Shown here: piece after piece, positions 1 to 64,000 of the stretch | Layout of the letters: every line of letters begins with the position of its first letter | Numbering within the stretch: the stretch's first letter is position 1 | Origin: Clavelina lepadiformis | Taxonomy: Eukaryota > Chordata > Ascidiacea > Aplousobranchia > Clavelinidae | Reading direction: 5' to 3' | Length of the DNA stretch: 64,000 nt | Assembly: GCF_947623445.1 (NCBI RefSeq) | Contig: NC_135247.1 | Span: 2,792,501-2,856,500 of the forward strand | Translations under genes and position numbers: made by a program | Notes under the pieces: generated by a model | What the model was told of the DNA's origin: nothing | The model's input: only the letters and a program-made list of their open reading frames with translations | Databases searched by the model: none

Positions 1-349
1 GTATTTTACAATTGTTTAAGGCACCAAGAGCTTATGGATTTTACCTGATACATTGCTCAGACGCTTGGTTGTATTCACAAATAGTGTAAGCTGAATTTGT
101 TACGGAGTTCTTACCAAAAATATGCAACGAGCATTAAGTTTTTGTTTTATAAAAATGTAACCTGCGACAAATTCATAACATATATGCTGTTAGGCATTAT
201 CTCTTCACAAATTTTGCCTTTATTCAGTTACGACTAATGGAAATGTCATAGCTTATAATCTTCTGCCAATGACTGGTAACTGACAACCCAAGCAGGCCTG
301 TCTGCACTCCAACAACCTTCTTTACGGAACGTTGAGAACAGCTTGAAAA
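1..349. other. Upstream stretch, nothing recognised
   Basis: AT-rich sequence before the first duplicated block. I see no open reading frame with family resemblance, no RNA gene and no clear repeat. It may hold promoter or 5' UTR sequence of the host gene whose first coding exon starts at 625, but no TATA box or other element can be pointed to with confidence. Confidence 0.4.
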
Positions 350-1068
350 GCCGGCACGTTTCAAGCTTGGCATCTGGCGATTCCCTTGCAATTGCTCACT
401 TTATGTTTCTTTGAGAAGGTTTGGTATTTTGGGTATTTCGCAATAGCAATCACAATAAAAACAAGTCATGTTGCAGTGAACGGATGTTTTGAAGCTGCCT
501 CTGCGTTCTATACTTTGTATCTGGTATTTATCACATTGTTACGTCGGTCTACGTTGGAAGTTTTTAAGCTGATTCATTTTGATCTGATTCATTTTCATTC
601 ATTTCTTCATACCGATAGGCGGAAATGACCCAACTCGATTCTGGTTTTGATCGATTAAAAACAACCTACGAAACAAGCTATGGTGAGTTTTCCTTATGTT
701 ATGGCGTTCTGCAAATAACATGCATCCAGTTTGTGTGCAATTATGGATGTCGTATTGCTACTATTATACCTGTAAAGCCGTGATAATACTTACAGATTGT
801 ACCTGCGTACAGTAAACACCATTTTCATTAAGCTAACCCTGCCATTCTTGGCCAGTGCATTTAGATTCGAAACTGCACGAAGATATTTTCAGATACACTG
901 TGGTACTAATGCTCTCCCCTTTATTACTAAGCCTTTTACATTGTAATTCATACGGGTGAGGTGTTTTTTGAGAGGGTGTAATTCTGAAAATGTTTGGTGG
1001 CGGTTTCCATGGAAGAGTTTAATTTGCTCTCACATGCATTTTCCACCCTTGTATATGGCAATATTTAC
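350..1068. repeat. Tandem duplicate block, copy A (holds host exon 1)
   Basis: Starts with the string gccggcacgtt and is repeated nearly base for base at 1524-2214. Copy A carries the apparently functional first coding exon of the host gene (ATG at 625-627, donor GT at 683). Copy A is longer mainly because of a short extra stretch before the ATG. Since copy B keeps the donor but not the start codon, A is likely the functional copy. Confidence 0.85.
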
Positions 1069-4000
1069 CCTAACCAAACACGAGCGCATCATGGATTTGC
1101 ATTGCACGTAACTTCATAATTGCCACCACATACGTCATGATGAGCGGTAAATTTTGAATAAATTTGCCATTTTAAGACATGTTTTTGGCAATAATCGCTT
1201 AACCATGATATATTACTTTTATTTCATTTAGGCCAACTTGTTTTAGCTCCAGCTTGCCCTTCACTTTAAAAGGTGTGCTAGATTATGGCTGTGATGATAG
1301 TGGCGGTAACTACTAATCAGTGCTTCAAATTCTGTTATACAGTAACAAAAGCTTTTTTCAACGTGGATTTCGATTATCCCAACGCTGGAATAATACCACT
1401 TCCATAAAGCAATAAAATATTTTAACTAATCTTTTGTTATAACTTTTTCACTTGAATTCAGTACAGTACGCTAATGCCCAAACCAACCCAAACTCTCAAA
1501 GTTATAATAGAAATAGATTTACAGCCGGCACGTTGCAAGCTTGGCATCTGGCGATTCCCTAGCAATCGTTCACTTTATGTTTCTTTGAGAAGGTTTGGTA
1601 TTTTGGGTATTTCGCAATAGCAATCACAATAAAAACAAGTCATATTGCAGTGAACGGATGTTTTGAAGCTGCCTCTGCGTTCTATACTTAGTATCTGGTA
1701 TTTATCACATTGTTACGTCGGTCTACGTTGGAAGTTTTTAGGCTGATTCATTTCTTCATACCGATAGGCGGAAACGACCCAACTCTATTCTTATTTTGAT
1801 CGATTAAAACAACCTACGAAACAAGCTATGGTGAGTTTTCCTTATGTTATGGCGTTCTGCAAATAACATGCGTCCAGTTTGTGTGCAATAATGGATGTCG
1901 TATTGCTACTATTATACCTATAAAGCCGTGATAATACTTACAGATTGTACCTGCGTACAGTAAACACCATTTTCATTAAGCTAACCCTGCCATTCTTGGC
2001 CAGTGCATTTAGATTCGAAACTGCACGAAGATATTTTCAGATACACTGTGGAACTAATGCTCTCCCCTTTATTACTAAGCCTTTTACATTATAATTCACA
2101 CTGGTGGGGTGTTTTTTGAGAGGGTGTAATTCTGAAAATGTTTGGTGGCGGTTTCCACGGAAGAGTTTAATTTGCTCTCACATGCATTTTCCACCCTTGT
2201 ATATGACAATATTTATTATTTATATATTTACGTAAACTAATAACATATTTTAACTATTTTTTTTATAAATTTTTCACTTGATTTCTGTACAGTATGCTAA
2301 CGCCCAAATCAACCCAAACTCCCAAAGTTATAATGAAAATTGATTTACTAGTTACAGTGATTGTCCATTACAAAATATTTTATTACTTTTCGGAAGTGGT
2401 AGCATTCCAGTGTTGGGATAATCGAAATCCACGTTGAAAAAAGCTTTTGTTACTGTATAACAGAATTTGAAGCACTGATTAGTAGTTACCGCCATTGTCA
2501 TTATCGCCATTTTTAGCGACTCTTTTTAAAAAAGTTCAATTGGGCGAGGCGTTTGTTAGAACCAGAGGAGTTAGTGCTGCAAATTTTATTCCACGAATCA
2601 TCTCAACGGGCAACTTCTGCTTAAGATAAAAACGGATCCATTATCTTTAAACTACTTTAACGCAGTTTTTTATATATAGCTTTTACAAGTAGCACTCCCG
2701 AACGTATCGTGCAATAATAGAAATCGCGATCATCAATCACCTGCTTTTCCAGCTGTGGTAGTACCTTGAGTGCACTCTATCGTCTGTACCAGGCATGGGA
2801 AAAGTTCAGTCTTTTCAAGGAGCGTGTACAGCCTTTTAACCATTTGCTTGCTTTAAAAAAACCAAGCTTTGTTTTGCTTTGTTTAAGCTTACTTTTTAAG
2901 TTGCTGTCTGACTTCTGAAATACGGCCGTCGGTCAAGAAAAGCTTACCCACCCTTGTTCTATTCTTTGCCATTCGCGTTACACTAACTTCGTAACTTTGT
3001 GTCAGTGAATTTTTTATTCGAAGAGCCTTTTGGATATAGTACTAATTCTTTCCAGTAATACTACGCCTTGTACTTCGTCGTTGTGTTAAAGAAAGCAAGT
3101 TACTTCAATTTAGAGCGACTAGCTTGAGAGATACAAGCGGTACTCCTACAAAGTTTAGCCCCGTGAAATAATTGGAACAAAAACATTTCAAAGCGTAGCG
3201 CGTTGAAATTGTCACTTTGAATGAAAAAATGTTGCAGCAACCGTTTCAATTCTTTAGATTATTTCTGATATCCTGGGTGAGTGTAATGCAAAGTTAGTAA
3301 ATTAGGTGTTGTTCAAAAAAATAAAAACCATTTAAATGTAAACAATCGAAATGATATACTGGTACCGTGTACGCATAACCTTGTGTACCGGTAACAGCAA
3401 GTAGGCTACTGGACTGTACTCTAATCTAGTTGTACTAGGCTAGGCCTACAACGGGTAACCTTTTAAGACTTCAGCTAGCTTTGATGGAATAGGCTAGAAA
3501 TAGCAAATTACTAATTAATGTCTAAATAAAAAACAGGATATAGTTTGGAACTCTTTTGGTTAACTTTCTATTTTTCGACACGAGCTCGCTTCTTCAGGTG
3601 TGGAAGACACATTCCATTGTCTTCCAAGTTGTGTCATTATAATTATATTTCTGTTATTTACCGCGCTATTACATAACGTCATACTTGCCATAAGTTCAAT
3701 CTCAGTTCACGGTATAATTGCAAACTTATCGAAGAATAGCTGATTGACAATGAGTTTCGTTAACATGCTATCTACATTGCACTTTTGAACTTATTGCGCT
3801 ATGATAACCCCATATTTGTCATCCTATTTTGTAAACATGTTATTTACATTGCATTAGGAGCTTGCTGAATTCGAAATAACCCCTATGTGATTGACAACTT
3901 AATTGGTAAAAATGTTTATCTGCATGATTGACCTCGTATTAACAGCATTGTTAACATAAAAATACACAATGTTGATTGACATTTGTTTCCTTTTATTGAA

Positions 4001-7000
4001 AATTTCTAAATTGAAATTATCACCTGACCGTAAAACTTCGAGTCTAAAAGTCCAAATCAATTCCTGTCATTGATAAACGCATTGCGCCTCAAGTTGGAAT
4101 TATGTTTCTTTATTATCTCCTTCAGCGTATAAATGTATCGTTGCATGCTATGTTTTTATTAATTCAGAATTAGTATTAGTATTAGATTGGATGTAGTTTT
4201 GTCTTAGTTCTTCAGTATACAGTTAGAGATTTTTTTAAGTTCAATGAATGAGAAGATATAGATCGTAATAACTCTGTGAACAATTCTTTTAAATCAAAAT
4301 GAAATGTAGAGTGATGTGCTTTGATTGCTAATTAGTTCTTAAAATCCTTTTTATATAATAATAATATTATTGTAATTTTTTACTGTTTATTTAAAGTAAT
4401 AATGAAGAATATTAAAACCGATATTAACCAGACTCTCAGTGCTTAAAATTCATACAAACCATTCAACTGAAGTTTAGGAATTTCTAGACAGAATTCGCAA
4501 CCTTCTAATCGTTCTTAAGAGTCAGATTGCAATATATTAATTTTCCATAGTATGGTAGTTACTGTGTATAAAAACCAGTACCCGCCAGGTGTACTGTGAA
4601 ATCCCATCCTATGCGCTCCTTAAGCTTATGCTTGCGAAAGCTCGTGTCGAAAAATATAAAGTTAACTTTAAGAGTGCCAAATTATATCCTGTTTCTTATT
4701 TTACTTTAAAAATTGGTTAACACGATTTAGACAACATCTAATTAATGTTTGTAATTCCTTTAATCTTAAGTTAACGCATAGTACCACACATCCATACTAG
4801 CACGCAAACAGAAAGCCTTTTATTAGATTTTTAGCCTAGGTCTAACATCAGTCAGCATCCACCAGGTAATGTTTGTCTACAGATAATTTTAGAGAGGGTA
4901 AAAATCATACTTTTCTTTCATTTAACCAGTCCAAGTCTTTCGAAAAACGAATTACTTAGTATTTCTTGTTTAAAGAGGTGTACGGTTGGGTAATTTAACC
5001 AGCTGTAAGGCACCAGCTCTAGCCTACAGACATTAGCTTTACTTGTTTTACCACCAATTTGTAGTGGGGTTTTAATTTAAAGAAATTGCACCAAAATGAT
5101 GATTTGTCTGATTTTTTTCCATTGTATGTAGGTATTGTGTTTACCTAAATGTGTTAAAAGATATGTTTAGGAATAAATGTAGTTTATATCCTTGTATTTG
5201 GTTTCCATATCTTCATGTTCTATAACATCCAATGCTGTGAATGTGAAATGTTTTATTATTTTGCAGAAATTTTAGAGCACAGAAAAATAACTCGCGAAAT
5301 AGAAAAGTTTCAACATGGATGCAGTGGACTTGATCATGATGGAGGTAATATGTTTGGCAAGAGCAGTGCCTAAAACGTAATTTATAACTGACAGTATGAC
5401 TACAATATAGCTAAGATAACACTAGTTCTGTGTATCAGTATCTGTAGGGCTTGTACTGGTTGCTATTGCTGATTATTAGGGCCATTTTTATATGACCTTA
5501 AAAAATCAATAATATGACTTTATTTTTTGGAAAATATGACTTTATATGACTTTATGTGAAAATCGTGTACTTTTACATGCGAACAACGTCACTCACGGAA
5601 CTAAAGAGTAAAACATACGCAAAATTACACTAATACACATCCATTTTTATTTTAAACCACTGTTGTAGTACAGTTTCATGTAGTGTGGAATGTTAGAGTC
5701 TTTGAAGTTACGATTTGAACGTAAAAATGACTTTAGTAAGGAAAATGAGCGCTCCACAGACGCTGATGTGGGTTGACACTTCTGCAGTTTTGCATAAAGC
5801 GCTGGTGAAATGTCTTGTCTTTGTAGCTCCATAATTTGTTTCACATCGTTTTTGTCCAATCGCTTCTTAATGTAATTTTTGAGCTCAAGCTAGCGGATCT
5901 TTTCCGAAATCAAGGGCATTTAGATCAGCATGGGCCTCTTTGATGGTGTACGTACAACTTTCCATTTTGAGTATTAAGTTTGAAATATTGTTGTAGTGGA
6001 GGCATATTTCTGTTAACTGACTAGTCAACTTTGGATCGTTGACTGTAACCGTCTGTGACTGTAAGTGTTATGTAGGCTAATCCTACAGTTTGCCTTCGTT
6101 CAATCAGAAATTGCCTTACTTTCTTAGTGCTTAATTGCTTCACCGCTTAAATTGGTACTTTTTATTTAAAGTATACAACGATATGACTTTATAACTCAAA
6201 AATATGACTATATAACTTAAAAAGCTGATTTATGACCTAACCAGGAAAATATGACTTTATATGACTTCATAACTTTCTTAATATACCTCATAGGGATGCG
6301 GTTTTTGCGTTAAAATTGATTTCACGACTTACTGATGCATAGAAAAAAATATGACTTTAATGACTTTAAATGGCCTTACTGATTATTATAGCTAACAAAA
6401 TCAATATATTTGCTAATATATAATGACAGGGTTGTGTGATTTTTAAGCCAATATTTTAACCTTATACCGGTTTTATTTTGTGTGTTGGTCGCCACAGTAA
6501 GACATAAAATGTGTTTTTGACATTTGCTTGTAACCAACTTGTAGCCTAGCCTACACCAGGTTCAAGTCACAGATAGGCCCACAGTTATTTAAATGTGAGA
6601 CAAGTGAAAACGAAAGATATATTTGTTTAGAATATGAGGCACTGGAATTGCTTCGTGTTTGTGAGCAAATTCGTCAAATTAATGACGAGCAGCTCACCAC
6701 GAATGCAGCGGAACTCTTCCCAGAAGAGCTGAGTTTATTCCATATCAAGTTGACAGAATCACAAACTGACTCGCTCCTGTTTAATCTCACTAAAGTTGAG
6801 AAACGCATCAAGCGGCTTCTGAACAAATGCTTTTCTAAACCAGAAGATGTCGGCCGATTATTTGAGGCAATTCAAGCAATGCCAGGAAAGGTTTGTTTAT
6901 TTATTTTAATTTCTACTTTTTCGTTCGTCTTCAAATTTGTTTACGAACTCGATGTGTCGTAACAATGCGCCTTGGTTTTCCATGTGATGTCATAACAATT

Positions 7001-10000
7001 TTTCCCGCTTTTAAGCAAACATGGTTTGCTGAGATTCGGAATATTTTGTTATAATTTATTTCAACGGGGCGTAATTTCCCCGCGCAAGTTTTACTGTTTA
7101 AATCTCTGATAGATCTGGAATGCGCAGTAAACCTGGCCGCTTAAAATTCGTTCGTTTTAATGAGAAAAATGGCAAAATATTATCGGTTCAGTTTAGGCTA
7201 AAATCAGTAGCATCTGACCAAGGTTTGGCCAGAAGCAAATTTCAAATTTTTACAAAAGTACAAATATTTTTGCGACTTCAACATCAATTTTTATTTCTGC
7301 AACGAATACTCGATTGTGGTTTAAGTTGGTCGCTTAAAATTCCTTCTATTTTTCTCAAAATCCAAGAATTTGTGTTGGTCCACTAGGTTACTGTAGGCCT
7401 AAGCTACCATCATGCTAGTTAGTTGTTAATTAGTTAACGGTAACCAGTTAACTTGTATGAGCTAAATATTAGGGTATTAGTCTTTGTTGTAACATCATGT
7501 TGTAGTTTAATTTTACAAACATTTTAACTCTAGATCTGTGGCGGCTTGGCTCGCTTTTGTAAAATCCTTACGTCTTTCGTAGAAATGTGTTTTCCAGAAC
7601 AATTGGAGTTTTTAAACTTTCAGTCCCGCCACATCATTCTTATGAAAGAGTTTTCCAGCTAGTAAATGGAGTTTAAAACTTGCCTTTTCAGAACACTGCA
7701 AACTACCGTTGGTATATTTGAAAACTTGCTACGAATAACTTCGTGTGAAAGCTCCTTATTTAGTACGTTACCAGGTCGCTTCCAAGTAACTGTTTCCAAC
7801 TTAACCAAATTTAATTTGCATTGCAAACACACCGATTTTCACGTTCACACGCTTTGAAATGTTCATGCCTTTTTTGTCATATATTTCCGCCACATCGCAG
7901 CACGTTTTATAAGCTTGAACTTTTGTGTGAGACTCCCCCTGAGCCTCAGAACCTCAGTCACAGACGCGAAGTTATAGACATATGTAATACCGTACTACTG
8001 TAGTTGTGGTGATTGAATCAGTAGACATCGTGTAAACAGTCACATGACTTGTGTTCTCGGTTATTTGTAATATTGAGAAAGTGTACAGCACCTACAATAA
8101 AAGCCTTTTCTGGCAAACGGTATTTGTTATAATATAATACGAACGTTCGGCTATCAGAAAGGTTAGAGAATTCTAACCGCACGCAACAATAGAGTCAGAT
8201 ACTAATGTAGTAGGTTAACTAAGTCAATAACGTAACGTAAGCTAAGACCGATAAACTCTGCATCTGTATCTGCATCTGTCGGCATCAACCTCTACATCCT
8301 AAAACGACCCCAACCTCTACATTTCTGATGACCCCGACGTTCTAGTGACCACCGACATTTCTGATGACCCCGACGTTCTAGTGACCACCGACATTTCTGG
8401 TGACAACCCGACGTTCTACTGACAACCCGACGCTTCGACGTTCTAATAAACCACCGACGTTCTAGTGATCACTGACGATCTTGTGTCAAAAACGACGCGT
8501 TTCAATTCTCACACTCTCGCAATTCGCACAACCGTTCTTCACTGGTAAGTGGATTTTTCACTTTTTATACAACTACTTGCAACCATAGCTTGTAAATGCA
8601 TGCTCATCGGCTTGTACCTTATTAAATTAGCTTAAGCTATTCTTATTGTGCTGCATTGTGCTGCAGTTTGAAATAAAAGTTTCTTGTTGTAAAGTATTTT
8701 TTGGTTCAATTGTGAACAATTTTTGCGGTGTGCCGCCTAAAACATTTTCTATCGGTTTTGATAAATGTCACAACCTGTGCCGACACAACGAAAAGTTACT
8801 TCGGTGCCTGGCAAAGCTAAGACAGAATACCACATGAGCACACGATCAACCGACCGTTCCAACGAGTCAATTAATAATACAACTATGTCGAACGAAAACG
8901 GGGAGGGATCTGCAAATACTCCCGATAATGGCATTGCTGGTCCGTCTGGTCTGGGTACTAGTAACCAATTACCAACAAACGCGCAACCACAGAACAATAC
9001 TTTACGAAACGATTTGTTTTCACACGTTAAACTTCCTACCTTTTGGAAATTTAATCCCGAAGCGTGGATTTCTCACCTTGAACATAAATTTTCTCTTTAT
9101 CAAATCACTTCTCAAACTAATCGTTACTTGTTGGCGGTAGAGGCAATTCCTGCGAAAGACCTCGCGCTCCTTCGGTTACCTTCGGCGTCAGCACAGAACT
9201 GCTACGACATATTGATCAATGAAATCTTGAGAAACTTTGATAAACGTGAGGACCATTTAGATTTTTTGTTGGCGGACCTGACGCTGCACGATCAGTCCCC
9301 GAAACATTTAATGCGCGAATTAATGAGCGCAGTAGGTCAAGAGAATCTTACTCCGCCAGTCGTCAAACTAATTCGTGCTAAATTCCTTAAAGCGTTACCA
9401 CCAGACGTCGCAATTGCGTTAGCCAGCGTGGAACATCACGATCTCCAGAACCTTGCAAGCAGAGCCCACGAAATCTTGCTGCTTAAACAACCAAAAACTT
9501 CTTCGCACAACCTTTCCCTTGCCATCACTGATACGGATGACATTGACTACCCAATGCAACCGCAAATACAGCAAATTCAATTGTCTAAACCACCGCGCTA
9601 TACACGATCTAACGCTAACAACGAATCTAAGAGTTCCGGGCAAAGAAATACGAATTTCACAAATCAAAATACGCCAAACCAACGCAATTCATTTAACTCA
9701 GCATGGCAACAACGATCACCACGCACAAACAATGGACAGTTTCACAAATCATACAGCAACAACGGGTTTAATCGAGATAATCGCCGACAAAATGGTTCTT
9801 CTTTTGCAAACCAACGCAAATATAATTTTTTACATTCATCCCCCACATTTCAGAAACCAGACTACCAACGTAGCAATTACCCTTGCGCGTCTGATGCTTC
9901 TAATGGCTTATGTTATTACCACGCCCGCTTCGGTAGGGATGCGCGCCGCTGTCACCCAAGTTGTAGCATGCGGGAGAACCAATCCCGCCCAACAAAAAAC

Positions 10001-13000
10001 GCGTGGCGATCGACGCAACATTAACCCCGTCAGTCCCGTCGATCGCATCATCAATAAAAAGAGGCTGCCTCTTGTTAACTGTATATGATCACGCCAATAG
10101 TATTCACTTTTATGTAGATAGCGCGGCAGCAACTTCTCTTTTGTCCGCTAGTTTAGCTGACGTATCAAACCGCAAACCGCAAACACCGCTTTTCGCTGCT
10201 AACAGCACGCCAATTACTACGTATGGCACTACACAACTTAATGTTTCCCTTCATCCTCGTTTTTCTTATCCCTTTGAATTTGTGCTTGCGGACACACCTT
10301 TTTGCATATTGGGGCTGGATTTCCTCACTGAATACAACTTTGTTTTGGATCTTAAAGCCAAGCATCTGATAGATGTACCGAACCAACAGCAATATACGTT
10401 AGAGCCTGTTGAAAGTGATCCTGTTCGCATATCCATTCTCAGCCAGATAGATCCTGTTGCAGACCTTTTACATCAATTTCCAGACTTGCAAAAACCCATG
10501 TCAGCTGTTAAACCAGTGAAGCATTCCATCGTTCACCACATCCATACCACAGGTTCTCCTGTACGTGCACGTCCACGTCGATATAGCCCAGAAACAATGC
10601 AGATCTTGAAGAAAGAAATTGACAGCTTGCTGGAGCGAGAAATTATCCGATACAGTGATTCTCCTTATGGAAGTCCGGCCTTGCTCGTTCCTAAAGGCTC
10701 TTCTGGCAATAAATATCGTCTTGTCGTTGATTATAAATTAGTCAACAAACAAACAATCGACAGCTGTTACCCTCTTCCGTTCTTACATAGTTTTTCCGAG
10801 GTTTTGTATGGTAAAACTGTCTTCTCTAAATGCGATCTCCAAAACGCCTTTCATCAAATAAAAGTGGCTCCAGAAGATGTCCATAAAACGGCGTTTGTTT
10901 GCCCCCTAGGACAATTTGAATACACAAGACTCCCATTCGGTTTATCGGGCGCCCCACGGACCTTTTCCAGACTAATAGGGGAAGTAGTACGTCCCCTTCA
11001 GCACCTTGGAATCTTTGCTTACCTCGATGATATCATCATTGGAAGTAGTAACCTATCAGAACATCTTGAACACCTTAAGTTGCTTTTTCAACGACTTGAG
11101 GAATTTGGCTTAACGCTCAATTTAGACAAAAGTGAATTCAACCGCGAGTCTCTTGACTACCTTGGCCATCACATAAATTCTGAGGGTATACGACCAACTC
11201 AAGAAAAAGTGCAGGCCATTCTTGATTACCCACAGCCACAAACCTGCAAACAGCTGAAACGTTACTTGGGAATTTATTGCTATTATTTTCGCTTTCTGAA
11301 GCATTGTTCCACAACCTTACAACCGCTTTACAAGCTAGTTCCGAACAGTCGCAGCAAACGCGCGGCCCCTTTAACATGGAATGTCGAAGCCGAATGCGCC
11401 TTCGCCAGCAGCAAACAAGCTATTGCAAATGCTAGCACTTTAGCGTTTCCGAAACTCCATGCTCCAACTTATCTAACAGTTGACGCTTCGTTGACCGGTA
11501 TTGGAGCGACATTAGAGCAATTGCAAGGAAATCAACTTGTTCCTTTGGCCTTCTTTTCAAGACAGCTGAACGCTACTCAACGTAAATACAGTTGCTTTGA
11601 CCGAGAGCTGTTGGCCGCTTACAAGTCAATACGTCATTTCCGCTACTTCTTGACAGGCCGACAATTCACTTTGCGTACAGACCATCTCCCTCTGGTTTCA
11701 AGTCTCAGTAAGCTCTCCGAACATTACTCTCCAAGACAGTTCCGGCAATTGTTGTTTGTTTCAGAATATACAACAACCATTGAGCACATCAAAGGCTCTG
11801 CCAATGTTGTGGCGGACCTCTTGTCAAGGTCTCAACCTTCGGCACCCAACATTAATACTCTTTCGGACGTTCCGCCTCCTTTAGAGTATGAGAAAATAGC
11901 ACAAGCTCAAGCCAATGATCCTGCTATTCAAAGACTACGCACCGCAACAACATCACTCAAACTCCAGGACTGCAAGCTGCCCAATAAGGACCTTACCATC
12001 CTTTGTGACGTGTCCACTGACACAGAGCGTGTTCTAGTTCCTTCCTCCTTCCAACGTCAAGTATTCCTGCACTTACATAATTTATCGCATCCTGGAAAAA
12101 AAGCCACAATTAAGCTCATCAAGGAAAGATTTATATGGATAGGGATGTGTAAACAAATCGCTACCTGGGTTCAACAATGCCCAAACTGCCAGGAAGGAAA
12201 AATTTTCCGCCACACTAAAACCGCACCGGGGAAATTTAAAATTCCCTACGGACGATTTTCTGATGTTGCAATTGACTTGATTGGACCACTACCAACCTCC
12301 CATGGTTACAAATACATCCTTACATGTATTGACCGTTATACGCGTTTCGTTCAAGCCATACCAATCCCTGATGCCACCACGGAAACCGTCGCCGCTTACT
12401 TTGTAAATCACTGGTGTTCCTTGGTCGGTGTTCCAATCATCCTCACAAGTGATCGTGGACCATGTTTCATAAGTTCCGCTTGGGCAGAAATTATGCGCTC
12501 GCTTGGTATTCAACACAATCTGACTACAGCTTACCACCCCACTTCCAATGGAATTACAGAACGCGCAAATGCAGAGATCAAGCGCGCCATCAAGTGTTCA
12601 GACGAACCTGAACGTTGGTTTCACAAATTAGGTTTTATTGTCTTGGCTCTGCGTAATCGCTATCTCCAGGATTTGAAATGTACACCTGCTGAGTTAGCTT
12701 TTGGACACACCTTACGGCTCCCAGGTGGTTTCTTTTCTGATTCCAAGCTTGCCTCTGCAGTTCCTACATCCAGCTACCTCGGTGCCTACCGAGACTTCAT
12801 CAACGACCTTCAGTTTACTCCAACGACCGCTCATACAAAATTCATGCAGTCCTACGTGCATCCGGATTTGAAACATTGTGACCGCGTTTATGTTAGATGC
12901 GATCATGTCAAACGTGCGTTAGAACGCCCTTATGTTGGTCCTTTTCCAGTATTGGAAAGATACGAAAAATATTTTGTAATATCCCGTCATGGCAAACCGG

Positions 13001-16000
13001 ATCGCGTCTCACTCGACCGTCTCAAACCTAGCTATACAATTGATATTGATGCTCCCTCACCATCATCCTCCTCGCATCAACAAAATTTTTCTTTGCAGAC
13101 TCGACACCCTGCTCCTCAGTCAGTCTCCGCTACTTCAGCGAAACAGCAAACGACACCACATACTGTCACTGCTCCTGCTTCTATAAAACCGCCTGAAGTT
13201 GTAAAGACTTCTCGGACTGGTCGCAAAATCATTCCACCGAAACGGTTCTCTGACTAAACAACACAACATGTTCGTTTGTCTGCTGCTTACATGTTTCTTT
13301 TTGTTCACATCCGCCGCTCAGACGAATCTTCATCCGGATACACAGAAATTTCTGTTATGTCAGCGTTCGCATTCTCTCGGGTTATATACCTTTGATGACG
13401 ACATACATTGTCAAACGCAGACACCCTTCTCCATACACAACTGCTCTGCTACCGTGTTTGCTCCAGATCTGCATCTCCAGAAGATTCCTGCAACAGTTTG
13501 CACTTCACAGATTACTTCCTGGAGCACTACTTACTTCTTTTTTGGGAGTTATCAAAAATCGGCCAACACCTTTGACGCACACCCACCGTACAACCCAGAA
13601 TGTTCGTCGTGGAATAAAACCAACGTTTCATCACATGGACCGCTGATCCTGTCTAATCCTGCGGCGTACTCAACACGCAATGCAGTCCATTATAAGTTTG
13701 TCTGGCCGACTTCAGCTTCTGGAACAGTAACAAACGACTTCTTGTTTCACACTACAATTTACTACGATTACGTCACGGACACAATGACGTCGTCTCTTGG
13801 ATCTCTTGCATCGTGCTCAATCGGGCGTGGATACTGCTTAACGGGCAATCGTATGTTTATATGGCGAGTACCTTCGCATATCAACTGCCCACCAACCAAG
13901 CCTCTCGGGACTCACAAGATGCTCCTCCATTACAACTCTACGTCCTTATATAGAGTTTCCTTACCTGATCTCGGGATCTCGGTACATCACTGGAGGAAAT
14001 GCTCCTCTCGTGCGAAAAACTGCTATGGCAAACATATTCACTGCGACAACAACAACTTTATCTTTCGCTACCAACAATGTACAGAGCTCGACAGACTCGC
14101 TCTTTTTCGTCCTAACCGGCTAAGGCGTGCCCCTTTTCGAACGCCATACTCTCAATTCGAGCGACTTTTTGCAACCTTCGACACACAACAGGACGACCTT
14201 ATTTCAGAAGTTCTCACTACCTTCAACGAAGAGAACAAGTTCCTACATTGCCAACTCACGAAGCTAATTGGCACACTCTACAAAGCAATTGGGAAGATCT
14301 TCCCTACTGAGATACTCACTACTACTCTTGGACATCAAACCATGGGTTCCAGCCTTGGAGATTTTATGTCCAGAGCAGCATGTCACTCTATCAACGGTAC
14401 CGTCTTACCGTCACTTGCGTACCGAAACGCATTCAGCCAACGTCCTCTCATCAAATATCGCGATCAAAACGGCCACAGTCAATACGGCCAACTCATTTCA
14501 GACAACATTGTCCTACCGGGAGTGCACCTGCTGGAATCGTATCGACCAGCAAGAAGTTTTGTCTTCCGAGTTCTGGGACACACTGTCCTGTATCACAACT
14601 ATACTTTATCGCACGAACATGTGCAGGTGCATCAACTCAACTTACCTTTGTCGCCTATACACGTCAACTACAAGGCACCCGACTACGAGAAAATTCTCAA
14701 CGAGCTACCTGACTCTGACTCGTTTACTGATCTACAATCGCTGCTCAGCTCTATGTCTGAAGCCAACCTTCTCAAGGAACAAATGCGACATGTCATGACA
14801 AGCCTTACTACTACTACTGATGAAACTATGATCAACGGATCCTACGTCGCAGACACATTCGCACACGCCGCGAAACAAACGCTACTCCTTGCTCTGTCGC
14901 AGATTACGAATCCATTTCTCTCAGCCCTTATATTCATCCTGCAACTCCTTGCCATGATGTGGGCCCTCTTCCATACCATCGGGTTTATCCGATCGTCTCC
15001 GCACCATTTGCAGTATGCCAGATCCCTTGTATCCCGTGTCCGCGCTTGGCGCCACCAACAGCAGGCGCCGGTTGCAAGACCTCAACTACCACAACCGCTG
15101 CCCTTGCCTCGGCGTTCTCGTGATGAACCGTCTCCGTCCGGATCTGCTGATGACGCACCGCCCGCTTCATCTTCTCGTGATAATTTCGCGAGCACCCACA
15201 CACTTTAAGTTTCACTATGTGTATCACCTTGCTTCAATACCGATAATGTCCTTTGCATGTACAATTTTGCCGTTTTCCCTTGTCGCCGCTTTCGATTTTG
15301 TAACCGTTTTGCTTCGTTGCATGCTTAGTAGCTTATTCTTGTGCTAGTATCGTTTTCACTTTTCCCGCCTTATTGCATGCTAACTATTCCTGTGCATGAG
15401 TTTAGCTGTTTCAACCCACCTCAATAGGGGGAGGTGCAGTTGCAAAAAATTTACCCTCTACCCCTTTAGTTTCTCCACAGACTTTGCTGCCACTACCATT
15501 GCTGCCAAAACCACTTCAGTATGTCGACGGTATCTGATTCCTCCGCTGACGTTCAAATTGACGAAATCACTTCAGTTACTGAGATGATTCCCGACTCACC
15601 CGATTCACCGGTTCAACAATCATCTCCCGCGCCGTATGTGCCGATCGTCAGACCTGGGAAGCAAGGCGCTCCTGCCCCCATGCCCCAGAGCGCTGATCTA
15701 GCAGATATACAAGCTACGGTGTTACAACCAGTACATAGACTATTTCGGCCGTTTAAAACAACCGTTACAATGCCGACCCTTGCGGTTCCTGCGCCGCCAA
15801 CCACTTCGGCTGAGGATCTACTACTTTGGTTCCAGCAGCTGGATGAACTGTTCCAGCTGGTTCCTGATTTTGAGTTTATGAGCAAAATCCTTACCATGGT
15901 AGCAGCCACACCTGCTTTCCACATGGCCCCCTTGATGAAGTATATATCCAACGGGGTTACGGACAAAACCCGGGAATACGAACAGTTCAAACAATTTTTG

Positions 16001-17301
16001 CATGCCCGGTTAATCTTGGAGATACCCTCCAACATGTAGCTATATTACCATCAGTTATTTTAAGCATATGTTACAGTTCATTCATTTGTATATAACTTCA
16101 GTTTTTTGTTTGTGCTTGCTCGCCATTGCCACCTTCAGTACGTTACATGTTAATTGTCATCTTTTTTTCCTTCCGTAGCGGGGGAGGAATGTGGCGGCTT
16201 GGCTCGCTTTTGTAAAATCCTTACGTCTTTCGTAGAAATGTGTTTTCCAGAACAATTGGAGTTTTTAAACTTTCAGTCCCGCCACATCATTCTTATGAAA
16301 GAGTTTTCCAGCTAGTAAATGGAGTTTAAAACTTGCCTTTTCAGAACACTGCAAACTACCGTTGGTATATTTGAAAACTTGCTACGAATAACTTCGTGTG
16401 AAAGCTCCTTATTTAGTACGTTACCAGGTCGCTTCCAAGTAACTGTTTCCAACTTAACCAAATTTAATTTGCATTGCAAACACACCGATTTTCACGTTCA
16501 CACGCTTTGAAATGTTCATGCCTTTTTTGTCATATATTTCCGCCACATCGCAGCACGTTTTATAAGCTTGAACTTTTGTGTGAGACTCCCCCTGAGCCTC
16601 AGAACCTCAGTCACAGACGCGAAGTTATAGACATATGTAATACCGTACTACTGTAGTTGTGGTGATTGAATCAGTAGACATCGTGTAAACAGTCACATGA
16701 CTTGTGTTCTCGGTTATTTGTAATATTGAGAAAGTGTACAGCACCTACAATAAAAGCCTTTTCTGGCAAACGGTATTTGTTATAATATAATACGAACGTT
16801 CGGCTATCAGAAAGGTTAGAGAATTCTAACCGCACGCAACAATAGAGTCAGATACTAATGTAGTAGGTTAACTAAGTCAATAACGTAACGTAAGCTAAGA
16901 CCGATAAACTCTGCATCTGTATCTGCATCTGTCGGCATCAACCTCTACATCCTAAAACGACCCCAACCTCTACAGATCGAAATGCTTAATATCCGTGGCA
17001 ACATAATCCCGAAGATACCTTCAAAATTCTTCAACAAAATCGAGGTTGGACTGTTTATGTGGAAATGCTTCCCTGATCATGACGCAATAGATGGGAAGTG
17101 CGATGCGAACCAATCAGATATCGCTGAAATTCAACGAGTCCTTGACCAATTGGATGACTCGGTATTATTTATGTCTTGTTATGTTTGTGTGAAGTTGAAC
17201 ATTGCAGAGGAATTTAATCTGAAACTTCTAATTTATAGGAGTTGATGACTATTCTTCGTTGGTGCGATGTTGAATTTGTCGCGCTCCGTTCGCGAAAGTA
17301 A
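625..17301 (+). CDS. Spliced host gene, 214 aa, unrecognised
   Basis: Five exons can be joined: 625-682, 5267-5344, 6631-6890, 16976-17161 and 17239-17301 (TAA). Each is bounded by AG and GT, and the phases 1, 1, 0, 0 all match, for 645 nt in total: 214 codons plus stop. The protein starts MTQLDSGF and looks mostly helical. Exon 3 is rich in charged residues (CEQIRQINDEQL, KVEKRIKRLL) and exon 4 includes NIRGNIIPKIP. I do not recognise the family. Exon 1 lies in a tandem duplicate whose second copy is decayed. Intron 2 holds a hAT element. A 9.4-kb retroelement has inserted 3 nt into exon 4 and seems to have re-created its splice acceptor. No polyadenylation signal was identified. The phase agreement argues strongly for a real gene; expression is unknown. 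Confidence 0.72.
1294..1425. repeat. Inverted repeat arm, partner at 2371-2502
   Basis: The stretch containing ggcggtaactactaatcag reappears as its reverse complement at 2371-2502, including the same sequence around a cttccataaagcaataaa-like end. The two arms flank duplicate copy B. A shorter direct repeat (about 1444-1527 against 2262-2350, shared core aacccaaact) lies just inside the arms. The arrangement suggests that copy B arrived as part of a rearrangement. Confidence 0.75.
1524..2214. repeat. Tandem duplicate block, copy B (decayed exon 1)
   Basis: Near-copy of 350-1068 placed in intron 1 of the host gene. The codon matching the start ATG is ACG at 1774-1776, and a run of five A is four A just downstream, so the duplicated exon can neither start nor keep frame. 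The donor-like tatggtgagttt is retained at about 1827-1838. This is a dead exon copy. Confidence 0.85.
2371..2502. repeat. Inverted repeat arm, partner at 1294-1425
   Basis: Reverse complement of 1294-1425, with only scattered differences. It closes the block that contains duplicate copy B. Confidence 0.75.
2503..3523. other. Intron 1 sequence, nothing recognised
   Basis: About 1 kb inside intron 1 of the host gene. I see no family-level coding similarity, no clear repeat arm and no RNA gene. Confidence 0.4.
3524..4703. mobile_element. Non-autonomous element with about 68-bp inverted ends
   Basis: Bases 3524-3592 and 4634-4703 are imperfect inverted repeats of each other, sharing cores such as aacaggatata, gttaac and cgacacgagct. 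The interior is AT-rich and has no transposase-like ORF. This is the structure of a MITE or a non-autonomous DNA transposon. A weaker match between flanking sequence near 3511 and 4740 suggests the ends may extend further out, so the exact termini and target duplication are uncertain. A related arm occurs at about 20,570-20,630. Confidence 0.65.
5477..6378 (-). mobile_element. hAT DNA transposon remnant, 902 bp
   Basis: Ends are tagggccattt on the left and aaatggcctta on the right, a terminal inverted repeat with one mismatch. It is flanked by a perfect 8-bp duplication, ctgattat, at 5469-5476 and 6379-6386; 8 bp is the hAT-family hallmark. Many copies of an atgacttta-type motif lie near both ends, the usual pattern of subterminal transposase-binding repeats. 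The interior encodes only the C-terminal end of a transposase, on the minus strand. The element sits in intron 2 of the host gene. It is non-autonomous and probably old, although its target duplication is still perfect. Confidence 0.9.
5647..5859 (-). pseudogene. hAT transposase C-terminal fragment
   Basis: About 70 residues with the motif TSASVERSFSLLK followed by a basic stretch. This is characteristic of the C-terminal dimerisation region (hATC) of hAT transposases, where a conserved serine, glutamate-arginine and phenylalanine pattern is typical. The upstream catalytic part (RNase H fold with DDE residues) is absent, so the fragment cannot act as a transposase. It lies inside the element bounded by 5477 and 6378, in the orientation expected for its coding strand. 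Confidence 0.8.
7537..8321 (+). repeat. 5' LTR, 785 bp
   Basis: Begins TGTGGCGG and ends CTCTACA, and matches 16190-16974 in length and, as far as read, in every base. A TATAAG at 7908-7913 could serve the promoter. AATAAA at 8096-8101 is a good polyadenylation signal, placing R roughly at 7935-8115. Short ORFs inside the LTR appear identically in both copies and are not counted as genes. Confidence 0.95.
8326..8414 (+). promoter_or_regulatory. Primer binding site and its tandem copies
   Basis: Four bases after the LTR comes tgatgaccccgacgt (8326-8340). It matches the complement of a tRNA-Trp 3' end (TGGTGACCCCGACGT from general knowledge) with one mismatch. The same string returns at 8362-8376, and a variant with TGGTGACAACCCGACGT at 8398-8414, a 36-nt period. 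The first copy is best placed for priming, while the third begins with the ideal TGG. tRNA-Trp priming is known for CsRn1- and Kabuki-like elements. Confidence 0.65.
8541..8552 (+). promoter_or_regulatory. Leader splice donor
   Basis: ACTG followed by GTAAGT, a near-perfect donor with GT at 8545-8546, lies in the untranslated leader about 215 nt before the gag start. A leader donor is what retrovirus-like elements use to make subgenomic RNAs for env and accessory genes. Confidence 0.55.
8765..10024 (+). CDS. gag: Gag polyprotein, 419 aa
   Basis: Structural protein that would assemble particles and bind the element's RNA in the cytoplasm. The N-terminal about 80 residues are polar and rich in Ser, Thr and Asn. 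A capsid-like helical region follows (residues about 85-240), with a tryptophan in AWISHLEHKF and a cluster of leucines after it. Next is a long Asn/Gln/Arg-rich stretch. The C-terminus carries a C-x2-H-x9-C-x3-C finger at residues 383-400 (YYHARFG within it), the form typical of CsRn1-like Gag rather than the retroviral CCHC knuckle. The ATG at 8765 is not the first AUG after the leader donor. The ORF ends in TAA at 10022-10024, overlapping pol, which is reached by frameshifting at 9994-10000. Confidence 0.9.
   Translation: MSQPVPTQRKVTSVPGKAKTEYHMSTRSTDRSNESINNTTMSNENGEGSANTPDNGIAGPSGLGTSNQLPTNAQPQNNTLRNDLFSHVKLPTFWKFNPEAWISHLEHKFSLYQITSQTNRYLLAVEAIPAKDLALLRLPSASAQNCYDILINEILRNFDKREDHLDFLLADLTLHDQSPKHLMRELMSAVGQENLTPPVVKLIRAKFLKALPPDVAIALASVEHHDLQNLASRAHEILLLKQPKTSSHNLSLAITDTDDIDYPMQPQIQQIQLSKPPRYTRSNANNESKSSGQRNTNFTNQNTPNQRNSFNSAWQQRSPRTNNGQFHKSYSNNGFNRDNRRQNGSSFANQRKYNFLHSSPTFQKPDYQRSNYPCASDASNGLCYYHARFGRDARRCHPSCSMRENQSRPTKNAWRSTQH
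9994..10046 (+). promoter_or_regulatory. -1 ribosomal frameshift signal between gag and pol
   Basis: The heptamer A AAA AAC occupies 9994-10000 in the correct gag phase for simultaneous slippage. After a 5-nt spacer, 10006-10015 (gcgatcgacg) pairs perfectly with 10037-10046 (cgtcgatcgc): ten uninterrupted pairs with a 21-nt loop. A loop segment ttaac at 10021-10025 could also pair with gttaa at about 10075-10079 to form a pseudoknot. A -1 shift here enters the pol frame directly. This fits classical retroviral gag-pro signals in heptamer, spacer and stem. Confidence 0.9.
10000..13257 (+). CDS. pol: Pol polyprotein: protease, RT, RNase H, integrase
   Basis: Reached by a -1 shift at 9994-10000; no start codon is needed, and the open frame from 10003 spans 1084 codons. 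Domains, numbered from 10003: aspartic protease with DSAA at 39-42 and ILGLDFL at 102-108; reverse transcriptase with LPFG at 310-313 and YLDD at 340-343; RNase H with D494, E536, D560 and D605; integrase with a zinc-binding HHCC region (H690-C729) and catalytic D758, D817 and E853, the usual 35-residue spacing. A GPF-type module follows (residues about 978-1010), then a Pro/Ser-rich tail. It copies the RNA into DNA and integrates it. One oddity is that the protease has DSA where D-[ST]-G is normal. The order RT-RNase H-integrase places it in Ty3/gypsy. The stop is TAA at 13255-13257. Confidence 0.95.
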   Translation, partial: RVAIDATLTPSVPSIASSIKRGCLLLTVYDHANSIHFYVDSAAATSLLSASLADVSNRKPQTPLFAANSTPITTYGTTQLNVSLHPRFSYPFEFVLADTPFCILGLDFLTEYNFVLDLKAKHLIDVPNQQQYTLEPVESDPVRISILSQIDPVADLLHQFPDLQKPMSAVKPVKHSIVHHIHTTGSPVRARPRRYSPETMQILKKEIDSLLEREIIRYSDSPYGSPALLVPKGSSGNKYRLVVDYKLVNKQTIDSCYPLPFLHSFSEVLYGKTVFSKCDLQNAFHQIKVAPEDVHKTAFVCPLGQFEYTRLPFGLSGAPRTFSRLIGEVVRPLQHLGIFAYLDDIIIGSSNLSEHLEHLKLLFQRLEEFGLTLNLDKSEFNRESLDYLGHHINSEGIRPTQEKVQAILDYPQPQTCKQLKRYLGIYCYYFRFLKHCSTTLQPLYKLVPNSRSKRAAPLTWNVEAECAFASSKQAIANASTLAFPKLHAPTYLTVDASLTGIGATLEQLQGNQLVPLAFFSRQLNATQRKYSCFDRELLAAYKSIRHFRYFLTGRQFTLRTDHLPLVSSLSKLSEHYSPRQFRQLLFVSEYTTTIEHIKGSANVVADLLSRSQPSAPNINTLSDVPPPLEYEKIAQAQANDPAIQRLRTATTSLKLQDCKLPNKDLTILCDVSTDTERVLVPSSFQRQVFLHLHNLSHPGKKATIKLIKERFIWIGMCKQIATWVQQCPNCQEGKIFRHTKTAPGKFKIPYGRFSDVAIDLIGPLPTSHGYKYILTCIDRYTRFVQAIPIPDATTETVAAYFVNHWCSLVGVPIILTSDRGPCFISSAWAEIMRSLGIQHNLTTAYHPTSNGITERANAEIKRAIKCSDEPERWFHKLGFIVLALRNRYLQDLKCTPAELAFGHTLRLPGGFFSDSKLASAVPTSSYLGAYRDFINDLQFTPTTAHTKFMQSYVHPDLKHCDRVYVRCDHVKRALERPYVGPFPVLERYEKYFVISRHGKPDRVSLDRLKPSYTIDIDAPSPSSSSHQQNFSLQTRHPAPQSVSATSAKQQTTPHTVTAPASIKPPEVVKTSRTGRKIIPPKRFSD
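13268..15208 (+). CDS. env: Env-like membrane glycoprotein, 646 aa
   Basis: Starts 10 nt after the pol stop, in another frame. Residues 1-18 form a hydrophobic signal peptide. The ectodomain has many cysteines and seven N-x-S/T sites (for example at 58, 116, 223, 376, 444 and 523). RLRR at 284-287 is a furin-type cleavage site dividing the protein into surface-like and transmembrane-like parts. A membrane segment at about 549-573 is followed by a basic, Pro/Ser-rich cytoplasmic tail of about 70 residues. This is the layout of retrovirus-like envelope proteins; I could not assign it to a named fusogen class. Likely expressed from spliced RNA: acceptor-like sites at about 13,119 and 13,139 (ctcctcag, cttcag) leave its ATG as the first AUG downstream. 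The frame is intact. Confidence 0.85.
   Translation: MFVCLLLTCFFLFTSAAQTNLHPDTQKFLLCQRSHSLGLYTFDDDIHCQTQTPFSIHNCSATVFAPDLHLQKIPATVCTSQITSWSTTYFFFGSYQKSANTFDAHPPYNPECSSWNKTNVSSHGPLILSNPAAYSTRNAVHYKFVWPTSASGTVTNDFLFHTTIYYDYVTDTMTSSLGSLASCSIGRGYCLTGNRMFIWRVPSHINCPPTKPLGTHKMLLHYNSTSLYRVSLPDLGISVHHWRKCSSRAKNCYGKHIHCDNNNFIFRYQQCTELDRLALFRPNRLRRAPFRTPYSQFERLFATFDTQQDDLISEVLTTFNEENKFLHCQLTKLIGTLYKAIGKIFPTEILTTTLGHQTMGSSLGDFMSRAACHSINGTVLPSLAYRNAFSQRPLIKYRDQNGHSQYGQLISDNIVLPGVHLLESYRPARSFVFRVLGHTVLYHNYTLSHEHVQVHQLNLPLSPIHVNYKAPDYEKILNELPDSDSFTDLQSLLSSMSEANLLKEQMRHVMTSLTTTTDETMINGSYVADTFAHAAKQTLLLALSQITNPFLSALIFILQLLAMMWALFHTIGFIRSSPHHLQYARSLVSRVRAWRHQQQAPVARPQLPQPLPLPRRSRDEPSPSGSADDAPPASSSRDNFASTHTL
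15209..15520 (+). promoter_or_regulatory. Env to ORF4 interval: purine tract and splice acceptor
   Basis: Contains AGGGGGAGG at 15426-15434, resembling the 3' polypurine tract core GGGGGAGG at 16180-16187. It is followed by a long pyrimidine stretch ending in ctccacag at 15480, a strong acceptor candidate. The first AUG after that acceptor is the ORF4 start at 15521. Together these suggest a spliced RNA for ORF4 and possibly a second, internal polypurine tract. Confidence 0.5.
15521..16039 (+). CDS. Accessory ORF4, Gag capsid-like, 172 aa
   Basis: An intact ORF between env and the 3' LTR. Residues 1-75 are acidic, then Pro/Ser-rich. Residues about 85-165 align by eye without gaps to the capsid N-terminal part of this element's own Gag: LWFQQLDELFQL against AWISHLEHKFSL, then KILTMVAATPAFHMAPL against RYLLAVEAIPAKDLALL, and later YEQFKQFLHARL against YDILINEILRNF. 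Similarity is at the level of pattern, not near identity, so it is not a fresh duplication. It lacks the finger and the C-terminal half of Gag. Possible roles are an accessory assembly factor, a regulator of Gag assembly, or an interfering capsid fragment; all are inference. The start is the first ATG after a strong acceptor at 15480. I know of no named counterpart. Confidence 0.75.
   Translation: MSTVSDSSADVQIDEITSVTEMIPDSPDSPVQQSSPAPYVPIVRPGKQGAPAPMPQSADLADIQATVLQPVHRLFRPFKTTVTMPTLAVPAPPTTSAEDLLLWFQQLDELFQLVPDFEFMSKILTMVAATPAFHMAPLMKYISNGVTDKTREYEQFKQFLHARLILEIPSNM
16178..16189 (+). promoter_or_regulatory. 3' polypurine tract
   Basis: The string gcgggggaggaa lies directly before the TG of the 3' LTR at 16190. 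It is the expected plus-strand primer site for reverse transcription. Confidence 0.9.
16190..16974 (+). repeat. 3' LTR, 785 bp
   Basis: Matches the 5' LTR in length and apparently in every base; AATAAA is at 16749-16754. Its last bases, ccaacctctaca, followed by the G of the GATC duplication, read as a pyrimidine-rich splice acceptor ending in CAG at 16973-16975. Host exon 4 resumes at 16976. Confidence 0.95.
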
Positions 17302-17633
17302 GGTGACGTCTCCGTGTGATGTTGTAATCTTCAAGCAAGAAATCGCGACCTGTTCGGGAATCGAACTCTGGATTTTTAGACAATGCTGTTCTCGTTTATC
17401 CTGATGCGCCACGCGAATAACTATTGAAATCTAGCTTAAAAGTGAGTTATATATCTATTAGCTTGCATAGTTACGTAACAATTGTATTTATTTGTCACAT
17501 ACGAGTTAATTGATTTTGTAAACACCGCATATGGTTGTGCAATTTTGTTGTGATAATTTTAAGATTTCTTATCATAGAAACTTGTTCATTGGTTTTACTT
17601 GATAATTATAATTAATCTTGTTTTTCTATCACT
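17302..17633. other. 3' flank of host gene, nothing recognised
   Basis: Follows the host stop codon at 17299-17301 and may include its 3' UTR. No AATAAA was seen near the stop, and no repeat or coding similarity was recognised. Confidence 0.4.
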
Positions 17634-17812
17634 GGCGATCAGTTTGATCGCCGGCCAATTTGTTGCCGATCAGTTGATGAAGACCAATTGTCGCCGGTTA
17701 ATTTGATCGCCGGCCAATTTGTTGCCGGGTTAATTTGATCGCCGGCCAATTTGTTGCCGGTCAGTTAATCACGACCAATTGTCGCCGGTTAATTTGTTCA
17801 TGGTCAATTGAC
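17634..17812. repeat. Short tandem/palindromic repeat block
   Basis: Repeating modules built from gatcgccggccaatttgttg and gaccaattgtcgccggt in about three imperfect copies. Cores such as cgccggccaatttgttgccgg are themselves partly palindromic. There are no unique spacers and no coding content. It is probably a piece of a dispersed repeat family. Confidence 0.75.
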
Positions 17813-18224
17813 GTGATCCCGTTGGCGCCACGTCATGCTAGTTACTATTTCCTTTGATTTCTTTGTTTTACCGATTTTTTTACATTCCTTAGTTAATTAA
17901 CGTTGATTGCTTTGCTTTATATTCTGTTCACCTTCTGTAAATCCATTCAGTCGTTTATTTGTTTCTTAAATTCAATACAATTGTATTCCCGCGGACACGG
18001 TAACTTCTCAACTTACGAACGTTCAGTTTCGTATTTAGGTCTACCCATTACGATATTAACCGCGAGCCATTAACCATAGAGTAGTAAACGTCCAATCATC
18101 GAGATGAAGCACATTCATAATAATGCTTATTGCTGCATGATAATTAATTAATTACTCCCGTCCTGGAATGACCTTACGGGTAAGAGTTAGACAATGAGAA
18201 CAATATTGCGAGAGCGATGCGACA

Positions 18225-18569
18225 ATGCAACGATTAGAGACAATTGCCTCTAATACCTCGATGTTACAGTCATTGAAAAATGAACAGTTCACTTTTACAA
18301 GACCAATCGTATACGTGGAATTTTTGATGAAGAAAATAGTAAACTTTAAAGAAGACAGTGCCACAGATGAAATCGATCCACATGTTTTGTGGGATATTTT
18401 AAAATGTGTAATTCGTGGTGTTACAATTCAATACAGTTCTCGCAAAAAGAAACGTCTTTCACAAGTTCAAACCCGCCTGGAGAGAGAATTAAAATATCTC
18501 AATGAAGAATTACACAAACCAGGTGGTAATAAAGGTTCCATCTTACAACAAGTTACCCTAAACTACTAG
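18225..18569 (+). pseudogene. LINE ORF2 fragment
   Basis: About 114 codons. The pattern LWDILKCVIRGVTIQYSSRKKK followed by a Leu/Glu/Lys-rich helix resembles the segment between the endonuclease and reverse transcriptase domains of L1-type ORF2 proteins, where W-x2-x-K-x2-IRG and Y-S-x-x-K-K-K are common. Neither catalytic domain is present, and the frame stops at 18567-18569. It is a truncated relic. Identification rests on motif memory, not on a search. Confidence 0.6.
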
Positions 18570-20689
18570 ATGGTATCAATTTTACATCCCCTAAAATTTG
18601 TTCTTTTATGTTCAAATGTATGTCTAATGACAATCATTTTTCTGATGCATAAAAGTGTTTTCTGAAAGCCCAAGAGTTAAATTACAAATATAATGCTTTT
18701 AACGTTGCTTGGTGCCTCTTTTTATTATATACCATCGAATAATGAGTTAGTATGGTCTATTTATCCTTTTTGTCTAAGGACTCACACGAAAATGTTATTT
18801 AAGGATAAACGTTAATGCCATTTCAAACTCTACTACATAAATGCAATGATACAGTTTTTGGGTCATTACGTGCTTTTGGCGAATGCTATGACGATGGGAG
18901 TTTTTTCATCATCAAAGAACAATTGGCTACAAATTGGCAACAATTGGGTTACAAATTTTATTTTGTTTTAATGGTCATGTAACAAAGTTCTTGTTGTTCT
19001 TCTTGATGAAAACTCTAAATTAATGGTTTTATGAAAAGCAGATTGAGACGATTTTTTTTTTCAAATGTCATGAGCTTGCTTACAGCTTGCCACAAACCAT
19101 GCTTGGATAGTTGGAATTGGTCGTTGCAAACTGTGTTTTTGACTACAATATGTGTTTTGAAGTGTAGTTATTATTCTTGTATGCATGCTATATTGTTGGG
19201 TGGGAGTAACTGCTTTTTTTGTCTTTTTTCCTCCTCGCAAGGTTTTCTGATTGTTTTCTCACGAGAGAGGTTGTGCAGACATGGCCTCAGTCTAAATGTT
19301 GTGCACATTGCGTGATAACGGTGAGATATAATCAACCCAAAAATGTGATACGTTTTTCTTTGTATCATAGCCGAGGTACATCAAAAATTAGATCAAAGTT
19401 GAATTGTCAGCTTCTCGGTAATGTTGCTAAAAGGCAAGCAAACTGACAAAAAAATAATAATAAAGCCATAAATGTCTTGGAAGAAGTATTAATTATGTTT
19501 CTAAAATACTCTATAGTAATAATTAATATGTATACTTACCGTAATTTCAATTTTGTGATTTTAATTTTAACGTGGGGTAACTTTTACACAGTATAGATAT
19601 CTTCCTGATTACAAATACAAAAGGGGGCTGCTTGTTGGTAATAAAAACTAAAAGTAATAAAACTAAACAGTTAAAATTGTTTTACGAGTCAATCCATGAT
19701 TATCTTTAAGCCCCTGAGAATGAAAGTGAATTTTGTTAAATGCTACAACTCGTAGCATATTTTTTTAGTTCTTTGTTTATATTTAGAAGCGCGAAACTGT
19801 GTGAAAGAAATGAGCAAGTTAAATAATTAAAACATGTTTTGCCATGTTTAAGTATTGGCTGTTATATGTCATATGTTTAAAGTTATTTTTTAAGTTTTCT
19901 TGTTAATCTAACTTAAATATTATAAAATAGTACCCTAAACCTAACCTAAATTTTCCTTTTTGTCTAAATCTAACTTCAATTAAACCCGAAATAGGTTAAA
20001 TCGACTTTTAGTATACCCAGTATTCATGTAAGTATTCATGTAAGCTAACCGCGTATCTTTAACAGCGTGCTGCGTGACTTACAAACAGGGAAATAATCAC
20101 TTTGTTCAGTATTTTCACTACTTCAATTACTGTAAACTGTAGTTTAGACACGTCAAGCGCAAAACATTTTGTTAGGTTAGCTTTTGCTATTTGCGCATAA
20201 ACCCAGTGCTAGAACCTTTCTTACAAACACAGTGTTTGCTTTTTATTTAAATTTGCATTTCATTACAATGATTAATATTCATATATATTCGGATTATATA
20301 GTGTCATCTTTTACTATATTAAACAAGTAATATCTTACATATTATTAAATAGATCAACATTTAAATGTATACATATGTAGTATAAATGATTTCATACTAT
20401 CCAGGTTAATGTCACGTTTCAATGCTTTACACATCTGTTTCAATTTAAGTATAAAACTAACTAAACCATGTTTGATAGAACTATCCATAAGCAAAATAAA
20501 AAAAACCCGTTGAAGGCTTATACTTTGAGAGTTAGTTTGATTTAGTTAAATCTGGAGTGGCAAGCTCAAGCTTTCGAAAGCTCGTGTCAATAAATTATAG
20601 TTATTCTTTGAGATGCTACTCTATTCTACTCTTGATTTTGTTATACTATTGACGTGAATCCGCTTCTGCTATCATTAACCTTTTTGTAA
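18570..20689. other. Intergenic stretch with a copied cPLA2 intron
   Basis: No gene recognised. Two pieces of structure are visible. Bases about 19,205-19,550 resemble 22,440-22,750, an intron of gene A just below its exon 14, including shared atcatagccgaggtacat and cataaatgtcttgg strings and a copied donor region. Bases about 20,570-20,630 resemble the end of the inverted-repeat element at 4634 (shared cgaaagctcgtgtc). The rest is AT-rich sequence. Confidence 0.6.
19205..19550. repeat. Partial copy of gene A intron 14
   Basis: Similar to 22,440-22,750 in the same orientation: aggttttctgattgttttct against aggttttctaattgttttct, then the same gtgagatata, gatacgttttttctt-like and cataaatgtcttgg strings. 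It ends at a copied exon 14 donor. It appears to be what is left of a segmental duplication of the cPLA2 array. Confidence 0.7.
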
Positions 20690-23600
20690 TTAGATCATCG
20701 AACAGTAGTTAAATATATTCCAAGGCTGTGAAGATGAACGACGATTGGAACAGTAAGCTATCTGCTCCAGAATTGTCTGTAAAAATATACACATGGCCAA
20801 TTTTTAACTGCGTACATAGTAACTTTCTATTGTAAAAATGTAAACATAACACGTTTGTTGCGCATAAAACTTTAGTTTTATATAGAACGTACGTCTAAAT
20901 GTAGAAGTGTGTTAAATTCCATGAGTTGGCTCAATTTGTCAAACTGCTCGTTTGTGTATTGGAAACTGAATGTGGAATAAGGGCTTTTTCCAGTCGTTGA
21001 AAATATATTGAAGTCGCCCCAATTATCCTCCGCTTCACGTGCTACCCCTGGGTTAACGTAAAGGCCTATATAAGCTTTTGACCTTGAAATACCTTGATTC
21101 TCTATTATTAGCGATAATTACTACGAAGTACACAGCCATAGTAATCAGAAAGGAGAACCTGGAGCCGAATATTTTCTAAAGTTGATGTTGACCAAGACAA
21201 AGTGGATCACTATCGGCGCCTTTTCATTTTCTTCATCCCGGAACACATAACATTCTTTCAGTCCTTCTTTCTTGTATGTATCTCGGCTTATTTTCGGAAA
21301 AGGCATTCCACTCATCTGCCCATTCTTCAGCCAAGTAGAGTTCCTTACAAAATCAACATCAAGTTAATATCGTAAGCATAAGCATTGTTGGTCATCTAGT
21401 GGAGTTTAGAATGCTGTATTTGATTCGCTGGAACAACTCGAATGACTACTTGCCTCCAAAGGATCCATTTCGTCTTCTTTCCTTCCGCTGAAATCAAACG
21501 AGAGAATGATGTCGACGCGTCTCTCTGCACGTAGCATAGGTGGGTAGGGTGAGTTGAATGCGATGCCAGCGTCGGCCAAATATACTGTTTTGCGTTTTGT
21601 TTTTAAAGGCTCGTTGATTTTCTGGAAATTGGCATCTGCTGAATAGTTAAATAAAGTTTTTTTTTTCGTAACGAAGTAAGCTTTAATCACCCTGCCCGGT
21701 ACCAGCTTACTCTTATACTTACCAGCGTCGTTGCTTGATGTTTCCTCAGTTGCTTGGTTTTGTAGAGCTATGTCTCTCATATAGTTAAATACCCTGGCTG
21801 TTCGACGACCTCGGGTCTAAATACATACAGATCGTTTTTTAAGTTACATAAATAGTTAAATTTGTAACACTTTCGTAAGTTGAGCTTTAGTTGATTTTAC
21901 AGTAATAATCAGTCAGAGAAGACATGCCAACCAGTAAAGATAGCGCTACATAATCGTTTTTTAAAAGTACCCGCCCTTGTTTAAAAACAACCTGTTTGAT
22001 TTAAGTTTGGTGGAATAGTGATTCTGTATAGTTACTTTGCAGCTGTACGCTCCCCGCTATAATTATTGTCAACTATTAATTTCGAACTTATATTAGAATA
22101 TTTCTCCAATTGACGTAACGATAATGCAAACGCTAGATTCTCAGTAGTTGACGTTGCAAAATGGCACGGCATATTTTGTGAGTGTGTGAGCACGTTGATT
22201 AGGAGATTCCCTCACTTATAGGCTACAATGGCTTGTCGATCTACTGTCGTGAGTTGTGTATAATTGACTTTAAAGTAATCCAATGCAAAACCAATGAGCG
22301 TTTGGTGCTGTATGTTGGCCAGGATACTGGTAAGTCGTTTGAGCAGAAGGTTAATAAATGGGAAGCAGTTATCACAAACGTTTTAACCCTTTCTGTTGAT
22401 TGAACTCGAGCTCTATTTCTTTCGATCGTTTACGCCTGTGTTTTTTGCCTTTTTTCTATCTGGTTAGGTTTTCTAATTGTTTTCTCGAAAGAAAATCTGT
22501 GCAAATTTAACCTCTTCCACACGTTTGCACATTTCGTGGCCCCGGTGAGATATAAGAAACCCAAAAATTTGATACGTTTTTCTTTATATCATAGCCGAGG
22601 TACATTGAAAGTTTGATTAAAGTTGAAAGTTGCTAAAAGACAAACAAACTGACTAAAAAGGATAATGAAACCATAAATGTCTTGGCAGAAGTATTAATTG
22701 TGTTTCTAAAATTCTTCATAATAATTAATATGTACTTACCGTAATTTTCTCAACAAACCAATTTCCAAATCCAGCTCCACTTTTAGATTATTCTTGATTT
22801 GTAACATTGCTCTCGCTAATAGCGGATCCATTGTTTGTTCTAATTACGACAATACGTAAAGTAATAGCAGTAGAGTTGTTGTTCGTGAACATTTTGTACT
22901 TGGGTAGACACTTTCAGGTACACATCTTACTCAGATTGAGATGTTTCGTCAATCGTTTCCTTTGTTGCGTTTTCCATAGTTTCGTCATCGCTGCCATCCT
23001 CGTCGTCATTTACAAGCGTCACTAGATAGGAGTTTACAGATTTTACAAAAGTAACAATTATTATCAAAGAAGAGAGATTTTAATTTTCAGTGCAGAAAGA
23101 TTGATAGCTTAAAGCATTAAAATGTAACAAAACTTGTAGACCACGGCTTCAAACTAAAAATTTTCAGTCATGCTATATATTTTATGTACGTATATTCCAA
23201 ACCTTGTCGCAAGTGTTTACAGCAGGAGCCTCCTTGCGCTTGGTCGTTCTGGTAGTGCAAGTCTATTTCGCCATTTATATCTATGTCAAGCTCAGTTTCT
23301 TCAGAGTTGTCTGAAACTTTGATTTTGTCTTGATTCTTGTTGAAAACTTCGGAAACAACCACAGCAAATGCGCTTCCCCATATCCCCTTTGTAAGCATTA
23401 ATGTATAAATTGCTGCGGTAATCTGATTAACGTCAGCTTTATTGTTATCTATCGTGCAATTTATACCATCATATAATGAAGTGGAGTTTCCTCGAAGATT
23501 TTGAGCAAAACTCCTCTGAAAAACTTTTGTCCAAAATGTTTGGTATCCATAAAAGAACCGTACTTTGAAATCCCAATTTCGAACGGACTGAATTCAACCC

Positions 23601-25588
23601 AATCTGTTCGAGCATATACAAGAATTAAACGAAAATTTTCTTTATACCCGGCCTGTCATGCACTCACCGTGAAATGTCTTGGCAGTTTTCCTTCGGCCGA
23701 CATGGATGGCAGTCAGAATCGGCAACGGGGCTTCTACTTTTATCTTTTCTTGAAAGTTGGACAACTTTGCGGTATTCTTTTTCTTTGTGTTGTATTGGTT
23801 CAAACACCGTTAATACAGATTCGTATTACTTAACTATTACTAACTCCTATTACCGGAAAACTTACTCTTAACATTTGAAATCTACGCACCTCTTTTCCTA
23901 GGAGCGCATCTCCGATTGTCATACCAAAGTTAGAGAAGTTGGTTGCCCATTGTTTTTTTTTGCCTTGGCGCTTTTCCTGTAAGTAAAAAAGTTAAAAAAG
24001 TGTTGTTTGCGATTAATTTTGAACTGTTTTAATTTATTTTGTTACCGGTAACGTAAGATGTTTCTGATGAAAATCCTCAATGCGTGAGTTTCAATCTTTG
24101 ACCGAATGTCGTTGTTTGTTTCATGAGGTCCATTAGTTGGAAACGTTTCATTGGCGTATAATGCAGCAAGATACCTGATTACCGATAGCGTATTTACTCA
24201 TTGTTATTATACTGCTGACAGGAAAATCGTAAATACCTTTCTGACTCACTCACCATGACGACCCAGACAGTCCATTGACGTACATGGAGCAATCTAGGAT
24301 ACCGGTATCGTGAAGAGCTTTCATAACTCCAGCGTAACCCACCATGGCTCTGTATCCACCACCTGATCCAAGGACCCCAATCACAGGGACCTGAAGTAAG
24401 CAGAGATTAAAAGCTGTTTGTCGTTTTGTAAATTGTATTTGAACAGTTGTAAATCATTTGCACCTCATCTGCAGTACTTGATCCGTTTTGTTTTCCATGC
24501 TTTTGCAACAATTCACGCATAGAGTGGAAAATTTTTTGCTTTCTCGCCTTACGATAACTCACTTCTTTGTCACAAAGTGAACTGCCAAGTCTAAGATCAG
24601 AGTCGTATCTATGACAAAATTGGATTTAGTAATAATGGAATATATTGTATTGTTTGTATACTTTGTGAGATATCTATTTAACAAACGTCGAATTACACAC
24701 TCTCCTTACAAACGTTTTTACCTTTCTTCTGCTTTGAATTCTATATCCACTTGAGCACTCTAAAATATTTAAAATTAGTGAAAAATAAGTTAATAAAGCT
24801 TATTTGTCTGAATATCCTGTGGTTTTCGCTTACCCCTTCAAAGTCAAAGGTTTTTTTCACATTGTCTCCTGAGCTTAGGGTTGTAAGGTCAAAGTTTACC
24901 GTTCCCAAATGTCCATCCTTACCCATGTTCGAATCCATCAAAGTAATCTACAGAACACACAAACGTTTGTCGTTTGTCATAGATTTTTATTGTTTCAACA
25001 AAATCATTGCTTCTAATATATTTTCCAAAATGTTGTCGGACGGGCTGGTTAACATGCAATAATGTTCCGAAACCTCTGCAATGATGTCAGTCTTGTCAGT
25101 CGGTAGCAAAAATACGAATTCCTCGTTCCATTCTGGATCAGAAGTATTGTCGACGTGTCGAGTTTGTTTACGACCCTGGGGTGCCCCCTTGACGTGTATT
25201 TGAACGTAAGGATCCATTGTGTGGACTACATAGATAACAACAACTGAAAAGTTGAAGATTTGTCGATACATAGCGCCGACATAGGCAATCGAATGGATCT
25301 TAATCATTTTCTTACATTTATACTTCAACTTACTTATACTTTGGTTGACGATATTTCGTCCACATATTACGCGCACAGTTAGTTGGACGCGAGGTGTTTC
25401 TTCGGCCTAAACGATTACAAGGTGTAAGTTATACCTTACTGCAGAACCAGTTTGGCGTTGTTAACAATAATCACCAATACCCGTAAAATACAATAGTATA
25501 CATCATGCATCACTGAGCTTACAACGAAACCAACTATGGATATTTGAAAGCAATTATATTGGATTTGACTTTTGTATACCTGAAACAT
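20690..25588 (-). pseudogene. cPLA2 gene A, decayed
   Basis: Nineteen exons follow the shared cPLA2 plan: 25580-25588 (MFQ), 25334-25406, 25074-25225, 24834-24947, 24722-24759, 24464-24608, 24254-24390, 24046-24174, 23890-23976, 23668-23776, 23467-23603, 23203-23386, 22931-23021, 22740-22839, 21723-21816, 21454-21638, 21159-21343, 20893-21047 and 20690-20776. The C2 domain, GSGGGYR, GLSGS and ADAG motifs remain. Three lesions are visible. Exon 9 is 7 nt shorter than its paralogues and runs into TGA at 23919-23921. Exon 14 has TAA at 22788-22790. Exon 17 lacks 2 nt after 21317 where paralogues read AAG. The first C2 calcium-ligand Asp is also replaced (HTMDPY instead of DTPDPY), and exon 16 uses a GC donor. 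An active full-length enzyme is unlikely; a truncated C2-containing product cannot be excluded. Confidence 0.82.
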
Positions 25589-27895
25589 ATCTTTCGCCCA
25601 AGTTGTTCATTTTTTTATTTAAGTCTTTGCCAAAGTGGAATTAATCAGCACATATATTGGGCTGTAGTGTAGCTTTCCCAAAACACTTGCTAAGTTTACT
25701 ATGTTTAAGCACACTAGAAATTTGTAAAAAAGAAACCATTCTTGGCATTAATCGTGAAATATTCACCAATTTAAAACTTTGCAGCTTACTACAGCTCATC
25801 TTGTGCACACTCGTTAAATTAACAGTTAAATACCGAATGTGATAGCAACATGGAAATAAAGGAATTGTCGTAAACACATTACTCACCTCATTATCTTATT
25901 AGCTTGAGGTTTGTTAACGATTTAGTCATGTTTGTTGAAACTGTTTGTAGACAAGTTTTTATTGTATAAGTTATCAGACGCATTTGCATGGGTGATTGTG
26001 ATGCTTATGAATAAGAAAACATGAATAATATCAATATGAATAAGGAAACCTCGCCTACGTCAATAAATCAAAACAATTTATATTTGTTTGAGCGGTGTTA
26101 GTGATTACTGTTAAGTTAACGCCACGAGGCGTACAATGTTGTACATAAAATTTAAATTCATACAATATGAATTACAGACTAACTACGAACGTATCTTGTG
26201 CATTGCTCAAGCCTCTATCTTTTTGCTGCGTTCACATAATAGTTATAGTTAGTTGATGTCCTTTGTTGTGCTTGAATTGCGAAAACTGCGTATTGATCTA
26301 TATGACTACATTAATCAGTTATACTTTTAACAAAGCGACACGCTTTCTTAAAGCCGAAAAGTTTTAAATACTATAACTATAGAAATCTAATAGAGCGGAA
26401 ACATTTGTTGCTATCCACATAATACCTTTTTAAGCATAGACACCTGCTGTCGGGAATTTTTGCAACGAAATACAGTTCGGTATATTTGCTTTGTTTGAAG
26501 CACAGGTGGGCATATAGAAACTTGTCTCCATGCAAGCTATTAATATCTCTTGTCTCCATGCAAGCCACAAAAAACTCCCCTGGTGTTGTTGACTGACATT
26601 TTCGGCACTGAGTAATTTTTTCTGACTTCAACCAAGTGGAGTCGATTAAAGTCGTCATCAAGCGCGCAACGCTAGTTTAACTCATTCCAGCTGTTGTTGT
26701 AAGCGCTTTGCATTGTTTGTGATTTGGTAAAGTTGAACCAAATATGTAGGAAATGTTTAGTTTCCATGGACGGTTTAGTTTTGGGGGATGTTTGCTTGGA
26801 AAGCATTTAGACTGTCGTAGGTTGGAGATGATTTGAAAATTTTGCAAATATCGAAGTTTTTCTAACTAACTTGTCGCTTACATTAAAATTATTGGAAAAG
26901 ACCTATTTTGAGGGGGGGTGGTGAACATGCCTCCTCCAACTTTTAAACAATTGTCATAATTTATTACAATTGGAACTGTATTCTGTAACTGCCAACGCAT
27001 ATCAAACCAAGTTTCCCCCTTCAAATTTTTCTAGCACACTCGTTCCCAGGTTGTTTGTATCCTACGTTGACGTATGGCTTTAGTATAGTTTCTGTGAAGT
27101 TTCTTCCACGAATCTTTCAAAAAAACTCGTAGTTTCTAGATCACAAACTATAATCTACGAAAACTTCCATGCGTATTCTTCTAATTTCTGTCCTTATGCT
27201 AAGTTCACCGACTTCTTTATAGTTGGCGTCATGTTTCTGTTCTGGAATAGCGGAAACTACTTAAAATCATGATGCATCTATCCAAATAAAATATCCAACC
27301 TTGCAACTCAATAAAACTCCACCGGAAATTAGACGAGGTGTTTAAAAGAAAAAAAGGCGGAGGTGTTGTGGAGTTTTGAAGGTATTTCCATGACCCATTT
27401 CCGTTTACATTGTGCAATTCTATACCCTAGACTCTGTTCCTGTTTTGACAAGAGCTGATGACTTGTGATTCGTGCTTGAAACATATTTGTGTTTTATATG
27501 TGACATCAAATAAATTATTTCGATGTCCGTCTTAAGTTTGATGCAAAAGGCGTATATTACAAAGGTACTAAAATCACTACAAACTTTAAACCAACTTCAA
27601 ACATCCAATTATTTTTTAAACATACAAAATGATCAGATAAAAGCTAACTTCTGTTGTTTTATTAATCACACATGTACATAGCTATAGTCGAGATTCTAAA
27701 TATAAAACTATGAATGAGAAATGTATAACTTAGATGGTTTGTACCAGGTCAACTGTCTGCATCACAACTGTCTACGATAGTAGAGGTATAAAGTAAATTA
27801 AGTGACTACGTGGAGTAACATGTTGCAATTTGCTTCCATACACTTGAAAATTGATTGCAAAAGGGATGGTATGCGATTAGTCATGTCTAAATTTT
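25589..27895. other. Intergenic region between genes A and B
   Basis: About 2.3 kb holding the promoter side of gene A and the 3' side of gene B. I see only random short ORFs and a G-rich run near 26,910. No repeat family or conserved exon was recognised. Confidence 0.4.
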
Positions 27896-30800
27896 TCAAC
27901 TTCGACGACGACCCAAACGAAACAATATTTGCTCTATTATCGTCTGCAAAACACAAAATTGTTACATAACAAATATGATGTCGCGTTCTTAGGTATCTAT
28001 TGCAATACCGGTACACTCTTTTTTATGAGAAACTGCGTATAAGAAACTGGGAAGGCTGCTTCTCGAAAAGATAACAAATTTCTGTAGACTATCGGCCCAT
28101 ATGCAGTCCAAAGTTAAGAAAGGTTTCTTGATTGTTATTTGCACCAAAGTTTGTTCATTGAACGAGCTAAAGGTGACAATGTTGAAAACTTAGCCGTAAT
28201 TTTGAATTTTGTTCTTGTTTTTTGGAGGCTGTTGTACCATAAAGTTTGGTTTGAAATAAGTTTATGTTTTATTAGTTTAGGACGCTTTTACCGTAAAATT
28301 TGTACCTAAACTTCGAAAAGTAATGGCTATATGCTGGTTACTAGGAACTCCAGTTTCAGTCCAGAAAGTTTCTCATAAGTGAGGAGTGTATAGGCTACAT
28401 ATTTGTATACCCGTAGTACTTGCACTTTGACATTATAAGGTATACTTACGTTCACATGCAGAAGAGTATTATATTCCATTAACTGGAATAGCTTATCAAA
28501 CTGCTCGTTAGTGTACTGAAAGTTGAATGTAGAATAAGGGTTTTTCTCTGCATTTGCTTTTTCTGTTGGAAATATTTCAAAATTACCCCAGTCATCTCTT
28601 TCTTGTCGTGGTACACCTATATAATCATAATCACCACAGTTAGGGCGATATCCGCTGCATGATTCCGCGAAAGAATATTTAGGTTTGTCAGTCTATGAGG
28701 TGGAGTGTCTAGTAAATCTATGAGCACATCTCAACTATACGCAAACCTGGAGCTGAGTATTTTCTGAAGTTGATGTTGCACAGTACAAAGTGGATCACTA
28801 TCGGCGCCTTTTCATTTTCTTCATCCCGGAACACATAACATTCTTTCAGTCCTTCTTTCTTGTATGTATCTCGGCTTATTTTTGGAAAAGGTAGTCCACT
28901 TAAATTTGCCCATCTTTCGGCCAAGTAGAGTTCCTGTTCGGAGAAAAATATTAATCATAAAACAATGTATTTGGTTTCACTCGCTAGCCTTAATGATTGT
29001 AACACACCTTGCTAAATATACTGTAGATACAGTCGAATCCGCTTAATTCGGACACCGGATAACCCGGACAACCGCTTTATTCGGCCAAAATGCTCGGGAA
29101 CGGAACAAAAGTAAAAATTGAACGTAAAAAACTCCCGTTAATTCGGACAATTCTCCGCTTAATTCGGACAGAGGTTCGCAATTCCATCGTTAGGTTATGA
29201 AACAATAAACAGTACTTCGTTCGTTTTAACACAAGATGCAATTGCATTATGAGTGATTATGGTGAAACAATGACGATCAATGCAGTAACAATCGACAATG
29301 AACTGATATAAGGCCGTGCCAGCTTCATAGTCGCTTTTACTTCTGTACAATTACGTCCATCTTGTAGAACAGAATGGTACAGAAAAGTTTAGCAGATAAA
29401 GTGAATTGCTCACTAAAGTAAACGAAGAAAAAAATAAAGACGCTTCCAAGACACTGTAATATACAGTATTTTTTGAATCGTTTGGTATCGAAATACTGTA
29501 CAATACAACTACCCTGAAGGTATAACTCTTGTGCGTTTTATGCGATCAGTGCCAATTACTGCAGTATAGCGCAGCTGCAATTCTTTTATTACGCAACAGT
29601 ACAGTATTTTAAATGCGTTGTCTGCCTTTACGCATGACCTGAAACGAAAAATTGATTTTCCGCTTAATTCGGACAAAGCCGTTTCTCCGCTTAATTCGGC
29701 CAAAAGTGATCGGAACCAAAGTGTCCGAATTAAGCGGAGTCGACTGTATATACCGACCTGTAACGGATCCATGTCGTCTTTTTCTCTTGCGCTGAAATCA
29801 AACGAGAGAATGATGTCGACGCCTCTCTCTGCACGTAGCATTGGCGGGTAAGGTGAGTTGAATGCCAGGCCCGCGTCAGCCACGTAGACTTTCTTTCTAC
29901 TCACTTCTAATCGTTCATTGATATTGTCAAAAGCTCTTTCTGCGTGACAATTGATTTAATTGTTTTGGAAATATTAATTAAACGCTTTGTCAATTTTATT
30001 ATTTTGAAAAACGTCATAATATAGTGCATGGAATAACGTTGTTTTGCTTACCTACTTCTACTCCTAGGGTTTTTTCTGGAGCAGCAAAAGATATATCTCT
30101 TAAGTAATTGAAGACTTTTGCAGTTCTTTGACCGCGTGTCTTAATTTTGTTATAAATGACATTCAAATCAGACGTTTCAATCATTACTTACTACTATGGC
30201 TTATATCATAAACTTAATGTAATTGCAGCTTTCTGTTAACATTAGCTTACCTGAAGATTGTCCACACCAAACATTTTTTCAAGAACCCAACCCGAAATTC
30301 CACCGATGTTAGTTGACTCTACTTCAGTGTTTTCTTCATTGTCGCTGTCATCACCATCGCCTCCGCCGATTAAAATATCCGGTCTGAAAAAACTCAACTA
30401 TATTGGCACAATGTTTCTGCGATTATTAAAGTGTAGTTACGTTTTTAAAGATATTGTTTGAAAACATCGTTAAATTTACATAAACTCTTCCTTTTTTGGC
30501 ACGTTTGGTGGAAGTGGGAGATTTGCGTTTGCTTCTTCATCGGTCTCATCATCATCATCGAAAAATTCCAGTGGAACTAAAACAAAATCAAAGCTAAATC
30601 GACTGCCTAAATAATAATAATCTACAGCAAAGGACAACTTGTCATTATGCGTTATCAAAAGAACCTTCTCGTAGCATCTTTAAGCTGTTTTCCATTTGCA
30701 AGTGAAGATGAGCAGACTCTGTTCCAATTGTTTCCGTTAGGTCTCGTAAAGGAGAAATCCCCGGTCCAGTTGATGAAGCTTCGTCATCACCTAAAATCGG

Positions 30801-33455
30801 TTTCAAGAGATAGGAGAGGACTCCTTTCTTTGATCGGCTTTCCAGGTATTCCTTGAATAAAATGGAAAAGGCGCTTCCCCATATTCCCTTGTGAAATAAA
30901 TTAAAATTAAAACTTTGTCTGTGATCAAAAGAGGTAACTGGTATTATTTACATCGGCACTCAGCAGCAAACTTAAAACTTTACCATCAGATAATGAAGAG
31001 GACTTTCCTCAAATGACTTTGCCAAAACTCCTCTGAAAAACTTGGTCCCAAATTGCTTCGTGTCCATGAAGGATCCATATTTTGCTATTCCTATTTCATA
31101 TGGACTGAATTCTATCCAGTCTAGGAAAGGTTTCAAGTGTTAAAGTATGTCTGATAATAATATAAATCTTTTTTGTTTATTTTATTGTTTATGTGTAACA
31201 TTTTATTTTTTGTTTACCGTGGAACGACTTTGCTTTTTCTTTCGGGCGAACATGTACAGCAGTGAGGATTGGCATAGGAGCGTTTCCATCTTTCATCTTT
31301 TCTTCAAAATGTGACAGATTAGTTGTGTCCATTTTCTATTAACAACAAGAATTCCAGTCACGGCATGTCAAAGACTGATTTGGAAAAAATTCATATGTTA
31401 AAAAGTTAGCGTACGTCTCCCAAGAGAGTACTTCCAACAATCATTCCAAATATATCCGTGTAAGAAACAGGTTGTCCGGCTTTTCTTTTGGAAATAACTG
31501 CCTTCCTGTGTGTACGACATTACATTAACTACCTCGGTAGCGGTGGATTGAAACCTTTTTTGGTGAATAACCTATCTCTTCCTTGAGGAAATGATATAAA
31601 TAAAATCTAATTATTAAATAACTTTTGAAAACTCATCAAGACATTCAGAGGCACCCTGAAGCCTATCCAGGTTTTCAAAAGTCGAAATATGTATTTGAGC
31701 TATTTTCGTTTCGTCGATTAGGCTTACCTGTACGACAAGAAGTTCGTTAAGAAACGCCAAACTGGATTTCTTTCTATTTTGGATCGTATGTCGCTGTTAG
31801 TATCCTTCAGTCCATTCTTTGGAAAATTCTCATTGGCATATAAAACGGCAAGGTACCTAAAGATGTTACAATGATAAATTTAAGAAAAGGTGAAAGGGAA
31901 TCCCATACACTTAATTCTAAACTTCGCGGCATAAGAAGTTAAGGTTCTCATTTTGCTGGTTCAACGACTCTAATATGAGTAAGGTGCCCGATTTCTTTCT
32001 TTTGACCGCGGTATAGGCGGTCCAAGTCCATAATTATGTCTTCCATATTATTTCACCCTGGACGGTGGTAGAAGAACTTTTTTTTGGTAATCTCTACAAT
32101 ATGAGATCCGTAGTAAGATCTAAACAAAGCCAGCTGAGCGTCTTACCAACTCGGCCATTCATGCAGGCTCTTTTGATAAATAGATAAATGCTTGGTTTAT
32201 ATGTATTAGGCTACATCAGTAGCTGAACATTCCTCACCACGACGATCCAGACAATCCATTGACGTACATGGAGCAATCTAGGATACCAGTATCGTGAAGA
32301 GCTTTCATGACTCCAGCGTAACCCACCATTGCTCGGTATCCACCACCTGATCCAAGTACTCCAATTACTGGGACCTGAGATTGCGACATAATAAGATTTT
32401 TCTGGTACCGGTAACAGGATCTTATCACTTTAATAAATTGCTTCACCTCATCAGCGGTATGTATGCGATCTTGTTTTCCACGCATTTGCAGTAACTCACG
32501 GATGGATTTGAAAATCGTTTGTTTTCTTATTTTACGAAAGCTCTCCTCTTTGTCACAAAGGTGCGGGTTCAACCTGAGATCAGTTTCACGCCTTCATACA
32601 AAAGTTAAGACGCTTATTATTTGATGACCGATGCGTGTTGCTTTTGTAGTAAATTTATCTTATCCTACCTTATTTCTGTTCGAAATTCTATGGCCACTTG
32701 AGCACCCTATATGTCAACGAAGGTAATTGGTCATAAATCGCGCAGTTCCAGCATGAGTTAGAAATAATGAGATTATACTCACTTTATTGAAGTCAAACGT
32801 CTTCGTCACACTTTTTCCTACATGTAAGCTTGCCAAGTCAAATTTTATTGATCCCAAAGTTCCATCAAAAGTGTAATTGGAATCCAGTAAAGTAATCTAT
32901 ATTGTAACAAATCATTTGTAACGCTTTACTTGTTGCAATGAAGTCGCAGCGCTTTACATATCAGAGAAACCTTTTAGCTTCCTCATAATTACTTGGTTTA
33001 AACAAACCTCGGCCGTAATACCGGAAAGATCATGTGGTAGCAAGTATGTAAATGTCTCATTCCATTCGGGATTTTTGGTGTTGTTGATTATCCTTGTTTC
33101 TCTGCGTGCCCCAGGTGCTTCGTTGACGTATATTTTCACGTACGGATCCGGTGTATCAACTATACGTAAACGTGAATAAAATCATAACAATCGCGATTTT
33201 TAATATATTTACCTCCCATATAGCTTGCTTACAAAAATCGTTCCATGCGCCTTTTGTGATATTCTTTCCTCTCAACACATTCACCGTAAGACAAGTACAA
33301 GGAGTAACTTCAGCCTTGATATTTCAATGAGAAGTAATTGTTAAAGATGATGGTAAGTTTTAGTCATTGCTCTGTTAATAGGACATATGAATGCTTTCTA
33401 ACTATAGGCCTATATACTTTTACGAGATGGCTGGTGTTCACGTTACCTGGAACAT
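27896..33455 (-). CDS. PLA2G4: Cytosolic phospholipase A2 gene B, 758 aa
   Basis: Nineteen exons in agreeing phase: 33447-33455, 33233-33314, 33008-33159, 32783-32896, 32669-32706, 32447-32591, 32238-32374, 31728-31856, 31415-31505, 31218-31335, 30984-31120, 30665-30887, 30480-30576, 30251-30383, 30052-30139, 29758-29939, 28747-28933, 28450-28616 and 27896-27943; 2,277 nt in all. Product: Ca2+-recruited lipase releasing fatty acid from the sn-2 position of membrane phospholipids. The N-terminal C2 domain keeps DTPDPY, NPEWNE and DSNY calcium loops. Catalytic residues are R194 in GSGGGYR, S222 in GLSGS and D586 in ADAG. An acidic linker (exons 12-14) separates the halves. Length is close to the roughly 750 aa of vertebrate cPLA2-alpha. 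The tail is short (LGRRRS), without the usual serine-containing extension. A pogo-like MITE sits in intron 16. Confidence 0.92.
29030..29746. mobile_element. pogo/Tigger-like MITE, 717 bp
   Basis: Begins cagtcgaatccgcttaattc and ends with the inverted gaattaagcggagtcgactg, about 25 bp of terminal inverted repeat with one mismatch, flanked by TA on both sides (29028-29029 and 29747-29748). Additional ttaattcgg motifs recur near both ends. CAGT-type ends with a TA duplication are typical of the pogo/Tigger branch of Tc1/mariner. No transposase ORF remains. It lies in intron 16 of gene B and ends 12 bp from the exon 16 donor boundary. Confidence 0.88.
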
Positions 33456-36400
33456 TGTGAAATGTTATTTCTGATTCCCTCTACGTTGTCATCTACAACC
33501 TTCTTGAAATGTTGAATGCCTTAAATTATTTATATTATTGTTTAAATTATTATTTACACAACTTCTTCTTGCACTATTTTAAAGTAATAGCTTACGTTTA
33601 CAGCAACAATTAGCTTTAACGAAATGCTTTAGTACTGGGAGGGATACATATATGTCGCAATCAATATAACGATTGCAGAGATATATTCATAGTGTACTGA
33701 CAAAACTATGACATGTTTCAGACTTTGAAAATAGGTCCGCATCAGAGTATATAGGTCACAATATTCGCAGTAGTTTAAAAGATAAAGCGCTAACATAAAT
33801 AAAAAGGTGTCATAGATGAAACATTTGTCTACAGCGTACGGTCGCAGGCACCAACTGTCAGTGAAAGCTAGTAGTTAATGAAGTGGCGGACTCGAACAGT
33901 GGTTTGTATCAACATATATTTTGATGATGTACCGCCGGCTAAGTTACTGATACAAGACGATAATTGAACTTTTAAAACCGAACATTCGCCGTTATTGCCC
34001 ATTGACGAGTTTTTCCCAGCCCCTTTCACGAATCGTCGTGCATCGTACGTGCCACCACTTAACCTTCGGGCTCCTATGTTCCATCACCCAATTTATCATT
34101 ATTTTATACTCTATTGCGCTATATACACAACTAAAAATCATTCTAAAACTACTTTAACCAAACGAGTATTCATTGTTATCAGCACACTTTTCGTTCCCTA
34201 TATAAGCTGACTATATTGAACAGATCGTTTCTCAAATGAAGGTTTAGTAATAATCTTTTCATAAGCTCTTGTATTTTTTTCAAACTGAGCACATCATTAC
34301 AAAAAACTCGCAAATTTAAGATGTTATTTTGTTTACGAACTGCGACTCTAGCCTATAAAACAACAGTACTGTAATGCCACTTTAACCTCTGTGGCAGTTA
34401 AACGCTTGCGGCGTTCTTTGCTGCTTTAACATATCAAATCAAAGTGCCTCGTTTTAAGTAAAGCCTCTGTTAAACTTAATAATTAATGTAAATAAATGAT
34501 CTGTCACTTTCTGTTTACCTTAACTTCCTATTCGTTTTGTCTTTTGCTGTCGTTTCCAGCAAGCAGGTAATTAATTGAAACTTCCGTTGATACTTTAATA
34601 ATGCTTTTGTTGTAAATAAGCAATGCTTTTCTAAGTTTGCTTCTCATACTTGCAATCAACCGAATTACTTCCTTGTCAGCTCGAACACGTGACGTTACAA
34701 ATTCACTTCCTCGTAAACTTACTGTACTGATAGTTACCTTTTATCAGCAATGTTTCCTTTCAGAATTGTGGTGCACATCTGATTATATTGTAACGATATC
34801 ACATCATATCAGTGATGTGCTCGTGCGTTCGTAAAAGTTGTACTATTGTTTCACCCCGGTCCAGTGCGCGTTCTCGGTTTGAATCACTTCCAGATTACGA
34901 AATTCTGGCTAACGCTTTTAACTATGTAATGCAGTGTTAGTTACTTTTTCACTCACAGCAGTCTTGTTTTAACAATGCTGTGTTGTCGCATCCTTTTGAG
35001 TAGTTGTGTTTCTGAAATGAGTATTTCTGCGGTTTAATTAAAGCAACTCGGAAAAACTTTATTCTTCGTCACAGCATTTCCGCTGTAGTCTGATGAAATA
35101 GTTGGCACTGAGAACAGCAGCGAAAGCCAGCAAAAATTATCAATCATCACACAAAGGTGAACTTTGGTCCTGTTGTCGGTTTCAACGTAAGATGACCGGC
35201 GACAAATAAAAATTTATCGTTGCAAACAGACAAACAATCCGAGCCAGCCAAGCAACAGTCGCCCCCACCAGTATCACGCCAACACGGCGACCAATCCAGC
35301 GTTACACAACCCCCAAATCTGATAGCTGACAAATGTTCCAGCTCGAACATCGTTCAGCAATTTTTCTGCTAGCCTTCGCCGGAAATATGCAACGACCTTC
35401 TCTTCGGCGGCAGCAAGGATGAATCATATATTGAGAGTATGAACCGTGATACCATAAATTCCACAAGCGTAAGATTACTTTCTTCTAAATTGCCTACCAC
35501 CTCTAATTTCACAGGAGGTATATATAGCTTTAATACATAAACTACTCCTCGTGAAGGACATTACCAAAGTCGGGTAAAGTCGTAAGAACACAGTATGCTT
35601 TGACGTAGTAATACAGTATTACAACAAATCAAAGATTTCCTTTGATCTTTCCTCTCAACTCAAACATCGACTGCAGAGTAAGTACATATAGTGGCAGGTT
35701 TTAAGTTATATGCTTTATAACAGTGCTTAATTTATAATAAGGATATTTATTTGGGCATTTTTACCGGGCATTTAGGCCGGTATACGTCACCTCAGTTTTT
35801 CAGACTGCTGTTTTTTCAACAGCTATACCCCCATGCTATAAAACTTGCTAACCCACTTTTTGAATCGAATCTTGCGCGTTGTTCAGCGCCCATTGACGAC
35901 GTATAATGAACAAAATAGTCCTACCCACGCGGTTTTGTCGACTGGCGCCACAAACGACCAGAAAAACTCTTCGTGTGTTTCAGAATACCGCAGCAGATGA
36001 ACAAATTCAAGTCCAACGTTGAGGAAAACTCGAAATCTCCTCCAACAAGTGACACTAGTGAACAACCGCCAAGATCACATCAAGGCGATAAGCAATAAAG
36101 TAGAGGACAGAGCCAGCAGCAGTCACGGAGGAAACCAGGTAACAATTTTCGTTTATTTTCTGGTTCACGTTCTCCATATTAATGCTCTGAGTACAAATGT
36201 CTTTAAGCGATTTGGAAATGACATTGACCTGGTGACTGACACAATGACTTATACGGCGCCACTTTGAATTTTTCTTTCACACTTCACATGTGGCCACCCA
36301 CCCAGGCCTAATGGTACCAAATCAGATTTTGAATTAGTCACCCAACACCCTAGCTCAGATTTTGAATGAGATCAAAACCTCGTGCTTACCCGCACGTATT

Positions 36401-36663
36401 ACCACCTAAGATGCAATGCGCAAATGCTTATTATTTTTGTAAAAGCCAAGTGACTATTTTACACCACTGCCATAGAAGACAAAGCATCATATTTTGCATA
36501 AGATTGTATTGGATCTAAGTTGCAAGCTCATATGACTGTCTAGCTTCTTTAAATGTCAATAAACAAATTATTATACACAGATTGGCAAAGGTTGATAACC
36601 ACTGTAGTTGCATCTAGTAATAGAAGCTGTTGATATAGTAGACATTCTTTTTCATTGATACCG
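33456..36663. other. Intergenic region between genes B and C
   Basis: About 3.2 kb, the largest gap in the array. No conserved exon, transposon end or RNA gene was recognised. A locally GC-richer part at about 35,150-35,400 stands out in composition, but its ORFs resemble nothing I know. Confidence 0.4.
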
Positions 36664-39600
36664 TCAATGGCGACTCATGCGGTTCACTATTTGTTCAATT
36701 ATTGTCTGTAAACGAAGGAAATATTAACGCTACTTTACACGTTTCTTTCAGTCCACATCACTGGCCTACACAATATGGTTTTCAAAGGCGATTGACATAT
36801 TTTGAACTTACGTCTAAATGCAGAAGAGTGTTGAACTCCGTCAGCTGAGACAGTTTATCAAATTCCTCTTGTTTGTACTGAAAGTTGAAAGTCGAGTAAG
36901 GGTTTTCCCCTGCTGCTGAATTTTCCGTTGAAAATATATCAAAGTTGCCCTGGTCGTCTCCTGCCGCACGCGGTACACCTGTATAATCACAATCACCGCA
37001 AAAATATTACTAGGCGTTTTTTTTATAAAGGTTGTCACGTTGTTAGTCAGGTGGTCTATGTCAATAACACAAACCTGGCGCAGAGTATTTTCTGAAGTTG
37101 ATGTTGCACAATACGAAATGCATCACTATCGGCGCCTTTTCATTTTCTTCATCCCGGAACACATAACATTCTTTCAATCCTTCTTTCTTGTATGTATCTC
37201 GGCTTATTTTGGGAAAAGGCAGTCCACTCATCTTTGCCCATTCTTCAGCCATATAGAGTTGCTACACGCAGAAAACGTAGATTATTAAAATTCTTGAAGG
37301 TGAAACAATTGGAGATCGAGATGTTAGTAAAGTTTACTTCAAATGGATCCATGTCGTCTTCTTTTCTTGCGCTGAAATCAAACGAGAGAATGATGTCGAC
37401 GTCTCTCTCTGCACGTAGCATTGGTGGGTAAGGTGAGTTGAATGCGATGCCAGCATCAGCCAAGTAGACCTTTTTAAGATCAACCTCCAGAGGTTCGTTG
37501 ATTTTGCTAAATTTATCATCTAAATGCAAAATGGTGTTATATCACCTAATTGCAACGATTTTGATAATCAAATGACATTCGTTAGTAATTAATTAATTAA
37601 TTAATTAATCAACTATTTAGTTATTTAGTTAACTAATGAATGTGACGCACGTAAGTTTACTCACCAGCAACAACTTCGGATTCACGTGATGTTGTACCTG
37701 CATATTTCAGATCTATTTCTCTCATGTAGTTAAACACTTTGGCCGTTCTCTGTCCTCTCGTCTGCATTTTAAACCAATATATGTTTGGCTTGGTTATCAT
37801 AAGTAACTTAGAAATATTTACTTATAATCTTGAAGTGTTTACGGTGTTGGTGTATTGCAAAAGTTGCATGTTCTTTCAGAACTGTACTAGGTAATTAACG
37901 AAAGCAAACATCATACTAACCCTAAGATTGTCCATGCCAAACGCTTTTTCTAGTAGCCATCCGGAAAGTCCATCCATGTTCTGAGACTCTTCTTCTTTTC
38001 CGTCTAATTGTTCTTGTTCTTCGTCTTCATCTGTGGTATCACCGCCATCACCTAATACCAAGTCATCCACCCTAAAAAAGAGAACTGTTTTAGACGTTTA
38101 ACTTTGGTGATTGTTTTTAGCAGAAGTTCTTACGCGGCTTCTTTCATCATCTGTGGAGCTGGAGGAGTTTCTTCATCAGTATCATCATCATTATCCTTGT
38201 CCTCATCGTCATCACTTGCTAAACCGACTGAACACAAAGTTTTGCTGCGTTATCGATAGGCGCTTACTAACTTCCTTGAGGCTAGGATTTACGTATTTCA
38301 TACATACATTGGCCAAGTATCACGTGTGTACTGTCAGCAAATAACAAGTTTTGAGAATCTTGACGTCAACTTTTCATCTGACGATTGTATTAATTTTAAG
38401 CACAAACCTTCTCCTGCATGATTGATTGTGCACTCCATCCCGCAACACAAGTTTCCTGACCGTTTTTCCAAATTTTTCTTCATTCGCTTCATCAGTTGCA
38501 CATCCAAATCGCTCGGTTCGTCTGGAATTTGCCAGATAGGTTTTGTAATGAAACGAAGAGGATTTCCTTTTGAAAGGCTTTTCAAGAAAGTTTTCAGTAA
38601 GATGGAGTAGGCACTTCCGCATATTCCCTTATAAATTTCGGTAATTAGGATTTAATCTCAAAGCGAACAATGAGTAGATAAACGCTCTCTATACATTTTA
38701 CCATAATATAATGAAGAGGGCTTTCATCGTAGTACTTGGACGTAACTCCTCTAAAAAACTTTGTCGCAAACTGATCCGTGTCCATGAATGATCCATATTT
38801 TGCCATTCCAATTTCATACGGACCGATTTCAACCCAATCTAAAACGAGAATTTGCCATAGTTGGCTTAAAGAATGCAAGAGCACTTTTTACAAAAAGTTC
38901 TGGAAGGTTAATATAACCAGCATTACTGTATTGTGTATATCATATCATTTTGTCATACCATGAAAAGTTTTTGCTGTTTCATTTGAGCGAACGTGGACAG
39001 CAGTCAAAATTGGCATTGGGGCATTTCCATCTTTTATCTTTTCGCCAAATTTCGACATTTTTGCACTATTCAGGTTCTGTGGCACATTTACACAACCCAC
39101 ATAAGGACTACACTTTCAATCACATTTCTTATTTTAAACTTATACTTACTTTTTTACCTAAAAGCGTTTTTCCCACAAACATTCCAAATATATCCGTGAA
39201 AGAAACAGGTTGGCCGGCATATCTTTTTGAAATCACCGCCTTCCTATAAAATAAGTCCAATTAATTCTTGTGAGCAAAATGTGAAACGTTGTACTATAAG
39301 TCTCTAGATAAACGAAAGCCATCTGACAGTTACCTAAAGGAATAAAAATTTTTCAAAAAAGACCAAAATGGGTTTCTTTCTATTCTTGAGCGAATGTAGT
39401 TGTTGATCTCTTGGACTCCAGCCTTGGGAAAGGCTTCATTTGCGTACAATGTAGCGAGGTACCTGATTGCGATACGTCATTATATGGTTATAGGCAATAA
39501 AAGGAATTTGTATTCGTTTGTGAAGCTAGCCGTTAGCCTATACTTGCTGCCCAATTGCACCATTCATGAACGATATAACTTACCAGGTTGACCCCGATAA

Positions 39601-41672
39601 TCCATTGACGTACATGGAGCAATCAAGGATACCGGTATCATGAAGCGCTTTCATAACTCCGGCATAACCCACCATAGCTCGAAATCCTCCCCCGGATCCA
39701 AGGACTCCAATTATTGGAACCTTAAACGAAGTAAAAGCTGTTTTTACAGTTAAAAATCCTTATTTACTCGGGATGTGCCGAAGGGAGTACGATTTCAAAT
39801 ATTATGTAAGAATACCGACCAATTTTATTATTTTCACGGATCCGAATCTTGCAGCAGATATGTAAAAATAGGAAAACATGAGAATAATTGCCAAGTTTTC
39901 ACTTGTTTGGTTGATATTAAAGACGATGAAGTTTTTGCGCGCGTTTTTATAATTTCTAAAAAAGCAAATTAATTTTTATCATGCGTAATGAAGTAACAAC
40001 TTTTATCATGGTTCCCTTGTGGCGCATTAATAACTGAAAAATTACTCCTTGCAAGCTGTTTAACTTTTGTGGAAGGCAGCTTGTCCATCCCCAGTGAACA
40101 CTAAACATCAAATTAAGAGGGCCAGGGTAACGGAAGGTCACACAACAGTAAGTAAAACTTAAATGGAAAAATCCTTCTTTATGCATCGAAAACAGATTAT
40201 TTTTGGTGTGGGATGTTTGTTACCGATGCATCCCTGTTCGTCAGGAACTTTAATCAAGTGCAATGAGCAAAGTTAGTAGATTGGGATACTCTTCGATTTG
40301 GCACAAATATCTACATTTATTATTGGTATTCTCACGAATCCGAATCTTTTACGATTTGGCACATCTCTGCTGTTTTTACGTAATATTGTGTAAGCGTAAG
40401 GTATACTTCATCTGCAGTCCGCGGTCTCTCTTTTTTTCCGTTCTTTTGCAACAATTCACTCATAGATTTGAAAATTTTTTGCTTTCTGGCTTTACGAAAG
40501 ATCTCCTCTTTATCGCAAAGTGAAGCGCTCAGCTTAAGGTCGGTATCACGTCTACAAAACACACAAACAAATTATACACAGTTGACCACAGCGACGGTTT
40601 AAATAGCATAGAAGTATAAGTCACTTTGCTTACCTTATTTCTATGCTGAATTCTATATCCACTTGCGAAGTCTACATTTAAAAAATTATGCAGCATAATA
40701 TATTTACGATTTCGCAGCCGTTTAGATTAGAACATTTACAACTTTAATTTAGATTCCTTACTTTATTAAACTCAAAGGTTTTGGTGACAGTTTCACCTGG
40801 GCCTATACTACCAAGGTCAAATTTCACCGATCCCATATTTTCATCATCGAACACGGCATTGGAATCCATTAAAGTAAACTAGAACAAACAAGACTTAAGG
40901 TACTTTAAATGCTTCAATTGTTGTTATTAAAAAGCGCTAAACATTTGTATCAACCTCTGCTGTAATGCCTTTAAGGTCATTTGGCAATAAATATCTAAAC
41001 TTTTGGTTCCACTCTGGATTTTCGTTATTGTTGATGCATCGAGTTTGTCTGTGTGCTCCCGGTGGTTCTTTAATGTAGATTTTGATGTACGGGTCCGGCG
41101 TATCAACTAAAAACACATAATTATAGTATTTCTAGAAAAATAAATATGACAATAATTGTCATTGCTTCAACATTGTTCTATTGCGCATTTCCACACGTAA
41201 ATTCCCTTTTTTATATTTGCATAGGCTTATCACTTTCCCCTTTTATCGTTCTCCTTATCATTCAACCTAAATGGTGCATAAATTTTGTATACGCCTTAGT
41301 CATAGAAGTGGTTGTTTCGGTTCTGAATAATAGGCTTTGACAAACGAACTTCTATTTTTAAAGTTTTTGTGGTACCACAGGTCACCATGAAGAAAGACTA
41401 TGTCTAGCGGAAACAGACGAATGCACTTTCTTGCAGCATTGCTGACTAATTGTGCGTTTATAATTTACTGTTTCACTTACATAAATCTCTCCAGCTTCCT
41501 TTCGTTATGTTTCTGCCTCGAAGCACTTGCAGCATGAGAACTGTGCAAGGAGTAATCTCAGCCTTTGTGCAAAATATAATATGGATTATGAAGATGATCC
41601 ATGAAGAGATGTTTTTAAACTGATTGTCTGTTTGTCCATTGACGAAGAGTATGTTAGCGTTACCTGATACAT
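36664..41672 (-). CDS. PLA2G4: Cytosolic phospholipase A2 gene C, 765 aa
   Basis: Nineteen exons in agreeing phase: 41664-41672, 41481-41562, 40955-41106, 40762-40878, 40634-40671, 40407-40551, 39584-39720, 39334-39462, 39150-39243, 38959-39076, 38702-38838, 38408-38627, 38134-38227, 37921-38071, 37665-37761, 37338-37519, 37075-37261, 36812-36978 and 36664-36705; 2,298 nt. The protein begins MYQAEIT. The C2 domain has DTPDPY and DSNAVFDD loops. Catalytic residues are R195 (GSGGGFR), S223 (GLSGS) and D595 (ADAG). The linker in exons 13-14 is strongly acidic. One unusual change: the GIWGSA motif at the start of exon 12 reads GICGSA. The tail is very short (MSRH). Expected role: membrane phospholipid sn-2 hydrolysis after calcium-driven C2 docking. 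No disabling change was seen. Confidence 0.9.
37587..37609. repeat. AATT microsatellite
   Basis: About six copies of aatt in the intron between exons 15 and 16 of gene C. Confidence 0.9.
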
Positions 41673-43275
41673 TTTCGTCAGTGTCTTCTAACTTCCGTTC
41701 TAGCTATCTTGAGTTTCTTACCCGCCAAAGAATAGGTGTAGGACGTATACTGCACTGATTCCGGAACTGAATTTTCCCAGATAGCCTACAGTTTTATTGG
41801 TACAGTAAACAGAATTGACCAGCGATGCATACAGATGCAGCTTAAAGCTTAATTCATAACATTTAACCAAGACTTTGCGTTGAAATATGTTTACTGGTAA
41901 TGGTTTAATTTACAGGCCATTTTGTGGAAGCGCGGGCTATTTGTGTTTACTGTTTACTCACTGTACTGTATGAACTACATTAACTATACCTTCCACAAAG
42001 CAAGCAAAAGCTTTATTCTCCGCTCAACCCTCTCAGTAGACTTCTCGCACGTCGTGAACTAACAATCGTTATACTATAAGGCTTTTCACCATGCCAAAGC
42101 ACACGTTGCTGCAAACCAGGTGCATTTGTTGTTTTGTAGCGAGAAGTTAAAGCTTTTCAGCTGAGCAGTTATTTCCTAACCCCGTCATTGACTAACCTAT
42201 AAAACGCCTATATTTAATTAACCACTGCCTAATTTCAAACTCTTAGTTGTTGTTGAGCTTTACTCTAATGTGATTTAGTATGATATTACACCAATATGGT
42301 TTCACAAGATGCACACTATCATCGCAGAAGTTTTGGGCTTCATTTCTTATAGTTTCAGCCTTTCTGAACGTAACATGCTGTAGCCTATATTCCACGTGTA
42401 CTTAGGAACGCACAGTAACCATAGTGGACGTTTAATATTATACCGTTTCTGAACCTATCCGTCAGTGTTTGTCTTGAGGCGCCTTAGGCATTGGTGTTTG
42501 CAGATGAAAGCGTAGGCTATTGTCTACATTGTACAAACGTTCCCAGATTTACGCGCAACTCAAAGCAAATTTAGATGATATAATTAGTTCCTGTTTATAC
42601 CAATCGAGACTGTGTTGTAAGTTCTTCTCGATCTTTTCGACCAATCCGTCAAGAATAGATTTAGATGTAGAGTATGTGTTACAATTTTTCTCCTCACAGT
42701 TTCAAAAGCAACTTGATAGCTCATATTATAGTGCTTCTTTTTTCTCAGTAAGGTACAAAGAATGAAATTCCTTCTTTCTCTTTTCGGTGGATAATTCAGG
42801 TGTAATATGTTCTTATTTAAACGGCTTTATACTACGTTTAACACCAGTACGTGTACGATAGAATGCTGTGTTCAAGCAGTTGTAATTGCAATAAGTATGC
42901 TGTCATGTTTAATTACGTGTTGCATTCAAAAATTCATCGTATGTAGTTTAAACCGTATATATAGTAAACCGGGGCCGCGCTCCGAGCGTTTATATGCTAC
43001 AAGTAATTTGTCGTAAGTGACACTTTCGAGGGTCATTCAGCCTCTTCAGTGAAGGGGGAGCTTTGAAAAGCATTGCACACTGATTCAACTGCGAAAGAAA
43101 AACCAAGTACCACAACCTACTGTGTAACATTGCGTTACACCTCATTATGCTTTACATCGAATAACACGGCTTGAGTATAGAGATTGGAGAGCCGTCGGTT
43201 ATCCATTTTGGATTAAAACAGCCAAGTCCAATTCCGCCAACAAAGTTTTATTCACCAAACTATGCACCGACTAAT
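41673..43275. other. Intergenic region between gene C and pseudogene D
   Basis: About 1.6 kb with the promoter side of gene C and the 3' side of D. No recognisable exon, repeat or RNA gene. Short ORFs here have no family resemblance. Confidence 0.4.
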
Positions 43276-46200
43276 TTACGTTAAAATACCCAACAACTTT
43301 GTGTAGTTTACATGAAAATGACTCATGCAGATTTGCAAACGTTGTTGACGATTCATGAAGTAAACGATTTGTTCCACAATGGTCTGAAAAAGATAAAAAT
43401 GTTGCCATTACTGTTTTATTGCCAATCTTTTGACGTGTGGGTGAAAATACTTGTTTAACACTGATAGAAAGTAATCTACCGATGGTTAACTTACGTCTAT
43501 GTGCATAAGTGTGTTAAACTCCATAAGTTGGCTCAGTTTGTCAAACTGCTCGTTTGTATATTGGAAGTTAATTGAAAGTGTTATAGGGAGATTTTCCTTT
43601 TTCTAGAAATATGTCAAATTCCGCCCAGTCATCTTCGGGCTTTCGTGGTACACGTAAGTGAAATATGAATCGTGCACTTGTCTAGATTTCTTGGAGTAAT
43701 TTCGTATACTCAAGACTATGTAAACTATGACTGTGTGATTGCGTCTATTTTAGCTAAAGCATTTACCTGGTGCTGAATAATTTCTGAAGTTGATGTTGCA
43801 CAAGACAAAGTGAATCACTATCGGCGCCTTTTCATTTTCTTCATCCCGGAACACATAACATTCTTTCAGTCCTTCTTTCTTGTATGTATCTCGGCTTATT
43901 TTTGGGAAAGGCAGTCCACTCATCTTTGCCCATTCTTCAGCCAAATACAGTTCTTTTAAATACCAGTTATCGGTTATACAAAAGCAGATGGAAATATAGC
44001 TGTTAAGATCAATTTTACTCAACCCTTGATGAAGCTACCTCCAAAGGATCCATGTCGTCTTCTTTTCTTGCGCTGAAATCAAACGAGAGAATGATGTCAA
44101 AGCCTCTCTCTGCACGTAGCATATAGGTGGGTAGGGTGAGTTGAATGCGATGCCAGCGTCAGCCAAGGAGAACTTCTTTTTGCGCACTTCCAACGGTTCG
44201 TTGATTTTTTGAAAAGCGTTGTCTGCAAGATATGGCAAAATATTTTTCTGTTGAGATGTATTTAACCTGATTACACAGATGTTTGATTTTCTAACTGTCA
44301 ACAATCGTCTACATACCAACAGAACTCATTGATATACTCCCAGCATACTGTTCATATAGATCTGAATGAGCGTTTAATTCTACATCTCTCATGTAGTTGA
44401 ATATTTTTGCAGTTCTCTGTCCTCTGGTCTGAATTGTATCACAACAAGTTTATCAACTCTAGTTATTTTAATTTACCAACTTTATAATGTGATAATTGTC
44501 TACGCCCTACGGAATCAGATAAACGTTTGTTTCAAACACAAAATTTGAGTCATTCACCAAAACACTTTTCTAAATACGATATAAAATGATACTTTGGTTC
44601 CTTTTTGTAGGTAAACGTTTTTTATTACTTGGAGATTGTCCTCCCCGAAAATCTTTTCGACCAACCAACCAGAAATTCCACCGCCACTTGTTGATTTTTC
44701 ATCGTCTTTCTCATTTTCTTCTTCTTCGTCGCTTTCATCAGCACTTCCACCCTTGCCGATAAAAGGGTTGGTGCTAGTAACAGAAGCTCTCATTTGAAAG
44801 TTTTACACGTGCTTTGTTTTGAAAACAATTTAAGTTGAAATTGTTGAAAGCTTTACATTGAATAGGCGAGTTCGGGGACCTCCAGCTTTGGGTCGAGTTG
44901 GTGCACTGGCCGCTCTTGTTCTGGTGCTTCTTCGTCGAGTGGTGTAAAAATACCCGATTCCAGCCTAGGTTCTTGGTTTTCTAGTTGCAAGTTCGTTTTC
45001 GTTGGCGTAGGATTAACTTTGAGATTTGTTTGATTTCTTTTGACGGCGTCGTCTTCTTCGTCAGTACCATCATCAAAATCGTCATTGATGGCCGCTAGTG
45101 GAACTGAAATGACATTTGAACTGATAAAATTGCATCAATAATATTTAATATTTATGTGACTTCATATTTTGGCTACGTGATGAAAGAAAATATGTATGTG
45201 CTAAATTATGCTTTTAAATTTTTTCCTCATGAAACCTGTTCGTTGCTTGAAAACATGTTATTTAGTCAATTGAAATCAGTAGTTACTTGAAATATTACAT
45301 TTTCAATATATTGCTTCAAAAATGTTGTTCACAAAAATTCTTCACATTTTATCAAAACAAACCTTCCCGTAACATTTTCATGCTGTGCTCCATGTGAGAA
45401 TAAAAATCTGCTGGTTCTGTTATCACTGTTGCCGCTGCATCTGATAAATAAGCAACATTTTCATCGCTTAGTTGATCTGTTTCATCTCCTCTTAAAATAG
45501 ATTTCAAACTCTTCCACAGCGTTTTCCACTTCCATCGTTCTTTTGCTTTGCTTTCGAAGATTTCCTTGAATAGGATGGAGAAGGCGCTCCCCCATATTCC
45601 CTTATAAAACATTTAGTGAATTCTAGAAGCAGTTTTTGCGTAAGCATTTTGGTTTTGTTTTAGTTTACCATGAGAAAATGAAGCGGACTCTCACCAAATG
45701 GTTTTGCCATACAACCTCTAAAAAACTTCGTTCCAAATTGTTTTGTGTTCATAAAAGATCCGTATTTTGCAATTCCTATTTCATATGGGGTGAATTCTAA
45801 AATCTGAAAATGTTTATTCGATCAATATTATTTTAATTTCCAGAAAATTTTGATAGATTAATTAAAATTATTAACCCAAGATAAAAAAAATCAGATTTAG
45901 GAAATTACATTTCTTGCCTACCGTGGAAAACTTTTGCGGCTTCTTTTGGGCGGACGTGGACGGCAGTCAAAATGGGCATTGGGGCATCTGACGCATCTCC
46001 ATCTTTTATCTTTTCGTCGAATTTAGACAATTTTGTGCTGTCCATGTTCTGTTATAAAAAAAATTCTACTGTGCACCACTTTGAAAAATAAAAACTCGGC
46101 GTAATTTTCACCTCTTGTCCCAGAAGAATGCTTCCAATTATTATGCCAAAAAGATCCGCGTAAGAAACCGGTTGTCCGGACGCTCTTTTTGAAATTACCG

Positions 46201-48185
46201 CACTCCTGCATTTCAGTATTTAATTGACAAAAATGTAACAAATGATTTGTAACAAAAATGTAAATCATAAACTCAGTCAGTTACCGGTATCCTGGAAAAT
46301 GTTTGAACAAAGACCAATAAGGGTTGGCTTCAATTTTCGATCGTATATCGTTGTTAGCTTCCTGAGGTCCATATTTCGGAAATGTCTCCTTGGCGTACAA
46401 TGCTGCTAGGTACCTGTAAACAGAGTCTACGCTAAAACGTCGTTCCAAAATTGTTTATAAAGTTTTACTACTACGTATAACTCACCACGATGATCCAGAC
46501 AGTCCATTGACGTTGTGATAATGATACATATCGATCATGATAATGTGATAATGATAATCATGATAATCATGATAATGTGACATGTGATAATGATACATAT
46601 CAACGATATCAATTAATGTAACATAAAATTGTGTACGACATAGAATTCTCGTCTATCGAATCAGCGAAGCATAACACTTTGTGACGTAATCGATTGCTTC
46701 CCTGTTACTGTGCGTGCATTACGAGTCTTCAGTTATCACTTAACAGTCGTATGTTCAACGCCGCAACATGTCTTTATGCTGTTGCTGTCACAATGTTCTA
46801 TTTTGATTTATTCGTTCAATGAAGCTTCAATATAATCAGATTATACAGTTGTCATTCCTGTGTCATTATTGCTGAAGTCTATCAAAGTTCACTGTTAAGA
46901 TATACACAAGTAAACAGACTTTGTAAGGAAGTGGGTAAACCTTACAGGTTAAGGTACCATATACCACTTTTCATTACAACGTACATGGAACAATCGAGGA
47001 TACCGGAATCGTGAAGAGCTTTCATAACTCCGGCGTAACCCACCATTGCTCGGTATCCACCACCTGATCCAAGTACTCCAATTACTGGAGCCTAAAATGA
47101 ATGTGATTTATATGTAGTAAAATTTAAAAGCGTTTTATCTGCGTTTTTCCACTATCTGAATTTTAATACATGTCACCTCATCAACAGAGTGTGGTCCAAT
47201 TTCTTTTTCGTATTTTTGCAGTAATTCACGGATGGATTGAAAAACCTTCTGCTTTCTTGCTTTACGAAAGTCATTTTCTTTATCGCAGAGTGTTTTTCAA
47301 GTCTAAGATCGCTTTCACATCTGATCATGACAAACAGTCATTACTGGTTTTCTGTTTGTTTAGCAAAAAGTATAGGTTATAGAAGATGTGATTTGACGAA
47401 GTAAAATTTACAAACGTTTTGCTACTGACCTTAATTCGGTCTGGAACTCTACATCCACTTGAGAGGTCTGCGTTAATTAAAAGTTTCATCCGTAAAGCGC
47501 AGATTTCGATTAATTTAGGTAAATTGCAGTATGTTACTCACCTCAACAAAGTCAAACGTTTTTGTGATAGTTTCTCCTATGCTTAACTCTGACAGTTCAA
47601 ACTTGCATGAATCCATATTTTCATCAGAAGTGTAATTTGAATCCATTAAGGTAAACTGTAATGCATTACTTGAGATTTTCATGTTTGCTATTAGATAAAT
47701 AACTGAAGTGGTGTTTACCAAATTTCGACAGTCGTACCTCAGCTGTTATTCCACTAAGGTCGTTGGGCAACAAGAATGTAAACGTTTCATTCCATTCCGG
47801 ATTCTTGTCGTTGTTGATGTATCGGGTTTGCCTGTGCGCATTTGGTGCTTTTTTAATGTAGATCTTTACATATGGATCCGGGGTATCAACTGTACAAACA
47901 CTTAAGTATCATGATTCAAATTAATTCAAACATATTTTGTGCAAACAGCGAAAAACATTTGCTCACCTAAATCTTTCAAGTATCCTTTGGAAATGTTTCG
48001 TCCTCGTAACACCGTCACCGTTAGGAAAAGACAAGGAGTAACTTCAGCCTTTACGTCAAAATTGCAAAAAAATCGTCTTATGTAGTAATTGCTGTTTACC
48101 GCTTTTACCAACTTGATGGTTGTTTAATTTTCACGTAATCATGCTCATAATTTCGTAAATTTAGTGTGTGCATTACCTGGTACAT
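43276..48185 (-). pseudogene. cPLA2 gene D, disrupted by a solo LTR and frameshifts
   Basis: The shared exon plan is present from the ATG at 48183-48185 (MYQAEVT) to the last exon 43276-43383. Several lesions are visible. Exon 6 (47177-47320) is 144 nt instead of 145, out of frame before LCDK. Exon 7 is split by a 465-bp LTR between 46513 and 46983. Exon 11 (45669-45803) is 2 nt short unless an AG 7 nt further in is used, which restores frame and drops Asp-Trp-Val. Exon 16 (44039-44222) has a 2-nt AT expansion at about 44121, just after the PYPP motif. Exon 17 begins one base late at its only nearby AG. Exon 18 has a 4-nt insertion giving an in-frame TAA and no AG before it. Its linker exon 13 (44857-45103) is the longest in the array. 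A functional enzyme is very unlikely. Confidence 0.9.
46514..46978. mobile_element. Solo LTR, 465 bp, inside gene D exon 7
   Basis: Begins TGTGATAATG and ends TCATTACA, flanked by ACGT on both sides (46510-46513 and 46979-46982). TG...CA ends with a 4-bp duplication and no coding content fit a solo LTR left by LTR-LTR recombination. Removing it with one ACGT leaves exactly 137 nt, the exon 7 length in all five paralogues. The left end is full of gataat motifs. An AATAAA occurs on the minus strand near 46,805, hinting at minus orientation. It is not the same family as the 785-bp LTR. Confidence 0.87.
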
Positions 48186-49946
48186 TGTGTATGCTTGTTT
48201 CTATCACTACAGTATTCTAATTTCCGAAATTCTTCTGCCCTACAATAAATATAGTTTACCCAAGATGTTCAAAGCATCCTTTAAGCAAATTCTTAACTAA
48301 CAGAGTTCGTATGACTGAAGGAACGACCGCATTATAAAGACGCATATATCACTTGTTAGTTATCCTTCATAAGTTTCAACTTTGTCGCCAGATAACATTT
48401 ACCGTAACATATACTATATGAGTAAAATAACAATTTTTTAAACGATTTTGTACGACTTTTATTTGTCCACAACATGGCTAAGACCTTTGTAGTTATGCGC
48501 ATTCTTCTTCAACAAGCATGTTTAAGCTATGAGTATCTGAATATTTTTGTCCGTTGTTCGAAATACACCTATCTTTATCCAATTATTTCACACTTCACAT
48601 CTAGAATCAAAGACAAAAATTTTCTTTAACACTTTTTCACCTGAACCTCCATTCAGCATGCTATTGCTGTATCTGGCTAATTTAAGTGGAGTAGCGAGAT
48701 ACAAAATACTCGAAATGAAAGTTGTTATAATATATAGTTATCAGCCGTCTCACAGATGTTAGGGTAACAAACTCTCAGCGAACAAACGGACGTGTAATTA
48801 CAGTATTACACCGCAAATTAGCCCAGGTACAGATTGATAAATGAAATGGTAGGTAATGTGTGGCAATCAAGAATTTTTTGTGTGTATTTGGTAAAGCGAA
48901 AAGCACCATTCAATGTTCACCAACCGTGACCGAAAAGCAAAGTTGTATTAGTTGCATTAGTTGTATAGTTGCTATATTGAAGTGCAACTCATACTCATCA
49001 TTGCTTCGATTTGGCATTGGCGCATCGAGTCAATGAGTGTAGAATGAGCTCTAAACTACTCTTTCTCCACATCAAGTGGTGAACTAAGAAAATTTGTAAA
49101 TTGCGGTTCCGAAATTCATTGACGTGCCATTACTGCAAGATTTGCAGCGCTATGTGTTTTATAAAGGTAACGCGAATATTAGCCAATCATCAGCCTTATG
49201 AAAGTCTCGTTAGTTATACGCTTGAAATTATAGTGGAATAGTTTGGAAGAAATTTAAAGGATAATATCTTGTAAAATTAAGTAATCAACCGATATACGAG
49301 TATTATAAATAAACAAGTTTTGCACAATTTGATCGTCTTTTTTACTCTTATTCGTTCTTCTCTTCTGTTTTTTTCTGATGTGTTTATTCGGTGTGCGTAA
49401 ATCTGTTGCAGTCATTTCAAGTTGGATCGGTCGTGAACAATGCAGTAAATTAAATGGTGCTGAGCAGTGGCTGTAGTTGAAAGTTTGCAAACGTGCGTGT
49501 GTGCAACAACTTTTGTTGCAACTATAACAAAACTATAACAGTGCGACTGTTTTTCAGGCGCTCATTTTTTCACAACATTCACAGCAATATCCGCTCACTT
49601 TCAAAGTTTTTCCGCACCTAAGTGCACATTACTCTGGAAAAATTTCATTAACGTTAAAGACAATTAATATTGACAATACCTCGTCTTTGAAAAAAGTTGT
49701 TGCGAGCTGTATGCGATATAATATACGAGAAGTGATGAATGTTAATTTAATTACGCTTTGTATAATTACAACCATTCGAAAAGGGGCTTTATAGAGTCGT
49801 CTACAATACAATCCAAAAGCAGAAAAACTAAATTGAATACACTTAAAGCCAAATTAAGCAAAATGTAACAAACAAATAAGTGATGTGTTTAAGTATAGCC
49901 TTGTCGTTGGTAGATTCCTTTTTATTTATAAACACGGTTTCATTGT
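48186..49946. other. Intergenic region between pseudogene D and gene E
   Basis: About 1.8 kb. I see no conserved exon, terminal repeat or RNA gene. Confidence 0.4.
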
Positions 49947-52900
49947 TTATTTACAACAGCGGGTCTGCAATTTCCTTTTTTGACGTTGTCGGCGGTGTAT
50001 GCAGTGAGTTATTTGATCGACGATATTCTGAAATAATCCAAAATGCTAATGTCACTTTGGCAAGCATTTGGCGAAAAGCTATGAACTTGAAAAATAATAA
50101 TAGCAAATGACAAATAAAACAAATGAACGCTGATAGAAAGTAAGCTAATCACAGAACATACAGTCGACTTACATCTATGTGCAGGAGTGTGTTGAACTCC
50201 ATGAGTTGGGTCAATTTGTCGAACTGCTCGTTTGTGTAGTTGAAGTTAAAAGTCGAATAAGGACTCTGTCCAGTCGATGGAAATATGTTGAAGTTGCCCC
50301 AATCATCTCCTCGCTTACGTTTTACTCCTTCGAATACCATTTATTTATGTTGGAGTTTCGATGCGTTAAAAGTGACCGCGAAGTTGCAATATATTTTCTA
50401 AGTCAATTACCTGGAGCTGAGTATTTTCTAAAGTTGATGTTGCACAATACAAAGTGAATCACAATCGGCGCTTTTTCATTTTCTTCATCTCGGAACACAT
50501 AACATTCTTTCAGTCCTTCTTTCGTGTATGTATCTCGGCTTATTTTCGGGAAAGGCAATCCGCTTAAATTTGCCCATTTTTCGGCGCGATAAAGTTCCTA
50601 TGCGGAGATGAATATCCATCATAGAATAATATATTTTATTGACGGTATTAACACACCTTGCCAAATATGGCTATGTGCTAACCTCTAACGGATCCATGTC
50701 GTCTTTTTCTCTTGCGCTGAAATCAAACGAGAGAATGATGTCGACGCCTCTCTCTGCACGTAGCATTGGCGGGTAAGGTGAGTTGAATGCCAGGCCCGCG
50801 TCAGCCACGTAGATTTTACTTTTGTTCACATCCAAAATTTCGTTGATTTTTTCGAAGCAATCTTGTGTGTCTGTATCGGTATTGATATTGTACGAGTATA
50901 GTATCAGAAATAATACCTTCAGACTGAGGAAAGCTTTAGCTCGTATTAAATCGGACAAAGATCCCTCATCCCTCAATCCTCGGTTACCGAGCTTGTCTTT
51001 GGGCACGCTTCGATAGTCACAAACTATGTTTTTAGCAGAACTGGAACTGTTTACCAAACCTACTGAACAGCCGCAAGCGCCATTCATGCTTTGCTTAATG
51101 CTACTATAACGATAGCGCCACTGAGTATGGAATCCGAGGAGGGGGCGTTAATTCAAGTTCGGTGATTTAACAGCTCGGTTACCAAACCAGCATATACTAT
51201 ACTTTATTTTGCGTCAACAGGAGAATTTATGTTGTTGGAAATGAGTTTTTTAACGGTGCATAACCTTACCGGCCGTATTTGGTAAAGTCGGCTTTGAGTT
51301 TGAACTCTGCAGGTCTACGTCTCTCATATAGTTGAACACTTTTGCAGTTCTCCGTCCTCTGGTCTGAAATTCACCGCAATTATAGAAAACTTGATGACGT
51401 TTTTTTAACGTTGATCATATTTTACCGATTACATGCAATTTCACTTTGGGTGAGCCTGGACCTGACGGTTCATATTGGATTTTGGTGTAATGGTATAAAT
51501 TTCTAAACACGTATGATTTTGTATAAACGTTTTCCTTACTTGAGGATCATCCACCGCATTAAGGAAACAAGCTAGGCTCTTTTCTTGCCCCTTCTTTCTT
51601 GTTAATTTTAGTTTTTTGTTCCTTTCTTTTACGTTGCCGCTTGCAACTGTTGTTTGTCTTTGCCTTAAAACATCACAAGTGAAATGTTGATATTTTTCGT
51701 TTTTTTTAGAACGTGTTTAGCATACCGCCGTAAGTTATTTGAAGGTCCTTCGTGCGATAGTTTATCCCGAGACGGTCGTTGCGATTTAAGTTGTACTTGT
51801 GGTAAACTTTCAATTATTTTCTTCTTCTTTTCCGGGATAACTTCTTCATCAGTTGTATCGTCATTGCTACGTTTTTGTCTATTCCTTAAAATGTCACATG
51901 TGAAATGTTAACAAATTTCCTTTCGACCTTTTAAAACGTCTTCAACATACCGCCGAAAGTAGTATGGACGTGTTGGGACTTTTATCTCATCTTTGGAGAT
52001 AACATCTTCGTCGGTGTCATGATCATCGTTATTGTCAGCCAGTGGATCTGAACAAAACTGAATTAAGCGTTTGCATACGTATTATATACGTAATATAAAG
52101 TATTTGTACATGTTCGGTAGAACTAGAATAAACTAATGCACAGTATTTTTGTGCGAAAACATATATGCAATTACCGACAAAAATCTTATTTCAAACGACA
52201 ACCATACAATTAAAATCACATTGCCATTGGTATTACTTTCTCGAAGCATCTTGATATACTTTTCTTCCATTTTAAGTAAGTTGTGTGACCTTTTTCTTAG
52301 TTTTTCTATCTTCCCATGTACATACTGGACTTGTGTACTTGTCGTGTCCGCTTTGTTGTCTTTTGCGAAAGTCGATTTTGTTGAAGAAAGAAATAAACGT
52401 CCTTTATCTTGATATTTCAAAGAATTATAATTGTTTACAAATAATAGTTATGTTTTCATGTTTTTTAACAGTAAAAAAGTTTTATTTGAAATCGTCAAAA
52501 CGCTTTGTGCAGTTTAAATCGTTGCGTCAATCTAAGCCACTGTTTTACTTTTCCAAATCGGAGAACGCAACCGTTCGCCAAGCCGTTACTTGCTGAAAAA
52601 CCTTTTAGGTTAGCTAGCGAAGTGGAGTTACAGAAATGTGTGGTGAAGCGTGCTTAACCATAGTATTCACAATGTGAGCATATTTTCTCAAAGTTTCTTT
52701 GGAAGTCAACAATCCAATAAATATATGCTAAAAGTATACGAGTTACACTTGAATTATCACTTCCACGACGCTTAGCGACAGTACTTGGTTCTCGTTCTTA
52801 CGACTATTATTATTTCAGCTCGAAAACCAAGGTATATCTTGAATTTGGAAAGCTCCAGAATACTTAAATTACCAGGAAAATACTTTTACTTATATTTTTA

Positions 52901-55900
52901 ATTGAAAGCTATAAAATTTATGGTTTTTACCAACTAATTCTGTCCTGGCCCTTCTGAACCTTTGCACTTGTTGTTGCTTGCCGACTGCTTGAGTTCTGAA
53001 GAATTGATGTCGTTCTTTGCTGCAACGGCCTGAATTTGTTGTACGGTCTGTATTTATAAGGAAATGTCTTAAAGTCAATAATATAGCATTATGTAGTAAA
53101 TAATTAATATAGCCATGAATAATTTTTCCGCTTATGACGATAAGTGCTCGTTAGTTATTGACTGTATTTGCGCACAGTTCTGCAATGTTTACTTTAATAG
53201 TTTTCTTGTTGTCTTTTATTCAATCTTTCATGTCTCAATAAGGCTGTGAGTAGCCACAACTGTAAACCGTATTATTGTTCTTTTCATTGCGTTGGTGTTT
53301 ACTTGAATCCGTTTTTGCAAACCATCCCAACCCTTTCCTTTGATATTAAAGGGAAGCGTTGAGTCAGGACGCGAATAAAATTGTGTCGCGGTCACCAGCT
53401 AAAAACGCTCGAGCGCTACTAAAAAGCGTTTTTTTTGCAATACATTCGATGCCTACTTAAAGGGGCAATAGATTGTGCACCACAAAGTTAACAAATATAT
53501 GAATGGAAAAAAGTAGAAGGTTTACATCACAAGATAAATACTAATACAATAGCAAATTTTAATTTCTTGAAAAAATACTAGATAACTGCAGTATATTGAA
53601 GAATTTACATGTTGGCATACCATACAATTAGACAGCAGGAAAAAGGTATCAACAAAGTTAGAAAAGTCTGATTTAACCTTTTTGTGATTTCCTCTTCCTT
53701 TGGCTTCTTCTTGTTGCTTGCCGAGTGTTCGATTTCTGGCTAATTTCTATCAAATCAAACAAAGGCAAATGAAATACCCTGTTTGTACTAGGCTATATCA
53801 TAAAGCTCCGGGGGTTGTAATTTTAGTTGATCACTTTCCCAACATAGTTTCTCTATTTCAGACCGTATCTGTTATTTTGATCCACATCGATTCCCAGAAT
53901 ATTCAGAATAATGCGCTTGGCTAAGGAACTGCATTCATCATCTTCATCTTTTTGGGCATCTACAAATAGCTTGGAATAGGCACTCCCCCAAATTCCCTTT
54001 AAACAAAAATATCCGAGTGTTCAGCACTGCAAGCGACCTTCCTTTTGGAATATCTGAATTACTTTGCCTTCTATAGGAGTAAAGATATCATTTTACCATA
54101 AGGTAATGGAGCGGACTTTCATTATATATCTTTGCTAATGCTCCTCTGAAGAACTTAGATCCGAAGTTTTGAGAGTCTATGAAGGATCCGTATTTTGCAA
54201 TTCCAACTTCATACGGACTGAACTCGACCCAGTCTAAACATTGTCTCATCAATACATGTTTAATCAAACCATAAAAAACTTTCTAGTCTTCCAATCTTCA
54301 GACGTGATATTTCCTTGAATCAAATTTTACTTTAAAAATGTTTTACCATGAAAGACGTTTGCTGGCTCTTTTGGACGAACGTGAATTGCCGTTAGGATTG
54401 GTATAGGCGCAGCCCCCTCTTTTATTTTGTCTTGAAACTTGGATAAGTTTGTGGTATCCAATTTCTACTTTAAACATCGTGTTTCAAACTACAATTTTTT
54501 GTTTTAAATATCGATAGTTCAAAATGTACTGAAACCTCTTGTCCGAGCAGAGTCTGTCCACACATTCTTCCAAAGTAATCCGTGTAAGAAGTAGGTTGTC
54601 CGGATTTTTGTTTTAAACGAACTGCATTCCTGCTGTGGATGAAAGGTTTAATTATTTTACTTAGTGTTTACCTTAAAATAGTACAGTAAAGGGGAAGTTG
54701 TCTCTGCCAGTACGTTACCTGTGTTCTAAAAAATTTTTGAATTGAGTCCATAAAATGTATCCATCTATTTTCGATCGTATATCGTTGTTGGTTTCTTGAG
54801 GTCCGTGTTTAGGAAAAGTTTTGTTTGCGTATAAGGTTGCAAGGTACCTGATTAGTGATTATAACATTAAGTTAAAAGAAACTAGAAGGCTTCGTTTAAA
54901 AAAATGTTGCTAAGGTTATGTTACATAATACAGTAAACTTAAGATTAACATTATATAACTCACCACGACGATCCAGACAATCCTTTGACGTACATGGAGC
55001 AATCGAGGATACCAGTATCGTGCAGAGCTTTCATAACTCCGGCATAACCCACCATCGCGCGAAATCCTCCTCCTGATCCAAGGACTCCAATTACTGGAGC
55101 CTGAAATAAGTTAAATTACCTGAGATTGTTTAGCTTTAAGGCTTAGAAACGGCATTCCACCATTATCTAAAGGCTAAAACACGATACCTCATCAGCAGTA
55201 CGTGGCCTGCCATCCTTTTTATGCTTTTGCAGCAACTCACGCATGAAGTGGAAAACCTTTTGCTTTCTTGCCTTGCGAAAGTCATTTTCTTTGTCGCAAA
55301 GTTCAGTTCCAAGCCGGAGATCGGTTTCACAGCTGGCCATAAAAAAATTAATCCAAATCAAAAAATTCATAACTGGTTTTGTGTTTGATTAGCGGAAAGC
55401 AAGCAGATGTTATACAAGACTTACAGCACTTTACGAGCTGGTTTTACAACGTTAGTATTACTGACCTTATTTCAGTGTGGAATTCTACATCTACTTCAGA
55501 GCCCTATGTTACATAAACGTTTTACACATAAATAAAGGTGTTTGAGAGCGCATATAATTTGATCGGCAAGCCGAAGTTGTCGTCGTTACACAGACCCTTA
55601 AGTGTATACTTCACTTACAATTTGTGATGTTACTCACCTCAGCAAAACGAAAATTCTTAGTGACAGTTTCTCCAATGCCTAACTCTGACAGGTCGAATTT
55701 GCGTGTATTTATACTGTCATCGTACTTCAAGTCTTTATCCATCAAGGTAAACTATATATAACGCATGTATTCGAGAACTTCCTTCACATAACTTACTTGT
55801 TATGTTAAGGAATTCCAATAAACACCTTGACGAATCTAAGGCCAGCAAACAATAACTTAATTTAAATTTTCAAAACGTCAACAGTCCTATACCTCCGCCG

Positions 55901-56328
55901 TTATTTCGCTTAAATTGTTGGGCAACAAGAATGTAAACGTCTGGTTCCATTCCGGATTCTTTTTGTTGTCGATGTACCGAGTTTTCATACATGCATTTGG
56001 TGACTCTTTGATGTAGATTTTTACGTATGGATCCGATTTAGAAACTACACAAACACGCGGGCTATGAAAGATCTATTCAAACTGCTGCTGTAGCTTACAT
56101 TTAATGTAAACAAATTTCACTCACAAGGATCTTTTTTTGGGATGTTTCTTCCTCGTAACACGGTCACCGTAAGAAAAATACAAGAAGTAACTTCAGCCTT
56201 TATGTTAAAATGCAAGAAAGTTGTAAAAAGTGGTGATTGTTGTATATTTTTGCCAACTAGATGGTCATTTAATGTCGACGTAAAACACGAACATACACAT
56301 AATTTACAGTCTGAATTACCTGGTACAT
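49947..56328 (-). CDS. PLA2G4: Cytosolic phospholipase A2 gene E, expanded linker
   Basis: Clear exons: 56320-56328 (MYQ), 56125-56197, 55893-56044, 55638-55751, 55466-55503, 55188-55332, 54964-55100, 54719-54847, 54536-54629, 54347-54464, 54097-54233, an exon starting at 53996, then 51270-51363, 50683-50870, 50411-50597, 50173-50327 and 49947-50027. GSGGGFR, GLSGS and ADAG are intact and in frame. The first C2 calcium loop reads SKSDPY, so the first Asp ligand is lost. Between about 51,530 and 53,996 the linker is spread over extra small exons, including candidates at about 53,690-53,750, 52,930-53,050, 52,240-52,410 and two tandem copies at 51,690-52,050. I could not fix all linker splice sites or phases, and one candidate (52,9xx) reaches a TAG near its donor. 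The ends are solid and catalysis looks intact; the linker model is uncertain. Confidence 0.8.
51680..52048 (-). repeat. Tandemly duplicated linker segment in gene E
   Basis: Two minus-strand segments share the layout acidic DxxTDEEV/DTDEDV, then a spacer, then RRYAKHVLK/RRYVEDVLK, then a shared intron stretch (acatttcac, ttttaagg). The copies run at about 52,048-51,890 and 51,886-51,690. A third partial start lies below 51,680. This is an intragenic exon-plus-intron duplication enlarging the acidic linker. Confidence 0.65.
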
Positions 56329-57014
56329 TGTGGTTGCTTTTTCTGTTACTCCCAAGCCTTCAAATGGGTCCTCTAAGTCAGTCCTCATCTAAGCGTGTGC
56401 TTACATTAGCGACCTTTTCCTATTTCTGGTTCGAAGAAACCAGCAGTTAACTGTATCATATTGTATTACAAAGAGTAAACAAGGCGATACAAAAATGTAA
56501 ATACAACGACAAACGACAAATACAATTTAAATACAACGACAAACTGCGATATGTAGTTTTTGAGTAATTAGGGATTGTAAACTACTGTGCAGATTCACAC
56601 CAGTGTAGTGTTACGTGTCTGATTAGTGATTACGTGTTCGTTTGTAAATGATCTTCAGTACACAAAGCGTAATTAAACTAGCATTCATCACTTCTTTTAT
56701 TACCCCACACAGCTCGAAATAGCTTTTATCAAAGACGAGTCGTTGTCAATAGTAATTATACCCTTGGACTATTATTCTATTGAATTATACCATATAGGCC
56801 TACTGTGTACAAGCGTATGTCAAAACAAGAATGTCAAATTGCCTAAAATTTGCGGTTAGAATTTTAATACATGATCTCACGAAGGTCGCATCAATTCGAT
56901 TTAATTTTAAAATAAAGTATAGCAATATTTTTTCAGACCCACGAGACCCATTAAAAAATCTGAAATATCCCTAAAAAGCGTAAAATATTAAAGCATTTAA
57001 AAATAATCACCGCT
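56329..57014. other. Upstream of gene E, nothing recognised
   Basis: Probably promoter sequence of gene E. Two short near-repeats with acaacgacaaac occur around 56,505-56,545. No exon or element was identified. Confidence 0.4.
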
Positions 57015-57125
57015 TCGTGTAACTATAATGCAAACGTCCCTTTTCCAGTCTGGAGTTTTATTGCTGCTGATGTACCCTGTATGCTTTCGACGTTTTTTGA
57101 AGTAGATTGTAAACGTTGACAAAAC
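57015..57125 (-). pseudogene. Relic of a cPLA2 C2-domain exon (exon 3)
   Basis: On the minus strand one frame reads YFKKRRKHTGYISSNKTPDW, aligning to the third exon of the intact genes (YIKEAPGA..RYINN..NPEWNE). The DNA shows the same similarity (gatgtacc, gtagatt, aaacgt spacing). Flanking splice sites and the rest of a gene are missing. It suggests a further cPLA2 copy once lay between genes E and F. Confidence 0.6.
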
Positions 57126-58420
57126 GATTCCTTGTCACTTTTCAAGAAACACACATGTATGACTGAATCAGCTGCGTTTACTTCATCGGATTTTTGCCGT
57201 TAGACGGTGATAAAGGGGTATTTTCAGACCTCGTTTTAAAACGTGTTGTTGAAACGTTTTTAGCAGTATGCTTGGATACGCATGAGTTGCTCGAAGTGTA
57301 TGCTTTTTTATTTATACTTTGACAGGTTTTGAGCTACTGATGTACTGCGAAGGTTTTACGGTGTCGATCACAATTGTCGATATAAGAAATTTACCCTATG
57401 TCCGCTTCATTGACGTTTATGTAATCCGTTTCTTACCTACTAAACTTTGTGCCTACAACAGTTTTATTTTCTGTAACTACAGTAGTTTCATAAAAGAACT
57501 TGCATAAATTTCAATTAAGTGGTGCTTACGAACCCTTGATTTTTCATCTCTGCCAAATACTTGCCCATTTGAAGTGTGTGTTGGACTGGTCGATAGTTTT
57601 CTTTGGTAAGCGTGTCATTGACAGGTGGCCCTTGATGATACAATGATATTGCATTGTATAACTTTCCATGTGCGGGTCTTTCCTAATAAACTACATCTTA
57701 TTTCAGCAAACGTCTTGTCTTGCATTGTTCTCTTTTCTTTTAGAGCTGTTTTAGAGTGTGTTTGATGTCTAGAAAACCAATTTGCTCTTTGTAAATGGCC
57801 CTGACGTGACAGCGCAAAATTCGATGTTTCGCGTTGTCAAATTGTCAATATTCTAATTTTTTCAGCAGCATATGATCGCGTTGTAGCAGAATTTAATTGA
57901 AGAACAAATAGTGGGCAAACACAGCATGTGTGTGAACACATAAACCACAAGATCAGGAAATTATACCGCGGTGTAGAAAAGAATTTTTGTTCAAAGTCAA
58001 GCGCGCGCGGAAGCTACTCACAGCAGCCATTAAAATAGCACAACATTTTGCAACACACGTAAAAAATATTACAAAAGTAATTTTCAACGTCATTATGAGA
58101 AAAATAGTAACAAAGAAACACTATAGAATGATGGAGTTAAATTTTGAAAACCATATGCAAATCAACTTTGCCAAATTAGTCTGCAGGGAATGTTTATCCT
58201 GACGCAAAAAGACATAAACCAAAAATGGCACCTTACGTAACAGTTAAGATTGGTTTCCTGGTAAATTTTACCCCTCGCAAGATTGCCAGCCAACTTATAG
58301 GGCTGCTAGTTTGCACAGAATAACTTGAAAACAGACTTGCACATTGTGCTACGAAAGCGTCGTCAACACTGCTTCGATTGGATTTTGAAATTTGCAAAAA
58401 CGGAACATCATGTTGGAACA
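57126..58420. other. Intergenic region before gene F
   Basis: About 1.3 kb. A plus-strand ORF at 57,319-57,507 begins with a C2-like pattern, but no neighbouring exon supports it. Nothing else was recognised. Confidence 0.35.
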
Positions 58421-61400
58421 TCAATCCAGGTGAAAACTGCCTCCTGCATTCAGCAGATTCTTCTCTAAAGATCTCTTGTTCTTTTCGCTCAAATGAACCG
58501 AGTTTCTGACATCTTTTAGGGTAATTGAGCCCCTTATTTGGGACCTTCGGCGAAGGTTGGAGCAATTAATGATTTCCTCAATTATTGTCTGCAATAAACA
58601 TATATATGGAATTCATAGGACTATCAGTAGCTTGTAAACCAAACTAATGTATCGTTTGCATACGGTGCTATACTAAATTGTTATGTGAGTAAAACCATAC
58701 ACGCTACGCTCATATGAAGCCGTATTTAATTGTACAGAGCTATGTGTAATTAATACTTACATCAATATGCAACAGTGTATTAAATTCCACCAAATCACGC
58801 AATCTATCAAACTCTTCATTTGCGTATTGAAAGTTGAAGGTTGAATACGGTGTTTTGGGTGCATCAAAAATGTCGAAATCACCGCTGGTGTCCCCGCGAG
58901 CTCTTGGCACTCCTAAAAGATTAATCGATTTTAATATACTTCAAAGCCAGCGTTTTAAGTACATGCGTTAGTTCGTTGTATACTTCGTGTCCTAAGTCGC
59001 CGAGACAAATATCTAAGAATTACGTAATTGCAGAAACGCTTAAGATAAGTTTTTGTTTATATTTTACCAGGTCTTTTAAACTTCCTAAACAGCACGTTGC
59101 ACAAAACAAAATGAATGATGATCGGCGCTCTCTCGTCCTCTTCATCTCTGAACACGTAGCACTCTTTCATTCCTTCTCTTTCAAAAACACTTCGATCGAT
59201 TTTCGGAAATGGAAGGTGATGCAGTTTCGCCCATTTCTCAGCCAGCAAGATTTCCTTTTTCAAAACAAAGAGTTCAACTTGCATGCGTTTCGCTGCAGTA
59301 AATTTGAATAAAAATCTTCTCTTTCATGCAAAAAACTTTGGACCACCAAAAAGATGAGCAAATTAAAAGGAATCTTCATTCACTTACCTTGAAAGGTTCG
59401 CTGTTGTCACTGTCTCTGCCGCTGAAATCAAAGGAAAGAATTAGATCTACCGTGCGTTGTGGTCTTAACATTGGCGGATAGGGCGAGTTGAACGTCAGAC
59501 CAGCGTCAACCATATGAACTTTCTTTCTCTTCACTTCGATAGGTTCGTGTATCTTTTCGAATTCTCCAACTACACAAACATAATCAAATTTACTTAAGAA
59601 CTGAATTGACTTCACGTGGTCAATTCGTAATGGATTATGCAGACTTAATCTTTTACATTACAGTCAACGATAGTTATTATTTTTTGTTTGTAAGATTTCT
59701 ATGTCACCTTCAGCAATTGTATTGTTCTCATCAAAGGGGGTGAAAGGTGACAAGAGATAATAAGGTCGACTCAAAGATACTCCTCTCATGTAGTTTAAGA
59801 TCTTTCCAGCTCGGTACTCTCTGGACTGAGTAACAAAAAAGTCGAAAAATGTATTGTGTCAACTAATGCAAAAACATCAACTTAACATTGCTTGTCATAT
59901 ATATGTCACAAGATGTTTTTCTACCTCTAATATATCAGTTCCGAAAACACTTCCTATTAAAGAGTTGAGAAACGAGCGCGAATGAGGCTTTTTCGGTTTT
60001 GGTTTTTCTTCAACCTCGTCAGGCTCCTCCATACTCCCGCCCCAATCTAACCATCTCATCATACCTGAGCGCCCATTGCTTTTGCTGTGAATCAAGATCA
60101 AAAATTAATTATCAGAAAAACTTGACAAGGTATAGATAAAAAATTTTTGTTTTGCACGGTAAAGTTGACGCTTATATGAGACCCACCATTTCTCGGGAGA
60201 GTTTGAACGTCCACCGAACCATGTCGTCCTTGTAAGTGGCCTGAAAATGACAAAGGCCATCGACTTTAGAAAATCGGTATTTGATATTTCTGTGCGTTGT
60301 TACAATGCAAAAAAGTCCGAAAGAAACTTACGGATGGGGGTTGGGTGGATTTTCGACTGCGTCATCATATTCCGAGTCAGTGTCGTCAGCAGTCTCGTCA
60401 GACGAGTCATCTCCGTCATCATTCGATTGCATACATTGCGCTTTAGATCAAAAATCGGACTTGAGCATTTTTCACACAACCATATCTAAAAGACACGCTG
60501 ATTGTAGTTATTTGATAGTATTTAGCAATCCATCGACTAACTTAGCTCTTCTTGCATTTCTTGTCGAAAGTCGACAGCCTTTTTTATATTGTCAGCAATC
60601 CCGTGGCTCTTTTCAAGAAGTCTGTTGAAGAGAATAGAAAATGCGCTTCCCCACACACCCTGAAACGTGAAATTAAGCGTAAAGTAAAGCGTGCTCAACT
60701 TTAAAACAAGTAACTCTAAGATCATGTGATATCATTTCGTATCACGCAAGGCATTGGAGACTGTTATCTTACCATAAGAAAATGTAGTGGGCTTTCCTCG
60801 AACTGCTTGGCCAACACGCCCATGAAAAATTTACTGCCAAAGTGTTTGGTGTTCATGAACGTTCCATATTTTGCAATTCCTATCTCAAACGGACTGAATT
60901 CGACCCAGTCTGAAAAAAATAAACGCATATTGAAGCTTCTAAACATGCATTTCACAGCGGCCAGTCTTAACACTGGATTAGCAACGAAACGTATACATCC
61001 AAATAACGTATCTTAATTATTGCAAGATGTCTATCGAAGGCATTTCCAAACGTGTTAAGATAAACATGTCGTGCATACAGTTACGCATAATGAGGCATTT
61101 ATACAACGAAAGCGCATAAGCGAACCGTGAAAAGTCATAGCGGATGTTTTTGGTCGCACATGTAAACACGTCATCATTGGCATTGGTGCACCACCATCTT
61201 TAATCTTGTTCTGAAAGTCAGACAGCTTTGCAGTTTGCATTTTCTGAACAAGAAAACACCTCCATGTTAGTTCAATTAGGTCACTTTCTTTTACCAATTA
61301 TCAGAAATAAATTACCGGAATTGCCATATTTAGATTCAAATGTTCCAACCATTAAATATTACCTCGGCTCCCAATAGCGTCTGTCCAATGAGCATACCGA

Positions 61401-63774
61401 AAAAGTCTGTGAAAGTTACAGGTTGACCGGCTTTCATTTTGGCGTGAAGGCGATGACTGGAAAACGAATGATACCAAATTAAACCTCAGAATATTTTCAC
61501 AGTTTTCAAACTAAAAAAAGTTAATGTGCGTACACGTTTGCTATATCTATCATCTTTACCTGTATCTCATAAGACATTCAGGGCGAAGCAACCAAAACGG
61601 GCTGTTTTCAATGAAATGTCTTATCTCGGCGTTCACCTCAGTTGGACCACGCACAGGAAAGTTTTCATGAGCATACAAGCATGCAAGATACCTTAAAGAA
61701 GAAATAGGAGAGGATTGTCAGTTTGGTTACAATTCTAAACCTTGTAATTTATCTCTGTAAGTTTATCAGTAAACTTAGTGCACCAATCTTTTGCGCTTCT
61801 TCACAAGCTCAATGAAGTATAATCAAGCCATTACGCTGTAACTCTTACCAGGATGAACCCGACAATCCGGTGAGGTACGTACAACAATCCAAGACTCCGG
61901 AATCATGCAGCGCCTTAATTGCTCCTGCGTAACCAGTCATAGCTCGAAATCCACCCCCAGAGCCCAAAACAGTTATTACAGGTGCCTGCAAGGGCAAAGG
62001 CAAACCATTTATTGCAAGAATAGACTCAGTGATTGAGCCCAAGTTGTGGATCCACAAGCAATGTGTGTCTATCACAGTCTATGGCGTACTTTTTAATTTA
62101 TCTTAATTTCATTTTTACTTCTCTCATTGTTCGCGGTCCTCCAACGCGATTGTGTTTTTCGAGCAAAATTCTCATGGCCTTTAAAACTTTTGACTTTCTC
62201 GCTGAACGAAATGCCTTCTCCTCTTCGCATAATGCAAGACTTGATCGTAGGTTTGAATCATATCTAACAAATAATGGAAACTGTGTTTTAATGGTGTTCT
62301 GGTGCCATGTGCTTCAATCTTTTATTTTGTTTTCCGTTTCGTAAATAACAATTTCTAACGTATAATGGACTTACTTTACTTCTTTTCGAAACTCGATGTC
62401 CACCTCTGAAGTCTAGAATAGAAAGCAAGTGTGATTCTTTAGACAAGCTTTAGACATAATCATTTAGGCCTACTCATTCATTATAATTAATAAAATCATA
62501 TTGATTGTAAATATCGCAAGTCTAACATCAACTAATCAGCATTTGAACTCACCTCATTAAAGCTGAAGGTGCGTAACACTGTCGTCTCAAGTGGAATCTT
62601 ACCGATATCAAACTCCACCTTGCCAAGTATTTCATCCACCGAGTAATTCGAATCCATCAGGCTTATCTACAGCGAACGGCAAATACCTTTGTTAGATGTC
62701 GCGCTAGAGCACTAAAACCAACCTTTGTGAAACCAGACACCGCGTCTGCTATGAAAACTCCATTTAGTGCTTTAACTTACTTCAGCAATTATATTTTTCT
62801 CGTCACCAGTTGGTAGAAAGTAGGTTAAGGTTTCATCCCATTCTGGGTTCGGATTGTTGTCTACATGACTGGTTGCTTTTTTACCGTCAGGTGCGTTGTG
62901 AATATGGATTTCAATGTATGGGTCAGGAACGTCAACTGAAATATAACACAGCTCGTCAAAGCTTCAATAAATTGACTAAACTTTGCTACCATTTCAAGGT
63001 ATTATGTCGCCTAATGTACGTGATTTCCGTTACACTGTTGAATGTGCCAAATGTCGGCTCACACAGAAATGCCTAAAGGAAATCAGTACAGTTACAGGAT
63101 AAGAAATTCAATGTTTTCATTGATCAAACAGCAGCTAAGGTTGTGATTACATCAGAATGTTGCCATTTACTTACAAATATCACCGAAGAGCCCTTTTGAT
63201 ATGTTTCTTCCCCTTAAAACGCGAACTGTAAGTTGATGGCACGGGTCGTGTTTAACCTTCAAAGAGATACAACATATTTAGTAAAGTTTATAGGCCTACT
63301 TCACCACACACCACACTCTTAAGACTAAATCAGTTTAAGTGTGAACCTGATGCAAACCGCCAGCTGTTCATAAGAGCGATAAGATACTGCACAAAACAAA
63401 CTTGGAAAGTTCCCACGATGATTTTATAAAAACCAGCATATATAACACAGGGAGAGAACGATTTCAAAAATGTAAGCAATTCGAAGTAACGCCTTTTATA
63501 AGATGCCTTTGAGATTGTATAGTTTGAACGTAAGCTGACACCCTTGCAATTTCCAGATATGTTTAGATTTTATGGAACGATAGTTGTGCTCAGTAGAAGA
63601 TTTAAAAGTGACGAACAAACAGAACGACACATCCGAAAACACCTCCGGCCATAAAACAAATATTTGAAGTACGAAGTAATTACCCAGACAGGTCGTGTTA
63701 AAAGGTATCGACAAAAAAAAATCTTAGAATAGCTCTTACCTCAAAGAACTGGAAGGGATCGGTTTTGCTTCGCA
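58421..63774 (-). CDS. PLA2G4: Cytosolic phospholipase A2 gene F, most canonical, 5'-partial
   Basis: Twenty exons in agreeing phase: 63740-63774, 63175-63256, 62781-62935, 62553-62666, 62375-62412, 62119-62263, 61849-61985, 61560-61691, 61363-61456, 61126-61243, 60773-60909, 60542-60659, 60332-60440, 60187-60240, 59925-60084, 59708-59825, 59388-59569, 59068-59254, 58761-58912 and 58421-58588; 810 residues plus an upstream start not in the window. The C2 domain has DVPDPY, NPEWDE and DSNYSVDE. GSGGGFR, GLSGS and VDAG are intact. LLSPFTPF in exon 15 aligns with the MAPK-phosphorylated serine region of vertebrate cPLA2-alpha. The long tail (RRRSQIRGSITL) aligns with its C-terminal regulatory serine region. 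It differs from A-E in its first exon (DPFQFFE) and its extra linker exon. Best candidate for the ancestral, regulated enzyme of the array. Confidence 0.93.
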
Positions 63775-64000
63775 CTGAAAAAAAATCAGAAATTTTAGTT
63801 TTTTATAGTACTACCCACATAAAAGTAAAACAACACCCTGTGACGTAGAATATTTGTCGAATAGAATGGGAAAGTTATACACTGGAACGAAGGAGAAAGG
63901 TTATAAGAACTCAAATAGCTGCTACTTCCTCAGCTACAATCTATCAGGTTTAAGTTATTAAAAATAGTAAGAGATGAGTAAACAACAATCAGTAAATATC
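63775..64000. other. Intron or upstream sequence of gene F
   Basis: The first seen exon of gene F begins with two bases of a split codon, so an upstream coding exon should lie beyond the window. No start codon with a matching donor was found here. Confidence 0.5.

Follow-up and report, generated by a model that had tools for sequence, protein, structure and literature searches.

In the armyworm Spodoptera frugiperda, the LTR retrotransposon Yaoer is inserted in SfCHS2 with a target duplication, GAAGG, that spans a splice donor. The first T of the LTR restores the GT, the original donor survives downstream and both transcripts occur; about 80% of transcripts were mutant in resistant larvae, and wild-type transcripts were 12-fold lower in the strain (PMC11249258). 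In Arabidopsis, the element Evelknievel lies in exon 13 of CMT1, and splice variant SV2 removes it via an AG composed of the A of the LTR and the first duplicated G (PMC6238269). SV2 made up 25% of the cloned variants that splice Evelknievel out, full-length CMT1 mRNA was very low, and the spliced product disappeared when silencing was lost, which indicates that silencing aids the splicing of Evelknievel (PMC6238269). New ONSEN insertions in Arabidopsis genes have been described as mostly removed by splicing, as introns. Dingle elements of the annelid Dimorphilus combine a Ty3/Gypsy pol with a herpesvirus glycoprotein B-like envelope (PMC7854359).

The insertion described here lies at a splice acceptor. 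Among openly licensed papers on LTR insertions and splicing no LTR case at an acceptor border was found, and one may exist in print. Rebuilding of the acceptor follows known LTR chemistry, and close precedents exist. The window, a 64,000-nucleotide stretch of the Clavelina lepadiformis genome (C8:2792501-2856500), was analyzed, and searches covered 209 Mb in 95 contigs. Public data for the species include poly(A) RNA-seq from another individual, kaClaLepa9 (ERR10908613), and an alternate haplotype assembly (GCA_947623165.1).

Borders of the insertion and the interrupted gene

The host gene, the duplicated target and the two LTRs were placed as follows.

625..682, + strand: candidate first coding exon, 58 nt, donor ATG/GTGAGT; brings the protein to 214 aa
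5267..5344, + strand: exon 2, bordered by TTGCAG and GTAAT; aligns to five of six C9 paralogs tested
6631..6890, + strand: exon 3, donor AAAG/GTTTGT at 6891; GTTTG identical in nine aligned paralogs
6891..7533, + strand: ancestral intron 3; its last bases, CTCTAG, carry the old acceptor (7532-7533), which 9 of 11 paralog places share
7533..7536, + strand: GATC duplication, copy 1 (last intron base and exon bases 1-3)
7537..8321, + strand: 5' LTR, 785 bp, TG...CA; candidate poly(A) signal AATAAA at 8096
16190..16974, + strand: 3' LTR, 785 bp, without mismatch to the 5' LTR; the terminal A supplies one half of the new acceptor; candidate poly(A) signal AATAAA at 16749
16975..16978, + strand: GATC duplication, copy 2; supplies the G of the new acceptor AG (16974-16975)
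16976..17161, + strand: exon 4, starting after the rebuilt acceptor in its pre-insertion phase
17239..17301, + strand: exon 5 with stop TAA; stop absent in two of nine paralogs, and one of nine shifts frame ahead of it

Read to the base, a Ty3/Gypsy-type element occupied positions 7537-16974 (+), in the sense direction, and straddled the end of host intron 3. Host sequence ending in TTTTAACTCTAGATC extended to 7536, the element began at 7537 with TGTGGCGG and ended at 16974 with CCCCAACCTCTACA, and host sequence resumed at 16975 with GATCGAAATG. These borders and both GATC copies agreed to the base with an earlier note on this DNA, which had described an insertion 3 nt into host exon 4. The old acceptor AG at 7532-7533 was intact just before the 5' LTR, which it now faces from 9.4 kb upstream of the new acceptor. 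The new AG consisted of A16974, the last base of the LTR, and G16975, a duplicated host base; it read CTCTACAG/ATC at the former exon edge and left the codon phase unchanged. The splice dinucleotide was split between LTR end and duplication, as in insertions of the Evelknievel and Yaoer type. The acceptor was rebuilt automatically because the LTR terminates in CA and the last G of the intron opens the duplication, a starting point that forces the AG. From the sequence, any CA-ended LTR would rebuild an AG in such a register, by no special property of this element.

Close paralogs of the window gene (6631-17301) formed a large cluster on C9 at 12.6-14.4 Mb (L063-L069 and L120-L129). In a multiple alignment, 9 of 11 paralog places spanned the empty site, all reading CTCTAG/ATC with the same donor start, which matches the aactctag-type original site proposed in the earlier note; the remaining two, L065 and L068, diverged ahead of the site. 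Intron 3 and its flanks were about 90% identical to the C9 paralogs. Intron 3 was already present in the nine aligned paralogs, and the insertion lengthened it and made no new intron position of the introner kind. A search with positions 7100-7536, in which the best 40 of 87 candidates were scored, returned 41 matches; 29 of these were C9 places aligned to the last base, 7536, and the best paralog reached 95%. An empty second allele was not found among these matches: only the window itself exceeded 95%, and the others were C9 paralogs and weaker C4 matches. Assembly error is an unlikely origin of the insertion, as the identical LTRs, the clean duplication and the many similar copies argue against it.

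The frame of exons 2 to 5 stayed open to the TAA, and the 214-aa protein put forward earlier was reproduced from the five exons, the first of them a candidate. That first exon was one of two candidates (ATG, 58 nt in all, then GT) in positions 1-5200 that were open into exon 2. A model with exon 3 starting at 6585 and the protein at 5315 (194 aa) was rejected, as its frame was not kept by the paralogs; exon 4 borders were identical in both models. Exons 3 and 4 of the interrupted gene copy each lacked a codon that all nine aligned paralogs have, and this copy may therefore be little used. Neither of two protein models had a domain match above the Pfam cut-off, a PDB search with one paralog-like sequence returned no match, and Rfam at gathering scores returned nothing across the whole 64-kb window.

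Exons varied more than introns within the paralog cluster. Mean identity among the nine paralogs was 91.0% for exon 4, 83.6% for exon 5 and 98.3% for intron 4. The variable codons lay in a fixed frame and appeared LRR-like by eye, without a Pfam match. Judged from these sequences, the cluster may be a fast-evolving recognition family.

Several other features were observed around the gene. About 900 bp of intron 2 (5477-6378) were absent from paralogs L065 and L067/L124; this stretch holds a minus-strand frame (5647-5889) that we take to resemble the end of a hAT transposase. Downstream of the gene, a repetitive GATCGCCGGCCAATTTGTTGCCG-type stretch (17649-17826) was mostly missing in paralogs L063, L064, L067 and L069. 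Positions ~280-1220 and 1560-2230 formed a repeated stretch in which the same translated frames return at an offset of about 1.15 kb (776-946 and 1924-2094, for example), and the candidate first exon (625-682) sits in the first copy.

The element family and its target sites

Three open frames were found between the LTRs.

8765..10024, + strand: gag-like open frame (DUF7041; Pfam 4.4e-8, above cut-off)
10003..13257, + strand: pol open frame with reverse transcriptase, RNase H, integrase zinc binding and integrase core (RVT_1 5.5e-32, rve 6.8e-16)
13268..15208, + strand: env-like open frame, part of which is similar to herpesvirus glycoprotein B (PF00606 4.1e-9; bit score 36.7, short of the curated cut-off, 43)

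The TG...CA LTRs, the short duplication and the order reverse transcriptase, RNase H, integrase within one pol frame fit a Ty3/Gypsy element. No mismatches separated the two 785-bp LTRs, which places the 95% upper bound of divergence at 0.4% and the age below 1 million years at three assumed rates. All candidates scored (40 of 179) matched the final 125 bp of the LTR at 100% identity, and 128 LTR ends were counted genome-wide at no more than one mismatch, compared with 14 for the reversed pattern. The numerous near-identical copies indicate that the family was recently active. Exact 4-bp duplications flanked 12 of 13 solo LTRs of the family, and for 24 of 32 5' flanks the same 4-mer occurred in a listed neighbor, with one of these pairings misplaced (L083 is the true mate). 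Close to the LTR end (16938-16974), CAACCTCTACA was present twice at a spacing of 26 bp.

Target flanks were surveyed from 100 listed of the 128 LTR ends. The 3' flank began with G in 21 of 60 distinct flanks, and the 5' flank split a host AG in the same register in 6 of 46, the window's site being included in both counts. A weak palindromic preference was seen: the second base ahead of the duplication was T in 35 of 45 flanks, and the second base beyond it was A in 46 of 60. This preference, together with the four 5' flanks that read TAG in the same register, would be expected if the integrase targeted splice acceptors and the rebuilt site were an adaptation sparing the host. The window site was favored only 1.7-fold over the mean target weight, with 9.9% of 54,546 window positions scoring as well or better, so no acceptor targeting was seen; the 6 of 46 AG-splitting flanks were likewise near the expectation from base frequencies. 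Such an adaptation is very improbable. Another copy of the element, L085 (C6:9092458-9093323), had the acceptor-like 5' flank ATTTTTCAGT, the last CAGT of which is a possible duplication.

The rare part of the event is hitting one exact register at a real acceptor. On an assumed 60,000-160,000 introns in the genome, 46-100 insertions would give 0.007-0.04 landings in this register at a real acceptor. With many LTR families to draw on, and allowing for selection and for the choice of what was reported, such a landing is unremarkable.

Splice signals and the predicted fate of transcripts

The score of the new acceptor lay among those of real acceptors from the same genome. Acceptors were scored with a model of 27 junctions, placed by eye in chaperonin exon rows (46 rows) of this genome, excluding first exons, single-exon copies, a row that contained stops and some of the weak rows. 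The new acceptor scored -0.61 and the old one -1.01, and with each real site left out in turn, 9 and 7 of the 27, respectively, scored lower, on a model that is small and leans to plausible sites. The earlier description of the new site as pyrimidine-rich held in part. Between -20 and -4 it had 10 pyrimidines in 17 positions, equal to the old site, but only 2 of the 17 were T, below all 27 reference acceptors (4 to 13). No further AG occurred in the 76 nt upstream of the new exon edge. Of 2672 host AGs in the window, 15.4% equalled or exceeded the new site in score, as did 56 of the 407 sense AGs within the element, and other acceptors could therefore win.

The old acceptor had been predicted to splice into the LTR and reach a stop, and its intact AG does lead into 42 residues of LTR reading before a stop codon. 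A competition between two acceptors had also been proposed. Both AGs are present, but the contest is wider than the earlier note allowed: the AATAAA at 8096 in the 5' LTR went unmentioned there, and together with the upstream position of the old acceptor it may end transcripts.

The best explanation of the locus as a whole, which we hold to be reasonably probable, is a weakened allele. A recently active Ty3/Gypsy-type element with an env-like frame integrated in sense, and its 4-bp duplication begins at the final G of intron 3. As the sequence shows, the duplicated G turned the CA-ended LTR into CAG and so restored an acceptor at the former position, with the phase kept. Transcription from the host promoter would reach the old acceptor and the AATAAA long before the new acceptor, and for this reason most transcripts are expected to be a truncated fusion of 132 host and 42 LTR residues. 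A minority would run to the end, splice 6890 to 16976 and encode the unchanged 214-aa protein. The gene might thus still be readable through the insertion, though probably poorly, and the allele would be a weakened rather than a dead copy of a gene with many paralogs. Partial rescue of this kind is favored by the mirror-image carriers of Yaoer, which have both transcripts with 80% mutant, and by the use of the LTR A plus duplicated G acceptor of Evelknievel; the T-poor new tract, the many rival AGs and the codon losses in this gene copy speak against it.

The same signals could be read as a null allele, in which every transcript takes the old acceptor or ends in the LTR and the rebuilt AG goes unused. 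An old acceptor that is both intact and upstream would fit this outcome, as would the AATAAA at 8096, the T-poor tract and the many alternative AGs within a 10-kb intron. Complete loss is nevertheless somewhat unlikely, given that the new site scored no worse than the old one and that a moth and a plant insertion built in the same way are described as partly spliced. At the other extreme, the insertion would be nearly neutral if the rebuilt acceptor were the main one and the protein near normal, for example through silencing of the element. The AG-free 76 nt before the new site and the equal standing of both acceptors on the model suit such an outcome, and the loss of spliced Evelknievel product on loss of silencing suggests that silencing helps. 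With an AATAAA in a sense LTR, a surviving upstream acceptor and 80% mutant transcripts in Yaoer carriers, near neutrality is quite unlikely. Because many close paralogs exist, the insertion probably has little effect as far as the gene itself is concerned.

Meaning of the locus and comparison with described systems

Should carriers produce the normal junction, 9.4 kb of sense insertion at an acceptor would cause only partial loss of function, at a locus that annotation pipelines would score as a broken gene. The locus would then be the counterpart of the published donor-side case and point to a simple rule for LTR insertions tolerated at exon borders. Because TG...CA lacks one G of GT...AG at both ends, exon-intron borders are places where an insertion repairs the site it breaks. 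There are two repairing registers, the first G of the donor and the last G of the acceptor. TG...CA insertions in these registers might survive selection more often than their neighbors and leave a countable excess where elements are active; we regard this as doubtful. If it holds, this locus is an acceptor-side example and Yaoer a donor-side one.

Like Yaoer, the element described here has its duplication across an exon-intron border, a terminal LTR base and a duplicated G restore the splice dinucleotide, and the original site survives. The Yaoer case is on the donor side, with the G followed by the T of the LTR start, a 5-bp duplication and a 6.4-kb element, whereas the present case is on the acceptor side with a duplication of 4 bp. 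Normal and mutant transcripts of the Yaoer allele coexist by RT-PCR and Iso-Seq. As in Evelknievel, the acceptor AG is formed by the terminal A of the LTR and the first G of the duplication, and the frame is kept. Evelknievel recruited a new GC donor because it inserted inside an exon, whereas here the old donor and the old exon edge are kept.

The locus resembles introners that take splice sites from duplications (PMC9860276) in that the site is partly supplied by the duplication and mRNA length would be unchanged. Introners are mostly short, DNA-transposon-like families that spread as introns, whereas here one long retroelement lengthens an existing intron. Like Dingle, the element has a Ty3/Gypsy-type pol, and its env-like frame may likewise resemble glycoprotein B (here with a PF00606 score below its cut-off); the host is another animal, and the comparison is one of gene content.
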